A stretch of DNA of 64,000 nt from Pseudomonas sp. SJZ079 (GTDB taxonomy: Bacteria > Pseudomonadota > Gammaproteobacteria > Pseudomonadales > Pseudomonadaceae). Position 1 is the stretch's first letter. Every line of letters begins with the position of its first letter. Below the pieces are notes generated by a model that saw nothing but the letters and a program-made list of their open reading frames with translations, did no database searches and had not been told where the DNA came from. Where the stretch lies: the NCBI RefSeq assembly GCF_007993865.1, contig NZ_VIUH01000017.1, positions 1 to 64,000 of the forward strand. Direction: 5' to 3'. This document shows positions 1-64,000 of the stretch, in pieces. The translations under genes and the position numbers were made by a program.

Positions 1-1107
1 GAGTGGCAAGGGGAAGTCTCCGGCCTGGTGGTGACCCGCTACGAGCACGGCGCCCATTGCCAGAAGATCGAGGTGGTGGAAGCCGCCCACCCGGTGCCGG
101 ACGATGCCGGCGAACGGGTGGCCCGTCGCGTGCTGGAGCTGGTCAGCAACCTGCAAGAGTCCGACCGGGTGATCTTCCTGCTGTCCGGTGGCGGCTCCTC
201 GCTGCTGGCCCTGCCGGCCGAGGGCATCACCCTGGCCGACAAGCAGGCGATCAACAAGGCGCTGCTCAAGTCCGGCGCGACCATTGGCGAGATGAACTGC
301 GTGCGCAAGCACCTCTCGGCGGTCAAGGGCGGGCGCCTGGCCAAGGCCTGCTGGCCGGCCAGCGTGTACACCTATGCGATCTCCGACGTGCCGGGCGATG
401 AAGCCACGGTGATCGCCTCCGGGCCGACCGTGGCCGACCCGACCACCTCGGTGCAGGCCCTGGCGATTCTCGCCCGCTACAGCATCGAGATCCCGGCCAA
501 CGTGCGCGCCTGGTTGCAGGACCCGCGTTCGGAGACGGTCAAGCCGGGCGACCCCTGCCTGAGCCGCAGCCACTTCCAGCTGATCGCCACGCCGCAGCAG
601 GCGCTGGATGCCGCCGCCGCCAAGGCCGAGGCCGCCGGTCTGCCGACCCTGATTCTCGGCGACCTGGAGGGCGAGTCGCGCGAGGTGGCCAAGGTGCATG
701 CCGGCATCGCCAAGCAGGTGCTGCAGCACGGCCAGCCGCTCAAGGCGCCGTGCGTGATCCTCTCCGGCGGCGAAACCACGGTCACCGTGCGCGGCAATGG
801 CCGCGGCGGACGCAACGCCGAGTTCCTCCTCAGCCTGACCGACAGCCTCAAGGGCCTGCCCGGGGTCTACGCCCTGGCCGGTGACACCGACGGCATCGAC
901 GGCTCGGAAGACAACGCCGGCGCCATCATGACCCCGGACAGCCATGCCCGCGCCGCGGCGCTGGGCCTGAGCAGCAGCTTTGAGCTGGACAACAACAACG
1001 GCTATGGCTACTTCGCCGCCCTCGAGCAACTGATCGTCACCGGGCCGACCCGGACCAACGTCAACGATTTCCGCGCCATTTTGATCCTAAAGGACCCTGC
1101 CCAATGA
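1..1107 (+). CDS. ttuD: Glycerate 2-kinase / hydroxypyruvate reductase family (MOFRL), 5' end missing
   Basis: Reading frame 1 is open from base 1, so the start lies outside the window; 368 residues are visible against about 425 for the family. The protein carries the MOFRL-type C-terminal segment (GGETTVTVRGNGRGGRNAEF, around visible residues 254-273) and the N-terminal kinase-like domain with LLSGGGSSLL. Members are annotated as hydroxypyruvate reductase TtuD but many act as glycerate 2-kinases, feeding 2-phosphoglycerate to glycolysis. The stop codon overlaps the pyruvate kinase start (ATGA at 1104), so the two are cotranscribed. In pseudomonads I recall this gene following gcl-hyi-glxR, which would lie just upstream. 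Kinase versus reductase activity cannot be settled from sequence. Confidence 0.9.
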   Translation, partial: EWQGEVSGLVVTRYEHGAHCQKIEVVEAAHPVPDDAGERVARRVLELVSNLQESDRVIFLLSGGGSSLLALPAEGITLADKQAINKALLKSGATIGEMNCVRKHLSAVKGGRLAKACWPASVYTYAISDVPGDEATVIASGPTVADPTTSVQALAILARYSIEIPANVRAWLQDPRSETVKPGDPCLSRSHFQLIATPQQALDAAAAKAEAAGLPTLILGDLEGESREVAKVHAGIAKQVLQHGQPLKAPCVILSGGETTVTVRGNGRGGRNAEFLLSLTDSLKGLPGVYALAGDTDGIDGSEDNAGAIMTPDSHARAAALGLSSSFELDNNNGYGYFAALEQLIVTGPTRTNVNDFRAILILKDPAQ

Positions 1108-2519
1108 ACGCCGACAAGAAAGTAAAAATCCTCGCCACCCTCGGCCCGGCGATCAACGGCATCGAGGACATCCGCCAGCTGGTCGAGTCCGGGGTCAACC
1201 TGTTCCGCCTCAACTTCAGCCACGGCGAGCACGCCGACCACGCCCAGCGCTACCACTGGGTGCGCGAAGTGGAGCAGCGCCTGAACACGCCGATCGGCAT
1301 CCTCATGGACCTGCAGGGACCGAAGCTGCGCGTCGGCCGGTTCAAAGACGGCAAGGTCAACCTGGAGCGCGGCCAGGCCTTGCGCCTGGACCTGGACCCC
1401 ACTCCGGGCGACGCCCGCCGGGTTTGCCTGCCGCACCCGGAAATCATCGAAGCGCTGCAGCCGGGGATGAACCTGCTGCTCGACGACGGCCGCCTGCGCC
1501 TGCAGGTAACCGCCAAGCACAGCGACGCCATCGACACCCAGGTGATCGCCGGCGGCGAGCTGTCCGACCGCAAGGGCGTCAACGTGCCGGAGGCGGTGCT
1601 GCAACTCAGCCCGCTGACCGAGAAAGACCGCCGCGACCTGACCTTCGGCCTGGAACTGGGCGTGGACTGGGTGGCGCTGTCGTTCGTCCAGCGTCCCGAG
1701 GACATCCTCGAGGCGCGCGAGCTGATCCAGGGCAAGGCCTTCATCATGGCCAAGATCGAGAAACCCTCGGCGGTGCAGCAGATCGAAGCCATCGCCCAAC
1801 TGTGCGACGCGATCATGGTCGCCCGTGGCGACCTCGGCGTGGAAGTGCCGGCGGAAAACGTGCCGCGCATCCAGAAGGACATCATCCGCACCTGCCGCCA
1901 GCTCGGTAAGCCGGTGGTGGTGGCCACGCAGATGCTCGAATCCATGCGCTTCTCCCCGGCGCCGACCCGCGCCGAAGTCACCGACGTGGCCAACGCCGTG
2001 GCCGAAGGCGCCGATGCAGTGATGCTGTCGGCCGAGACCGCCTCCGGCGACTACCCGCTGGAAGCGGTGCAGATGATGAGCAAGATCATCCGCCAGGTGG
2101 AAAGCGGCCCGGACTTCCAGGCCCAACTCGACGTCAGCCGCCCGCAGGCCGAAGCCACCGCCTCGGATGCGATCAGCTGCGCGATCCGCCGCATCAGCTC
2201 GATCCTGCCGGTGGCCGCGCTGGTCAACTACACCGAGTCCGGCGCCAGCAGCCTGCGCGCCTCGCGCGAGCGGCCGAAGACGCCGATCCTCAGCCTGACC
2301 CCGAACCTGCACACCGCACGGCGCCTGAGCGTCGCCTGGGGCATCTACTCGGTGGTCAACCCGCGCCTGCATGAGGTCGAGGAGGTCACCAGCACCGCCC
2401 TGAACATCGCCAAGGCCCAAGGCATGGCCCAGCCCGGCGACACCGTGGTGATCACCGCCGGCGTACCCTTCGGCCAACCGGGCAGTACCAACAGCCTGCG
2501 TATCGAAACGCTTTCTTAG
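1104..2519 (+). CDS. pyk: Pyruvate kinase
   Basis: This cytosolic enzyme converts phosphoenolpyruvate and ADP to pyruvate and ATP. At 471 residues it has the normal bacterial length. Hallmarks include KILATLGPA at the N-terminus, LFRLNFSHG, the active-site segment IMAKIEKPSAV with its catalytic lysine, and VARGDLGVEVP. Its ATG overlaps the stop of the glycerate gene by four bases, so translation is probably coupled. In P. aeruginosa the copy next to ttuD is called pykF, and pseudomonads also have a second enzyme, PykA. The operon context suggests this copy handles carbon from glyoxylate through glycerate rather than general glycolysis (inference). Confidence 0.95.
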   Translation: MNADKKVKILATLGPAINGIEDIRQLVESGVNLFRLNFSHGEHADHAQRYHWVREVEQRLNTPIGILMDLQGPKLRVGRFKDGKVNLERGQALRLDLDPTPGDARRVCLPHPEIIEALQPGMNLLLDDGRLRLQVTAKHSDAIDTQVIAGGELSDRKGVNVPEAVLQLSPLTEKDRRDLTFGLELGVDWVALSFVQRPEDILEARELIQGKAFIMAKIEKPSAVQQIEAIAQLCDAIMVARGDLGVEVPAENVPRIQKDIIRTCRQLGKPVVVATQMLESMRFSPAPTRAEVTDVANAVAEGADAVMLSAETASGDYPLEAVQMMSKIIRQVESGPDFQAQLDVSRPQAEATASDAISCAIRRISSILPVAALVNYTESGASSLRASRERPKTPILSLTPNLHTARRLSVAWGIYSVVNPRLHEVEEVTSTALNIAKAQGMAQPGDTVVITAGVPFGQPGSTNSLRIETLS

Positions 2520-2543
2520 GGCAGCGTTAAGTCCGACAGGCTC

Positions 2544-3317
2544 CTAGGTCCAGCCCTCCAGGCGCATGCTCGCGCGCACCAGGCGTTGTTCCTCCTGCTC
2601 GATCTCCTTGAGATTGTCGCGGATGCTGTGGATGTGCTCGCGGGCGGCGCGCTGCGCCTGTTCCGGCAGGCGCTCGATCACCGCGTGGTACAGCCGTGCG
2701 TGCTGGCGGTCGATCTGGCGTTTCTGCACGGGCCGGTGATAGAGGTTGTTGACCGAGGCGAACACCGTGCTGAGCATCAGGTCGGTCAGCGACTGCAGGG
2801 TGTGCAGCAGCACCGGGTTGTGTGAGGCCTCGCAGATCGCCAGGTGGAAGGCATGGTCGAGGCGCGCATGCTCGCGCGGTTCGACGGCATCCGCCTGGGC
2901 GTGGGCGGCGAGCATTTCCTCGTAGCGTCGGGTGAGCAGGACGAAATCCGCGTCGGTGCCGCGCAAGGCGGCCAGGCGTGCCGATTCGGCCTCCAGCAGG
3001 GCGCGCACTTCGAGCAGATCGAAGAGGGTGCGCGGCTGCGAGTTGAACAGGTGCATCAGCGGGCTGGCATCGCGCGGCCCGCTCAGCGTGGCGACCCGCG
3101 AGTCGCGGCCCTGGGCGGTCTCGATGATGCCGCGGCCGCGCAGCACCTTGAGTCCCTCGCGCAAGGCCGAGCGGGATATCCCCAGCTTCTCGCACAGGCG
3201 CCGTTCCGAAGGCAGCGCCTGGCCGACCTTGAGCACGCCATCGACGATCAATCGCTCGATCCGTTCGGCGACCACATCACTGACCTGACGACGAGTTTCA
3301 GGCGTTTCTTCGAGCAT
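2544..3317 (-). CDS. glcC: GntR/FadR-family regulator of glycolate genes, GlcC
   Basis: A 257-residue transcription factor. The N-terminal winged helix-turn-helix (about residues 14-75) contains LPSERRLCEKLGISRSALREGL, and an all-helical FCD ligand-binding domain (about 95-235) follows. It is divergent from glcD across a 255-bp gap. That gap holds two copies of ACTGGTnnnACCAGT, the kind of TGGTnnnACCA palindrome bound by the GlcC/LldR/PdhR group. One copy is 17 bp from the glcC start codon, so autoregulation is likely. The effector is presumably glycolate or glyoxylate, by analogy with E. coli GlcC. Confidence 0.92.
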   Translation of the reverse strand: MLEETPETRRQVSDVVAERIERLIVDGVLKVGQALPSERRLCEKLGISRSALREGLKVLRGRGIIETAQGRDSRVATLSGPRDASPLMHLFNSQPRTLFDLLEVRALLEAESARLAALRGTDADFVLLTRRYEEMLAAHAQADAVEPREHARLDHAFHLAICEASHNPVLLHTLQSLTDLMLSTVFASVNNLYHRPVQKRQIDRQHARLYHAVIERLPEQAQRAAREHIHSIRDNLKEIEQEEQRLVRASMRLEGWT

Positions 3318-3333
3318 GTTTAAACCTCGAACA

Positions 3334-3348
3334 ACTGGTAGGACCAGT
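3334..3348. promoter_or_regulatory. Predicted GlcC operator, glcC-proximal copy
   Basis: A perfect inverted repeat ACTGGT-AGG-ACCAGT, extended by one further A/T pair on each side. It matches the TGGTnnnACCA core expected for FadR-type regulators and lies 17 bp upstream of the glcC start, where bound protein could block glcC transcription. Confidence 0.7.
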
Positions 3349-3442
3349 TCAAATTGGTTAATCGAAGCGCTTTCACTATAGGCATCCGTCCCAGTAAATG
3401 TAAGGCATTAGATGGCAGGAGGCGGACTGTGCACTTGAAAAA

Positions 3443-3457
3443 ACTGGTCGTACCAGT
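3443..3457. promoter_or_regulatory. Predicted GlcC operator, glcD-proximal copy
   Basis: A perfect inverted repeat ACTGGT-CGT-ACCAGT with the same arms as the copy 109 bp away. It lies 115 bp before the glcD start. A TTGAAA at 3435 could be a -35 element adjoining it, but I see no good -10, so the promoter itself is not assigned. Confidence 0.7.
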
Positions 3458-3572
3458 GTGCTTAGCGATGGACGCCGAACTCGCCGCGGCCTAAACATAC
3501 TGGCCACAATAAGCAGCTCGGGTTCGCCGCCTGGCCTGCACAGAACAGCAACGTCATTCGAGTGAGCCTGCC

Positions 3573-5072
3573 ATGAGCATTCTGTACGACGAGCGTGTCG
3601 ATGGCCCGCTGCCCACAGTCGATAAGCTGGCCCTGCTGGCTGAGCTGCGCGCGCAGCTGCCAGACCTGGACGTGTTGCACGATCAGGAAGATCTCAAACC
3701 CTACGAATGCGACGGCCTCTCGGCCTACCGCGCCACCCCGATGCTGGTGGTGCTGCCCGAGCGCGTCGAACAGGTACAAGCCCTGCTCAAGCTGTGCCAC
3801 CAGCGCGGCGTGCCGGTAGTGGCGCGCGGCGCCGGCACCGGTCTGTCCGGCGGCGCGTTGCCGCTGGAGCAGGGCATCCTGCTGGTGTTGGCGCGCTTCA
3901 ACAAGATTCTCGAGGTCAACCCGGCCGGACGCTTCGCCCGAGTCCAGCCCGGCGTGCGCAACCTGGCGATCTCCCAGGCGGCGGCGCCGCATGAGTTGTA
4001 TTACGCACCGGACCCGTCCTCGCAGATCGCCTGCTCGATTGGCGGCAACGTCGCCGAGAACGCCGGCGGCGTGCACTGCCTGAAGTACGGCCTGACCGTG
4101 CATAACCTGCTCAAGGTGGAGGTCCTCACGGTCGAGGGCGAGCGCATGACCCTGGGCAGCGATGCCCTGGATGCGCCCGGCTTCGACCTGTTGGCCTTGT
4201 TCACCGGCTCGGAAGGCATGCTCGGCATCATCACCGAGGTCACGGTCAAGCTGCTGCCCAAGCCGCAGGTGGCGCGGGTGCTGCTGGCCAGTTTCGATTC
4301 GGTGGAGAAGGCCGGTCGTGCGGTCGGCGACATCATCGCCGCCGGCATTATTCCCGGTGGCCTGGAGATGATGGACAACCTGGCCATCAGGGCGGTGGAA
4401 GACTTTATCCAGGCCGGTTACCCGGTCGAGGCCGAAGCCATCCTGCTGTGCGAACTGGATGGCGTCGAAGCCGATGTGCAGGACGACTGCGAACGGGTAC
4501 GCGCGGTGCTGCAGCAGGCCGGCGCCACCGAGGTACGCCTGGCGCGCGACGAGGCCGAGCGGGTCAAGTTCTGGGCCGGGCGCAAGAACGCCTTCCCGGC
4601 GGTCGGGCGCATCTCGCCGGACTACTACTGCATGGACGGCACCATTCCGCGGCGCGAGCTGCCCGGTGTGCTCAGGGGCATCAGCGAGCTGTCCGCCGAG
4701 TGCGGCCTGCGCGTGGCCAACGTGTTTCACGCCGGTGACGGCAATATGCACCCGCTGATCCTCTTCGATGCCAACCAGCCCGGCGAACTGGAGCGCGCCG
4801 AAGCCCTAGGCGGCAAGATCCTCGAACTCTGCGTCAAGGTCGGCGGCAGCATCACCGGCGAACACGGCGTGGGCCGCGAGAAGATCAACCAGATGTGCGC
4901 CCAGTTCAACAGCGACGAGCTGACTCTGTTCCACGCGGTGAAAGCGGCCTTCGACCCCAGTGGCCTGCTCAACCCCGGCAAGAACATCCCGACCCTGCAC
5001 CGCTGCGCCGAATTTGGCGCCATGCACGTGCACCACGGCCAGCTGCCTTTTCCCGAACTGGAGCGTTTCTAA
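3573..5072 (+). CDS. glcD: Glycolate oxidase, FAD-linked subunit GlcD
   Basis: The catalytic flavoprotein subunit of glycolate dehydrogenase, which oxidises glycolate to glyoxylate and passes electrons to the respiratory chain. It has 499 residues, like E. coli GlcD. The N-terminal FAD-binding PCMH-type domain (about 50-225) includes VARGAGTGLSGGALP. The C-terminal FAD-oxidase domain contains NVFHAGDGNMHP and GGSITGEHGVGREK. It is the first gene of glcDEF, and its TAA shares one base with the glcE start (TAATG), which indicates translational coupling. Expression is presumably controlled by GlcC from the operator pair upstream. Confidence 0.96.
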   Translation: MSILYDERVDGPLPTVDKLALLAELRAQLPDLDVLHDQEDLKPYECDGLSAYRATPMLVVLPERVEQVQALLKLCHQRGVPVVARGAGTGLSGGALPLEQGILLVLARFNKILEVNPAGRFARVQPGVRNLAISQAAAPHELYYAPDPSSQIACSIGGNVAENAGGVHCLKYGLTVHNLLKVEVLTVEGERMTLGSDALDAPGFDLLALFTGSEGMLGIITEVTVKLLPKPQVARVLLASFDSVEKAGRAVGDIIAAGIIPGGLEMMDNLAIRAVEDFIQAGYPVEAEAILLCELDGVEADVQDDCERVRAVLQQAGATEVRLARDEAERVKFWAGRKNAFPAVGRISPDYYCMDGTIPRRELPGVLRGISELSAECGLRVANVFHAGDGNMHPLILFDANQPGELERAEALGGKILELCVKVGGSITGEHGVGREKINQMCAQFNSDELTLFHAVKAAFDPSGLLNPGKNIPTLHRCAEFGAMHVHHGQLPFPELERF

Positions 5073-6136
5073 TGGTCATGCGTCACGATGCAGACGCCAG
5101 TGCGGCGCTGCTGGAACAGGTCAATCACGCGCTGAACAGCTCGACTGCGCTGCGCATTCAGGGCGGCAACAGCAAGGCCTTTCTCGGCCGTAACGTGGCT
5201 GGCGAGGTGCTCGACACCCGTGCCCATCGCGGCATCGTCAGCTACGACCCGACCGAGCTGGTGATCACCGTTCGCGCCGGCACGCCGCTGGTCGAGCTGG
5301 AGGCGGCGCTGGATGAGGCCGGGCAGATGCTCACCTGCGAAGCGCCGCATTTTGCTGAAGGCGCCACGGTCGGCGGCATGCTCGCGGCCGGGCTGTCCGG
5401 GCCGCGCCGGCCCTGGTCCGGGGCGGTGCGTGACCTGGTCCTGGGCACGCGGCTGATCACCGGTTTCGGCAAGCAGCTGCGTTTCGGCGGCGAGGTGATG
5501 AAGAACGTCGCCGGCTACGACCTGTCGCGCCTGCTGGCGGGCAGCTTCGGTTGCCTCGGGGTGATCACCGAAGTGTCGCTCAAGGTGCTGCCCAAACCGC
5601 GCCAGACCATCAGCCTGCGCCTGCAGATGGACGCCGCCTGCGCCCTGCAGAAACTCGCCGAGTGGGGCCAGCAGCCGATCCCGATCAGCGCCGCCAGCCA
5701 TGACGGTCAGGCCTTGCACCTGCGTTTGGAGGGCGGTGAGGGCTCGGTGGCCGCGGCCCGCGAACGCCTCGGCGGCGAACTGCTGGATAGCGCCTACTGG
5801 GGCGAGCTGAACGAGCAGCGTCTGCCTTTCTTCGCCGCTGCGGCGCCGCTGTGGCGCCTGTCCGTGCCGAGCCACAGCGGCGTGCTGGCCCTGCCCGGCG
5901 AGCAGCTGATCGACTGGGGCGGCGCGCAGCGCTGGCTGAAGTCCGACGCCGATGCCGCGCTGATCCGCCAGGTCGCCACGGCAGTCGGTGGCCACGCCAC
6001 CTGCTTCAGCGCCGGGCACTGTGACAACCCGTTGCAGCCGCTGGCCGCGCCCTTGCTGCGCTACCACCGCCAACTGAAAGCCCAGCTCGACCCCCAGGGG
6101 ATTTTTAACCCCGGTCGCATGTACTCCGAGGTGTAA
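5072..6136 (+). CDS. glcE: Glycolate oxidase FAD-binding subunit GlcE
   Basis: The second flavin-binding subunit of the membrane-associated glycolate oxidase. The frame is open further upstream, but I place the start at the ATG overlapping the glcD stop, giving 354 residues, the usual GlcE length. An FAD-binding type 4 domain fills the N-terminal half, with IQGGNSKAFLGR near the start, VGGMLAAGLSGPRRPW, and GEVMKNVAGYDLSRLLAGS. The C-terminus ends in PQGIFNPGRMYSEV, a flavoprotein-oxidase tail also seen in GlcD. It lies three bases before glcF and so belongs to one tight transcription unit. Confidence 0.95.
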   Translation: MVMRHDADASAALLEQVNHALNSSTALRIQGGNSKAFLGRNVAGEVLDTRAHRGIVSYDPTELVITVRAGTPLVELEAALDEAGQMLTCEAPHFAEGATVGGMLAAGLSGPRRPWSGAVRDLVLGTRLITGFGKQLRFGGEVMKNVAGYDLSRLLAGSFGCLGVITEVSLKVLPKPRQTISLRLQMDAACALQKLAEWGQQPIPISAASHDGQALHLRLEGGEGSVAAARERLGGELLDSAYWGELNEQRLPFFAAAAPLWRLSVPSHSGVLALPGEQLIDWGGAQRWLKSDADAALIRQVATAVGGHATCFSAGHCDNPLQPLAAPLLRYHRQLKAQLDPQGIFNPGRMYSEV

Positions 6137-6139
6137 GCC

Positions 6140-7357
6140 GTGCAGACGAATCTGAGTGAGCAAGCCAAGCGTCTGCCGCGCGGCGAAGAGGCCGAAAGCA
6201 TTCTGCGCAGCTGCGTGCACTGCGGCTTCTGCAACGCCACCTGCCCGACCTACCAACTGCTTGGCGACGAGCTGGACGGCCCCCGTGGGCGTATCTACCT
6301 GATCAAGCAGGTGCTCGAAGGCAACCAGGTCACCGCCAAGACCCAGCTGCACCTGGATCGCTGCCTGACCTGCCGCAACTGCGAAACCACCTGCCCGTCC
6401 GGTGTGGACTACCACAACCTGCTGGACATCGGCCGCGCCGTGGTCGAGGCGGCGGTGCCGCGCCCACTGGGTCAGCGCGTGCTGCGCCAAGGCCTGCGCG
6501 CCGTGGTGCCGAACGCGGCCCTGTTCAAGGGCCTGACCCAGGTCGGTCAGGCCCTGCGCCCGCTGCTGCCAGCGGCGCTCAAGGCCAAGTTGCCGCGCGC
6601 CGCAGGTGCGGCCAAGCCGCGTCCCGCCCCGCGCCATGCACGCCGCGTGCTGCTGCTCGAAGGCTGCGTGCAGCCGGGGCTGTCGCCCAACACCAATGCC
6701 GCCACCGCGCGGGTGCTCGATCGCCTTGGCATCAGTGTCACGCCGATCCGCGAGGCCGGCTGCTGCGGTGCGGTGGACTACCACCTCGATGCCCAGGCAG
6801 CGGGTCTGCAGCGTGCCCGACGCAACATCGACGCCTGGTGGCCGGCCATCGAGCAGGGCGCCGAGGCCATCGTGCAGACCGCCAGCGGCTGCGGCGCCTT
6901 CGTCAAGGACTACGGTCACCTGCTCGAGCAGGACCCGGCCTACGCCGAGAAAGCCAAGCGGGTCAGCGCCTTGGCCAAGGACCTGGTGGAAGTGTTGCGC
7001 GAAGAGCCCTTGGAGGGTCTCGGCGTGCGCAGTGAGCTGCGCCTGGCCTTCCATTGCCCCTGCACCCTGCAGCACGCGCAGAAACTCGGGGGCGCGGTGG
7101 AGGAGGTGCTCGCCCGCCTCGGTTTCGGCCTCACCGCCGTGGCGGACAGCCACCTGTGCTGCGGGTCGGCCGGCACCTATTCGCTGACCCAGCCGGAACT
7201 GTCGAAACAGCTGCGCGACAACAAGCTGAACGCTCTGGAAAGCGGCAAGCCGCAGGTGATAGTCACCGCCAACATCGGCTGTCAGACCCACCTCGACGGC
7301 GCCGGGCGTACCCCGGTGCGGCATTGGATCGAGCTGGTCGAAGAGGCCATGAACTGA
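6140..7357 (+). CDS. glcF: Glycolate oxidase iron-sulfur subunit GlcF
   Basis: The electron-transfer subunit of glycolate oxidase, 405 residues. Two ferredoxin-type 4Fe-4S motifs occur at the N-terminus (CVHCGFCNATCP and CLTCRNCETTCP). Two CCG-type cysteine-rich domains follow, with GCCGAVDYH and LCCGSAGTYS. It probably anchors the complex to the inner membrane and hands electrons to quinone. It starts three bases after glcE. A strong hairpin repeat separates it from glcG, so downstream expression may be uncoupled from glcDEF. Confidence 0.96.
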   Translation: MQTNLSEQAKRLPRGEEAESILRSCVHCGFCNATCPTYQLLGDELDGPRGRIYLIKQVLEGNQVTAKTQLHLDRCLTCRNCETTCPSGVDYHNLLDIGRAVVEAAVPRPLGQRVLRQGLRAVVPNAALFKGLTQVGQALRPLLPAALKAKLPRAAGAAKPRPAPRHARRVLLLEGCVQPGLSPNTNAATARVLDRLGISVTPIREAGCCGAVDYHLDAQAAGLQRARRNIDAWWPAIEQGAEAIVQTASGCGAFVKDYGHLLEQDPAYAEKAKRVSALAKDLVEVLREEPLEGLGVRSELRLAFHCPCTLQHAQKLGGAVEEVLARLGFGLTAVADSHLCCGSAGTYSLTQPELSKQLRDNKLNALESGKPQVIVTANIGCQTHLDGAGRTPVRHWIELVEEAMN

Positions 7358-7367
7358 CACCACCCCT

Positions 7368-7426
7368 GTAGGAGCCAGCTTGCTGGCGATCCGCTTCGCA
7401 GCGATCGCCAGCAAACTGGCTCCTAC
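7368..7426. repeat. Long inverted repeat (REP-like) between glcF and glcG
   Basis: Two 24-base arms, 7368-7391 and 7403-7426, are complementary except at one position and enclose an 11-base loop. The arms start GTAGGAGCCAG, a sequence I recognise as a common dispersed palindrome in Pseudomonas genomes. No U-tract follows, so it is more likely a REP element or RNA-stabilising structure than a terminator. Confidence 0.8.
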
Positions 7427-7476
7427 GCAACGCCGGCTACGAGCCGGCCATACGCATTCATTGAGAGGAATCACAG

Positions 7477-7878
7477 ATGCAAAGCAAAGCCGTACTGGGT
7501 CAAGCCGAAGTCGCCCGCATTCTTGCCGCTGCGCGCGCCGAAGCGCAGCAGCACAGCTGGGCCGTGGCCATTGCCGTGGTCGACGACGGCGGCCACCCGC
7601 TGGCCCTGGAACGCCTCGACGGTTGTGCGGCGGTCGCTGCCTACATCGCCACCGAGAAAGCGCGCAGCGCGGCGCTCGGTCGCCGTGAAACCAAGGGCTA
7701 CGAGGACATGGTCAACGGCGGCCGCAGCGCCTTTCTCTCCGCCCCGCTGATCACGTCCCTGGAAGGCGGCGTACCGGTGATGGTCGACGGCCAGGTGGTC
7801 GGCGCGGTGGGTGTCTCCGGGGTCAAGGCCGAGCAGGACGCCCAAGTGGCCAAGGCCGGCATCGCCACCCTGGGCTGA
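7477..7878 (+). CDS. glcG: GlcG/HbpS-family protein
   Basis: A 133-residue member of the GlcG (DUF336, HbpS-like) family, typically found in glycolate and propanediol operons. It resembles a haem- or cobalamin-binding fold with no established catalytic role. The sequence shows the family's conserved segments AIAVVDDGGHPLALERLDG near residue 28 and GGVPVMVDGQVVGAVGVSG near residue 90. A GAGAGGAA ribosome site precedes the ATG. Its position between the oxidase subunits and malate synthase supports the glc assignment, but its function remains unknown. Confidence 0.9.
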   Translation: MQSKAVLGQAEVARILAAARAEAQQHSWAVAIAVVDDGGHPLALERLDGCAAVAAYIATEKARSAALGRRETKGYEDMVNGGRSAFLSAPLITSLEGGVPVMVDGQVVGAVGVSGVKAEQDAQVAKAGIATLG

Positions 7879-7892
7879 ATTGACTACTGACA

Positions 7893-7910
7893 GGGCTCCC
7901 GTGGGAGCCC
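7893..7910. repeat. Short perfect hairpin between glcG and glcB
   Basis: An 8-bp perfect stem GGGCTCCC/GGGAGCCC with a 2-base loop in the 80-bp gap. No run of T follows, so it is probably an RNA processing or stability element rather than a terminator. Confidence 0.55.
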
Positions 7911-7958
7911 CTGCCGGCGCTTTGCGCCGCACCTGCACAGTTTGATGGAGAGTGGAAA

Positions 7959-10136
7959 ATGTCCGATCGCGTGAACTGCCAGCGCCTGCAAGTGGCCGCC
8001 AAGCTGCAACGTTTCGTCGACGAGGAGGTGCTGCCGGGCAGCGGCATCGAGCGCGAGGCCTTCTGGAGTGGATTCGACGCCCTGGTGCATGACCTGGCGC
8101 CGCACAATCGCGCCCTGCTGGCCGAGCGTGAGCGTCTGCAGGTCGAACTGGATGCCTGGCACCGCGCCCATCCGGGCCCGGTGACCGACATGCCGGCCTA
8201 CCGCGCCTTCCTCGAGTCCATCGGTTACCTGTTGCCGCAGCCGGACAGCGTGCAGGCCAGCACCGCCAGCGTCGACAGCGAAATTACCAGCCAGGCCGGC
8301 CCGCAACTGGTGGTGCCGGTGATGAACGCGCGTTACGCGCTGAACGCCGCCAACGCCCGCTGGGGCTCGTTGTACGACGCCCTGTACGGCACCGACGCCA
8401 TCTCCGAGGACGGTGGCGCCGAAAAGGGCCCGGGCTACAACCAGACCCGTGGCGCCAGGGTCATCGCCTTCGCTCGCGCCTTCCTCGACCAGGCTGCGCC
8501 GCTGGCCACTGGCTCCCACGCCGACGCGGTCAGCTACCGGGTGGTCGACGGCCAGCTCCAGGTGACCCTGGAAGACGGCAGTCAGAGCGGCCTGGCTCAG
8601 ACCGAGAAGTTCGTCGGCTATCAGGGCGAGGCCACTGCGCCCAAGGCCGTGCTGCTGAAGAACCACGGCCTGCACCTGGAAATCCAGATCGACCCGCACA
8701 GCCAGGTCGGCGCCACCGACGCCGCCGGGGTCAAGGACCTGCTGATCGAAGCCGCGCTGTCGACCATTCTCGATTGCGAGGACTCGGTGGCCGCGGTCGA
8801 CGCCGACGACAAACTGCTGATCTATCGCAACTGGCTCGGCCTGATGAAGGGCGACCTGACTGAAGAACTGGAGAAGGGCGGCCAGCGCCTCGTCCGCCGC
8901 CTCAATCCGGACCGCCAGTACGTGGCTGCCGCCGGTGGCGAGCTGAAGCTGCACGGCCGCTCGCTGCTGTTCGTGCGCAACGTCGGCCACCTGATGAGCA
9001 ACCCGGCGATCCTCGACGGCGAAGGTAATGAGATCCCCGAGGGCATCCTCGACGGCGTGATGACCAGCCTGATCGCCCTGCACGACCTCAAGCGGCGCGG
9101 CAACTCGCGCAGCGGCAGTGTCTACATCGTCAAACCGAAGATGCATGGCCCGGCCGAAGTGGCCTTCGCCGACCAGCTGTTCGGCCGTATCGAAGACCTG
9201 CTGCAACTGCCACGGCATACCCTGAAGATCGGCATCATGGACGAGGAGCGGCGCACCAGCGTCAACCTCAAGGCCTGCATCGCCGCCGCCAGTGCGCGGG
9301 TGGCCTTCATCAACACCGGCTTCCTCGACCGCACCGGCGACGAGATGCACAGCGCCATGCAAGCCGGCGCCATGCTGCGCAAGGGCGACATGAAGAGCAG
9401 TGCCTGGATCCAGGCCTACGAGCGCAACAACGTGCTGGTCGGCCTCAACTGCGGCCTGCGTGGTCGCGTGCAGATCGGCAAGGGCATGTGGGCCATGCCG
9501 GACCTGATGGCGGCCATGCTCGAGCAGAAGATCGCGCACCCGCTGGCCGGCGCCAACACCGCCTGGGTGCCGTCGCCGACCGCCGCCGTGCTGCATGCGC
9601 TGCACTACCACCAGGTCGACGTGGCGGCGCTGCAGCGCGAGCTGGAACGCAGCGACCTCGACGCCCAGCGCGACAGCCTGTTGCACGACCTGTTGAGCGT
9701 GCCGGTGGCCGCCGAGCGCAACTGGAGCGCTGCGGACATCCAGCAGGAACTGGACAACAACTGCCAGGGCATCCTCGGTTACGTGGTGCGCTGGGTCGAG
9801 CAGGGCGTCGGCTGCTCCAAGGTGCCGGACATTCACAACGTCGGCCTGATGGAAGACCGCGCGACCCTGCGTATCTCCAGTCAGCACATCGCCAACTGGC
9901 TGTACCACGGCGTGGTCGCCGAGGCGCAGGTGCGCGAGACCCTCGAGCGCATGGCCAAGGTGGTCGACGCACAGAACGCCGGCGATCTGCAGTACCGGCC
10001 GATGGCGGCGAACTACGCGCAGTCGGCGGCCTTTCAGGCGGCCAGCGATCTGGTGTTCAAGGGCCGCGAGCAGCCCAGCGGTTATACCGAGCCGCTGTTG
10101 CACGCCTGGCGCCTGCGCTTCAAACAGCAGGCCTGA
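7959..10136 (+). CDS. glcB: Malate synthase G
   Basis: Condenses glyoxylate with acetyl-CoA to malate, drawing off the product of GlcDEF. At 725 residues it matches the monomeric G isoform (E. coli GlcB is 723), not the shorter AceB type. Visible family segments include [16 protein letters not shown] (catalytic and metal-binding acids), [15 protein letters not shown], and [33 protein letters not shown] ribosome-site region precedes the ATG. It lies 80 bp after glcG and is followed by a large REP-like palindrome. Pseudomonads use this enzyme for both the glyoxylate shunt and glycolate growth. Confidence 0.97.
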
Positions 10137-10153
10137 GCGACAGCAACATGATC

Positions 10154-10211
10154 GTGGGAGGGGCTTTAGCCGCGACTGGCGGCTAGCGGTCGCGGCTAAA
10201 GCCCCTCCCAC
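10154..10211. repeat. 22-bp perfect inverted repeat (REP-like) between glcB and glcA
   Basis: Arms 10154-10175 and 10190-10211 are perfectly complementary over 22 bases around a 14-base loop. The outer sequence GTGGGAGGGGCTTTAGCC is a familiar Pseudomonas intergenic palindrome. It differs from the element between glcF and glcG, so two repeat families sit in one operon. Confidence 0.85.
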
Positions 10212-10300
10212 ACAAGCAGCAGCCCAGCCGATACGGGTGTCGGCTGGGGGAGGAGTACAAGCGGTCCCGACAGCCTCTGGCTGGCGGGGCTTTCGAGCAT

Positions 10301-10333
10301 GGACACCGGCCGGACGATCCTCGGCCGGTGTCC
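10301..10333 (+). repeat. Stem-loop in the glcA leader
   Basis: A perfect 12-bp stem (GGACACCGGCCG paired with CGGCCGGTGTCC) with a 9-base loop, about 80 bp before the glcA start. No U-tract follows. It could be a leader structure or remnant repeat; no riboswitch class was recognised. Confidence 0.5.
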
Positions 10334-10391
10334 TGGGGCCGGCAAGGTCCAGATGCGTGGCACCGGGTACCCCCGGAACACTGTGGTTCAC

Positions 10392-10399
10392 AATAACAA
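10392..10399 (+). promoter_or_regulatory. Predicted Hfq/Crc catabolite-activity (CA) motif before glcA
   Basis: AATAACAA fits the AAYAAYAA target bound by Hfq with Crc in pseudomonads. It sits immediately upstream of the glcA ribosome site (AGGAACC at 10402), where bound Hfq-Crc would block translation when preferred carbon sources are present. Confidence 0.6.
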
Positions 10400-10413
10400 A
10401 TAGGAACCAACTC

Positions 10414-12114
10414 ATGAGTCAAACACTGCTGTCGATCCTGGCCTTCGTGCCGCTGGTGCTGGCGGGTGTGCTGCTGATCGGCTTTCGCTGGCCGGCCAAG
10501 TACGCCATGCCTGTGGTCTTCGTCCTCACCGCAATCATTGGCCTGACGGCCTGGGACATGACCCTCAATCGGGTTATCGCCTCCAGCTTGCAAGGGCTGA
10601 TTCTCACCGCGGCGATCCTCTGGATCATCTTCGGCGCCATCCTGCTGCTCAATACCCTCAAGCACTCCGGCGGCATCAGCGCGATTCGCCGGGGCTTCTC
10701 CGCCATCAGTCCGGATCGCCGGGTACAGGCACTGATCGTCGCCTGGTTGTTCGGTTGCTTTATCGAAGGTGCTTCCGGTTTCGGTACCCCGGCTGCAGTC
10801 GCCGCGCCGTTGCTGGTGGCCCTGGGCTTCCCGGCATTGGCCGCGGTGGTGCTGGGCATGATGGTGCAATCCACGCCGGTGTCGTTCGGCGCGGTCGGTA
10901 CGCCGATGCTGGTGGGGGTCACAGGTGGCCTGGATCAATCCGGGATGAGCGCACAGCTGCTGGCGCTCAATAGCAACTGGGACATCTTCTTTCAACTGAT
11001 CTACTCGCGGGTGGCCATCACCCATGGCCTGATTGGCATCCTCATGCCGCTGATCATGCTGATGATCATGACCCGCTTCTTCGGCAAGAATCAGTCCTGG
11101 AAAGAAGGCTTGATGGTGGCGCCGTTTGCCATCTTCACCGGTCTCGCCTTCGTCCTGCCGTACATGGCGGCGGGGGTGTTCCTCGGCCCTGAATTCCCTT
11201 CGATGATCGGTGCCATGGTCGGTCTGGCCATAGTGATTCCAGCCGCTAAAGCAGGCTTTCTGCTGCCGAAGGAAACCTGGGATTTCGCCGACGCGAAAGA
11301 CTGGCCAGCCGAATGGATGGGCAAGATCGAGTTGAAAATCGAGGACATCGCCGGCAAGACACCGATTTCCGTACGCATGGCTTGGGCTCCGTACCTGCTG
11401 CTGGCGGTATTTTTGGTGGCATCGCGGATATTCCCCGAGCTGAAAGCCGCGTTGATGGCGGTCAGCTTTGGCTGGACCGACATCCTCGGTGAAACCGGTG
11501 TTTCCGGCACCTTGCAACCGCTGTATCTGCCGGGTGGCATCCTGTGCATGGTGGTGCTGGTGACCTGCTTCCTGCACCGCATGCGCCTGGCCGAACTGGG
11601 TGCGGCAGTCAGCGAGTCGAGCCGTACCTTGCTCGGTGCCGGCTTCGTGCTGATCTTCACCATTCCGATGGTGCGTATCCTGATCAACTCCGGGGTCAAT
11701 GCATCCGACCTGATCTCGATGCCGGTGGCCATGGCCACGTTGGTAGCGGACAGCGTGGGCGGCATTTATCCGTTGTTCTCGCCGGCTGTCGGTGCCCTGG
11801 GGGCCTTTATCGCCGGTTCCAACACCGTGTCGAACCTGATGCTCTCGCAGTTCCAGTTCAACACCGCCGGCTTGCTCGGCGTCTCCGGGGCGATGATGGT
11901 GGCCGCGCAGTCGGTCGGCGCCGCCGCCGGCAACATGATCGCCATCCACAACGTGGTCGCGGCTTCGGCCACCGTGGGCCTGCTCGGGCGTGAAGGCATC
12001 ACCCTGCGCAAGACCATGTTGCCGACCCTCTACTACCTCCTGGCGGCCGGTGGCCTGACCATGATCGCCATGTACGGCATGGCGATTACCGACCCGCTGC
12101 AGGTCGTGCTGTAA
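10414..12114 (+). CDS. glcA: Glycolate/L-lactate permease (LctP family)
   Basis: A 566-residue inner-membrane proton symporter of the lactate permease family, with about a dozen hydrophobic segments spread over the whole length. Signature stretches include [21 protein letters not shown] (residues around 113-133), [13 protein letters not shown] and [15 protein letters not shown]. The frame is open upstream, but the ATG after AGGAACC starts at the correct [12 protein letters not shown]-terminus. E. coli GlcA and LldP both carry glycolate and lactate; the glc neighbourhood favours GlcA here. Translation is probably under Hfq/Crc control through the motif just upstream. Confidence 0.9.
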
Positions 12115-12213
12115 GCGACCCGTCGGGCGGCATTCGTCGCCCGGCGGCTTGGCGCCTGCGTGCATTTGCGGTAGCGTGCCTCGCGCACTACCGTGAAAGT
12201 TACAGAGGTCGTT

Positions 12214-12381
12214 ATGAAGAAGTGGCAATGTGTGGTCTGTGGGCTGATCTACGACGAAAGCCAAGGTTGGCCCGATGAAGGCATCGTTGCCGGCACCCCG
12301 TGGCAAGACGTCCCGGAAGATTGGTTGTGCCCGGACTGCGGCGTGAGCAAGATGGATTTCGAGATGATCGAAATCGCCTGA
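12214..12381 (+). CDS. rubA1: Rubredoxin 1
   Basis: A 55-residue one-iron electron carrier. Four ligand cysteines appear in CVVCGLIYDE and CPDCGVSKMDFE. I choose the ATG at 12214 rather than the upstream GTG at 12193 because it gives the standard rubredoxin N-terminus [10 protein letters not shown] and follows an AGAGG ribosome site. It would take electrons from the reductase encoded downstream and pass them to an oxygenase or a defence protein. An intrinsic terminator follows directly, so it may be expressed independently of its twin. Confidence 0.93.
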   Translation: MKKWQCVVCGLIYDESQGWPDEGIVAGTPWQDVPEDWLCPDCGVSKMDFEMIEIA

Positions 12382-12395
12382 TCCCAGAATTGACT

Positions 12396-12424
12396 ACGGC
12401 GGCCCAGCGGGCCGCCGTTTTTAT
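12396..12424 (+). terminator. Intrinsic terminator after rubA1
   Basis: A perfect 10-bp GC-rich stem (12396-12405 with 12409-12418), 3-base loop, then TTTTTATT. It is placed 14 bp after the stop codon and before the second rubredoxin gene. Confidence 0.85.
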
Positions 12425-12531
12425 TGGGCGGGCTAAAACGCGTAGATCTGCTGGGGGGTGTCTGTTTCGGTTTGCCGCCGGGCAGCTGAGTGGACTGGGG
12501 TTGGCAACAGTTGCCGTATCGCGGAGGCAGT

Positions 12532-12699
12532 ATGGGCAAGTGGCAATGCGTGGTCTGCGGCTTTATCTACGACGAAGCGGCTGGTCTGCCGGAAGAGGGG
12601 ATTGCCCCCGGAACCCGCTGGGAAGACATTCCCGCCGACTGGATCTGCCCGGATTGCGGCGCGGGCAAGATGGATTTCGAGATGATCGAACTCGCCTGA
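12532..12699 (+). CDS. rubA2: Rubredoxin 2
   Basis: A second 55-residue rubredoxin with the same four-cysteine frame ([10 protein letters not shown] and [12 protein letters not shown]). It is identical to the first at most positions, so the pair arose by tandem duplication. The start is the ATG following GCGGAGG. The AlkG1/AlkG2 distinction (only some rubredoxins support alkane hydroxylase) cannot be resolved here. The reductase gene follows after 260 bp that contain no recognisable gene. Confidence 0.93.
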
Positions 12700-12959
12700 G
12701 TCAGCAACGCCGCGTATTGGCCGGCAGCGTCCCGAGTGAGCCATGATTTCGCGGCGGCCTAGTGGCCTGTACGGTTAGTTGGCTAACTCAAGTTTGGATG
12801 GTTGAGGTTCCTAGACCAGGCGCTGCGACGAATCATAGCGGGCTATGGCGACGAGCGGCAACGCAGTATCGGGGCCTCAAGCGCCGAAATTGACTAATTG
12901 AACTAGCCACACAGGCCACTGGGGGCCGTCGCGGCGTTTTCACGAGTGAGGAATGGACA

Positions 12960-14108
12960 ATGAGTGCACCTGTGGTGATCGTCGGCACCGGCCTGGCCGG
13001 CTATAACCTGGCGCGGGAGTTTCGCAAGCTGGACAGTCAGACGCCGTTGCTGCTGATCACCGCCGATGACGGTCGCTCTTATTCCAAACCTATGCTGTCC
13101 ACCGGCTTCGGCAAGCACAAGGACGCCGATGGCCTGAGCATGGCCGAGCCGGGCGCCATGGCCGAGCAGCTGAACGCCGAGGTGCGCACCCATACGCGGA
13201 TTACCGGTATCGATGCCGGGCACCAGCGCCTGTGGATCGGTGAGGAAGCCGTGCCGTACCGTGACCTGGTGCTGGCCTGGGGCGCCGAGGTGATCCGCGT
13301 TCCGGTCGAGGGCGACGCGCAGGATGCGCTGTTCCCGATCAATGATCTGGAAGACTACGCGCGCTTTCGCCTCGCGGCGGCCGGCAAACGCCGCGTGTTG
13401 CTGCTCGGTGCCGGCTTGATCGGCTGTGAGTTCGCCAATGACCTGAGTCTCGGCGGCTATCAGGTCGAGTTGGTCGCGCCCTGTGAACAGGTGATGCCCG
13501 GGCTGCTGCATCCGGCCGCGGCCGCGGCGGTGCAGGCGGGGCTGGAAAGCCTCGGCGCGCGCTTTCACCTCGGTCCGGTATTGATCAGCCTCAATCATGC
13601 GGCAGAGGGCTTACTCGCGCGCCTGTCCGACGGTACGCAGATCGCCTGTGACCTGGTGGTATCGGCGGTCGGCCTGCGTCCACGCATCGACCTGGCCGCT
13701 GCGGCCGGCCTGGGAGTCAATCGCGGGGTGATGGTCGATCGCCAGCTGCGCACCTCCCACGCCAATATCTATGCCTTGGGCGACTGCGCCGAGGTCGATG
13801 GCCTCAACCTGCTCTACGTGATGCCGCTGATGACCTGTGCCCGTGCCCTGGCGCAGACCCTGGCCGGTCAACCAACCGCAGTCCGCTATGGCGCCATGCC
13901 GGTCACGGTGAAAACCCCGGTGTGCCCGCTGGTGGTCTCGCCGCCACCGCGTGGCCTGCAGGGCGAATGGACGGTGGAGGGTAGCGGCAGCGACATCAAG
14001 GCCTTGTGTCGCGACGCGTCTGGCGCCTTGCTTGGTTATGCCCTGACCGGCGCGGCCGTGCAGGAAAAATTGGCGCTGAATAAGCTGCTGCCGGCGCTTC
14101 TGGCGTGA
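12960..14108 (+). CDS. rubB: Rubredoxin-NAD(+) reductase
   Basis: A 382-residue cytosolic FAD enzyme that moves electrons from NADH to rubredoxin. An N-terminal FAD Rossmann motif ([16 protein letters not shown], residues 5-20), a central NAD-binding motif ([17 protein letters not shown] near 145) and the FAD-contact segment [13 protein letters not shown] near 272 are all present, as in AlkT/RubB. Its position after two rubredoxin genes completes an electron-transfer module. No alkane hydroxylase lies nearby, so the final acceptor is unknown; oxidative-stress defence is one possibility. Confidence 0.93.
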
Positions 14109-14240
14109 ATGTCAGGGGTTCTGTCGGGTATGTCGTAAAAACCCCGGATTAAACTGTCGGACAAGACTGGCGCAGGTCCAAATGGCGTGCCATTCTCCCT
14201 CAGTCTGCCGCAGCACAGAGCTGTTGCGGCGCTTTGAGCG

Positions 14241-14256
14241 CTGTTCTGACGAACAG
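14241..14256. promoter_or_regulatory. CTG-N10-CAG palindrome upstream of the HU gene
   Basis: CTGTTC-TGAC-GAACAG is a perfect 6-bp inverted repeat 40 bp before the HU start. It satisfies the CTG-N10-CAG frame of a gammaproteobacterial LexA box but lacks the AT-rich interior, so it is only a candidate operator. Confidence 0.3.
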
Positions 14257-14265
14257 CACGGACAC

Positions 14266-14277
14266 AACAACAACAAA
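14266..14277 (+). promoter_or_regulatory. Predicted Hfq/Crc CA motif before the HU gene
   Basis: AACAACAACAAA contains two overlapping perfect AAYAAYAA matches. It lies just upstream of the ribosome site (AGAGG at 14285) of the HU gene and is the strongest such motif I noticed in the window. Confidence 0.6.
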
Positions 14278-14295
14278 CCGTCAAAGAGGCATTTT

Positions 14296-14568
14296 ATGCG
14301 TAAACCGGAACTCGCCGCCGCCATTGCCGATAAGGCAGATCTGACCAAGGATCAGGCCAATCGTGTACTCAACGCCGTGCTCGAAGAAATCACCGGCGCG
14401 CTGAACCGCAAGGACAGTGTGACCCTGGTTGGGTTTGGCACCTTCCTGCAGCGTCATCGTGGTGCGCGCACTGGCAAAAACCCACAAACCGGCCAGCCGG
14501 TGCAGATCAAGGCCAGCAATACCGTTGCCTTCAAACCGGGCAAGTCCCTGAAAGACGCGGTCAACTGA
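14296..14568 (+). CDS. HU-family DNA-binding protein (HupN-like)
   Basis: A 90-residue nucleoid protein of the HU/IHF fold. The N-terminal helices (MRKPELAAAIADKADLTKDQ) are followed by the signature GFGTFLQRHRGARTGKNPQTG and the DNA-arm region ending AFKPGKSLKDAVN. It binds DNA as a dimer and bends it. The ATG at 14296 is chosen over upstream in-frame starts because AGAGG precedes it and it gives the normal length. Pseudomonads carry several HU genes; the copy beside rubredoxin reductase corresponds, from memory, to HupN of P. putida. A CA motif suggests catabolite-linked translational control. Confidence 0.92.
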   Translation: MRKPELAAAIADKADLTKDQANRVLNAVLEEITGALNRKDSVTLVGFGTFLQRHRGARTGKNPQTGQPVQIKASNTVAFKPGKSLKDAVN

Positions 14569-14709
14569 GCTTCCCCAGCCCGGAGCTAAGCGGCTCCGGG
14601 TGCCTTTCTCCTGCCCTCCACCCCGTCTACACCAGGCTTTAGGTCGGCTGTAGTCCTCGCCAAACCGCTACACTGCGCGCCGTTTCTTTTCCCCGTCGAG
14701 GCCGTGCGC

Positions 14710-15102
14710 ATGAAATTCCGTTTTCTCCTGTGGATGCTGGGTCGCCTGATGAGCAAGGCCAGCCGCGACAATCCGGCTTTCCAGCAGCAACTGGTCGACC
14801 GCGACATGGTGTTCCAGTTGCACACCCTGGATGGCAAGATCGCTCGTCACTTCATCGTCAAAGACCAGCGCATCAGCAGCAAGCGCGGCCCCGCGCTCAA
14901 ACCGGCTTTCGCCCTGGGTTTCAAGGACGGTGCCTATGGCTTCGCCACCATGAGCGCGAAGAACAAGCAACTGGCCTTTATGCAGGGCATTCAGAACAAG
15001 GACATCCAGATCCAGGGCAACCCGGCGCTGGTGCTGTGGTTCCAGGGGCTGACCAAATACCTGGTGGCGAAGAAAAAACCGACCGAGAAAAAAGCCGCCT
15101 GA
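14710..15102 (+). CDS. Small SCP2-like protein of unknown function
   Basis: A 130-residue basic protein whose middle resembles a sterol-carrier-protein-2 fold (FQLHTLDGKIARHFIVKDQR, then NKDIQIQGNPALVLWFQGL). No catalytic motif is visible. The C-terminus is lysine-rich (AKKKPTEKKAA) and likely disordered. I prefer the ATG at 14710 to the GTG at 14704. It follows the HU gene and precedes a secreted unknown, the order I remember in P. aeruginosa, where the counterpart has been labelled a helicase without visible helicase motifs. Lipid binding is only inferred. Confidence 0.75.
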   Translation: MKFRFLLWMLGRLMSKASRDNPAFQQQLVDRDMVFQLHTLDGKIARHFIVKDQRISSKRGPALKPAFALGFKDGAYGFATMSAKNKQLAFMQGIQNKDIQIQGNPALVLWFQGLTKYLVAKKKPTEKKAA

Positions 15103-15181
15103 CGCTCAACCTCGCGCGCCACTGCTGGTCGGCGCGTGCTCCATTGGTTAGGCTGGCCGGAGTCACTGCGGAAGCCTGCCA

Positions 15182-15916
15182 ATGCGTTTTATCATCCTTT
15201 GTCTGTTGTCCGTCGCCAGCCTGGCGCACGCGGCGCCACCGAAAGCCGAAGCCTTCGCCCCGTTGTTCGAACTGGCCGGGATTCGCCTGCTCTGCGAGCA
15301 GAGTGCGCCGCTGCTGCAGCGTGGGCTGAGCGAGGCGCGGCAGGTCGAGCTGGGTCGGCTGTTTGCCGCCGATGCCCTGTGCCGGGACTTGGCCAAGCGC
15401 CTGGTCGGCAGGTTCGACCAGGCTCAGCTGCAGCAGGCGCAACGCTTGCTCGACAGTCCCCTGGCGCGGCGCTTCACCGCCGCCGAGCGCGCCGTCGGCG
15501 AAGACGGCGCCGAGGCGCTGACCAGCTACCGTGCACAGCTGGCAGCGCGACCGCCGCTGCAAGCACGCCTGGCGTTGGTACAACGCCTCGATGTCGCGGC
15601 GCACACTACCGCCCTGGCCGCGCTGCTGCGTTATGAGGTGGGCAAGACTCAGGCGCTGCTGGCGCTCAAGGCGCGTGGTGAAACCCTCGATGAGCGCGCC
15701 CTGAGCAAGCAAACTGCGGCCCAGGCGCAAGCGCTGCGTGCCTCCAGTGCCCAAGGGGTGGAGTCGTTCATGTTGTACGCCTATCGGCAGATGCCCAGCG
15801 AACAACTCGACGAGTATGCGGCTATGTATGAGCAGGCGGCGCTCCGGCTATTGCTGGAAAGCAGCGAGCAGGCACTGCCGGCGCTGTTCGCCGAGCGCCG
15901 GGCGCAACTGAAATGA
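15182..15916 (+). CDS. Secreted protein of unknown function
   Basis: A 244-residue protein with a clear signal peptide (MRFIILCLLSVASLAHA, cleavage predicted after residue 17), hence periplasmic. The mature part is rich in alanine, leucine and glutamine and predicted mostly helical. Two cysteines (in LLCEQSAP and ALCRDLAK) could form a disulfide. It loosely resembles DUF2059-type proteins, but I cannot assign a family firmly. A short intergenic gap separates it from the convergent HDOD gene. Confidence 0.7.
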   Translation: MRFIILCLLSVASLAHAAPPKAEAFAPLFELAGIRLLCEQSAPLLQRGLSEARQVELGRLFAADALCRDLAKRLVGRFDQAQLQQAQRLLDSPLARRFTAAERAVGEDGAEALTSYRAQLAARPPLQARLALVQRLDVAAHTTALAALLRYEVGKTQALLALKARGETLDERALSKQTAAQAQALRASSAQGVESFMLYAYRQMPSEQLDEYAAMYEQAALRLLLESSEQALPALFAERRAQLK

Positions 15917-16028
15917 TTCGGCGTAGCCACTGAACGATCACCCAGCGCATAAGAAAGGAGCCTGAGTCGGCCCCTTAATTCTGTGCGTATGCGATCCGCC
16001 TGCGCCGTGCAAGACGGCCCTGCTCCGC

Positions 16029-17435
16029 TTATTGCGGCGAGTGGAATTGCGCGGCCAGCTCACGCAGCGCGACTTCGGCCGCGAGCACCTTGTCGACGGC
16101 CTCATCGGCCTTTTCGCGGCTCAGGCCCAGGCCGTCGAGCAGGCTCTGCGGGATTTCGCCTTGCGGGCCGGCGCCAATGCCGCGGTTGCGCAGCAAACTG
16201 ACCGCCAGGCACACCAGGTTCGGGTAGACCGCATGCGGGCCGGCATAGTCGGGGTCATGTTGGAAGCGCAGGGCGCTGGCCAGCTCTTCCGGCATGTCCC
16301 AGTAACGCATCAGCCAGGCGCCAATCTGCTCGCGGCTAATGCCCAGCAGGTGCTGCTCGACATAGCTATGGGAGAGGTGCGGGTTGACCTCCAGGTGACG
16401 GCAGATCAGCGAGAAGTGTGGCGGGAAGACATGCGCCAGCAGCAGATAGCCGAAGTTGTGCAGCAGGCCGGCGAGGTAGGTCAGGCCGGCTTCCGGGCGC
16501 TGGGTGCGCGGCATGGCGCGGGTCAGTCCCTCGATCACCGCTGCGGTGTAGATGGCCTGCTGCCAATAGGGTGTAGCCTGCTGCGGATGGTCCTTGGGCA
16601 GGCTCAACGTCTTGCCCAGGGCCAGGCCGAGGGCCAGGTTGATCACCAGGTCGAAACCCAGCACGCGGACAATCGCGTCTTCCACCGAGCGGATCTTGCC
16701 GGGTGCGGCGTAGTAGGGCGAGGCCGCCCAGCTGACCACTTGAGCGGCCAGCGCCGGGTCGGTTTCCACCACGCCGGTGATGTCGTCCACCGTGGCGTCC
16801 GGGTCGACCCGCAGCTTGACGATCTTCTGCGCGGTTTCCGGCAGCGGCGGGATCTCGATGGTTTCTTCCAGGCGTTGCTGGATACGCCGCGCGGTGAAGG
16901 CCTGCACCGCTTGGCTGATCTCGGCGCGGTCATCGTCCGGGCGGTCGAGGTTCAGCTGGATAGTGCTCAGCGGCTCGCCGAAACGCGCCGCGCTGGCCTT
17001 GCTCAGCAGGCTCTTGAAGGCCTCGCTGGACATCTCCAGAAGTACGCCGGGCTGGCCGGACTCAATCAGCAGGCCCGGCACCTGAAGCAGGCGCTCATCG
17101 TACAGACAGGGTGAGCTGGTCAGCGGCGGCAGGCCGGGCAGCGTGCTCAGGCTGTGCTTGCCGAGCATGCGCTCCAGGCGCTCCGGTTTGACCGCGGTGA
17201 GTTTGCGCCCGGTCAGCTCGGCCAGGCGATTGAGGTCGAGTAGCTGGCTCTGCGGGTAGAGCACCAGCAAGGCGCCAACCGCATCTTCGAGCAACACCGC
17301 CTGCAGGCGCTGGGCGGCCGCTAGGCCTGAATGTTCGCTGCGCACCCGGTAGGCTAGGTCGAGCTTATCCAGCAGTTGCAGAATCACCGCCGGTGGTCGC
17401 AGCGTGGTGTCGGGGGCGAGGGCTACTTCGGTCAT
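16029..17435 (-). CDS. YbaK-like plus HDOD two-domain protein
   Basis: A 468-residue protein. The N-terminal part (about 1-160) resembles the YbaK/ProX aminoacyl-tRNA deacylase fold, with LLEDAVGALLVLYPQSQLLDLNRLAELTG-type sequence. The rest is an HDOD domain (about 195-400), containing the conserved start IPPLPETAQKIVKLRVDPDAT and AGLLHNFGYLLLAH. HDOD proteins act in signalling and motility rather than as nucleases. The frame is open upstream, but the ATG at 17435 avoids a spurious hydrophobic leader. Single gene, downstream of recG on the same strand with a 90-bp gap. Confidence 0.8.
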   Translation of the reverse strand: MTEVALAPDTTLRPPAVILQLLDKLDLAYRVRSEHSGLAAAQRLQAVLLEDAVGALLVLYPQSQLLDLNRLAELTGRKLTAVKPERLERMLGKHSLSTLPGLPPLTSSPCLYDERLLQVPGLLIESGQPGVLLEMSSEAFKSLLSKASAARFGEPLSTIQLNLDRPDDDRAEISQAVQAFTARRIQQRLEETIEIPPLPETAQKIVKLRVDPDATVDDITGVVETDPALAAQVVSWAASPYYAAPGKIRSVEDAIVRVLGFDLVINLALGLALGKTLSLPKDHPQQATPYWQQAIYTAAVIEGLTRAMPRTQRPEAGLTYLAGLLHNFGYLLLAHVFPPHFSLICRHLEVNPHLSHSYVEQHLLGISREQIGAWLMRYWDMPEELASALRFQHDPDYAGPHAVYPNLVCLAVSLLRNRGIGAGPQGEIPQSLLDGLGLSREKADEAVDKVLAAEVALRELAAQFHSPQ

Positions 17436-17525
17436 AACGAAATCCGGCTGAGGTGCAGTGAGCAGAAGTATAAACAGCAGTCCAGCCAAGCAACGGCTGA
17501 GGCGACGGCTGCACTGTGCGCTGGA

Positions 17526-19601
17526 TCACACTTGGCCGTATTGCTGGCCATGGCGCAACCAGCGTTCCAGCAGCGGGCTGACATGTTGCGGCCAGTGGGC
17601 CAACAGGGCTTGGGCGGCGTCGCGCACCGCCGGCAACAGGTCGGCATCGCGCATCAGGTCGGCGACCTTGAATTGCAGCAGGCCAGTCTGGCGGATACCG
17701 AGCATTTCCCCTGGGCCGCGCAGCTCCAGGTCTTTTTCGGCGATGACGAAACCATCGCAGGTCTCGCGCATGATGCCCAGGCGTTGCCGACCCAGTTGCG
17801 ACAGCGGCGGGTGATAGAGCAGCACGCAGTGGCTGGCGGCGCTGCCGCGACCGACCCGGCCACGCAGTTGGTGCAGCTGGGCCAGGCCCAGGCGCTCCGG
17901 ATTTTCGATGATCATCAGGCTGGCATTTGGCACGTCGACACCGACCTCGATCACCGTGGTGGCGACCAGCAGTTGCAGTTGGCCCTGCTTGAACCGATCC
18001 ATTACTGCGGCTTTTTCCGCGGGCTTCATGCGCCCGTGGATCAGCCCGACGTGCAGGCCACCGAGGGCGGCCGAGAGGTCTTCGAAGGTGGTCTCGGCGG
18101 CCTGGCAGGTCAGCTCTTCGGATTCTTCGATCAGGGTGCAGACCCAGTACGCCTGGCGGCCCTCATGGCAGGCCGAGCGCACCCGTTCGATCACCTCCAG
18201 GCGGCGGCTGTCGGCGACCAGGACGGTGTTCACCGGGGTACGGCCGGGCGGTAGTTCGTCGAGGATCGAGGTGTCCAGATCGGCGTAGGCGCTCATCGCC
18301 AGGGTGCGCGGGATGGGCGTCGCGGTCATGATCAGCTGGTGTGGACACAGGCGCCCGCCGACGCCTTTCTGGCGTAGCGCCAGGCGCTGCTGCACGCCGA
18401 AGCGATGTTGTTCGTCGATGATCACCAGGGCCAGGCGTTTGAACTCCACCTCGTCCTGGAACAGCGCGTGGGTGCCGACCACCATGGGCGTACCGTCGGC
18501 GATCTGCTGCAGGGCGGCGGCGCGCGCCTTGCCCTTGAGTTTGCCGGCCAGCCAGGCGACGTCGAGGCCGAGCGGCGCCAGCCATTTGCTGAAGTTGAGA
18601 AAGTGCTGTTCGGCGAGAATCTCGGTTGGCGCCATCAACGCGACCTGGTAACCGGCCTCCAACGCTTGCAGCGCGGCGAAGGCAGCGACAACGGTCTTGC
18701 CGGCGCCGACATCGCCCTGAATCAGGCGCAGCATGGGTTCGTCCTGGCTCAGGTCGTAGGCGATCTCGGCGCCCACGCGGGTCTGCGCGCCGGTCGGTGG
18801 GAAGCCCAGGTTACTGAGGAACTGCTGCGGCAGCTGCTTGGCGATGGGCAGGCGCGGCGCCTGTTGGGCGCGCAGGCTTTCACGCAGGCGTTGCAGTGAC
18901 AGCTGGTGGGTCAGCAGCTCTTCGAAGGCCAGGCGGTGCTGGGCCCAGTGGCGACCCTCGGCCAGTTCTTCCAGGTCGGCATCCGCCGGTGGCCGGTGCA
19001 GGTAACGGATGGCCTGGTCCAGTGGGCTGAGTTGATAGTCGCGGGCCAGCTCGCGGGGTAGCCAGTCCGGCAGGCTGTGCGGGCCGAGTCGCGCCAGCGC
19101 CTGTTCGCTCAAGCTGCGCAGGCGCTGCTGGGTCAGGCCTTCGGTGGTCGGGTAGATCGGCGTCAGGGTCTGTTCCACGGCAATCGGTTCGCTGCCAGAC
19201 AACGCACGGTATTCCGGGTGGTAGATCTCCAGGCCGGAGGAGCCGGGGCGCACCTCGCCGTAGCAACGCACCTGGGTGCCACGTTTCAGGCCCTCTTTTT
19301 GCGCCTGGCTGAAATGGTAGAAGCGCAGGCTGAGGGTGCCGCTGCCGTCTTGCAGGCGCACCAGCAGGCTGCGCCTACGGCCCATGACCACGTCAGCGCC
19401 GGCGACTATGCCCTCGACCACCGCATCCTGTCCGGGCCGCAGTGCACCAATCGGCACGATGCGGGTGCGGTCCTGGTAGCGCAACGGCAGGTGGAACAGC
19501 ACGTCCTGCAAGTTTTCCAGACCGACCTTGGCGAGTTTCTCGGCCAGGGCGGCGCCGACGCCTTTGAGCGCCGTAACGGAAACCGCGGCCAGTTCGCTCA
19601 T
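17526..19601 (-). CDS. recG: ATP-dependent DNA helicase RecG
   Basis: A 691-residue branch-migration helicase that remodels stalled replication forks and Holliday junctions. The order is an N-terminal wedge/OB domain (about 55-160), a helicase core with Walker A GDVGAGKTVV near residue 298, a DEQH box in IIDEQHRFGVQQR, GTHALFQ, and the motif VI region LHQLRGRVGRG. The start at MSELAAVSVTALKGVG matches the usual RecG length; an upstream in-frame ATG lies inside oxyR. It starts seven bases after the oxyR stop, so oxyR-recG is one operon, as in other pseudomonads. Confidence 0.97.
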   Translation of the reverse strand: MSELAAVSVTALKGVGAALAEKLAKVGLENLQDVLFHLPLRYQDRTRIVPIGALRPGQDAVVEGIVAGADVVMGRRRSLLVRLQDGSGTLSLRFYHFSQAQKEGLKRGTQVRCYGEVRPGSSGLEIYHPEYRALSGSEPIAVEQTLTPIYPTTEGLTQQRLRSLSEQALARLGPHSLPDWLPRELARDYQLSPLDQAIRYLHRPPADADLEELAEGRHWAQHRLAFEELLTHQLSLQRLRESLRAQQAPRLPIAKQLPQQFLSNLGFPPTGAQTRVGAEIAYDLSQDEPMLRLIQGDVGAGKTVVAAFAALQALEAGYQVALMAPTEILAEQHFLNFSKWLAPLGLDVAWLAGKLKGKARAAALQQIADGTPMVVGTHALFQDEVEFKRLALVIIDEQHRFGVQQRLALRQKGVGGRLCPHQLIMTATPIPRTLAMSAYADLDTSILDELPPGRTPVNTVLVADSRRLEVIERVRSACHEGRQAYWVCTLIEESEELTCQAAETTFEDLSAALGGLHVGLIHGRMKPAEKAAVMDRFKQGQLQLLVATTVIEVGVDVPNASLMIIENPERLGLAQLHQLRGRVGRGSAASHCVLLYHPPLSQLGRQRLGIMRETCDGFVIAEKDLELRGPGEMLGIRQTGLLQFKVADLMRDADLLPAVRDAAQALLAHWPQHVSPLLERWLRHGQQYGQV

Positions 19602-19608
19602 GCGCGGC

Positions 19609-20535
19609 TTAGGCCTTTTGCGCCTGGGGGCGGGCGACCGAGCACAGACGGATCGAGTCGCCCAGCATTTCAATGGCTTTCGGTCGCGGGAAGCTGGCAC
19701 GCCAGGCGATGGCCACGGTGCGGAACGGCACCGGTGCGCTCAGCGGACGCACGTCGATGATGCCGGGCGCGTAATGGTGACTGTCCACGGCGGAGAGCGG
19801 CAGAATCGACACGCCGAGGCCGGAGGCGACCATGTGGCGGATGGTTTCCAATGAGCTGGACTCCACCGTGGTGTGCTTGGCGTGTTCTTCGCTGCCCTTG
19901 CGCAGGGTCGGGCAGGCTTCCAGGACCTGATCGCGGAAGCAGTGACCCTCGCCGAGCAGCAGCAGGCTCTTGTCGTTGAGCAGCTTGCTGTCGATGCTGT
20001 CCAGCGCCGCCCAGGGGTGGCCGGCCGGCATCAGGGCGTAGAAGGGTTCGTCATACAGCTGCATGGTCAGCACATCGGCTTCCTGGAACGGCAGGGCGAT
20101 GATGATCGCGTCCAGCTCGCCGGTGCGCAGCTTGTCGCGCAGCACGTGGGTGAAGTTTTCCTCGATGTACAGCGGCATCTGCGGCGCCACCCGGTGCAGC
20201 TGCGGAATCAGGTGAGGGAACAGGTAGGGGCCGACGGTGTAGATGGCGCCGATCTTCAGCGGCGCGGTCAGCTGGTTCTTGCCGGCCTGGGCCAGTTCGC
20301 GGATGCCCTGGGCCTGTTCCAGCACTTTCTGCGCCTGGGTGACGATGCCCTCGCCGACCGGAGTCAGGCGCACCGCGCTCTTGCTGCGCTCGAAGATCAG
20401 CACACCGAGCTCGTCCTCGAGCTTCTTCACCCCCACCGACAGGGTCGGCTGGCTGACATGGCAGCGCTCGGCGGCGTGGCCGAAGTGTTGCTCCTGAGCG
20501 AGGGTGACGATGTAGCGCAGTTCGGTGAGGGTCAT
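19609..20535 (-). CDS. oxyR: Hydrogen-peroxide sensor regulator OxyR
   Basis: A 308-residue LysR-type regulator. An N-terminal helix-turn-helix (about 1-60, QEQHFGHAAERCHVSQPTLSVGVKKLE) precedes a periplasmic-binding-like sensor domain. The redox cysteines occur at exactly the E. coli positions, C199 and C208, in GEGHCFRDQVLEAC. Oxidation forms a disulfide and activates catalase and peroxidase genes. It is divergent from a YeeZ-like gene across about 100 bp; OxyR commonly represses itself there, though I did not find a confident site. recG follows in the same operon. Confidence 0.98.
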   Translation of the reverse strand: MTLTELRYIVTLAQEQHFGHAAERCHVSQPTLSVGVKKLEDELGVLIFERSKSAVRLTPVGEGIVTQAQKVLEQAQGIRELAQAGKNQLTAPLKIGAIYTVGPYLFPHLIPQLHRVAPQMPLYIEENFTHVLRDKLRTGELDAIIIALPFQEADVLTMQLYDEPFYALMPAGHPWAALDSIDSKLLNDKSLLLLGEGHCFRDQVLEACPTLRKGSEEHAKHTTVESSSLETIRHMVASGLGVSILPLSAVDSHHYAPGIIDVRPLSAPVPFRTVAIAWRASFPRPKAIEMLGDSIRLCSVARPQAQKA

Positions 20536-20633
20536 AGGGTTTATCCATTAAGTTACCGCTTAGCATAGCCTTTGCATTGCAATGAACCAACCGGGCTACA
20601 CTGCGCCTCACGGATATTCTGGAGGCGATTGTG

Positions 20634-21497
20634 ATGGATGCAGCGAGGCTGTTGATTGCCGGTTGCGGGGATGTCGGTAGCCGCCTGGGGCTGCGCCTGA
20701 CCGATGCCGGCTGGACGGTGCATGGCCTGCGCCGCACGACAGCGGCGCTGCCAGCGCAGATTTTGCCGGTGGCTGGCGACCTGCAAGCCGATAGCTGTCC
20801 GGCCCAGTGGCCCACCGGCACGCTGGACTACCTGGTGTATTGCGCGGCGGCCAGTCAATACGACGAGCCGGGATATCGCGCCGCCTATGTCGAGGGTTTG
20901 CGTCGGGTGCTGAGTTGGTTGGCGCTACATGGGCAACGGCCGCGGCGTCTGCTGTTCGTCTCCAGTAGCGGGGTCTATGGCCAACAGCAGGGCGAGTGGA
21001 TAGATGAGCTGTCGCCGGCCGCCGCAGAGGGCTTCTCCGGCCGGGTGATGCGCGAAGCCGAGCAGCTCGCGCTGCACAGCGATATCCCGGCGAGCGTGGT
21101 GCGCCTGAGCGGACTGTACGGGCCGGGCCGGCAGCGGCTGATCAATCAGGTGCAGCAAGGTTATCGGGTGGCGGCTGAGCCGCCGCTGTACGGCAATCGC
21201 ATCCATGTCGAGGATGCCGCGGGTCTGTTGGCGTTCCTGCTGCAGGCCGATGCCCGTGGCGTGGCGTTGCAGGATTGCTATATCGGCGTCGATGACGAGC
21301 CGGCCGCGCTGCACGAAGTGGTGGCCTGGTTACGCCAGCAGTTGGGTGTCAGCCACTGGGCCGAGGAGTCGACGCTGGGCCGTGTCGGCAGCAAGCGTTG
21401 CAGCAATGCCCGCGCGCGGGCGCTGGGCTGGGCTCCGCAGTATCCGAGCTATCGCGAGGGTTATGCGGCGGTGCTGGCGAGCCTGACTGGGCAGTGA
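20634..21497 (+). CDS. NAD-dependent epimerase/SDR-like protein (YeeZ family)
   Basis: A 287-residue atypical short-chain dehydrogenase. The N-terminal nucleotide-binding motif is LIAGCGDVGSRLG (around residues 6-18), and VSSSGVYGQQQGE carries the serine and YxxxE-like region expected near the active site. The ATG at 20634 is preferred to the GTG at 20631 because GGAGG lies eight bases upstream. Substrate unknown; E. coli YeeZ is likewise uncharacterised. It is divergent from oxyR. Confidence 0.8.
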   Translation: MDAARLLIAGCGDVGSRLGLRLTDAGWTVHGLRRTTAALPAQILPVAGDLQADSCPAQWPTGTLDYLVYCAAASQYDEPGYRAAYVEGLRRVLSWLALHGQRPRRLLFVSSSGVYGQQQGEWIDELSPAAAEGFSGRVMREAEQLALHSDIPASVVRLSGLYGPGRQRLINQVQQGYRVAAEPPLYGNRIHVEDAAGLLAFLLQADARGVALQDCYIGVDDEPAALHEVVAWLRQQLGVSHWAEESTLGRVGSKRCSNARARALGWAPQYPSYREGYAAVLASLTGQ

Positions 21498-21570
21498 GCA
21501 GTGGGCTGGCGCCGCCGAGGCGCGCTGCGCTGAGCCGTAGTGTGGCGCAAGGATGCTGCGCTGGGCCCAC

Positions 21571-21597
21571 AAAAGTGGCGGGGTGGCGAACCCCGCC
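21571..21597 (-). terminator. Possible terminator after ridA
   Basis: Read on the minus strand, a perfect 7-bp stem GGCGGGG/CCCCGCC with a 7-base loop is followed by ACTTTTG. It lies just beyond the ridA stop. The U-tract is short, so the call is tentative. Confidence 0.45.
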
Positions 21598-21604
21598 GGG
21601 GTAC

Positions 21605-21985
21605 TTAGTCGAGTACCAGAATAGCGTCCATTTCCACTGCGGCGCCGCGTGGCAGAGCGGCCACGCCGATGGCAGCACGAGCCGGGTAGGGTTGCTCGAA
21701 ATAGCGCCCCATCACCTCGTTGACCTTGGCGAAGTGCGACAGATCGGTGAGGAAGATGTTCAGCTTGACGATGTCCTTGAACGAGCCACCGGCGGCCTCG
21801 GCCACGGCCTTGAGGTTTTCGAAGACCTGCACGGTCTGCGCCTCGAAGCCTTCGACCAGCTCCATGGTCTGCGGGTCCAGCGGGATCTGCCCGGACACAT
21901 ACACGGTGTTGCCGGCCTTGATCGCCTGGGAATAGGTGCCGATGGCGGCCGGGGCTTTGTCGCTATTGATAACGCTCTTGCTCAT
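21605..21985 (-). CDS. ridA: Reactive imine/enamine deaminase RidA
   Basis: A 126-residue Rid-family trimeric enzyme that hydrolyses 2-aminoacrylate and related imines released by PLP enzymes. Family features include [21 protein letters not shown] near residue 18, the substrate-binding arginine in [16 protein letters not shown], and the conserved glutamate in AVEMDAILV. The start follows AGGAGAA; the much longer open frame upstream runs over a hairpin region and the spoT end. It lies downstream of spoT on the same strand, the usual gammaproteobacterial order. Confidence 0.95.
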
Positions 21986-22086
21986 GAAATTCTCCTGGTG
22001 AGGGTAGGGGGCGTAGCCCGCCAAAGGATTTAGCGAGGGCGGTGGGCTCAAGCCCACTCTAATGGGAATGAGTTTTGGGCATGTGC

Positions 22087-24195
22087 TTAGGCGCGCACCC
22101 GGGTGATGCGAATGACCCCGGCGAGCGCGCGCAGCTTCTTGATCACGCGGGCCAGGTGCACGCGGTCGTGCACGCTGACTACCAGCTGCACGACGCTGAT
22201 GCGACCATCGCGTTCGTCCATGCTGATCTTCTCGATATTGCCGTCGGCGGCGTTGACGCTGCCGGCCAGCAGGGCGATCAGGCCGCGCTGGTGTTCCAGT
22301 TCGATGCGCAGTTCGACATTGAATTCGCCGACCACATCCTTGGCCCAGGACAGCTGGATGCATTTTTCCGGGTTATGCCGGATTTCGCCGATATTGCGGC
22401 AGGTTTCCAGGTGCACCACCATGCCTTTGCCCGCCGACAGGTGACCGACGATGGGGTCGCCGGGGATCGGCGTGCAGCATTTCGCGTAGCTCAGCACCAG
22501 GCCTTCGGTGCCGCGGATCGCCAGCGGGCCCTCGGCGCTCGGCAGTTCCTCGCCGTCGCTGGCCAGTAGGCGGCGGGCCACCACGTAGGCCATGCGATTG
22601 CCCAGGCCGATGTCTTCCAGCAGGTCTTCGATGACTTCCAGGCGATACTCGGCGAGCACCGCTTGCACCCGTTCGTGGGTGAGTTTGTCCAGATGGCTGT
22701 TGAAACCGGCCAGCACCTTGTTCAGCAGGCGCTCGCCGAGGCTGATCGACTCGGAGCGGCGTTGCAGTTTCAGGGCGTGGCGAATGTGCGTGCGGGCCTT
22801 GCCGGTAACCACGAAATTCAGCCAGGCCGGATTCGGCCGGGCGCCGGGGGCGCTGACGATTTCCACCGTCGAACCGCTTTCCAGGGCTTGCGACAGCGGC
22901 GCCAGGCGGCGGTTGATGCGGCAGGCGATGCAGGTGTTGCCGACGTCGGTGTGCACCGCGTAGGCGAAGTCGACCGCGGTGGAGCCTTTCGGTAGCTCCA
23001 TGATGCGGCCTTTGGGGGTGAACACGTAGACCTCGTCGGGGAACAGGTCGATCTTCACGCTCTCGATGAATTCCAGCGAGTTGCCGGCGCGCTGCTGCAT
23101 TTCCAGCACGCCTTTGACCCATTGCCGGGCGCGGGCGTGGGTGCCCTTGGGCTGATCTTCTTCGTTGGACTTGTACAGCCAGTGTGCGGCAATGCCGTTG
23201 TTGGCCATCTCCTCCATCTCGCGGGTGCGGATCTGGATTTCGATGGGCACGCCGTGCATGCCGAACAGCGTGGTGTGCAGCGACTGGTAACCGTTGGCCT
23301 TGGGAATCGCGATGTAGTCCTTGAAGCGTCCGGGCAAGGGTTTATACAAGTTGTGCACGGCGCCGAGTACCCGGTAGCAGGTGTCGACCTTGTCGACCAC
23401 GATGCGGAAGGCGTAGACGTCCATGATCTCGTTGAACGCCCGACGCTTGCCGCGCATCTTCTGGTAGATGCCGTAGAGGTGCTTCTCGCGGCCGAGCACA
23501 TCGCCTTCCAGCCCTTCGCGGGCGAGGCAGTGGGTCAGCGATTCTTCGATCTTGTTGACGATTTCCTTGCGGTTGCCGCGGGCACGGCGTACGGCGATGC
23601 GGATGCGCTCGGAGCGCATCGGGTGCATGGCCTTGAACCCGAGGTCCTCGAACTCCACCCGCATGCTGTGCATGCCCAGACGATTGGCGATCGGCGCGTA
23701 GATCTCCAGGGTCTCCTTGGCGATGCGCCGGCGTTTCTCGCCGGACAGCACTTCCAGGGTGCGCATGTTGTGCAGGCGGTCGGCCAGTTTGACCAGGATC
23801 ACGCGGATATCGCGGGCCATGGCCATGGCCATCTTCTGGAAGTTCTCGGCCTGTGCCTCGGCCTTGGTCTCGAAGTTCATCTGAGTCAGCTTGCTGACCC
23901 CGTCGACCAGCTCGGCCACGGTTTCGCCGAATTGCGCATGCAGCGCTTCCTTGGCGATACCGGTGTCTTCGATTACGTCATGCAGCATCGCGGCCATCAG
24001 GCTCTGATGGTCCATGTGCATGTCGGCAAGAATATTCGCCACCGCCAGGGGATGGGTGACGTAGGCTTCGCCGCTACGCCGGCGTTGGCCGTCGTGGGCT
24101 TGTTCGGCGTAGAAGTAGGCGCGCCGGACCAGATTGACCTGGTCGCTGCCGAGGTAGGTCGAAAGTCGATCGGCGAGGGCGTCTATGCTCGGCAT
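22087..24195 (-). CDS. spoT: Bifunctional (p)ppGpp synthetase/hydrolase SpoT
   Basis: A 702-residue stringent-response enzyme. The HD hydrolase domain (about 45-145) keeps the catalytic HDVIEDTG, so hydrolase activity is expected. The synthetase domain (about 235-350) has [16 protein letters not shown] and [14 protein letters not shown] domain (about 385-445), helical region, and C-terminal ACT domain (about 625-700) follow. Length matches other SpoT proteins. It lies downstream of gmk and rpoZ on the same strand, the conserved gmk-rpoZ-spoT order linking GTP synthesis, RNA polymerase and (p)ppGpp control. Confidence 0.98.
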
Positions 24196-24255
24196 GGATG
24201 TTCTCCGTACCGATTGTTATGACCCTGCGCCGTATGACGTCGACCCGGCATAAAT

Positions 24256-24519
24256 TTACTGAGGCTCGTTGGCCTCTTCCTCGAATGCCGCAAACAGCGG
24301 TTCTTCTTCGACGATTTCGTCTTGCGCGATCACGTCGTAGTCGACCAGACCGGCGGCGATTTCACGCAGGGCGACCACGGTCGGCTTGTCATTTTCCCAG
24401 GCCAGCTTCGGCTCTTTGCCGCCGGTGGCGAGTTGGCGCGAACGCTTGGTGGCAAGCATGACCAGCTCGAAGCGGTTTTCAACGTTGTCCAGGCAGTCTT
24501 CGACGGTTACGCGAGCCAT
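24256..24519 (-). CDS. rpoZ: RNA polymerase omega subunit
   Basis: An 87-residue subunit that stabilises the beta-prime subunit and contributes to a (p)ppGpp-binding site. It begins [30 protein letters not shown], essentially the canonical omega N-terminus, and ends in a glutamate-rich tail. The start follows GAGGAAC. A GC hairpin with an oligo-U run on the same strand separates it from gmk, so it may be partly independent of gmk transcription. Confidence 0.97.
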
Positions 24520-24583
24520 GGTGTTCCTCGTAGCAAAATGCAGATAAAGCTGGGCCCGAATGGGCGAGCGGACTAAAGAGTTT

Positions 24584-24626
24584 AAAAAAACCCCCGCATT
24601 AAGGGAAGCACTGATTTATCCGGGGG
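24584..24626 (-). terminator. Terminator or attenuator between gmk and rpoZ
   Basis: On the minus strand CCCCCG (24626-24621) pairs with CGGGGG (24596-24591) and is followed at once by seven T. The loop is long (24 bases), so termination may be partial. Confidence 0.5.
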
Positions 24627-24636
24627 CAGCGGCTGC

Positions 24637-25281
<645 letters not shown>

Positions 25282-25368
25282 TTACTCGCGTCGCTCGCTC
25301 GGCGGGTCAGCCTTCGGCTGTTACTCCGCTTCGCTCCAGGCCACGCGACATAGCCTAGCGCAGTCGTT

Positions 25369-26232
25369 TTATTCGATGTTCTGTACTTGTTCGCGCATCT
25401 GTTCGATCAGCACCTTGAGGTTGACCGCGGCCTGGGTGCTGCGTGGGTCGAAGGCCTTGGAGCCGAGGGTGTTGGCCTCGCGGTTGAGCTCCTGCATCAG
25501 GAAGTCCAGGCGTCGACCCGCGGCGCCAGCACTTTTCAGTACACGGCGTACTTCACTGGCATGGGTGGCCAGGCGGTCCAGTTCTTCGGCCACATCGCTT
25601 TTCTGCGCGAGCATCACCAGCTCTTGTTCCAGGCGTTGTGGATCGAGCTCGGCCTGCATCTCGCTGCAGCGGTCGAGGATCTTCTGCCGCTGCGTGGCGA
25701 GCATCTGCGGCACCAGTTCGCGCAGGGCGGCGACTTCAGCGGTGATGCTGTCCAGGCGTTCGTTGAGCAGTTTGGCCAGCTCGGCGCCTTCGCGGCCGCG
25801 GGCGCTCTTTAGTTGCTCCAGTGCCTGAGTGAACAGCGTCAGGGCGGCCTTATTGAGCGCCTGCGGGTCGGCGGCATCGGCCACCAGCACGCCAGGCCAG
25901 CCGAGCACCTCGAGCGGGTTGAGGGGCGCCGGTTGCTTGATCAGGCTGGCCACGCTCTCCGCGGCGGCAATCAGTTGCGCCGCGCGCTCGCGATCGACTT
26001 GCAGGGCCTTGCCGGCGCTGTCTTCGGCGAAGCGCAGGGTGCATTCGACTTTGCCCCGCGATAACCCTTGGCGCAGCAATTCGCGTGCGGAGCCTTCCAG
26101 GTCACGGAAGGCATCCGGCAGGCGCAGGTGCGCCTCCAGGTAACGGTGGTTGACCGAGCGCAGCTCCCAGCTCAGGGTGCCGTGGGCCGTTGCTTGTTCG
26201 GCGCGGGCGAAGGCCGTCATGCTGTGGATCAT
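25369..26232 (-). CDS. yicC: YicC-family endoribonuclease-like protein
   Basis: A 287-residue YicC/YloC-family protein. Family hallmarks are the N-terminus [12 protein letters not shown], the segment [13 protein letters not shown], and the C-terminal [19 protein letters not shown]. The internal ATG at 26232 is chosen because it gives the conserved start; the frame runs 23 codons further upstream without support. E. coli YicC has been reported as an endoribonuclease affecting the sRNA RyhB, so RNA processing is the likely role. It is divergent from rph. Confidence 0.92.
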
Positions 26233-26310
26233 GGGGTAGACCTCTCGGTAAGTGGGGGCGAAAAACGCCGGATTGTAGCGCAGTGCGTCGGTCGCTCCCA
26301 ATTCGACATG

Positions 26311-26337
26311 TTGTCGGCGCCTTACGCGCCCTATAAT
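26311..26337 (+). promoter_or_regulatory. Candidate promoter of rph
   Basis: A perfect -10 hexamer TATAAT at 26332-26337, with TTGTCG at 26311-26316 as -35 but a short 15-bp spacer. It lies 36 bp before the rph ATG. Confidence 0.55.
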
Positions 26338-26373
26338 GCCGAACAGATTTCACTCCAGAGCAGGTATTCCTCG

Positions 26374-27096
26374 ATGAAACGTCCCAGTGGCCGCGCCGCC
26401 GACCAGTTGCGCTCGATCCGCATCACCCGTAATTACACCAAGCATGCCGAAGGTTCGGTGCTGGTGGAGTTCGGTGATACCAAAGTGATCTGCACGGTCA
26501 GCGTCGAGTCTGGCGTACCGCGCTTTCTCAAGGGCCAGGGCCAGGGCTGGTTGACCGCCGAGTACGGCATGCTGCCGCGCGCCACCGGCTCGCGCAACCA
26601 ACGCGAGGCGAGCCGCGGCAAGCAGGGCGGGCGCACCCTGGAAATCCAGCGGTTGATCGGCCGTTCGCTGCGCGCCGCGCTGGACATGTCCAAGCTGGGC
26701 GAGAACACCCTGTACGTCGACTGTGATGTGATTCAGGCCGACGGCGGCACCCGTACCGCATCGATCACCGGTGCCATGGTCGCGCTGGTCGATGCATTGC
26801 GACTGATCAAGAAGCGCGGCGGCCTTAAGGGTGGTGACCCGCTCAAGCAGATGATCGCCGCGGTATCGGTGGGCATGTACCAGGGCGAGCCGGTGCTCGA
26901 CCTGGACTACCTGGAAGACTCCGCTGCCGAGACCGACCTCAACGTGGTGATGACCAGCAGTGGCGGTTTCATCGAAGTACAGGGCACCGCCGAGGGCGCG
27001 CCGTTCCAGCCGGAAGAGTTGAACGCCATGCTGGCCTTGGCGCACAAAGGCATGAGCGAGCTGTTCGAATTGCAGCAGGCGGCGCTGGCCGACTGA
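26374..27096 (+). CDS. rph: Ribonuclease PH
   Basis: A 240-residue phosphorolytic exonuclease that trims tRNA 3' ends. Conserved stretches include [29 protein letters not shown] at the start, the phosphate-binding region with [18 protein letters not shown], and [19 protein letters not shown]. The ATG at 26374 gives the usual length, and the frame is open far upstream only because it overlaps the divergent yicC. The C-terminus is intact, unlike the frameshifted rph of some E. coli K-12 strains. Confidence 0.97.
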
Positions 27097-27124
27097 TACG
27101 CGGTCAAGCATAAGGAGCGTGACG

Positions 27125-27496
27125 ATGGGCGAGAACGAGCAAACGCCGGTGCCAATACCGAGTCAGGAAGCCCGGCAGTGGGCGATGTTCTGCCACTTCT
27201 CGGCCTTCCTCGGGTTCGTTTTCCCCTTCGGCAGTCTGATCGGCCCGCTGATCGTCTGGCAGCTGAAGAAGGATCTCGACCCCTTTGTCGACGGGCAGGG
27301 TAAAGAGGCGCTGAACTTTCAGATCAGTGTGGCCATTGCCTTCATGATCAGCGTGTTGCTGATGCTGGTGGTCGTGGGCTTCCTGTTGGCCAGCCTGATT
27401 GCCATAGGCGCCCTGGTCATGACGATCATTGCCGGGATCAAGGCCAACGAGGGGCAGGCCTATCGCTATCCATTCTGCTGGCGGCTGATCAAGTAG
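27125..27496 (+). CDS. Small membrane protein, DUF4870 family
   Basis: A 123-residue protein with three hydrophobic stretches (about residues 25-50, 70-95 and 95-110), placing it in the inner membrane. The motif FLGFVFPFGSLIGPLIVWQLKKD, split here into adjacent helices, and GKEALNFQISV are typical of DUF4870 (Tic20-like). AAGGAG seven bases upstream supports the ATG at 27125 over the GTG at 27119. Function unknown. It sits between rph and a strong terminator. Confidence 0.8.
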   Translation: MGENEQTPVPIPSQEARQWAMFCHFSAFLGFVFPFGSLIGPLIVWQLKKDLDPFVDGQGKEALNFQISVAIAFMISVLLMLVVVGFLLASLIAIGALVMTIIAGIKANEGQAYRYPFCWRLIK

Positions 27497-27503
27497 CTTG
27501 CTC

Positions 27504-27550
27504 CCCAGCCAACAAAAAGCCGGCATCGCGCCGGCTTTTTGTTGGCTGGG
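27504..27550. terminator. Bidirectional terminator between DUF4870 gene and crc
   Basis: Perfect 21-bp arms (27504-27524 and 27530-27550) with a 5-base loop. The inner stem AGCCGGC/GCCGGCT is flanked by A5 and T5 runs, so it can end transcription from either side of this convergent gene pair. Confidence 0.9.
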
Positions 27551-27556
27551 TATTGC

Positions 27557-28336
27557 TCACACGCTGAGCGTCCAGTCGTAGTCGACGGTCAGCGGTGAGT
27601 GCTGCGAGAACCGCGGCTGCCGCGGCAGCCGCGCGCTGCGCACGCTGCGGCGCATGCCGGGCGTGAGCAGCTGGTAGTCGAAGCGATAACCCAGATTGAG
27701 CAGCTCGGCCTGTTCGTTGTCCGGCCACCAGCTGAACTGGTCGCCCTCGCGGCTGACTTCGCGCAAGGCATCGACATAGCCCATGCTGCCGGTTACTTCA
27801 TCCAGCCAGGAGCGTTCCGGTGCGAGGAAGCCGGGCGATTGCTGGCAGTCGCGCCAGTTCTTCACGTCGAGCTTCTGATGCGCTACGTAGAACGAGCCGC
27901 AGTAGATGTATTCGCGGCGCTTGCGGCGCTGCTTGTCGAGATAATGGGTGAAGTCGTCCATGAACTTGAATTTCTGGTTCAAATCCTCGTCGCCGTTCTG
28001 CCCGGATGGCAGCAACAGCGTGGCGATACTCACTTTGTCGAAATCAGCCTGCAGGTAACGCCCGTAGCGGTCGGCCATTTCAAAGCCGAGGCCGCTGATT
28101 ACCGCCTTGGGTTGCAACCGCGAATAGAGTGCCACGCCACCTTGGCTTGGCACTTCAGCATCGCAGGCATAGAGGAAATAGCCATCCAGTTGGAGGGCTT
28201 GGTCGTCCAGTTCAAAGGCGGAGGCGCGGGTGTCCTGCAGGCAGATCACGTCGGCATTCTGTGCTTGCAGCCAGCTGAGCAAACCACGCTCGACTGCAGC
28301 ATGAATACCATTCACGTTCACACTGATGATCCGCAT
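27557..28336 (-). CDS. crc: Catabolite repression control protein Crc
   Basis: A 259-residue protein of the exonuclease III/EEP fold that acts with Hfq to repress translation of catabolic mRNAs. It starts MRIISVNVNGI, as Crc does. Nuclease residues are lost: the catalytic glutamate region reads LQDTRAS, the GDxN metal motif reads CGSFYV, and the terminal SDH reads SQHSP, all as in known Crc rather than XthA. Gene position beside pyrE is the same as I recall for P. aeruginosa and P. putida. Candidate targets in this window are glcA and the HU gene. Confidence 0.96.
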   Translation of the reverse strand: MRIISVNVNGIHAAVERGLLSWLQAQNADVICLQDTRASAFELDDQALQLDGYFLYACDAEVPSQGGVALYSRLQPKAVISGLGFEMADRYGRYLQADFDKVSIATLLLPSGQNGDEDLNQKFKFMDDFTHYLDKQRRKRREYIYCGSFYVAHQKLDVKNWRDCQQSPGFLAPERSWLDEVTGSMGYVDALREVSREGDQFSWWPDNEQAELLNLGYRFDYQLLTPGMRRSVRSARLPRQPRFSQHSPLTVDYDWTLSV

Positions 28337-28428
28337 AAATGGCCCCCAAAAACACGTGCGTGTATGATACCCGAGCTCGTCTCCATTAGGTGAGTTCCTA
28401 GCTAAATCCGTGCCGTCCGGGGCTTTTC

Positions 28429-29070
28429 ATGCAAGCGTATCAGCGCGACTTCATTCGTTTTGCCATCGAGCGCGGAGTATTGCGTTTCGGTGAGTTCACT
28501 CTCAAGTCTGGGCGTACCAGCCCGTATTTCTTCAATGCCGGGCTATTCGACAGTGGGCTGGCGCTGGCCCGGTTGGGGCGTTTTTACGCCGCCGCGGTGG
28601 TCAATAGCGGATTGTCCTTCGATGTGTTGTTTGGCCCGGCCTATAAAGGCATTCCGCTGGCGGCAACCACCGCGGTGGCGCTGGCCGAGCATCACCAGCG
28701 TGACCTGCCCTGGTGCTTCAACCGCAAGGAAGCCAAGGCGCATGGCGAGGGTGGCACCCTGGTCGGTGCACCTCTGGCGGGTAGAGTACTGATCATCGAC
28801 GACGTGATCACTGCCGGTACGGCTATCCGTGAGGTGATGCAGATCATCCAGGCACAGGGCGCGCAAGCCGCGGGCGTGCTGATTGCGCTGAACCGCCAGG
28901 AGCGTGGCCAGGGTGAGCTGTCGGCGATCCAGGAGGTCGAGCGCGACTTCGGCATGCCGGTAGTGAGCATCGTGTCACTCGAGCAGGTGCTTGAATACCT
29001 GGCAGACAATGCCGAACTCCAGCAATATTTGCCTGCGGTGCAAGCCTATCGCGCCGAGTACGGAATCTAA
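28429..29070 (+). CDS. pyrE: Orotate phosphoribosyltransferase
   Basis: Converts orotate and PRPP to OMP in pyrimidine synthesis. 213 residues with the PRPP-binding signature [16 protein letters not shown] near residue 118, the orotate-contact segment [15 protein letters not shown] at 22-36, and [11 protein letters not shown]. It is divergent from crc across about 90 bp, the standard pseudomonad arrangement. Confidence 0.97.
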
Positions 29071-29086
29071 CTCTTCGATACAAGGT

Positions 29087-29689
29087 ATGACTCCGATGCC
29101 CAAACCGGCTCTGCTGCGGTGTTCGCTGTTGCTCGGTTTACTGTTGCCGCTCGTGGCGCAAGCCACCGAGTTGTATCGCTATGTCGATGATCATGGCGTC
29201 ACCGTGCTCAGTCGCCAGGGCGTTCCACCGGAGTTCATCGGCAAGGGCTACGAGGTGCTGAATGATCAGGGTCGTGTGGTCAAGGTGATCGCGCCCGCGC
29301 CGACTGCCGAAGAACGGCAACGCCTGCTGGCGGAGAAGGCGCGCGCGCGCGCGGATGCGCAGTTGTTGCGCCTGTATTCCAATCCCGCCGATGTCGACCG
29401 AGCGCGTGCGCGCAAGCTGGCCGAGCTGGATGGCCTGATCAGCGTGGCACGGGGTAACTTGCAGTCGGCGCGCAGTCAGCAGGCCAATTTGCAGAGCCAG
29501 GCGGCCGAGCATGAACGGGCCGGGCGCAAGGTGCCGTCGACTCTGTTGACGCAAATCGATGTGCAGAAGGCCGAGCAGCGGCGCCTGCAAAACGACCTCA
29601 ATCGCTATCAGGCCAGCCGCCAACAGGCCGAGGCCAGCTTCGCTGCCGATCATGCGCGGCTCAGCGAGTTGCGTGGTCAGCGCCGCTAA
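29087..29689 (+). CDS. Periplasmic DUF4124 protein with coiled coil
   Basis: A 200-residue protein with a signal peptide (hydrophobic LLLGLLLPLVAQA near residues 14-27). A DUF4124 domain begins ELYRYVDDHGVTVLSRQGVPPEF. The rest (about 80-200) is rich in glutamine, alanine and arginine and predicted to form a long coiled coil. The ATG at 29087 or 29096 is possible, and both keep the signal peptide. It follows pyrE by 16 bp and may be cotranscribed. Function unknown. The following 220 bp hold no gene that I can support. Confidence 0.8.
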   Translation: MTPMPKPALLRCSLLLGLLLPLVAQATELYRYVDDHGVTVLSRQGVPPEFIGKGYEVLNDQGRVVKVIAPAPTAEERQRLLAEKARARADAQLLRLYSNPADVDRARARKLAELDGLISVARGNLQSARSQQANLQSQAAEHERAGRKVPSTLLTQIDVQKAEQRRLQNDLNRYQASRQQAEASFAADHARLSELRGQRR

Positions 29690-29912
29690 GCGCGGATTGC
29701 TGCTGTGCGTGGGTCGCCTAGCCACTTGCATTGCTCGGGCAATCACAGCGGCCCTGACCGATTGTGTGAGGCGCATGCGCATGACGGGCCGCGCTCACTC
29801 GCTCAGGAATACCTGAATATCCGGGCGTTCTCGCTGGTGTTACTCGCAGGGTAACGGATCAGGCGGCTCGATTATTCGGCGCGACCGATCCGTTCGCGGC
29901 TCAAGGTCCGCC

Positions 29913-30845
<933 letters not shown>

Positions 30846-33446
30846 TCAAAACGGCAGATTAAGGTCGGCTGCAACGCCCTGCAGCTGGGTGCGGAATACC
30901 TGTTTGATCCGCTCCAGCTCGTCATCGCTCTCGGCTTCGAAGCGCAGCACCAGCACCGGCGTGGTGTTGGAGGCGCGAACCAGGCCCCAGCCCTTGGGGT
31001 AATCGACGCGCACGCCATCCAGGGTGGTGATGTTGGCCTCGCCCCAGGTGCCGTCGCGTTGCAGGGCATCGATGATGCTGAATTTGCTCTGTTCGGTGAC
31101 CTGGATATTGATCTCCGGGGTGGAAATATCGCTAGGGAAGGCGGCGAACACCTGTTCGGCGTCGCGTTTTTCCTGGCTGAGAATCTCCAGCAGGCGGGCG
31201 GCGGCATAGATGCCGTCGTCGAAGCCGAACCAGCGTTCCTTGAAGAAGATGTGCCCGCTCATTTCGCCGGCCAGCAGGGCGCCGGTTTCCTTCATCTTCT
31301 TCTTGATCAGCGAGTGGCCGGTTTTCCACATCACCGGACGGCCACCGTAGCCACTGATCAGCGGGGTCAGGCGGCGGGTGCATTTGACGTCGAAGATGAT
31401 GTCGGCACCCGGGTTGCGCGACACCACGTCCTTGGCGAACAGCATCAGCAGGCGATCTGGGTAGACCATGTTGCCGGTATTGGTCACCACGCCGACGCGA
31501 TCGCCGTCGCCGTCGAAGGCCAGGCCGAGATCGGCCTTCTCGGCTTTCACCTTGGCGATCAGGTCGACCAGGTTCTCCGGCTTGCCCGGGTCCGGGTGAT
31601 GGTTGGGGAAGTTGCCATCGACGTCGCAAAACAGCGGAATCACCGTGCAGCCCAGTGCCTCGATCAGCTGCGGGGCGATTACCCCGGCGGCGCCGTTACC
31701 GCAATCGACCACCACTTTCATTGGTTTGGCCAGGGCGATGTCGTCGCGGATCTGCTTGAAGTAGCGTTCCAGCACGTCGACCTGTTCGACACTGCCAACA
31801 CCGCTGGCGAGGTCGTTGTTATCGATGCGGGTCTTCAGTGCCTGGATCTGTTCATTGGCCAGGGTGTCGCCGGCGATGACGATCTTGAAGCCGTTGTAGT
31901 CCGGTGGATTGTGGCTACCGGTGAGCATCACCGCAGACTTGCCGCTGAGGATGTTGGCGGCATAGTAGACCACCGGGGTCGGCACCATGCCGACGTCGCT
32001 GACCGTGCAGCCGCAGTCGAGCAGGCCTTGTATCAGCTGCTGCACCAGCTCGGGACCAGACAGCCGGCCGTCGCGGCCCACCGCAACGTTCGGTTCGCCC
32101 TGGGCCAAGCTTTCCGAGCCGATTGCGCGACCGACCCAGTAGGCGGTTTCCGCAGTCAGGCTGGTGCCGACCACGCCGCGGATGTCGTAAGCGCGGAAGA
32201 TATCGGCAGGCAGTTTTGGCGCGAGGTGCGGGGTATTCATAACGGGGGTTTGCTCCAGTCCCAGGCGATCCTGGTCTTCGTCGAGAAAATCGATATCGAG
32301 GATATCGGCGTCTTGAAACAGTGGGTCGACCAAGTCGGTCGGTTGACTCGGCGCGGCGGCGGTCGCTTGGCTGGCGCCGCTGCCCGGGTGGTCCGTGGAC
32401 GCGTTGGCCGCTGTGGCGTAGGCGCGGCGCGGCAGACGTACCAAGGCCTGAGCCAGGCTATCGAGCGCCGGCAGGCCCAGGCTGAAGACTTTGACGGACT
32501 TGCCCGTGGAGAGTTCATTGAGCAGTTGGCCGAGTTGTCGTACGTCATCGCGCAGGCGCCGTTGTAGGTCGCTATGCACCAAGTACAGGCCGAGCAGAAC
32601 GCCGGCCAGGGCAAGCGACAGGACCAGGCCGAGCAGGGGCAGGGAGAAGGCTGATTCGGTCAAGGCGGGTCCGGGGGTAAAGCTCAGCGTCCAGTTGGGG
32701 TTGCCGCTGCTGAAACGCTGGGCCTCGCCCTGCGCCTGACCGCGTTGCGTCAGCAGCTGGGGGGCGGTGTTGCCAAACTGCTGCAGGAGTTGCACCTGCC
32801 CCACCTCGGCCGGCAGCGGGGGGATGCTGGCCAGCAGGCGCTCGAGCTCGACCGCCAGCAGCAGGGTGCCTTGCTGCGGCTGGTCATCGCTCAGGCGTAC
32901 GGGGGCGGCGCTATAGACCAACCAGCGCTGGTCGACTTTGTAGGCTTCGACGGCGGGCGTCTGGCCATTTTCCACACGGCGCAGCATGTCCAGTGCGGCG
33001 AAATTCATCGGCGCGCGGCGGCTCATATCCTGCACCGCCTGGCCGGGTGCATTGAGGTGCGCGTCGACTACGCCATGCCAGTAGCTGAGGTTGCGCTCGG
33101 CGCTGCGAATCGCCTCGATTTCCTGGCCTTGCAGGGCTTCCAACAGCTGCGGGTTGTGTGCGGCGGCTTGGGTGTCGGCGGCCAGCTGTTTCAGTGCCTG
33201 TTGCAGGGCCGCTGCTTGTCCGCCCCCCCAGGCTTGGCTGAGCTGCGCTTGTTGCTGCTGGTGAATGCCGTCGAATACCGCAAACCAGAGCAGCCCCGCC
33301 GCGAGCGCCAGGCCAGCGCCGGCGGCCAGCAAGCCCGGCAGCCAGGTCTTGACGGCGGGTTTGTTCGGGCTTGGGGCGGCATTCGCCGCGCCGCTGCTCG
33401 GGGAGCCGGGCGCGGCATCCGTGGCGGTGCGCTTGAAGCCTCTCAT
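30846..33446 (-). CDS. algC: Phosphomannomutase/phosphoglucomutase AlgC, long form with membrane N-terminus
   Basis: An 866-residue reading. The C-terminal 464 residues, from an internal ATG at 32240, are the classical AlgC enzyme, making mannose-1-P and glucose-1-P for alginate, LPS and other polysaccharides. They contain the phosphoserine loop TGSHNPPDYNGF (serine 109 of the short form) and the metal loop FDGDGDR. The N-terminal 400 residues have a membrane span at about 35-58, a helical extracytoplasmic region, and a second span at about 265-288. Upstream start at 33446 follows GAGGAGAGG, a strong ribosome site. The internal start has weaker GGAGC, so two products are possible. Confidence 0.93.
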   Translation of the reverse strand: MRGFKRTATDAAPGSPSSGAANAAPSPNKPAVKTWLPGLLAAGAGLALAAGLLWFAVFDGIHQQQQAQLSQAWGGGQAAALQQALKQLAADTQAAAHNPQLLEALQGQEIEAIRSAERNLSYWHGVVDAHLNAPGQAVQDMSRRAPMNFAALDMLRRVENGQTPAVEAYKVDQRWLVYSAAPVRLSDDQPQQGTLLLAVELERLLASIPPLPAEVGQVQLLQQFGNTAPQLLTQRGQAQGEAQRFSSGNPNWTLSFTPGPALTESAFSLPLLGLVLSLALAGVLLGLYLVHSDLQRRLRDDVRQLGQLLNELSTGKSVKVFSLGLPALDSLAQALVRLPRRAYATAANASTDHPGSGASQATAAAPSQPTDLVDPLFQDADILDIDFLDEDQDRLGLEQTPVMNTPHLAPKLPADIFRAYDIRGVVGTSLTAETAYWVGRAIGSESLAQGEPNVAVGRDGRLSGPELVQQLIQGLLDCGCTVSDVGMVPTPVVYYAANILSGKSAVMLTGSHNPPDYNGFKIVIAGDTLANEQIQALKTRIDNNDLASGVGSVEQVDVLERYFKQIRDDIALAKPMKVVVDCGNGAAGVIAPQLIEALGCTVIPLFCDVDGNFPNHHPDPGKPENLVDLIAKVKAEKADLGLAFDGDGDRVGVVTNTGNMVYPDRLLMLFAKDVVSRNPGADIIFDVKCTRRLTPLISGYGGRPVMWKTGHSLIKKKMKETGALLAGEMSGHIFFKERWFGFDDGIYAAARLLEILSQEKRDAEQVFAAFPSDISTPEINIQVTEQSKFSIIDALQRDGTWGEANITTLDGVRVDYPKGWGLVRASNTTPVLVLRFEAESDDELERIKQVFRTQLQGVAADLNLPF

Positions 33447-33489
33447 CGAACCTCTCCTCGGCCTTTCATCCTGAAGTAGTGAACGTCGC

Positions 33490-33945
33490 TCAATGGCTGC
33501 CGGAGTGCCCGAAACCACCCGCGCCGCGCTGGCTTTCGTCGAACTGCTCGACCAGTTCGAAGTGCGCCTGGACCACCGGCACCAGGATCAACTGGGCGAT
33601 GCGCTCGCCAATGGCCACGGTGAAGGCGCTCTGTCCGCGGTTCCAGCAGGAAACCATCAGCTCGCCCTGGTAATCCGAGTCGATCAGGCCGACCAGGTTG
33701 CCGAGCACGATGCCGTGCTTATGGCCGAGCCCCGAGCGCGGCAGGATCATCGCGGCCAGACCGGGGTCGCCGATATAGATCGACAGGCCGGTGGGGATCA
33801 GCACGGTTTGTCCAGGCTCGAGGGTCAGGTCGCTCTCGAGCATGGCGCGCAGGTCGAGTCCGGCGGAACCGGGGGTGGCGTAGTGCGGCAGGGGGAATTC
33901 GTGGCCCAGGCGCGGGTCGAGGATCTTGGCTTGTAAAGCGTGCAT
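33490..33945 (-). CDS. dut: dUTP diphosphatase
   Basis: Hydrolyses dUTP to dUMP, preventing uracil misincorporation and supplying thymidylate synthesis. It has 151 residues as in E. coli and shows the five trimeric dUTPase motifs: [46 protein letters not shown], and the C-terminal [15 protein letters not shown] arm that closes the active site. It is between coaBC and algC on the same strand, likely one transcription unit. Confidence 0.98.
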
Positions 33946-33975
33946 GTCAGGCTCTGTAGTCGATGAATGAGCGCA

Positions 33976-35184
33976 TCAGGTGCGCGGCAGGCGCGCGGCG
34001 ATAAAGTCTACCAAGCGGCGGGCGATCTTGCTTTTGCTGGTCTGGGCGAAGCTGTTGGGCTGCAATTCGCGGTCGATGATGGTGATGGCGTTGTCCTCGC
34101 TATTGAAGCCGATGCTGGGGTTGGCCACATCGTTGGCGACGATCAGGTCGAGGTTCTTATCCTTCAGCTTGCGTGAAGCGTACTCCAGCAGGTTCTCGGT
34201 CTCGGCGGCGAAGCCGACGCTGAACGGGCGGTCGCTGCGGCTGGCCAGGGTGGCGAGGATATCCGGGTTGCGCACCATTTGCAGGAGCAGGCCGTCGCCG
34301 CTGCTGGGGTCTTTCTTCAATTTGTGCTGGGCGACCACTTCCGGGCGGTAATCGGCGACGGCAGCGGCGGCGATCAGCACATCGCAGGGCATTGCCGCTT
34401 CGCAGGCGGCCAGCATGTCGCGGGCGCTGATCACGTCGATGCGGTTGACTCGATCGGGGGTCGGCAAGTGCACCGGGCCGCTGATCAGGGTGACCTGGGC
34501 GCCGGCTTCGGCGGCGGCTTCGGCGAGGGCAAAGCCCATTTTGCCGGAGCTGTGGTTGGTGATGTAGCGCACCGGGTCGATGTTTTCCTGGGTCGGTCCA
34601 GCGGTGATCAGCACATGCTTGCCGGTGAGCACCTTGCGTTCGAAGCAGTCGGCGGCGCGCTGCGCCAGTTCCTCTGCCTCGAGCATGCGACCCAGGCCGA
34701 CGTCGCCACAGGCCTGGCTGCCGGCAGCGGGGCCGAACAGGCGCAGACCGCGCTCGGCCAGCAGCAGGGCGTTGCTCTGGGTGGCCGGGTCGCGCCACAT
34801 CGCCTGGTTCATCGCCGGCGCCAAGGCCACCGGGGCATCGGTGGCCAGCACCAGGGTGGTCAGCAGGTCGTCGGCGACGCCCTGGGCCAGGCGTGCCATC
34901 AGGTCGGCGGTGGCCGGTGCTATCAGTACCAGATCGGCCCAGCGGGCCAGCTCGATATGGCCCATCGCGGCTTCGGCGGCGGGGTCGAGCAGATCCAGGT
35001 GCACCGGTTGGCCGGACAGCGCTTGCAGGGTCAGCGGCGTGATGAATTCGCAGCCTCCACGGGTCATCACGACCCGCACGTCGGCGCCTTGATCCTTGAG
35101 TCGGCGGACCAGTTCGGCGCTCTTGTAGGCGGCAATGCCGCCACCTACGCCGAGGATGATGCGTTTCCGATACAGCCGCTGCAT
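33976..35184 (-). CDS. coaBC: Phosphopantothenoylcysteine synthetase/decarboxylase CoaBC
   Basis: A bifunctional coenzyme A biosynthesis enzyme of 402 residues. The N-terminal flavin decarboxylase (CoaC, about 1-185) has [20 protein letters not shown], the catalytic region APAMNQAMW, and [12 protein letters not shown]. The C-terminal synthetase (CoaB) begins [20 protein letters not shown], followed by [14 protein letters not shown]. The ATG at 35184 after AGGCAGG is preferred to one six codons upstream. It is divergent from radC; dut follows in the same direction. Confidence 0.96.
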
Positions 35185-35365
35185 AGGCCTGCCTTTAGTC
35201 AAGGTGGATGTGCGCCGCGGCGATGACGCCTCCCCAGGCCAATCGCCGCGCGAAAAGATGGGCTACGATAGCACAGCGCCCGCACTGGAACAGCGGGGCC
35301 CAGCAGGCCGGATGACCGAGTGCAGTAGTTTGCATGCGGCCTGCATCGCTCGACACGGAGGTTTT

Positions 35366-36040
35366 ATGAGCATTCGCGATTGGCCCGCGGCGGAACGCCC
35401 GCGGGAGAAACTTCTGGTCCAGGGGGCCGGCACCCTGACCGATGCCGAACTGTTGGCGATCTTCCTGCGCACCGGGGTCGCCGGGCAGAGTGCGGTGGAT
35501 CTGGCGCGCCATCTGCTGACCGACTTTGGTGGTTTGCGGGCCTTGTTGCAGGCCGATTTGCCGTCCTTCTGCGAACGCCTGGGCCTGGGTCCGGCTAAGT
35601 TTGCTCAGCTGCAAGCGGTGCTGGAGATGGGCCGTAGGCACTTGGCCGAACAGTTGCGCCGCGACTCGGCGCTGGAAAGCCCGCAGGCGGTACGCGATTA
35701 CCTGAAAGCCCTGTTGCGCCACGAGCCGCATGAGGTGTTCGGCTGTTTGTTTCTCGATGCCAAGCATCGGGTGTTGGCCTTCGAGGCGCTGTTCCACGGC
35801 TCCATCGACAGCGCCAGCGTCTATCCTCGGCAGGTGGTCAAGCGGGCGCTGGCGCACAACGCGGCGGCGTTGATTCTGACCCATAACCATCCATCGGGCG
35901 TGGCCGAGCCGAGTCAGGCGGATCAGGTGCTGACGCGGCGCTTGAAGGAGGCCCTGGAGCTGGTCGATGTGCGGGTGCTCGATCACTTTATCGTCGGCGA
36001 TGGCGAGCCGCTGTCGATGGCCGAGTATGGCTGGCTGTAA
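35366..36040 (+). CDS. radC: RadC/JAB-domain protein
   Basis: A 224-residue protein of the RadC family. A helix-hairpin-helix N-terminal half (about 20-95) precedes a JAB1/MPN-like metalloprotease domain with the JAMM motif [16 protein letters not shown] (around 171-186). Despite its name, E. coli RadC is not established as a repair protein, and no substrate is known. The ATG follows CGGAGG, and the much longer frame upstream overlaps coaBC. Stand-alone gene followed by an 18-bp-arm palindrome. Confidence 0.93.
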
Positions 36041-36055
36041 CGGGCAGGGCTGGTT

Positions 36056-36093
36056 GTCGCTGCGGGAACGGACTGGTCCGCTCCCGCAGCGAC
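36056..36093. repeat. 18-bp-arm palindrome between radC and the peptide-binding protein gene
   Basis: Arms 36056-36073 and 36076-36093 match with a single mismatch and a two-base loop. The outer GTCGCTGCGGGA is a common Pseudomonas REP-type sequence. It lies between convergent stops and may also serve as a transcription barrier, although no T-tract is present. Confidence 0.75.
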
Positions 36094-36097
36094 CGCA

Positions 36098-37675
36098 TCA
36101 TGGGGTGAGGCGCACCTTGGCGAAATCCTGGCGGCCGAACGGACTGACTCGGTAGCCCGAGACTTCTTTGCGTGTCAGCGCATAGGCGGTGGGGTGGGCC
36201 AAAGGCAACCACAACGCCTGTTCCTGGATGATGCGTTGCGCCTGCTGATACAGCTGACTGCGTTGCTGCCGATCGCTGGTGGTCTTGCCCGCGGCGATCA
36301 GCTTGTCCAGTTGGAGGTCGCAGTAACGCGCGAAGTTCAGTCCAGACTCAAGCGAGGCGCAGGAGAACTGCGGGGTGAGGAAGTTGTCCGGATCACCGTT
36401 GTCGCCGGCCCAGCCCATGAACAGCAGGTCATGCTCGCCGGCCTTGGCGCGGCGGATCAACTCGCCCCACTCGACCACGCGGATCTCGGCCTGGATGCCG
36501 ACCTTGGCCAGGTCCGCCTGCAGCAACTGGGCGCCGAGGCTCGGGTTGGGGTTCAGCAGGCTGCCCGATGGGCGTGTCCAGATCGTCGTATGGAAGCCAT
36601 CGGCCAGGCCGGCCTCGGCCAGCAGCGCACGTGCCTTGGCGGGGTCGTAGGCGTAGCCCGGCAGGTCTTTGGCGTAGCTCCAGGTGTTCGCTGGGTAGGG
36701 GCCGTTGGCGGGCTCGGCGCTGTCCTCGAACACCGCTTTCAGGTAATTGCTTTTGTCGAAGGCCAGGTTGATCGCCTGGCGCACTGCGGGCTTATCCAGT
36801 GGCGGGTGCTGAGTATTGAGGGCGACGAAGGCGGTCATGAACGCCTCGGTTTTGACGCTGTTGAGCGCCGGGTCCTGCGCCGCGCTGTGCACGTCCTGGG
36901 GTTTCGGCGACAGGGCGATCTGGCATTCGCCACGGCGCAGCTTCTGCAGGCGCACGTTGGCGTCCGGGGTGATGGCGAAGACCAGGTCATCGACAGCCGG
37001 TTTGCCGTCAAAATACTCGGGGTTGGCGGCGTAGCGCACCACGGCGTCCTTCTGGAAGCGCTTGAACACGAAGGGACCGGTGCCGATCGGCTGGCGGTTG
37101 AGCCTGTCCGGCGTGCCGGCCTTGAGCAGTTGCTCGGCGTACTCGGCGGAATAGATCGAGGCGAAGCCCATGCTCAGGGTGGCCAGGAAGGTCGCGTCGG
37201 GACGATTGAGGGTGAAGCGCACGCGCTGCGCGTCGAGTTTGTCGATGCGCTTGATCAGGCCTGGCAGTTGCATCGATTGGGCGTGCGGATAGCCGCTTGG
37301 CGCGACCTTATACCAAGGGTGCGCAGGGTCGAGCATGCGTTGGAAGCTGAACAGCACATCGTCGGCGCTCAGTGCGCGACTGGGGGTGAAATAGTCGGTG
37401 CTGTGGAACTTGGCATCCTGACGCAGCTGAAAGCTGTAACTCAGGCCGTCTTCGCTCACCTGCCAGCTCTGCGCCAGGCTGGGTAGCAGCTTGCCGCTGC
37501 TCGCGTCGAACTCCACCAGACGGTTCATCAGTACATCGGCGGAGGCGTTGGTGGTGGTCAGGGAGTTGTACTGCACCACATCGAAGCCATCCGGGCTGGC
37601 CTCGGTACAGACACTGAGGGTGGCCGCCTGCGCGAGCAAGGGGGCACAGAGCAGTGAGAGGGCGATAAGGCGCAT
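36098..37675 (-). CDS. Peptide ABC transporter substrate-binding protein (DppA-like)
   Basis: A 525-residue solute-binding protein of family SBP_bac_5. It begins with a signal peptide MRLIALSLLCAPLLAQA (cleavage about residue 17), so it is periplasmic. Characteristic sequences are SVCTEASPDGFDVVQYNSLTT at the mature start and KFHSTDYFTPSRALSADDV. No permease or ATPase genes adjoin it, so it must work with a transporter encoded elsewhere, probably Dpp. P. aeruginosa has several such DppA paralogues, one at this position. Specificity cannot be told from sequence. Confidence 0.9.
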   Translation of the reverse strand: MRLIALSLLCAPLLAQAATLSVCTEASPDGFDVVQYNSLTTTNASADVLMNRLVEFDASSGKLLPSLAQSWQVSEDGLSYSFQLRQDAKFHSTDYFTPSRALSADDVLFSFQRMLDPAHPWYKVAPSGYPHAQSMQLPGLIKRIDKLDAQRVRFTLNRPDATFLATLSMGFASIYSAEYAEQLLKAGTPDRLNRQPIGTGPFVFKRFQKDAVVRYAANPEYFDGKPAVDDLVFAITPDANVRLQKLRRGECQIALSPKPQDVHSAAQDPALNSVKTEAFMTAFVALNTQHPPLDKPAVRQAINLAFDKSNYLKAVFEDSAEPANGPYPANTWSYAKDLPGYAYDPAKARALLAEAGLADGFHTTIWTRPSGSLLNPNPSLGAQLLQADLAKVGIQAEIRVVEWGELIRRAKAGEHDLLFMGWAGDNGDPDNFLTPQFSCASLESGLNFARYCDLQLDKLIAAGKTTSDRQQRSQLYQQAQRIIQEQALWLPLAHPTAYALTRKEVSGYRVSPFGRQDFAKVRLTP

Positions 37676-38026
37676 GGCAAGCTCCTGAGCAGCGCGGCAC
37701 GCGTCCGCGAAAGACTTACCCTAGACCATAAGATGGCGGCAGAACAATGAGCTTTGGCGACGAGCGGTCGTTTGTCGCTACATAGCCATGTAGGGCGGTC
37801 TCCGCGCAGCAACGGCCGAGTGCTGGCAGTGGGCGAAAGTGCACTCGTCCTTGTTGCTCGGCAGGCTTTCTGGTATAAAGCAGCGCTCTTTTCTAGGGGC
37901 CCGGTTCTTGCGCTTTCAGGTGTGACCGGTAAGACCCTCGAGAAACGCGGCGCAGAGCGCCATTGAGATTAAGTTTAAGCGGCCAACCCATGCCGGGTTG
38001 GGCATGTGGTTTTAGAGGGCTGAGGC
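37676..38026 (+). other. 351-bp intergenic region upstream of rpmB
   Basis: This gap holds the divergent starts of the peptide-binding protein gene and rpmB. The segment 37740-37860 has no recognisable gene. A sigma-70 promoter for rpmB-rpmG is seen near 37851-37879. The resulting leader, about 140 bases, contains a 7-bp perfect hairpin (CCAACCC/GGGTTGG, 37983-38001) just before the rpmB ribosome site. I recognise no known riboswitch. Confidence 0.6.
37851..37879 (+). promoter_or_regulatory. Sigma-70 promoter of rpmB-rpmG
   Basis: TTGTTG (37851-37856) and TATAAA (37874-37879) are separated by an optimal 17 bp. They lie about 150 bp before the rpmB start and fit a strong ribosomal-protein promoter. 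Confidence 0.7.
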
Positions 38027-38263
38027 ATGTCGAGAGTCTGTCAAGTTACCGGTAAGGGTCCGGTAACCGGGAACAACGTTTCCCACGCACACAACAAAAC
38101 CCGTCGTCGTTTCCTGCCGAACCTGCAGCATCACCGCTTCTGGGTTGAGTCTGAGAATCGCTTCGTACGTCTGCGCGTATCTGCCAAAGGCATGCGTTGC
38201 ATCGACAAGCGTGGCATTGACGTAGTGCTGTCCGAGCTGCGTGCGCGCGGCGAAAAGGTTTAA
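38027..38263 (+). CDS. rpmB: 50S ribosomal protein L28
   Basis: A 78-residue large-subunit protein beginning [25 protein letters not shown], the canonical L28 start, with RRRFLPNLQ following. An AGAGGG ribosome site precedes it. rpmG follows after ten bases, the universal rpmB-rpmG pairing. Confidence 0.98.
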
Positions 38264-38273
38264 GGAGTAAGTC

Positions 38274-38429
38274 ATGCGCGAACTGATCCGTTTGATCTCG
38301 AGTGCCGGTACTGGTCATTTCTACACTACCGACAAGAACAAGCGCACCACTCCGGACAAAATCGAAATTAAAAAATTCGATCCGGTTGTGCGTAAGCACG
38401 TGATCTACAAGGAAGGCAAGATCAAGTAA
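38274..38429 (+). CDS. rpmG: 50S ribosomal protein L33
   Basis: A 51-residue protein read directly from the sequence: it starts [19 protein letters not shown] and ends [10 protein letters not shown]. There are no cysteines, so it is the zinc-independent form of L33. The ATG follows TAAGGAG. It is the last gene of the rpmBG unit, followed by an intrinsic terminator. Confidence 0.97.
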
Positions 38430-38447
38430 TTGATCGGGCTCCTTGCC

Positions 38448-38478
38448 GAAAAAGCCCGCCTCGATGGCGGGCTTTTTC
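38448..38478 (+). terminator. Intrinsic terminator after rpmG
   Basis: A perfect 13-bp stem (GAAAAAGCCCGCC paired with GGCGGGCTTTTTC), 5-base loop, flanked by A5 and T5. It lies 18 bp beyond the rpmG stop and may work in both directions. Confidence 0.9.
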
Positions 38479-38551
38479 TTGCCTGGAGTTTTTGCGCGCG
38501 CATCCCCGGGATGCACGCTCTGCTGCCGGAATGGCCCTGGCTGCCCTGGGC

Positions 38552-39460
38552 TCAGGGCGTATCGCTGATGAACTGCACCACGACGTCGGCGAGTTTTTCG
38601 CCCTGGTCCTCCTGCAGGAAGTGGCCGCCATTGACGATGGTGGTGTGGGCCTGGCCGCGGGTGCCCGGAATCAACTTCTGCATCAGTTTGTCGCCGCCGG
38701 CGGTGATCGGGTCTGTGTCACTGAAGGCGGTGAGAAACGGCTTCTGCCATTGCCCGAGCAGGGTCCAGGCCACGCGGTTCTTTGCTGCCGCGGGGTCATC
38801 CGGGGTGATGGGCACCAGCAGCGGGAACTGGCGGGCGCCTGCCTTGTATTTCTCTTCGGGGAAGGGCGCGTTGTAGGCGTCTATCACCGCCTGGGATAGC
38901 GGCGTGGTGGTCGCGCCCTTGATAATGCCGCCGGCGGGAAACTCGGGCACCTCCTGGGAGAATTTCTGCCAGCTCCTGAAGGCCGCGCCAGGATCGTGAT
39001 CGCCGGTCGGCAACATGGTATTGGCGGCGACTACCCGGGCGAAGCGCGCGGGGTTTTCCGCCACCAGGCGCAGGCCGATCAAACCGCCCCAGTCCTGGCA
39101 GACCAGGGTGATGTCGTCGAGCTTGAGTTGCTCGAGCAGGGACTGCATCCAGTCGACGTGGCGTTGGTAGGTGTAGTCGTCACGGCGGCTGGGTTTATCG
39201 GAGCGGCCGAAGCCCACCAGGTCGGGGGCAATCACCCGGTGCCCGGCGGCAACCAGGATCGGCACCATCTTGCGGTAGAGATAGCTCCAGGACGGTTCGC
39301 CGTGCATCAACAGCACAGGGGCTGCCTCGGCCGGGCCCTCATCCAGGTAGTGCACCCGCAGCTGGCCACCCTCGGTGTCATCCACCATCAGGTAGTGCGG
39401 CGCAAAATCGTAATCTGGAAGGTTGGCAAAGCAAGCATCTGGCGTGCGCAAAAACTCCAT
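38552..39460 (-). CDS. Haloalkane dehalogenase-like alpha/beta hydrolase
   Basis: A 302-residue alpha/beta hydrolase resembling haloalkane dehalogenase subfamily I (DhlA/DhmA group), which hydrolyse carbon-halogen bonds to alcohol and halide. The oxyanion region is MHGEPSWSYLYRKM. The nucleophile elbow CQDWGG gives Asp123 with the halide-binding Trp124 beside it. Trp164 could be the second halide-binding tryptophan. DTDPIT (Asp250) and GGHFLQED (His280) supply the other triad members. A Trp after the nucleophile argues against a simple esterase. No signal peptide; substrate unknown. It interrupts an otherwise conserved gene order. Confidence 0.8.
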   Translation of the reverse strand: MEFLRTPDACFANLPDYDFAPHYLMVDDTEGGQLRVHYLDEGPAEAAPVLLMHGEPSWSYLYRKMVPILVAAGHRVIAPDLVGFGRSDKPSRRDDYTYQRHVDWMQSLLEQLKLDDITLVCQDWGGLIGLRLVAENPARFARVVAANTMLPTGDHDPGAAFRSWQKFSQEVPEFPAGGIIKGATTTPLSQAVIDAYNAPFPEEKYKAGARQFPLLVPITPDDPAAAKNRVAWTLLGQWQKPFLTAFSDTDPITAGGDKLMQKLIPGTRGQAHTTIVNGGHFLQEDQGEKLADVVVQFISDTP

Positions 39461-39668
39461 GAATCTATCCTCGCAGATGTTGGAGTCACCATTCTGGTCT
39501 ACCCCTGAGTCGCTGGGCAGTTAGTTAAGCACGCCGAATGCAGCGTCATCACATGCGCGGTTGCATCGGCTGTGCGCTGCCGACGCCTTACGCCGGGCCA
39601 CTTTTCGCGTCGGCATAAAAAAGCCCGCTCAGCGCGGGCTAAAGGGTGACGCATGAAAGAGTGGGCAA

Positions 39669-40034
39669 TCAGCGCGCGGCTTGCTCGAAGATCACGTAGA
39701 CCTTGCGGCAGGCTTCCAGCACCTCCCAGGTGCCGCAGAAGCCGGCCGGGATGACGAAGCGGTCGCCGGCGCGTACGGTCTTGGCGTTGCCGTCCTGGTC
39801 GCGCAGCACGGAGACACCCTGGAGGATCTCGCAGTACTCGTGTTCGCTGTAGTTCACCGTCCACTGGCCGATCGCGCCCTCCCAGATGCCGGCGTTGAAC
39901 TGGCCGCAGGGGCTGCCGTAGTGGTTGCGCACGCTTTGCTCGGGGTCACCCTTGAGTACTTTCTCCGGCGCCGGGCGGTAGTGCTCGGCGGTGGAGCTGG
40001 CTTGGGCGAAGTCGACGATCTGTTGGATATTCAT
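39669..40034 (-). CDS. Small cupin protein
   Basis: A 121-residue single-domain cupin. The beta-barrel signature is seen in EHEYCEILQGVSVLRDQDG and the second motif VRAGDRFVIPAGFCGTWEV. It belongs to the EutQ/ureidoglycine-hydrolase-like group (DUF861 type). It lies 22 bp downstream of the aminotransferase gene on the same strand and so is probably cotranscribed with it, suggesting a role in amine or amino-acid degradation. Metal ligands are incomplete by eye, so catalysis is uncertain. Confidence 0.8.
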   Translation of the reverse strand: MNIQQIVDFAQASSTAEHYRPAPEKVLKGDPEQSVRNHYGSPCGQFNAGIWEGAIGQWTVNYSEHEYCEILQGVSVLRDQDGNAKTVRAGDRFVIPAGFCGTWEVLEACRKVYVIFEQAAR

Positions 40035-40056
40035 CTGAGGCTCCGGGCGGGGTCGG

Positions 40057-41391
40057 TTAGCGGGCGGTGCGGATCGAGTCGGCGAGTTTCTCCACCAGGC
40101 TGTCGATCTGCGCTTTTTCGACGATCAGCGGCGGCGACAGGGCGATGGTGTCGCCGGTCACCCGAATCAGCAGGTCATCCGCGAAGCACTGCTCGAACAC
40201 CTGGAAACCGCGCTTGCCGGCGCCCTGCTCGCTCGGTGCCAGTTGCACGGCGCCGACCAGGCCGATGGCGCGAATATCGAGCACGTTTGGCAGGTCGCGC
40301 AGGCTGGCGAGGGCGTCCTGCCAGTAGTCTTCCAACTCGATGCTTCTGTCGAACAGCCGCTCCTGCTGGTAGATGTCGAGGGTGGCCAGGGCGGCGGCGC
40401 AGGCCACCGGGTGACCGGAATAGGTATAGCCGTGGAACAGCTCGATGCCTTCCGGGCCCTGCATCATGGCGTTGTAAATCTGCTCGTCGACGAACACTGC
40501 GCCCATCGGGATAGCGCCGTTGGTCAAGCCCTTGGCCGTGGTGATGAGGTCCGGGGTGACGCCCCAGCGCTGGGCGGCGAAGGCCTTGCCGACGCGACCG
40601 AAGCCGGTGATCACTTCGTCGAAGATCAGCAGGATGCCGTGCTTGCGGGTGATCTCGCGCAGGCGTTGCAGGTAGCCCAGCGGCGGCAGTACCACCCCGG
40701 CCGAGCCGGACATCGGCTCGACTATCAGCGCGGCGATGTTCTCGGCGCCGTGCAGGGCGACCAGGCGCTCCAGCTCGTCGGCTTTCTCTATGCCGAATTC
40801 CGGCAGGCCCTTGCTGAAGGCGTTGCGCTGGATGTCCAGGGTGTGCGGCAGGTGGTCGACACCGGGCAGCAGCGGGAAGGCCTTGCGGTTGTTGAGCATG
40901 CCGCCGACCGAGATACCGCCGAAGCCGACGCCGTGGTAGCCGAGCTCACGGCCGATCAGGCGGGTGCGGGTGCCTTGGCCGATGGCGCGCTGGTAGGCCA
41001 GGGCGATTTTCAGTGCGGTGTCGACCGACTCCGAACCGGAGTTGGTGAAGAACAGCTTGTTCAGCCCGGCCGGGGCGATCTCGGCCAGCCGAGTGGCCAG
41101 CTCGAAGGGCAGCGGGTGGCCCATCTGGAAGGTCGGGGCGAAGTCCAGCTTGGCAATCTGCCGGCTCACCGCTTCGGTGATTTCCCGACGGCCGTGACCG
41201 GCGTTGCAGCACCAAAGCCCGGCGGTACCGTCCAATACTTTACGGCCGTCGTCGGCGGTGAAATACATGCCTGCGGCGCTCTCCAGCAGGCGCGGCTTGG
41301 CCTTGAACTGGCGGTTGGCGGTGAACGGCATCCAGAAATCGTCGAGGGTGTTTGTTTTTCTGTTCGGTTGTGCGCTGTTTTCGAGGGTCAT
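40057..41391 (-). CDS. gabT2: Omega-amino acid/polyamine aminotransferase (class III, GabT2-like)
   Basis: A 444-residue PLP-dependent aminotransferase of class III, transferring the amino group of GABA, beta-alanine or polyamine-derived omega-amino acids to pyruvate. The PLP lysine lies in TTAKGLTNGAIPMGA (near residue 284), preceded by LIFDEVITGFGRVG; NSGSESVDTALKIA binds the cofactor phosphate. The ATG at 41391 gives the conserved MTLENSAQPN-type start; the frame reaches further upstream into a promoter region. It is divergent from pauC, matching the PA5313-PA5312 pair of P. aeruginosa as I recall it. Exact substrate not resolvable. Confidence 0.88.
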   Translation of the reverse strand: MTLENSAQPNRKTNTLDDFWMPFTANRQFKAKPRLLESAAGMYFTADDGRKVLDGTAGLWCCNAGHGRREITEAVSRQIAKLDFAPTFQMGHPLPFELATRLAEIAPAGLNKLFFTNSGSESVDTALKIALAYQRAIGQGTRTRLIGRELGYHGVGFGGISVGGMLNNRKAFPLLPGVDHLPHTLDIQRNAFSKGLPEFGIEKADELERLVALHGAENIAALIVEPMSGSAGVVLPPLGYLQRLREITRKHGILLIFDEVITGFGRVGKAFAAQRWGVTPDLITTAKGLTNGAIPMGAVFVDEQIYNAMMQGPEGIELFHGYTYSGHPVACAAALATLDIYQQERLFDRSIELEDYWQDALASLRDLPNVLDIRAIGLVGAVQLAPSEQGAGKRGFQVFEQCFADDLLIRVTGDTIALSPPLIVEKAQIDSLVEKLADSIRTAR

Positions 41392-41438
41392 TCTGGTTGT
41401 CCGGGCACGTGAAAAGGGGGGTCGCAGAGATTTCGCGC

Positions 41439-41468
41439 AGTCTATGTTTAATAAAACGAACATTTCAA
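41439..41468 (-). promoter_or_regulatory. Candidate promoter of the aminotransferase gene
   Basis: On the minus strand TTGAAA (41468-41463) and TAGACT (41444-41439) are 18 bp apart, about 48 bp before the start codon at 41391. The match is moderate. Confidence 0.4.
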
Positions 41469-41621
41469 GGGGGTTTTATCGGGCTTTGTCAAAAATATTG
41501 AAAATGTAGCGCCCTCTGGTTTAGTGTTGCCCGCAGAGCGGGGTTCGCGTGGGCCTTGCAGAATTATTGACAGTGCGCGCGCCGAGTTCGCGGCACTTTT
41601 TGACTGATAGAGGATGCTCGA

Positions 41622-43115
<1,494 letters not shown>

Positions 43116-43127
43116 GCGACAGGCAGG

Positions 43128-43143
43128 GTGGGCCGCGGCCCAC
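43128..43143. repeat. Perfect 16-bp palindrome after pauC
   Basis: GTGGGCCGCGGCCCAC is fully self-complementary, 12 bp beyond the pauC stop. It lacks a T-tract, and the better terminator is 70 bp downstream. Confidence 0.5.
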
Positions 43144-43197
43144 CGCGTCAACTTAGGTCCGTCCCTTAATTGGGGCCGGCTCATCGAGCCAAACCTG

Positions 43198-43230
43198 CGG
43201 CCGGGTTTCCTGAGGAAGCCCGGCCGTTTT
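43198..43230 (+). terminator. Intrinsic terminator between pauC and the MFS gene
   Basis: A 13-bp stem with one G-T pair (43198-43210 with 43214-43226), 3-base loop, then TTTTGTTT. It ends pauC transcripts before the MFS gene, which starts 38 bp later. Confidence 0.85.
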
Positions 43231-43267
43231 GTTTCGTCTTGCAGCCACGACAAAAAGGAGTCTGGCA

Positions 43268-44425
43268 ATGCGTTGGGGCAGCTATTTCGCCGTCTGTTCG
43301 GCGGTCATCAGCATCGGCTTGGCGTTGGGTGTGACCATGCCGCTGGTGTCATTGCGCTTGGAGAGCTGGGGTTATGGCTCTTTCGCCATCGGGGTGATGG
43401 CGGCGACGCCGGCTGTCGGCGTATTACTCGGCGCTTCGCTGGCTGGACGGCTGGCCGGACGCTTGGGCACCACCGTGCTGATGCAGTTGTGTCTGCTGGT
43501 CGGTGCGCTGTCCGTGGCGCTACTGGCGCTGGTGCAGGACTACGCGGTCTGGCTGGTCCTGCGCCTGGTGATCGGTGTGGCCTTGACAGTGGTGTTCATC
43601 CTGGGCGAGAGCTGGATCAATCAGTTGTCGGTGGAGAAGTGGCGCGGTCGTCTGGTGGCGCTGTACGGCACCGGCTACGCGCTGAGTCAGTTGTCCGGGC
43701 CGTTGCTGCTCAATGCGTTGGGCACGGACGGCGACCGCGCCTTCTGGACCGGCACCGGCCTACTGATCGGCGGTTCGGTGCTGCTGCTCGGGCGTAGCGG
43801 GGCACCCAGGGTCGATGAGCACAGTGCCTCCGCTCGCGGCTTGGCGGCGTTCTGCCGCAGCATGCCGGCGATCGCCTGGGCGGTGGTGCTGTTCGCCGCG
43901 TTCGAGGCGATGATGCTGACCCTGCTGCCGATCTACGGCCTGCGTCAGGGCTTTACCCAGGAAGTGGCGCTGTTCATGGTCAGCGTGGTGGTGGTCGGCG
44001 ATGCGGCGCTGCAGTTGCCGATTGGCTGGCTGGCCGACCTGATGTCGCGGCGCACGCTGTTTCGCGGCTGCGGCCTGGTGTTGCTGCTGTCGAGTCTGAG
44101 TATTCCGCTGCTGTTGCATACCCCGCTGATCTGGCCGGTGTGGGTGCTGTTCGGCGCCAGTGCCGGCGGTCTCTTCACCTTGTCGCTGATCCTGATTGGC
44201 GAGCGCTTTCGCGATGACCAACTAGTGCGCGCCAATGCGCATGTCGCGCAGCTGTGGGGGATTGGCTGTTTGCTCGGGCCGCTGGCAACCGGCGCGGCCA
44301 GCCAGTGGATCAGCGGCCATGCCCTGCCGCTGTTGATGGCGGCGGGCGCGGCGGGCTTCGTCTGGCTGGCGTTTGTCGATAGCGGACTGGAGGGCAAGGC
44401 CCGGGTGAGCGCGCCGAGCAACTGA
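43268..44425 (+). CDS. MFS transporter (YcaD-like)
   Basis: A 385-residue major facilitator with about 12 predicted membrane helices. The start MRWGSYFAVCSAVISIGLALGVTMPLVSLRL and the loop GRLAGRLGTT after helix 2 are MFS-typical, and a second such loop occurs at ADLMSRRTLFRGCG. The ATG at 43268 after AAGGAG is chosen over an upstream in-frame start. It lies in a polyamine-catabolism neighbourhood, but transported substrate is not predictable. It converges on the MocR regulator gene. Confidence 0.88.
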   Translation: MRWGSYFAVCSAVISIGLALGVTMPLVSLRLESWGYGSFAIGVMAATPAVGVLLGASLAGRLAGRLGTTVLMQLCLLVGALSVALLALVQDYAVWLVLRLVIGVALTVVFILGESWINQLSVEKWRGRLVALYGTGYALSQLSGPLLLNALGTDGDRAFWTGTGLLIGGSVLLLGRSGAPRVDEHSASARGLAAFCRSMPAIAWAVVLFAAFEAMMLTLLPIYGLRQGFTQEVALFMVSVVVVGDAALQLPIGWLADLMSRRTLFRGCGLVLLLSSLSIPLLLHTPLIWPVWVLFGASAGGLFTLSLILIGERFRDDQLVRANAHVAQLWGIGCLLGPLATGAASQWISGHALPLLMAAGAAGFVWLAFVDSGLEGKARVSAPSN

Positions 44426-44484
44426 GAGCGGCTGCTCAGCGAGGTGCGTGAGCCGGCAGGGTGGCGGGCGCTCGCAGATCGCGT

Positions 44485-45906
44485 TCAGGGGTGGCTGTCG
44501 AGTAGCTCTGCCACGGTCGCGCCGACAATCCGTACCGCCTCCTCGAGGCGCGCGTCAGGCTTGGCCGCGTAGTTCAGGCGCAGGCAGTTGCGGTACTTGC
44601 CGGCGGCGGAAAAGATGCTGCCCGGGGCGATCTGGATCTTGTGCGGCAACAAGGCGCGGTTCAGCCGTTGGCTGTCGAATGCGCTGTCCAGTTCGAGCCA
44701 CAGCATGAAGCCGCCGTGCGGTTGGCTGATCCGCGTGCCGACGGGGAAGTAGCGGCGGACCCAGTCGGTCATCAGGTCACGGTTGCGCGTGTACTGGCTG
44801 CGCATGCGGCGCAGATGCGGCTCGTAATGACCGCTCTCGATGAATTCCGCCAGCGCCAGTTGCGGCAGCTGCGCGGTCATGCCGGTGCCGATGTACTTGA
44901 GGTGCAGCACTTGTTGCAGGTAGCGCCCCGGGGCAATCCAGCCGACCCGCAGGCCCGGAGCCAGGGTCTTGGAGAAGGAGCTGCAGAGCAGTACGCGACC
45001 ATCCTCGTCATAGGATTTGATGGTGCGCGGTCGTGGGTAGCTGTAGGCCAGCTCGCCGTACACGTCGTCCTCGATGATGGCCACGTCGTAGCGCTGGGCC
45101 AGGGTCAGCAAGGCCCGCTTGTTGGCCTCCGGCATGATGTAACCCAGCGGGTTGTTGCACGTCGGGGTGAGCTGGATGGCCTTGATCGGCCATTGCTCCA
45201 GGGCCAGCTCCAGCGCCTCCAGGCTGATTCCGGTCAGCGGATCGGTAGGCAGCTCCAGGGCTTTCATGCCGAAGCCCTTGAGCGCCTGCATCACCCCGTG
45301 AAAGCTCGGCGAGTCGACCGCGACTATGTCGCCCGGCTGGCAGGTGGCGCAGATCGCCGCCGACAACGCTTCGTGGCAGCCAGTGGTGATGACGATGTCC
45401 TGATAAGGAATCTGACAACCGGAATCCAGCAGCAGGCGCGACACCTGTTCGCGCAAGCCCGGGTCACCATGGATACAGCCGTAGCTCAGCTCGGCCACCG
45501 ACTGCCGGCGGCCCAGACGCGACAGCGAGCGCAGCAGCGGTTTCAGGGTCGGGCTGCTGATATCCGGCATGCCACGCCCGAGCTGCAGCACGTCACTGCC
45601 GGGCGGGATGCTGATCAGCTCCAGCACGTTATCCCACTGCGAGACATCCACCGGCCGTTGCACGCTACGGTTGATCTTCGGCAAGGCCGATTTCTGCCGG
45701 TTGGGCGGCACGAAATAGCCGGACTTCGGCCGCGGCGTGGCCATGCCCTGATCTTCCAGGTGCCGGTAGGCCTGCTGCACTGTGCTCAGGCTCACCCCGT
45801 GTTCGAGGCTCAGGGTGCGCACCGAGGGCAGGCGGTCACCTGGGCGGTACAGGCCCTGCTCGATTCGGGCGCCAAGCTGCTCGGCCAAGTCGACATAGAG
45901 TGTCAT
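44485..45906 (-). CDS. MocR-type regulator (GntR winged helix plus aminotransferase-like domain)
   Basis: A 473-residue MocR/GabR-class factor. The N-terminal GntR winged helix (about 1-72) reads GDRLPSVRTLSLEHGVSLSTVQQAYRHLE. The remainder resembles a class I aminotransferase with the PLP lysine in SSFSKTLAPGLRVGW. Such proteins sense an amine through PLP. The ATG at 45906 gives the natural start. The divergent small DUF1127 gene is probably its target. An inverted repeat CCATACAGAT/ATCTGTATGG lies between the two. Confidence 0.9.
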   Translation of the reverse strand: MTLYVDLAEQLGARIEQGLYRPGDRLPSVRTLSLEHGVSLSTVQQAYRHLEDQGMATPRPKSGYFVPPNRQKSALPKINRSVQRPVDVSQWDNVLELISIPPGSDVLQLGRGMPDISSPTLKPLLRSLSRLGRRQSVAELSYGCIHGDPGLREQVSRLLLDSGCQIPYQDIVITTGCHEALSAAICATCQPGDIVAVDSPSFHGVMQALKGFGMKALELPTDPLTGISLEALELALEQWPIKAIQLTPTCNNPLGYIMPEANKRALLTLAQRYDVAIIEDDVYGELAYSYPRPRTIKSYDEDGRVLLCSSFSKTLAPGLRVGWIAPGRYLQQVLHLKYIGTGMTAQLPQLALAEFIESGHYEPHLRRMRSQYTRNRDLMTDWVRRYFPVGTRISQPHGGFMLWLELDSAFDSQRLNRALLPHKIQIAPGSIFSAAGKYRNCLRLNYAAKPDARLEEAVRIVGATVAELLDSHP

Positions 45907-45935
45907 GACAGACGCCTCGTGGTTGAGTGAGCGAC

Positions 45936-45992
45936 CCATACAGATGCTGGGGAAAACTTCGATTCAGCCGCTGTGGGCGGCAATCTGTATGG
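45936..45992. promoter_or_regulatory. Candidate MocR operator pair in the MocR/DUF1127 intergenic region
   Basis: CCATACAGAT at 45936-45945 and its exact reverse complement ATCTGTATGG at 45983-45992 are 37 bp apart, between divergent genes. The spacing is too wide for a single-dimer site; two half sites contacted by a MocR dimer or looping is more plausible. Confidence 0.5.
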
Positions 45993-46078
45993 AGTAAATA
46001 ACTATTTTCTGAATCTGTCATGCTTTTTCTGGATTGACCATCATCATCTCCCATAGCGCTTTTAGCCAGGAGACGGAG

Positions 46079-46327
46079 ATGAGCGGGTTCAATGAGGTAG
46101 CGCTGGCTTTACGTCAGCAGGAACTGTTGGATGAGGTGCGGTTGCGGGTGGTGGCGAGCAGCACGGTCGAGGGGCGGGAGTTCGGTCAATCACGCTGGGC
46201 GCTGTTCTGGCGGCGGCTGAGCAGCCGTCGCGCCTTGCTGTCACTGACTGCCGAGCAGTTGGCCGATATTGGCCTGAGTCGGGAGCAGGCCTTGCGTGAG
46301 GCCTGGCGGCCTTTCTGGACGCTCTGA
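46079..46327 (+). CDS. DUF1127 small protein
   Basis: An 82-residue protein. The C-terminal DUF1127 segment includes LLSLTAEQLADIGLSREQALREAWRPFWTL, preceded by a tryptophan-rich RWALFWRRLSSRRA. The family occurs widely in proteobacteria; some members bind RNA and affect phosphate and carbon metabolism, but most are uncharacterised. The ATG follows AGGAGACGGAG. Divergent from the MocR gene and likely controlled by it. A hairpin overlaps its stop codon. Confidence 0.85.
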   Translation: MSGFNEVALALRQQELLDEVRLRVVASSTVEGREFGQSRWALFWRRLSSRRALLSLTAEQLADIGLSREQALREAWRPFWTL

Positions 46328-46352
46328 ATCTGCCAGGGCGGCAGATTCAGAG
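46322..46352. repeat. 13-bp perfect hairpin overlapping the DUF1127 stop codon
   Basis: CTCTGAATCTGCC (46322-46334) pairs with GGCAGATTCAGAG (46340-46352) and includes the TGA stop at 46325-46327. No T-tract follows, so it may block RNA decay or slow polymerase rather than act as a classical terminator. Confidence 0.6.
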
Positions 46353-46380
46353 TCGGTTCCTCGCCGGTTATCGGCCGGCC

Positions 46381-47694
46381 TCAGAGCAGTTCTTTCAGAC
46401 GATGCCAGAGCATGCCCAGCGCCAGCAGCGGCGAGCGCAGGTGTTTGCCGCCGGGGAAGGTCATGTGCGGCACCCGGGCGAACAGGTCGAAGCCCCGGCT
46501 GGCCTGGCCGGCAATGGCCTCGCCGAGCAGTTTGCCGGCCAGGTGGGTGGCGTTCACCCCATGCCCGGAGTAGGCCTGGGCGTAATAGACGTTGGCCTGA
46601 TCCTTGAGTCGACCGATCTGCGGCAGGCGGTTGGCGCCGATGCCGATCATGCCGCCCCATTGGTAGTCGATCTTCACGTCGTTCAGATGGGGGAACACGG
46701 TCAGCATTTTCGGCCGCATATAGCCGGTGATATCCGCCGGATCGCGGCCTGAGTAGTGGCAGGCACCGCCGAACAGCAGGCGGCGGTCGGCGGACAGGCG
46801 GTAGTAGTCGAGGGCCACGCGCTGGTCGCAGAGCGCCATGTTCTGCGGAATCAGGCTGCGCGCCTGTGCTTCGCTGAGCGGCTCGGTGGCGATCACATAG
46901 CTGCCGGCGGGCAGCACCTTGCCGCCGAGGGCCGGGTTGAGCTGATTCAGGTAGGCGTTGCAGCCGAGCACCAGATGGCTGGCGCGGACCACGCCCTGAG
47001 CGGTATGCACCTTGACCTCGGGGCCGTAGTCGATGCGGCTGACCGCCGAGTTCTCGAACAGCTGCACGCCCAGTGCCTGAGCGGCGGCGGCTTCGCCGAG
47101 GGCCAGGTTGAGCGGGTGCAGGTGGCCCGAACCCATGTCGATCAGGCCGCCGACATAGCGGTCGGAGCCGACTACCTGATGCATCTGTTCGGCTTGCAGC
47201 AGGCGCAGTTCGTGACGGTAGCCGAGGGCCTTGAGCTCGGCCAGGTCATCGGCGAAGCCGGCGAGGTGACTGGGTTTGTTGGCCAGGTCGCAGTAGCCCC
47301 AGGTCAGGTCGCAGTCGATCTGGAAGTGCTCGACCCGGCGGCGGACGATTTCCACGGCTTCCAGGCCCATCAGTTTGAGTTCGCGCACGCCCTCGGCGCC
47401 TATCACCGACTCGAACTGCTCGACCCCATGGCCGACCCCGCGAATCAACTGACCGCCGTTGCGCCCGCTGGCGCCCCAGGCGATCTTGCGCGCCTCCACC
47501 AGGATCACCGAGAGGCCTTTCTCGGCCAGCTCGATCGCCGTGTTCAGCCCGGTGAAACCGCCGCCGACGATGCACACATCGGCCCGCAACTCGCCGCTCA
47601 GGGGCGGGAAGTCCAGCTGGCGATTGACGCTGGCGGCGTAATAGGAGGCGGCGTGCTGGGTGGTGTGAGCGGGCTGGCGAACGCGGGCGTTCAT
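46381..47694 (-). CDS. FAD-dependent amine oxidoreductase, PuuB/PauB-like
   Basis: A 437-residue DAO-family flavoprotein. The N-terminal FAD Rossmann motif is CIVGGGFTGLNTAIELAEKG (about residues 41-60), and WGASGRNGGQLIRG follows as in PuuB. P. aeruginosa PauB4 and E. coli gamma-glutamylputrescine oxidase are the closest families I recognise. It would produce the aldehyde oxidised by a PauC-type enzyme. No signal peptide, so the site of action is cytosolic. It lies upstream of a YkgJ-like gene on the other strand; substrate not settled. Confidence 0.87.
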   Translation of the reverse strand: MNARVRQPAHTTQHAASYYAASVNRQLDFPPLSGELRADVCIVGGGFTGLNTAIELAEKGLSVILVEARKIAWGASGRNGGQLIRGVGHGVEQFESVIGAEGVRELKLMGLEAVEIVRRRVEHFQIDCDLTWGYCDLANKPSHLAGFADDLAELKALGYRHELRLLQAEQMHQVVGSDRYVGGLIDMGSGHLHPLNLALGEAAAAQALGVQLFENSAVSRIDYGPEVKVHTAQGVVRASHLVLGCNAYLNQLNPALGGKVLPAGSYVIATEPLSEAQARSLIPQNMALCDQRVALDYYRLSADRRLLFGGACHYSGRDPADITGYMRPKMLTVFPHLNDVKIDYQWGGMIGIGANRLPQIGRLKDQANVYYAQAYSGHGVNATHLAGKLLGEAIAGQASRGFDLFARVPHMTFPGGKHLRSPLLALGMLWHRLKELL

Positions 47695-47868
47695 GTGCGA
47701 AATCCTGATTATTGTGTTTGTAAAATTTTACGAAGCATAAGCGTGGTCTCTGTCTGTCGCCAAGGGCTGCGCGAAAAATACTGGGTTTTCGTCGACTTGA
47801 CCGGCGCTCTGCCGCGATCGGCGCGCGAGGCGAGGTAAGATGCGCGGGATTTTTCCAGGACGCCGCCG

Positions 47869-48222
47869 ATGAGCTGTACCAGCCACAAGATCGATCACCT
47901 GCGTTTGCAGATTCCGCGCTTCGACTGCGTACCCGGCTGCCACGACTGCTGCGGGCCGGTCACCGCCTCGTCCGAGGAAATGGCGCGTCTGCCGGTGAAA
48001 AGCGCTGCCGCGCATGAGGCGGCACTGGCTGAGCTGAACTGCGTGCACCTCGGTCCCCAGGGCTGCCAGGTGTACGACCAGCGGCCGCTGATTTGCCGCC
48101 TGTTCGGCACCACCAAGAGCCTGCCGTGCCCCCATGGCCGTGGGCCGGAGCAGCTGACCGAGGCGCGCGTCGAGCAGCAGGTGCATCGGCTGATCGCCAG
48201 CACCCGCCAGGTATTGGTCTAA
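47869..48222 (+). CDS. YkgJ-family cysteine-cluster protein
   Basis: A 117-residue protein with the zinc/iron-chelating cluster family pattern: CVPGCHDCCGP near residue 21 and GCQVYDQRPLICRLFG near residue 65, plus a further cysteine in LPCPHG. It belongs to the CxxCxxCC (YkgJ) family, whose biochemical role is unknown. The ATG gives the family length. It converges on the lrp gene with only ten bases between stops. Confidence 0.85.
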   Translation: MSCTSHKIDHLRLQIPRFDCVPGCHDCCGPVTASSEEMARLPVKSAAAHEAALAELNCVHLGPQGCQVYDQRPLICRLFGTTKSLPCPHGRGPEQLTEARVEQQVHRLIASTRQVLV

Positions 48223-48232
48223 GCCTGCGGCG

Positions 48233-48721
48233 CTACTCCGGCACCGGCAGGCTCAGCGATTCCTTGACTTCCTCCATGACGATATAGCTCTTCGACTCGC
48301 GCACATGCGGCAGCTTGAGCAGGATGTCGCCGAGCAGCTTGCGGTAGCTGGCCATCTCGTTGATCCGCGCCTTGACCAGGTAATCGAAGTCGCCGGAAAC
48401 CAGGTGGCATTCCAGAACATGGGGCAGCTTGAGCACGGCGCGGCGGAACTCCTCGAAGGTGTCGCCGGACTTGTAGTCCAGGCTGATCTCGACGAACACC
48501 AGCAGGCTGGCCTTGAGATTCTGCGGGTTGAGGCGGGCGTGGTAGCCCATGATGATGCCTTCGCGCTCGAGCCGACGCACCCGCTCGGTGCAGGGCGTGG
48601 TCGACAGGCCGACGCGTTCGCCCAGTTCGGTGAAGGAGATGCGTCCGTCTTCCTGGAGGATGCGCAGGATATTGCGGTCGATCTTGTCCAGCTCACGCCG
48701 GCTTTGATGCTGGGTACGCAT
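48233..48721 (-). CDS. lrp: Lrp/AsnC-family regulator (DadR-like)
   Basis: A 162-residue regulator. The N-terminal helix-turn-helix (about 10-60, RELDKIDRNILRILQEDGRISFTELGERVGLS split between helices) precedes an AsnC-type ligand-binding domain with HVLECHLVSGDFDYLVKARI. Length and sequence match Lrp. It is divergent from dadA and presumably activates it in response to alanine, as reported for pseudomonads. The ATG at 48721 follows GGAGGGG; the longer open frame upstream is antisense to dadA. Confidence 0.94.
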   Translation of the reverse strand: MRTQHQSRRELDKIDRNILRILQEDGRISFTELGERVGLSTTPCTERVRRLEREGIIMGYHARLNPQNLKASLLVFVEISLDYKSGDTFEEFRRAVLKLPHVLECHLVSGDFDYLVKARINEMASYRKLLGDILLKLPHVRESKSYIVMEEVKESLSLPVPE

Positions 48722-48877
48722 AGGGGGTGCCCCTCCAAGAAAACGGTTTTCGCCAAGAGCTCTCGCCAAATATAGCTTTATATATAGTGAAAAGCACTGG
48801 CTAATGCTCCATATACTGCGCGCATCAACTCTCAAATAGAACAAACGCCAGCGCATAGTCGCGGCGAGGAGCGAGCG
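48722..48877. promoter_or_regulatory. Divergent lrp-dadA control region
   Basis: A 156-bp AT-rich gap, unusual in this GC-rich window. The stretch 48769-48800 has TATAGCTTTATATATAG-type sequence, suitable for Lrp binding. TATACT near 48812-48817 is the best -10 for dadA, with no good -35, as expected for an activated promoter. Confidence 0.45.
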
Positions 48878-50176
48878 ATGCGGGTTCTGGTGCTTGGCGG
48901 CGGTGTAATCGGTACAGTCAGTGCTTACTACCTGGCGCGCCAGGGCTTTGAAGTGGTGGTGGTCGACCGCCAGCCAGCCGTGGCCCAGGAAACCAGCTTC
49001 GGCAACGCCGGTCAGGTCTCTCCCGGCTACGCCTCGCCTTGGGCCGCCCCTGGGGTTCCGCTGAAAGCCATCAAGTGGCTGCTGCAAAAGCACGCGCCGC
49101 TGGCGATCAAGGCTACCGCCGATATCGACCAGTACCTGTGGATGGCGCAGATGCTGCGCAACTGCACCGCCAGCCGCTACGCGGTGAACAAGGAGCGCAT
49201 GGTGCGTCTGTCCGAATACAGCCGCGATTGCCTCGACGAGCTGCGCAAAGAGACCGGCATCAGCTATGAAGGTCGCACCCTGGGCACCACCCAACTGTTC
49301 CGCACCCAGGCCCAGGTGGACAACGCCGCCAAGGACATCGCCGTGCTGCAGCAATCCGGCGTGCCGTTCGAGCTGCTCGACCGCGACGGCATCGCCCGCG
49401 CCGAGCCGGCCCTGGCCGGGGTCAAGCACAAGCTGGCCGGCGCCCTGCGCTTGCCCAACGACCAGACCGGCGACTGCCAGATGTTCACCCGCAAGCTGGC
49501 CGAAATGGCGCAGCAGATGGGCGTCGAGTTCCGCTTTGGCCAGCAGATCGAGCGCCTGGATGCCGTCGGCGACCGGATCAACGGCGTGTGGATCGACGGT
49601 AAGCTGGAAACCGCCGACCGCTACGTACTCGCCCTCGGCAGCTACAGCCCGCAGCTGCTCAAGCCGCTGGGCGTGCGTGCGCCGGTGTACCCGCTCAAGG
49701 GCTACTCGCTGACCGTGCCGATCACCAACCCGGATATGGCGCCGACTTCGACCATTCTCGACGAAACCTACAAGGTCGCCATCACCCGTTTCGACCAACG
49801 CATCCGCGTCGGCGGCATGGCCGAAATCGCCGGTTTCGATTTGAGCCTCAACCCGCGCCGGCGCGAGACCCTGGAAATGATCGTCGGCGATCTCTATCCG
49901 CAAGGTGGCGACCTCAGCCAGGTGGATTTCTGGACCGGCCTGCGCCCGGCGACCCCGGACGGTACGCCGATCGTCGGTGCCACCGGCTTGCGCAATCTGT
50001 TCCTGAACACCGGCCACGGTACATTGGGCTGGACCATGGCCTGTGGCTCCGGCCGCTTCCTCGCCGATCTGATGGCCAACAAGCGCCCGCAGATCAGCGC
50101 CGAAGGCCTGGGTATTTCCCGTTATAGTCGCGCCAAGGAGACCGCCAAGCATGTCAGTCCAGCGCCTGCGCACTGA
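48878..50176 (+). CDS. dadA: D-amino acid dehydrogenase, small subunit DadA
   Basis: A 432-residue FAD enzyme that oxidatively deaminates D-alanine to pyruvate and ammonia, passing electrons to the respiratory chain. The N-terminus carries [25 protein letters not shown]-type FAD binding within residues 3-27, and [18 protein letters not shown] follows as in all DadA. The C-terminal FAD-contacting segment [15 protein letters not shown] is intact. It overlaps the ridA-like gene by 26 bases. L-alanine is converted to D-alanine by DadX encoded downstream. Confidence 0.97.
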
Positions 50177-50504
50177 AGCGCGTTACAGCGAAATCAACAT
50201 CCACCGGGGTGTCGTCCATCTGGCCGGGCAACTGGCGGATGATTTCACTGGCGATATCGTCCAGCAGACCCGCGAGACGCTGGCCAATACCGAGCTGATG
50301 CTCGCCGAGGCCGGCACCGACAAGAGCCGGATCCTCTCGGTGACCATCTACCTCAAGGACATGGCGCGCGATTATGCCGGCCTCAACCAGGTGTGGGACG
50401 CCTGGGTGAGCACAGGCACGGCGCCGGCGCGCATCTGTGTCGAGGCGAAGATGTACAAGCCCGAAGTGCTGGTGGAAATGATGGTGGTGGCGGCACAACC
50501 CTGA
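50151..50504 (+). CDS. RidA-family protein in the dad operon
   Basis: A 117-residue Rid-family protein, distinct from ridA near spoT. Signature stretches include [28 protein letters not shown], split across several strands, [11 protein letters not shown] and [12 protein letters not shown] with the substrate-binding arginine. Its start lies inside dadA, so it is translationally coupled. DadA releases imines from amino acids, the type of reactive intermediate Rid proteins hydrolyse, so a protective or product-forming role is natural (inference). Confidence 0.9.
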
Positions 50505-50513
50505 TTTTTTTCG

Positions 50514-50536
50514 GCCTGGCAGTGCCAGGCTTTTTT
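50514..50536 (+). terminator. Intrinsic terminator between ridA-like gene and dadX
   Basis: A perfect 7-bp stem GCCTGGC/GCCAGGC with a 3-base loop, followed by six T. It stands inside what is otherwise a single dadA-ridA-dadX transcription unit and could attenuate dadX. Confidence 0.8.
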
Positions 50537-50561
50537 ATATCACTCGCTAGAAGTCCGAATT

Positions 50562-51650
50562 ATGCGCCCAGCCCGTGCCCTGATCGATATGCAAGCCCTG
50601 CGTCAGAATTACCGCCTGGCCCGTGAGGTGACCGGCGCCAAGGCGCTGGCGGTGGTCAAGGCCGATGCCTACGGCCACGGTGCGGTGCGCTGTGCCCAGG
50701 CCTTGGCGGACGAGGCGGACGGCTTTGCCGTGGCCTGCATCGAGGAGGCGCTGCAACTGCGCGAAGCCGGTATTCGCGCGCCGATCCTGCTGCTGGAGGG
50801 CTTCTTCGAGGCCGAAGAGCTGGCGCTGATCGAGCAGCATGACTTCTGGTGCGTGGTGCATTCGATGTGGCAGGTGGACGCCATCGAGCGGGCCGCGCTG
50901 AGCAAGCCGCTGTGCGTCTGGCTCAAGCTGGATTCCGGCATGCATCGCGTCGGCCTGCACCCGGCCGAGTATCACGGGGCCCATCGTCGCCTGCTGGCCA
51001 GCGGCAAGGTGGCGAAAATCGTCTTGATGAGTCATTTCGCTCGCGCCGACGAGTTGGACTGCCCACGCAGCGCCGAGCAGGTCGCGCTGTTCGAGCAGGT
51101 TCGCCAAGGGCTGAGCGGCGAGGTCAGCCTGCGCAATTCGCCGGCGATTCTCGGTTGGCCGCAGCTGTTCCCGCAACAGCAGGCCAGCGATTGGGTGCGC
51201 CCCGGCATCATGCTGTATGGCGCCACGCCGTTCGATCAGGCCCAGGCCGTGGCGACCCAGTTGCAGCCGGTGATGACCCTGGAGTCGAAGATCATCGCTG
51301 TGCGTGAGTTGCCGGCCGGTGAGCCGGTGGGCTACGCCGCGCGCTTCATCACCGAGCGGCCGACCCGCGTCGGCGTGGTCGCCATGGGTTATGCCGACGG
51401 TTACCCACGGCATGCGCCGACCGGCACGCCGGTGGCGATCGACGGCCAGTTGAGTCGGCTGATCGGCCGGGTGTCGATGGACATGCTCACCGTCGATCTC
51501 AGCGATCTAGCGCACGCGGGCCTGGGCAGCCGGGTCGAGTTATGGGGCAAGCAGGTGCTGGCCAGCGCTGTGGCCGCCCGTGCCGAGACCATTCCGTACC
51601 AGCTGTTCTGCAACCTGCGCCGGGTGCAGAGCGTCTATCTCGGGAGTTGA
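50562..51650 (+). CDS. dadX: Catabolic alanine racemase DadX
   Basis: A 362-residue PLP racemase interconverting L- and D-alanine. The PLP lysine is K33 in [11 protein letters not shown], and the opposing catalytic tyrosine lies in [28 protein letters not shown] is a further racemase hallmark. The location downstream of dadA and a Rid gene identifies it as the catabolic DadX rather than the cell-wall-linked Alr. The weak terminator upstream implies lower or separately controlled expression. Confidence 0.96.
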
Positions 51651-51752
51651 GTCAGCGCCTGGAGGGGGTTGTGAACGCAGGTGTTGTAAATACTGAACAC
51701 TGTTGCGATGATGCGGACTCTTTTCCGTATCTTCCCGAGGGGGACTCCAGCA

Positions 51753-52301
51753 TTGGACGTCGGTATTCGACTGCAATCCATTCGCAAGCTCAAAGGTCTG
51801 TCGCAGCGTGAACTCGCCAAGCGTGCAGGGGTGACCAACAGCACCATATCGATGATCGAGAAAAACAGCGTCAGCCCCTCGATCAGTTCGTTGAAAAAGG
51901 TGTTGGCGGGTATTCCCATGTCCCTGGTGGAGTTCTTCTCGCAGGAGTCAGAGCAGGACAATCACACCCAGGTGGTGTTCCGGGCATCCGAACTCACCGA
52001 TATCCACAGTGGCGCGATCAGTATGAAGCTGGTGGGCAAGACCCATCCGAATCGCGCCCTCACCGTGCTCGACGAAACCTACCCGATCGGTTCCGATACC
52101 GGTGACGACATGTACACCCATGAGGGTGAAGAAAGCGGTGTGCTAGTGGAAGGGCGCCTTGAGCTGACCGTCGGCGAGGAGGTGTTCATTCTCGAGCCGG
52201 GCGACAGTTATTACTTCGAGAGCAGCAAGCCGCACCGCTTCCGCAATCCGTTCGACCAGCCGGCGCGGCTGATCAGCGCCACCACACCGGCGAATTTTTA
52301 A
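51753..52301 (+). CDS. pauR: Polyamine-responsive regulator PauR (XRE-cupin)
   Basis: A 182-residue repressor. The N-terminal helix-turn-helix (LQSIRKLKGLSQRELAKRAG, then VTNSTISMIEKN) is followed by a C-terminal cupin sensor domain (about 105-180, MYTHEGEESGVLVEGRLEL). The start is TTG at 51753, ten bases after GAGGGGG; it restores the conserved MDVGIRLQSIRKLKG N-terminus, while the ATG at 51708 adds an unsupported leader. In P. aeruginosa PauR represses polyamine-catabolism genes; genes of that type lie 5-10 kb upstream in this window. Confidence 0.9.
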   Translation: MDVGIRLQSIRKLKGLSQRELAKRAGVTNSTISMIEKNSVSPSISSLKKVLAGIPMSLVEFFSQESEQDNHTQVVFRASELTDIHSGAISMKLVGKTHPNRALTVLDETYPIGSDTGDDMYTHEGEESGVLVEGRLELTVGEEVFILEPGDSYYFESSKPHRFRNPFDQPARLISATTPANF

Positions 52302-52435
52302 GCGCTGAGTAAGCCGTTCGGCGAATAACCCTGCGACATTCTGGGTTGTTTCGGCCCGACGGGCTTCTCGTTATACTGTCGCCCGCTCGCGAAACCGTGG
52401 CCGCGGGCGTGACTAGCCACGATGAGGGTGTACGC

Positions 52436-52858
52436 GTGAATCTAATTAAGAAGATGCTGGTAGCACCGGCTGCCGTGTTGGCTCTGTGGGCAGCGACTGC
52501 TCAGGCCACGACCAACGAGGCGATTGCCGAGCGCTTGAAGCCGGTTGGCGAAGTCTGTGTGATGGGCGAGGAGTGCAAGGGCGTCGGCGCGGTTGCCGCG
52601 GTCAGTGGTGGCGGTGCGCGCACTGGCGACGACATCATTGCCAAGCACTGCGGCGCTTGCCACAGCTCGGGCGTTCTGGGTGCGCCGAAGATCGGCGACA
52701 CTGCAGCTTGGAAGGCCCGCGCGGAAAAAGAAGGCGGCCTCGACGGGTTGTTGGCCAAGGCCATTTCCGGCATCAATTCCATGCCGCCGAAAGGCACCTG
52801 CGCGGACTGCACGGATGACGAGCTGCATGCCGCGATCGAAAAGATGTCGGGTCTGTAA
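52436..52858 (+). CDS. cycB: Cytochrome c5
   Basis: A 140-residue periplasmic c-type cytochrome. The signal peptide (NLIKKMLVAPAAVLALWAA, cleavage near residue 23) follows a GTG start at 52436. The haem motif CGACHSS is near residue 71, and the methionine ligand is in NSMPPKG. The additional CADC pair in PPKGTCADCTDDEL is typical of cytochrome c5, which forms a disulfide there. An ATG at 52454 would shorten the signal peptide, so the GTG is kept. Partner oxidase not identified. Confidence 0.92.
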   Translation: MNLIKKMLVAPAAVLALWAATAQATTNEAIAERLKPVGEVCVMGEECKGVGAVAAVSGGGARTGDDIIAKHCGACHSSGVLGAPKIGDTAAWKARAEKEGGLDGLLAKAISGINSMPPKGTCADCTDDELHAAIEKMSGL

Positions 52859-52877
52859 GCTGACCGCGCAGTGATAG

Positions 52878-52899
52878 AGCCGCCTTCGGGCGGCTTTTT
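52878..52899 (+). terminator. Intrinsic terminator after cytochrome c5 gene
   Basis: A perfect 7-bp stem AGCCGCC/GGCGGCT with a TTCG tetraloop and a T5 run, 20 bp after the stop. Confidence 0.9.
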
Positions 52900-52982
52900 G
52901 CTATGTGGGGCCGGCAGTGCAGCAAAACCGCGTGCCGCGCAGTCCAACCTGACATCGCAGGGATGTCGTCAGGAGTAGCCAG

Positions 52983-55981
<2,999 letters not shown>

Positions 55982-55992
<11 letters not shown>

Positions 55993-57991
55993 GCATGGCG
56001 CGCATGTTGGCCAGCGCCGAGTTGCCGGTGGCGGCCTTGACCTCGGGGGGCGCGTCGTCCTGGCCTTCCCAGACCAGGTCTTCGGGCGGCAATTCGTCGA
56101 GAAATCGGCTCGGCGAGCATTCGATGATTTCGCCGTATTGCTTGCGCTTGGCGGCGAAGGTCATGGTCAGGTTGCGCTTGGCGCGGGTGATGCCGACGTA
56201 GGCCAGGCGGCGCTCTTCCTCGACCGTGTCGGCTTCGATGCTGGAGCGGTGCGGGAGGATCTCTTCCTCCACGCCGAGGATGTACACCGAGGGGTATTCC
56301 AGGCCCTTGGAGGCGTGCAGGGTCATCATCTGCACGCCTTCGGCGCCGTCTTCTTCCTCCTGTTGGCGTTCCAGCATGTCGCGTAATACCAGCTTGCCGA
56401 TGGCGTCCTCGATGGTCATGTCGCCGTCTTCGTCGCGCTCCAGGGTGTTCTTCAGCGCCTCGACCAGGAACCAGACGTTGCCCATGCGCGCATCGGCGAC
56501 CTTGTCGTTGGAGGCGTTCTGTCGCAGCCAGTTCTCGTAATCGATGTCCATCACCATGCTACGAATCGCGGCGATCGGGTCGTTCTGTGCGCACTCCTGA
56601 CGCACCCGGTCCATCCAGCGGGTAAAGCGCGCCAGGCGTTCGGTGAAGCGACTGTCGAGGTGCTCGCCGAGGCCGATTTCGCCGGCGGCGGCGTACATGC
56701 TGATCTTGCGCTCGGTGGCGTAGTTGCCGAGCTTTTCCAGGGTGGTCGAGCCGATCTCGCGGCGCGGCACGTTGATCACCCGCAGGAAGGCGTTGTCGTC
56801 GTCCGGATTGACCAGCAGGCGGAAGTAGCTCATCAGATCCTTCACCTCCTGACGGGCGAAGAAGCTGGTGCCGCCGCTCAGGCGATAGGGAATCTGGTGG
56901 TGCTGCAGCTTGAGCTCCATCAGCTTGGCCTGGTAGTTGCCGCGATAGAGAATCGCGTAGTCGCTGTAGGGCCGTTCGGTGCGCAGGTGCTCGGTGAGGA
57001 TCTCCAGGGCCACCCGCTCGCATTCGGCGTCCTCGTTGCGGCAGCGGATCACGCGGATTTCGTCGCCCATGCCCATCTCGCTCCACAGCTGTTTCTCGAA
57101 GGCATGCGGGTTGTTGGCGATCAGTACGTTGGCGCACTTGAGGATGCGGCTGGTGGAGCGGTAGTTCTGCTCCAGCATCACCACCTTCAGCGAGGGGTAG
57201 TCCTCCTTCAGCAGCATCAGGTTTTCCGGGCGGGCGCCACGCCAGGCGTAGATCGACTGGTCGTCGTCGCCGACCACGGTGAACTGGTTGCGCATGCCCA
57301 CCAGCAGCTTGACCAGCAGGTACTGGCTGGCGTTGGTGTCCTGGTATTCGTCGACCAGCAGGTAGCGGATGCGGTTCTGCCATTTTTCCAGGATGTCCGG
57401 GTGTTCCTGGAACAGCTTCACCGGCATCAGGATCAGGTCGTCGAAATCCACCGCGTTGTAGGCCTTGAGGGTGCGCTGGTAGTGCAGGTAGACGATGGCG
57501 GCGGTCTGTTCCTTGGGGTTGCGCGACTCGCTCAGGGCCTGGTCGGGCAGGATCAGCTCGTTCTTCCAGCTGCCGATGTAGTTCTTCACTTCATCGATGC
57601 CGTCGTCGCCGGCATATTCCTTCTGCATGATGTCGCTGAGCAGCGCCTTGATATCGCCCTCGTCGAAGATCGAGAAGCCCGGCTTGTAGCCCAGCGCCGC
57701 ATATTCCTTGCGGATGATGTTCATGCCCAGGTTGTGGAAGGTCGACACCGTCAGGCCGCGCGCCTCGGCGCCCTTGAGCAGGCTGCCGACCCGTTCCTTC
57801 ATCTCGCGCGCGGCCTTGTTGGTGAAGGTCATGGCGACGATGTGACGGGCCTGGATGCCGCAGTTTTGCACCAGGTGGGCGATCTTGCGCGTGATCACGC
57901 TGGTCTTGCCGGAGCCTGCGCCGGCGAGCACCAAAAGAGGGCCGCCGACGTAGTTCACGGCTTCCTGCTGCCGGGGATTGAGTCGGGACAT
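55982..57991 (-). CDS. rep: ATP-dependent DNA helicase Rep
   Basis: A 669-residue UvrD/Rep-family 3'-5' helicase that assists replication forks through protein barriers. Motif I is VLAGAGSGKTSVITRKIAHL (residues 20-39), motif II LLVDEYQDTNASQYLLVKLL near 215, motif III VVGDDDQSIYAWRGARPE and motif VI near YVGITRAKRNL. The length separates Rep (about 670) from UvrD (about 720-730). It ends MLKK followed by TAG, within the repeat described above. A strong signal for termination lies directly after the stop on the same strand. Confidence 0.97.
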
Positions 57992-58167
57992 GCTGAAATC
58001 AACTGGGGAAAAAGGCCGGAGATTCTATCAGGGTTGCACCCCGGAGCAGGACGAGCCTGCGATGATCGGCAGATAAGCGGCGCTATACAAAAAAATTCTC
58101 GTCATGTATTAGATAAGTGCGTCTATAACTTAAAGTAATTTATTAGAAGACGAGCTGTGGAGGTCGT

Positions 58168-59829
58168 GTGTTCCGCCAAGCCGATGTCTCGCGACTGCTT
58201 ATTCTGGCAACCGACCCCGACTGGGTGAGGGTGCTGGATAAGCTGTTGGCCGAGCAGCCGGAACCGGTTTGGTTATGTGTCGCCAGCAGCTGGAACGATG
58301 CCCCGCGAATGTTTCGCGAGGAGTTGCCCGATCTGCTGTTTGCCACCCCCGAGTGCCTGCCCGCCGCCGGTCAGTGCCCGTTGTCGCCGATCCTGCTGCT
58401 CGACACGGCGCCGGCCCGGTTACCGGCCGATATCGACGACTGGCTGGCGCGCGACAGCCTGAACGCCGAGGTGCTGCAGCGTTGCATGCATTACCGGCAG
58501 CAACTCTTGGCCCTTCAGTACCTGGCGACCCAGGATTCGCTGACCGGCATCGTCAATCGCCAGGGCTTCCAGGCGCAGTTGCAGCAGCGTCTGCAGGTGA
58601 AGCGTGGCCGCGGCCTGCTGCTGGGCTATCTGGACCTGGATAACTTCAAGCATGCCAATGACAGCCTCGGGCATCGGGCCGGCGACGAGCTGATCCAGCA
58701 GGTGGTCGAGCGACTGCAACAGGTGCTCGAACCGCAGGATCTGCTGGGCCGCATCGGCAGTGACGAATTCGCCCTGTTGCTGGATGTCAGCGCTGCGCCG
58801 ACGCGGATCGAGGTCCTGCAACAGGCCCTGCTGGATGCGCTGGCCGAGCCCTACTGGATTCAGGGTGAGAGTCTGTCGCTGGGTTGCAGCCTGGGCCTGG
58901 CCTACAGCCGTGCCGGCGAGGACGCCGATGCACTGCTGTGGCACGCCCACGTCGCCATGCAGCAGGCCAAGAGCCGCCAAGGCTGCACCTGTCATCTCTA
59001 TGATCAGCGCATCTCCAGCGAGGTACGGAGTCTGGTCGACCTGGAAGGCGAGTTGCGCCGCGCCTTGCGCCGTGACGAGCTGGAGCTGCATTACCAGCCG
59101 CGTCTGGACTTGGCCAGTGGTGAGGTCGTCGGCCTCGAAGGGCTAGTGCGCTGGCGTCACCCGCACCGGGGCCTGCTCTATCCCCTGGACTTCATCCCCT
59201 TGGCCGAGCAGTGCGGGCTGATCGTGCCCCTCGGTTACTGGGTCATCGCCCGAGCCCTGGAGGACGCGCGCTGGCTGAGCGAGCGCGGCCTGACCCTGCA
59301 TATGGCGATCAACCTGTCCTTCAGCCAGTTTCAGGACAGCCAGTTGCTGCCCACCGTGCAGCGACTGATTGCCGGTTCCGGGGTCGACGCCCGCTGGCTG
59401 GAGTTCGAGCTCACCGAAACCGCGGTGATGCAGCGCAGTGAATATGTGCTGGACACCATGCAGGTGCTCGGCGAACTGGGCGTGCGCTTCGCCCTGGATG
59501 ACTTTGGCACCGGCTTCTCTTCCTTCGTGCATATCGCCAGTCTGCCGATCGCCTTGCTCAAGCTGGACAAGAGCTTCGTTTCCGGCATGCACGTGCGGCC
59601 GGATCAAAGTCGACTGGTCAACGCCATGATCAACCTGGCGCGCAACCTGGGCCTGGAAGTGGTGGCCGAGGGCGTGGAGACGCAGGCCGAGCTGGAGATG
59701 CTCGAGCGGTTCGGCTGCGACCAGGTGCAGGGTTATTTGATCAGCAAGGCCTTGCCACTGCGCGAGCTGGAGCGTTTTCTAGCCCTGCGGCAGAGCCACC
59801 CAGCTGTCCTGGCCACGGCGTTGAATTAG
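58168..59829 (+). CDS. GGDEF-EAL cyclic-di-GMP phosphodiesterase, ProE-like (copy 1)
   Basis: A 553-residue soluble protein. The N-terminal part (about 1-105) resembles a receiver-like fold without the usual phosphorylation aspartate context. A GGDEF-type domain (about 115-285) has the altered motif GSDEF at 197-201, so cyclase activity is doubtful. The EAL domain (about 295-545) has EGL at 324-326 instead of EAL, but the other catalytic residues are intact (NLSFSQFQ, ELTETAV, LDDFGTGFSS, LKLDKSFV, VVAEGVET, GCDQVQGY). It probably degrades c-di-GMP; the neighbourhood matches ProE (PA5295). The start is GTG after TGGAGG. Confidence 0.9.
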   Translation: MFRQADVSRLLILATDPDWVRVLDKLLAEQPEPVWLCVASSWNDAPRMFREELPDLLFATPECLPAAGQCPLSPILLLDTAPARLPADIDDWLARDSLNAEVLQRCMHYRQQLLALQYLATQDSLTGIVNRQGFQAQLQQRLQVKRGRGLLLGYLDLDNFKHANDSLGHRAGDELIQQVVERLQQVLEPQDLLGRIGSDEFALLLDVSAAPTRIEVLQQALLDALAEPYWIQGESLSLGCSLGLAYSRAGEDADALLWHAHVAMQQAKSRQGCTCHLYDQRISSEVRSLVDLEGELRRALRRDELELHYQPRLDLASGEVVGLEGLVRWRHPHRGLLYPLDFIPLAEQCGLIVPLGYWVIARALEDARWLSERGLTLHMAINLSFSQFQDSQLLPTVQRLIAGSGVDARWLEFELTETAVMQRSEYVLDTMQVLGELGVRFALDDFGTGFSSFVHIASLPIALLKLDKSFVSGMHVRPDQSRLVNAMINLARNLGLEVVAEGVETQAELEMLERFGCDQVQGYLISKALPLRELERFLALRQSHPAVLATALN

Positions 59830-60122
59830 CTCTAAATCGGCACTTACAGGTCGTTTTCGGGTGTTCTGTCGAGGAAATATCCTCCCCCGCATGATGTCGC
59901 TCACAGGATGCGCCGAACGCGCTGGTCAGCAGGCTCGGCACTTGCTTAATTGGGCGACGATTTAGGCTCAGCTCGCGATGTTCGGCGAATGACGCTTGCA
60001 GTCGTTAGCCAGAGCCCTCGCGCGGAGACGCGCACGCAGACGCAAGAGGTACCCGCGGGTGCTCGCTGCCGTCTCGCGGACAAGGGGCCGGCCTGTATTG
60101 ACCATGACCACGGGGAGGTCGC
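59830..60122 (+). other. 293-bp gap between the two GGDEF-EAL genes
   Basis: No gene longer than a few tens of codons is supported here. There is no terminator at the end of the first gene that I can see, and no good sigma-70 or sigma-54 promoter. The last 40 bases hold GGGGAGGTC, the ribosome site of the second gene. A near-direct repeat of GACGC-type sequence occurs at about 60020-60045. Confidence 0.4.
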
Positions 60123-61796
60123 TTGTCCGCGCCGCTAAAACCTTTGCGCCTGTTGCTGCTGGCCGACGATCCGGTTTGGCTAAAACTGTTGCAACAGCAC
60201 CTGGCGAGCCTGGACGGCGGCCTGTCGCTGATCACCGCACCTTCCTGGGCGGTCGCCAGCAGCCTGTTCGATAGCCCGAACAATGCCGTGCTGCTGAGCA
60301 CCCCGCAGCACCTGCCTGTGCACGGCAGCTGTGCCTTGCCGACGATCCTGCTGCTGGAGCAGGAGCCCGTCGAGCCGCCGCCCGGGGTCAGCGACTGGCT
60401 GGTACGCGATCAGCTGTCCGCCGATCTGCTGCGCCGTTGCCTGCGCTATGCACGGGAGCAAGGTCGGCTGAAAGAGACCCTGCAGCGCCTGGCCGAACAG
60501 GACGTGCTGACCGGCATCGCCAACCGTCAGGGCTTCCAGACCCTGTTGGCCGCGCGCCTGGCCGAATGCAGTGGGCAGGGACTGACCCTCGGCCATCTCG
60601 ATCTGGACAACTTTCGCCTGGCCAACGATGCCCTCGGTTACCAGGCCGGCGATCGCTTGATTCTGCAGGTGGTGGCTCGGCTCAAGGGGGTATTGCAAGA
60701 GGGCGACCTGCTCGCCCGTCTGGGCAGCGATGAGTTCGCTCTGCTGCTGGACACCCGACACGCGCCACGGCGCGTCGAGCAACTGGCCGAACGCATCGGC
60801 GAGGTGCTCAGCGAACCCTATTGGATCGATGGCGAAAGCCTGTTGCTCGGCAGCAGCCTGGGCCTGGCCCAGGCCAGGGAAGATGCGGGGGTCGATCCGC
60901 TGATGTGGCACGCGCATATCGCCATGCAGCAAGCCAAGAGCCAGCAGGGCTGCAGCTTCCATGTCTACGACGAGCGACTCAATCGTAGCGAACGCAGCCA
61001 AGCCGAGCTGGAGGGCGAGCTACGTCGGGCGCTACGCCGCGACGAGCTGGAATTGCACTATCAACCCAGGCTGTGCCTGCACAGTGGGCGCATCGTTGGG
61101 CTGGAGGCGCTGGTGCGCTGGCGCCATGGCGAGCGTGGGCTGCTGGCGCCGAATGCGTTCGTGCCGCTGGCCGAGGAAAGCGGGCTGATCGTGCCGCTCG
61201 GCTACTGGGTCATGTCCCGTGCCCTGCGCGACATGCAGTGGTTATCCGGGCGCGGCGTGCCGGCGTTGCACATGGCGATCAACCTGTCGTTTCGCCAGTT
61301 TCAGGACAGCCAGCTGGTGCCGACGCTCAGCCGTCTGATCGATGAGCGTGGCGTCGATGCCCGGTGGCTGGAGTTCGAGCTGACCGAAACGGCGGTGATG
61401 CGCCGTAGCGATCAGGTACGCCAGACCATGCTGGCGCTCGGTCGCCTCGGTGTGCGCTTCTCCCTGGACGATTTCGGCACCGGTTTCTCCTCCTTCGTGC
61501 ACCTGAACAACCTGCCAATCAGCCTGCTGAAGATCGACAAGAGCTTCGTCGGCGGCATGGGCGAGCGCCCGGAGGACTGCCAGTTGGTGCGGGCGATGAT
61601 CAACCTGGCGCACAACCTCGATCTGCATGTGGTCGCAGAGGGCGTGGAAAGCGCCGAGCAGCTGGCCTTGTTGCGCCAGTTCGGCTGCGACCAGGTGCAG
61701 GGCTATCTGATCAGCAAGGCGCTGCCGTTGCATGAATTGGCAGGTTTTCTGCTGTCGAGCCTGCGTCAGCCACAGCAGGGCCTGCCCAACCCGTAG
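60123..61796 (+). CDS. GGDEF-EAL cyclic-di-GMP phosphodiesterase (copy 2, tandem paralogue)
   Basis: A 557-residue paralogue of the upstream protein with the same three-part layout. Its cyclase motif is also GSDEF (201-205), but the phosphodiesterase motif is canonical EAL (328-330, in LEALVRWRHG), and the remaining catalytic residues are present (NLSFRQFQ, ELTETAV, LDDFGTGFSS, LKIDKSFV, VVAEGVES, GCDQVQGY). Large stretches of the EAL domains are identical between the copies, whereas N-terminal domains differ, so the inputs probably diverged. The start is TTG, preceded by GGGGAGG, and gives MSAPLKPLRLLLLADDP. The alternative is a later start inside the N-terminal domain. Confidence 0.88.
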   Translation: MSAPLKPLRLLLLADDPVWLKLLQQHLASLDGGLSLITAPSWAVASSLFDSPNNAVLLSTPQHLPVHGSCALPTILLLEQEPVEPPPGVSDWLVRDQLSADLLRRCLRYAREQGRLKETLQRLAEQDVLTGIANRQGFQTLLAARLAECSGQGLTLGHLDLDNFRLANDALGYQAGDRLILQVVARLKGVLQEGDLLARLGSDEFALLLDTRHAPRRVEQLAERIGEVLSEPYWIDGESLLLGSSLGLAQAREDAGVDPLMWHAHIAMQQAKSQQGCSFHVYDERLNRSERSQAELEGELRRALRRDELELHYQPRLCLHSGRIVGLEALVRWRHGERGLLAPNAFVPLAEESGLIVPLGYWVMSRALRDMQWLSGRGVPALHMAINLSFRQFQDSQLVPTLSRLIDERGVDARWLEFELTETAVMRRSDQVRQTMLALGRLGVRFSLDDFGTGFSSFVHLNNLPISLLKIDKSFVGGMGERPEDCQLVRAMINLAHNLDLHVVAEGVESAEQLALLRQFGCDQVQGYLISKALPLHELAGFLLSSLRQPQQGLPNP

Positions 61797-61826
61797 GCTG
61801 GGGCAGGCGCATACGCTCAGCTCAGC

Positions 61827-63206
61827 TTAGGTAAGGCAGGCTTGCTGCTGCGGCGGGTGCAGCAGGCGTGCGCTCTTCCATTCGAAGCACAGGGTCAGGC
61901 CGATGGCCGCGCAAGCCAGGCCGCCGGCCAGGCCCCACCAGACGCCGATGGCTCCCCAGCCCAGCGGGAAGGCCAGCAGCCAGGCCAGCGGCGCGCCGAT
62001 CGTCCAGTAGCAGGCGAGGCCGACGTAGAAGGTGGTCTTGGCGTCCTTCAGGCCGCGAATCGCGCCCATGGCGATGGTCTGGATGCCGTCGAACAGCTCG
62101 AACCAGGCGGCAATCGCCAGCAGGCTGACGGCCAGGGCGACTATATCGCGATAGGCCGGGTCGAAACGCTCGAGAAACAGTCCGACCACCCACTCCGGCA
62201 GCAGCCAGAACAGCGTGGCGAAGCCGAGCATGCAGGCGGCGCCCATGCCGATGCCCAGGCGTCCGGCGCGGCGCGCTTCGAGCAGGCGGCCGGCGCCGTA
62301 GTGCTGGCCGATACGGAAGGTCACCGCGTAGGACATGCCTACCGGCACCATAAAGGCCACGTACACCGACTGGATGGCGATCTGGTGCGCGGCCAGTTGG
62401 GTGCTGCCGAGCGCGCCCATGCTCAGCGCGGCGAAGGCGAACAGGCCGGCTTCCACTGCATAGGTGCCGCCAATCGGCAGGCCCAGGCGCAGCAACTCCT
62501 TCAGCTCGGCCCAGGCCGGGTGCAGCAGGCCGCGCTGCAGCGGGTAGGCGGCGTAACTCGGGTGGCGCATCACATGCCAGGCCAGCAGCAGGGCCATGGC
62601 GTTCATCACCAGGGCGGTGACCAGGCCGATGCCGGCCAGGCCTAGCGGCGGCAGGCCGAACCAGCCTTTGATCAGCGCATAGTTGAGAACGAAATTGGCC
62701 AGCGCCCCGCCGATGCTGATGGCCATCACCGGGCCGGGCCGGCCGATCGCGCTGGTGAAACCGCGCAGGGCCATGAAGCTCATGTAGCCGGGCAGGGCAA
62801 ACAGCAGGCTGGAGAGAAACGGCATGGCGCGCTCGACGTTCGCCGGGCTCTGGCCAAGGTGCTTCAATGCCGGCTCCAGATTCCACAGGATCAGGCCGGC
62901 GAACAATGCCAGGCCCCAGCCCAGCCATAGGCCGTTCTGGGTCAGGCGGGTAACCCCGGCGCTATCGCTGGCGCCGTGACGAATCGCCACCAGATTGCCG
63001 ACCGCGGCGATCACTCCGACGCAGAAGATCGACACGAAGGAATAGCTCGCCGCGCCCAAGCCGCCGCCGGCCAGCGCCTCGGGGCCGAGCAGGCCCATCA
63101 TCACGGTGTCGGTGAAGACCATGAGCACGTGCGCCAGTTGGGCGGCGATCAGCGGGCCGGCCAGGCGCAGGATGGCGTTGAATTCGTCGCGAAGGGTAGA
63201 GGTCAT
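61827..63206 (-). CDS. MATE-family multidrug/Na+ efflux transporter (NorM-like)
   Basis: A 459-residue inner-membrane exporter with about 12 helices. Features include the start MTSTLRDEFNAILRLAGPLIAAQLAHVLMVFTDTVMMGLLG, read over the first two helices, and the internal repeat-like LPIGGTYAVEAGLFAFAALSMGALGSTQLAAHQI. The family exports cationic drugs and dyes in exchange for sodium or protons. It is divergent from a LysR gene that may regulate it, the pairing I recall at PA5294-PA5293. Substrate not determinable. Confidence 0.93.
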   Translation of the reverse strand: MTSTLRDEFNAILRLAGPLIAAQLAHVLMVFTDTVMMGLLGPEALAGGGLGAASYSFVSIFCVGVIAAVGNLVAIRHGASDSAGVTRLTQNGLWLGWGLALFAGLILWNLEPALKHLGQSPANVERAMPFLSSLLFALPGYMSFMALRGFTSAIGRPGPVMAISIGGALANFVLNYALIKGWFGLPPLGLAGIGLVTALVMNAMALLLAWHVMRHPSYAAYPLQRGLLHPAWAELKELLRLGLPIGGTYAVEAGLFAFAALSMGALGSTQLAAHQIAIQSVYVAFMVPVGMSYAVTFRIGQHYGAGRLLEARRAGRLGIGMGAACMLGFATLFWLLPEWVVGLFLERFDPAYRDIVALAVSLLAIAAWFELFDGIQTIAMGAIRGLKDAKTTFYVGLACYWTIGAPLAWLLAFPLGWGAIGVWWGLAGGLACAAIGLTLCFEWKSARLLHPPQQQACLT

Positions 63207-63345
63207 GATGAGTCTGACTCAGTTACGCAGCATGCTCGATGTTTTTCAACGAGCGGAAAGTAGCGCTATTCTTGGCGGTTCGTAGCATCCGCACAAAGGG
63301 AAAAAAACGATGCCAGACGTGATTAATACTCATGGATAAACCTCA

Positions 63346-64000
63346 ATGAATCGCCAGTTGCCAGCGCTCTATGCCCTGCGCGCCTTCGAAGCCGCGGCCC
63401 GGCACTGCTCGTTCACCCGCGCGGCGGACGAGTTGTCGATCACCCAGAGCGCGGTGAGCCGGCATGTGCGCACCCTGGAGGAACATTTCGCCTGCCGCCT
63501 GTTCGAGCGGCGCGGGCGTAGCCTGCAGCTGACCGAGTCTGCGCGCATGCTGCTGCCCGGCTTGCGCGATGGCTTCGATGCCTTGGCGCGCGCCTGCGGC
63601 AGCTTGCAGGCCGAGGATGCGACGCTGCGGCTGAAGGCGCCTTCGACCCTGACCATGCGTTGGCTATTGGCGCGGCTGTCGCGCTTTCGCCTGCAATACA
63701 GCGACATCGAGGTGCAACTGACCAGTGCCTGGATGGACGTGGACAAGGTGGATTTTCTACATGAGCCGTTCGACTGCGCGGTGTTGCTTGGCAGCGGCGA
63801 TTTTCCCGAGGACTGGGACAGTGCCGAACTGTTCGGCGAATGGCTGATTCCGGTCTGCGCGCCCGAGGCGACCGCCGCAGGGCCTTGGGATTTACTGCGG
63901 CTGCAGGGCGCCGAACTGCTGCATCCGACTCCGGATAGGCGTGACTGGCGGCAGTGGCTGCAGGCCATGAACCTGCTTGAGCAGGTGCCGATCAAGGGCG
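63346..64000 (+). CDS. LysR-family transcriptional regulator, 3' end missing
   Basis: The first 218 codons of a GcvA-like LysR regulator; the gene runs off the right edge, and the family is usually about 300 residues. It starts MNRQLPALYALRAFEAAARH and contains the helix-turn-helix FTRAADELSITQSAVSRHVRTLEE, split over residues 22-45. The start of the effector-binding domain follows (LRLKAPSTLTMRWLLARLSRF). It is divergent from the MATE exporter gene across 140 bp, which suggests that it controls that gene or itself. Confidence 0.88.
   Translation, partial: MNRQLPALYALRAFEAAARHCSFTRAADELSITQSAVSRHVRTLEEHFACRLFERRGRSLQLTESARMLLPGLRDGFDALARACGSLQAEDATLRLKAPSTLTMRWLLARLSRFRLQYSDIEVQLTSAWMDVDKVDFLHEPFDCAVLLGSGDFPEDWDSAELFGEWLIPVCAPEATAAGPWDLLRLQGAELLHPTPDRRDWRQWLQAMNLLEQVPIKG

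Follow-up and report, generated by a model that had tools for sequence, protein, structure and literature searches.

A MocR-type regulator divergent from a DUF1127 gene in Pseudomonas, and the conserved four-box operator it probably shares with E. coli yjiR-yjiS

The window, a stretch of 64,000 nucleotides from Pseudomonas sp. SJZ079, contains a gene for a MocR-type regulator and, divergent from it across a gap of 172 bp, a gene for a small DUF1127 protein at the place of E. coli yjiS (Table 1). By Pfam, the regulator consists of an N-terminal GntR winged helix (55.8 bits, cut-off 27) and a C-terminal fold-type I aminotransferase domain (Aminotran_1_2, 135.1 bits, cut-off 19.7), the combination that defines the MocR/GabR subfamily, and its assigned start is supported by the alignment with E. 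coli YjiR, in which the first residues of the two proteins are paired. The small protein matches DUF1127 (PF06568) with 34.4 bits, above the gathering cut-off of 23.3, and its open reading frame has 82 codons, in agreement with the length originally predicted. No structured RNA was matched at Rfam gathering scores between positions 44400 and 47700. A hairpin at the stop codon of the DUF1127 gene was considered as a further operator or a terminator and rejected, being without a T run and not kept in relatives.

Table 1. Positions of the two genes and of the predicted regulatory elements between them
Feature	Position	Strand	Basis and remarks
MocR-type regulator (GntR winged helix and fold-type I aminotransferase domain), 473 aa	44485..45906	-	Pfam, identity to YjiR, tree
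Putative operator box 1: CCATACAGAT, minus strand reads ATCTGTATGG	45936..45945	-	core 45940; cCagTACAGAt in the window's family and enterics
Putative operator box 2: ATTCAG, CTGAAT on the minus strand	45962..45967	-	core 45965, 25 bp after the box 1 core
Putative operator box 3: ATCTGTATGG	45983..45992	+	core 45985, 20 bp after box 2
Putative operator box 4: GAATCTGTCATG	46011..46022	+	core 46015, direct repeat 30 bp after box 3
Candidate -10 element CATCAT	46039..46044	+	predicted; 24 bp after the box 4 core
Small protein of the DUF1127 family (82 aa), at the place of E. coli yjiS	46079..46327	+	PF06568

The regulator of the window is 54.9% identical to E. coli YjiR over 470 of 470 residues and is likely its orthologue, the two having in common full-length similarity, a group in the tree, a divergent partner and an operator. 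In a tree of 57 rows, rooted at the midpoint for drawing only, the group that holds the window and YjiR comprises 30 rows, of which 28 have a DUF1127 partner, the exceptions being L087 (LysE) and L198 (MFS). Nine enteric rows and 15 from the window's family are united by a fork with support 98/96, the family rows L199 and L200 lying just outside it, and the opposite side of the tree has mixed partners, two of them DUF1127. NCBIfam offered no equivalog that names the regulator: the best match, the PdxR equivalog (NF052282), reached 287.1 bits, below the curated cut-off of 320, and GabR (NF052285) reached 125.7 bits, below the curated cut-off of 600. Matches to the regulator at an E-value of 1e-80 or better were found in 61 of 369 genomes of the class.

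Residues K313 and D280 of the regulator are kept in 117 of 118 aligned rows (one gap), R443 in 117 of 118, and N252 in 116 of 118 (one serine, one gap), and all four align with fold-type I aminotransferases; we take K313 to be the PLP lysine, D280 and N252 to be PLP contacts, and R443 to be the carboxylate arginine. Since these residues are kept, PLP and a ligand with an alpha-carboxylate are plausible for this protein; the role of amine sensor that was originally predicted for it is one that we infer from the fold. We take PA5283 of P. aeruginosa to be a possible counterpart of the regulator. This protein has been reported as enriched by a PLP probe (PMC9321722), the only paper relevant by title that was found on PA5283/PA5284 in the open PMC literature.

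The proposal that the regulator and the small protein form a regulatory pair is borne out as far as their conservation is concerned: a DUF1127 gene lies divergent from the MocR gene in 80 of 80 loci from two families, 30 of them from hand-picked genomes of the window's family and 50 from enterics. The 82-residue protein was matched at an E-value of 0.001 or better in 149 of 149 genomes of the genus and 213 of 298 genomes of the family, the weak matches among which may be other DUF1127 genes (three such are present in the window's own genome). At the 58 best-scoring of these loci in genus and family, a favourable sample that includes the window, a MocR orthologue (66.7-100% identity in the matched stretch used) is divergent from DUF1127 in every case, with gaps of 172-209 bp. 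Fifty family genomes of 19 genera were hand-picked after the DUF1127 search to include genomes without a DUF1127 match, and the MocR protein was present (E-value of 1e-130 or better) in 34 of them and absent from 16. DUF1127 is divergent from MocR in 33 of these 34 loci (30 of 30 that are shared with the set of 80, together with L197, L199 and L200); in the exception, L198, the MocR orthologue is opposite an MFS gene and has no neighbouring DUF1127 gene. A DUF1127 match below 1e-6 was found in 32 of the 34 genomes with MocR (not in G191 and G235) and in none of the 16 without it, the best match among the latter being 1.0e-5 (G421); the co-occurrence has a Fisher p of 3e-11, a value that ignores kinship and uses a threshold of 1e-6 chosen afterwards. 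A scan with YjiR gave 51 loci, nearly all of them titled as Enterobacteriaceae genera; one (L194) is partial and was set aside, and in all 50 of the 50 complete loci DUF1127 is divergent from MocR. One locus (L174) is titled as Chryseobacterium, its protein being 76% identical to YjiR, and is probably a misnamed or mixed record.

The gap contains the inverted pair that was first noticed there, the 10-bp CCATACAGAT and, 37 bp further on, its exact complement ATCTGTATGG, and no further exact copy of the box occurs in the window. When the gap was shuffled with its dinucleotides preserved, a perfect inverted repeat of at least 10 bp arose in 41 of 5000 trials, and 43 of the 743 stretches of 172 bp taken from the window have as good a repeat. 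On its own the repeat is weak to modest evidence; it is significant because it is conserved. In an alignment of the 58 genus and family loci, four conserved elements are present, not two, and the inverted pair consists of boxes 1 and 3 of a set of four, arranged <- <- -> -> at spacings of 25, 20 and 30 bp (measured from core to core, the cores being CTGT, ACAG or CAG). In the alignment of family loci and in the consensus, boxes 2 and 4 are conserved about as well as the inverted pair. Thus, the original prediction of an operator holds on comparative evidence, and its description as a simple inverted pair gives way to a four-box structure. In the window's family, box 2 mostly takes the worn form ATTCAG; enterics often have ATGCAG, and some relatives have a complete TACAG at this place.

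The motif is also kept in orthologous gaps, the place where its absence would have told against the proposal. Of 137 upstream regions taken from the window's family and from Enterobacteriaceae, 127 contain a looser version of the four-box pattern (57 of 57 in the genus and family set, 25 of 30 in the hand-picked set and 45 of 50 in enterics), as against none of 1200 shuffles made from 60 of these regions. Among the pattern-bearing regions, box 1 is 45 bp from box 3 in 121 of 127 and box 3 is 30 bp from box 4 in 126 of 127; alternative places of box 2 in the pattern output (18/27) stem from a second CAG nearby. Nine of the ten regions that miss the pattern have one box worn or lost, and the tenth (L140) has most of it gone. 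The 137 regions include G171 twice (L061 and L141) and near-alike sequences from G207 and G341, and leave out L027, in which the MocR match is split; the sequences being related, the counts are not independent, and their weight rests on the agreement of two families. The consensus of the 117 distinct sequences with 45/30 spacing is cCagTACAGAt-N7-AAA-N6-ATtCAG-N15-aTCTGTATG-N6-A.a-N8-tTGaaTCTGTa.tG. An A-rich stretch lies between the boxes of each pair, and could help bending or form part of a -10 element.

A sequence-only operator profile, R1, was built from 33 operators of the window's family alone; it demands all four boxes, and two-box, weak or partial targets could be missed by it. Among the 150 of 481 first-look candidates scored in the window's genome, the MocR-DUF1127 gap received 68.6 bits (E-value 1.8e-18) and the next-best site, upstream of a paralogous MocR gene, 13.1 bits. 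In a larger search of 59 family genomes, with stricter filters and 74 candidates scored per genome, a site below 1e-5 was found in 20 genomes, none of which had two. In enterics, the same profile detects yjiR-yjiS of E. coli with 51 bits and all 10 further loci on which it was tried with 33-58 bits, and gives one strong site (33-39 bits, the next being 13.2 or less) in each of three whole enteric genomes, where 150 of about 1000-1200 first-look candidates were scored per search; by its coordinates, this strong site is the yjiR-yjiS gap in all three. Thus, the MocR operator has one apparent target per genome, and its presence in both the window's family and the relatives of E. coli points to one old circuit. 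In G161, an operator-like site of 30.7 bits (boxes 1-3, with box 4 worn) precedes a DUF1127 gene that is parted from MocR by LysR-like and RidA-like open reading frames (judged by eye), and a second DUF1127 copy faces MocR, with the four-box pattern there mostly gone, which suggests that the operator serves DUF1127 also at a distance. The frequency of 10-bp inverted repeats in window stretches of the length of the gap would allow the inverted pair to be a chance repeat in a gap conserved for other reasons; this is extremely unlikely, and is already contradicted by conservation, given the identical spacing in two families and the single sites of the genome searches.

Boxes 1, 3 and 4 at strict spacing were also found before 21 of 29 MocR relatives with 40-59% identity, as against none of 1450 shuffles; the 29 exclude the window and include two loci cut by contig ends (L095 and L109). 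The divergent gene is DUF1127 in five of the 29 (L085, L086, L094, L096 and L098), and the other partners are EamA, LysE, PhzF, a class IV aminotransferase, a methyltransferase, or unassigned, ten of the partner proteins being confirmed by Pfam and the rest called by eye. At L085, a PhzF gene overlaps the end of the DUF1127 gene. The winged helix is slightly better conserved than the aminotransferase domain (0.66 against 0.55 in enterics, 0.53 against 0.47 in the class), a small difference that would fit a constant operator with changing partners.

These relatives bear on the alternative that the protein bound to the boxes is a different one, such as PhoB, with MocR as a bystander. Box 4 of the window reads CTGTCAT, the half-site of PhoB. 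A link between DUF1127 proteins and the sensor kinase PhoR has also been published (PMC12501420). Against this, no convincing tandem 11-bp repeat of a Pho box was found: the best in the window's gap matches 10 of 14 positions, with 98 of 1000 shuffles as good, and the best in the E. coli gap 8 of 14, with 963 of 1000 shuffles as good. Moreover, the box spacing is kept before MocR relatives many of which face genes other than DUF1127, so the boxes go with MocR. PhoB or another factor in the place of MocR is thus very unlikely.

Nearby genes for polyamine breakdown had been pointed out together with the pair. The neighbourhood has genes with Aldedh, DAO and Aminotran_3 domains by Pfam, which we take to be kauB-, pauB4- and gabT-like, and the regulator might belong to a polyamine and alanine catabolic neighbourhood and control these genes besides DUF1127. 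Of 20 neighbourhoods of about 8 kb on each side, 14 do have a kauB-like or pauB4-like gene close to the pair, and MocR relatives are reported to control GABA and putrescine genes (PMC5320631). However, neither gene is near the pair in the other six neighbourhoods, which come from three genera, or in the corresponding E. coli stretch; the linkage is therefore regional synteny and not a constant of the pair. The window has no exact copies of the box outside the gap, and no second strong operator was found among the 150 of 481 candidates scored in the genome. Control of the catabolic genes is accordingly considered improbable, and polyamine breakdown was set aside as an explanation of the pairing.

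Direct control of DUF1127 by MocR through the four boxes is well supported by comparison, and we consider it probable that the YjiR-type MocR directly controls one divergent DUF1127 (YjiS) gene, together with its own, through this operator. A strict scan of the gap gave no consensus sigma-70 promoter, which counts against direct control, and looser scoring gave no single conserved place and no good -35 element for the DUF1127 gene of the window; the place of the candidate -10 element is the commonest best-scoring one in the genus and family set, yet in only 14 of 57 loci. Also counted against direct control are the ten upstream regions that miss the four-box pattern, the loci L198 and L087 with their other partners, the 16 of 50 hand-picked family genomes that lack MocR, and the report that deletion of yjiR left colonisation of the mouse gut unaffected (PMC6550539). 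The -35 region of the DUF1127 promoter may lie partly within box 4. In E. coli, the reported yjiS promoter, TTAACC-15-TAAAAG, spans box 3 and the reported yjiR promoter, TTCACA-19-TTTTAT, spans box 4 (PMC3946193), places that are as compatible with repression of the two genes as with activation of one of them.

In the model that we infer for the binding of MocR to the boxes, the assignment of boxes to promoters, the sign of control and the trigger by an amino compound, PLP-bound MocR would hold the boxes across the gap and be positioned by boxes 3 and 4, which are separated by three turns of the helix at the DUF1127 end of the gap, with box 4 covering the poor -35 region. Reaction of an amino compound with the bound PLP would change the grip of MocR and switch DUF1127 transcription, most likely on, while the MocR gene itself would be held down. 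A variant with the other sign, in which box-bound MocR represses both genes until a ligand releases it, is possible though doubtful: it accords with the E. coli promoters spanned by the boxes and with the autorepression that is common among MocR regulators (PMC5320631), but MocR regulators are often divergent from genes under their positive control (PMC5320631), and the lack of a good -35 element for the DUF1127 gene in the promoter scans also speaks against it.

The small protein was called poorly known in the original prediction, a description that no longer holds in full. Recent work links DUF1127 proteins to PhoR, SsrA and RNA; such proteins, including E. coli YjiS, are reported to bind PhoR, and phosphate uptake is reported to be faster in an E. 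coli yjiS mutant (PMC12501420). YjiS of Salmonella is the subject of PMC11707872, and PMC12218461 is a further paper on DUF1127. From this published work on YjiS and the shared operator, a speculative reading can be drawn that is rather unlikely as it stands: the YjiR-type MocR might couple PLP or amino-compound status to phosphate uptake, with one four-box operator setting the level of a DUF1127 protein that would restrain PhoR, an effect reported for E. coli YjiS. If this were true, YjiR would gain an operator, a single target and a physiological output that apply in E. coli and the window's family alike. A conserved operator with one apparent target makes the question of what YjiR controls and senses directly testable in E. 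coli. The DUF1127 gene may belong to a theme of amino-compound export or modification, as the partners of the MocR relatives would suggest.

YjiR has been described as one of the E. coli regulators whose function is unknown, with yjiR reportedly active only under serine hydroxamate (PMC9308461), and as the product of a gene that an E. coli pathogen induces in vivo and that is not in all strains (PMC6550539); it has also served as the negative control in a YdcR gel shift (PMC9321722). In the open PMC literature, no account was found of a YjiR operator common to E. coli and the window's family, no paper joining MocR with DUF1127, and no paper on the yjiR-yjiS pair by title, promoters of both genes being given in PMC3946193; the YjiS papers on E. 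coli and Salmonella (PMC12501420 and PMC11707872) make no mention of yjiR. In an alphaproteobacterium, the LysR regulator VtlR is reported to act on DUF1127 genes (PMC12595884), so control by a MocR protein is not general for this gene family.

A MocR divergon is a known kind of system, and the link between MocR and this small protein is in general already in print: a COG5457 gene ('YjjS-related') is reported as frequent in MocR regulons in PMC5320631, the only paper found on COG5457 in the open PMC literature. We take COG5457 to be the DUF1127/YjiS family. Table 2 of the same paper contains a rare four-box class <- <- -> -> (8 regulogs, 39 regulons), to which the operator of the window corresponds, with boxes 1 and 2 on the minus strand and boxes 3 and 4 on the plus strand; YjiR, in contrast, is named nowhere in its main text. 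GabR of B. subtilis has the same architecture of winged helix and aminotransferase fold, but is only distantly alike to the window's regulator (84 bits over residues 9-423). PdxQ regulons, with DMT and LysE-type transporters, a PhzF-related protein and aminotransferases (PMC5320631), resemble the partners of the MocR relatives found here, whereas the regulator of the window differs from PdxR and PdxQ in its DUF1127 partner. Among the closest known systems is yjiR-yjiS of E. coli, in which MocR and DUF1127 genes are likewise divergent, with a gap of 176 bp (K-12) as compared with 172 bp in the window. There, YjiS has 54 residues and matches the 82-residue protein of the window over 27 residues only (52%), and a fifth box lies 18 bp before box 1, but the four boxes stand at the identical spacing of 25, 20 and 30 bp.

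Coordinates of the hairpin, of the further DUF1127 genes and of two loci with related candidate MocR operators (G000, genome of the window; C, contig; L, fetched locus)
Feature	Coordinates	Description
Perfect 13-bp hairpin	window 46322-46352	arms CTCTGAATCTGCC / GGCAGATTCAGAG, across the DUF1127 stop
Three further DUF1127 genes	G000:C35:36981-37088 and G000:C16:34407-34958	
MocR paralogue (L195)	G000:C5:177500-184000	39% identity to the MocR of the window
DUF1127 and overlapping PhzF-family gene	L085:2938-4146	behind a predicted MocR operator

The 25/20/30 box spacing of the candidate operator is also found upstream of the paralogous MocR gene in the same genome. No match to the MocR of the window was found in the 3.1-kb loci of the three further DUF1127 genes, and an operator profile search of the genome, in which 150 of 481 first-look candidates were scored, gave no operator match at these genes. 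Two of the three genes stand near each other.

In L085 the PhzF-family gene comes after DUF1127 and overlaps it, which connects DUF1127 with those other MocR relatives whose partner is a PhzF gene. In L198 (genome G235), the MocR orthologue faces an MFS transporter gene, DUF1127 was not found next to it, and the predicted operator is partial (27.8 bits, model positions 2-76); perhaps the partner has been swapped.

The stretch containing the hairpin at the DUF1127 stop (46315-46385) folds at -38.4 kcal/mol (z -4.3), and no T run was found at the hairpin. Among 17 other loci compared, an imperfect copy occurs in L006; the hairpins at the DUF1127 stop of L055 (9 bp) and L035 (12 bp) are different ones. 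The hairpin includes GAATCTG, as does operator box 4.

An enteric YjiR-yjiS locus, its protein 76% identical to YjiR, was found in a record titled Chryseobacterium sp. (L174), which is probably a misnamed or mixed assembly. Most enteric loci (the L083 gap and L144-L193), as judged by eye, have a fifth box, CCATACAGA; in E. coli its core precedes the box 1 core by 18 bp.
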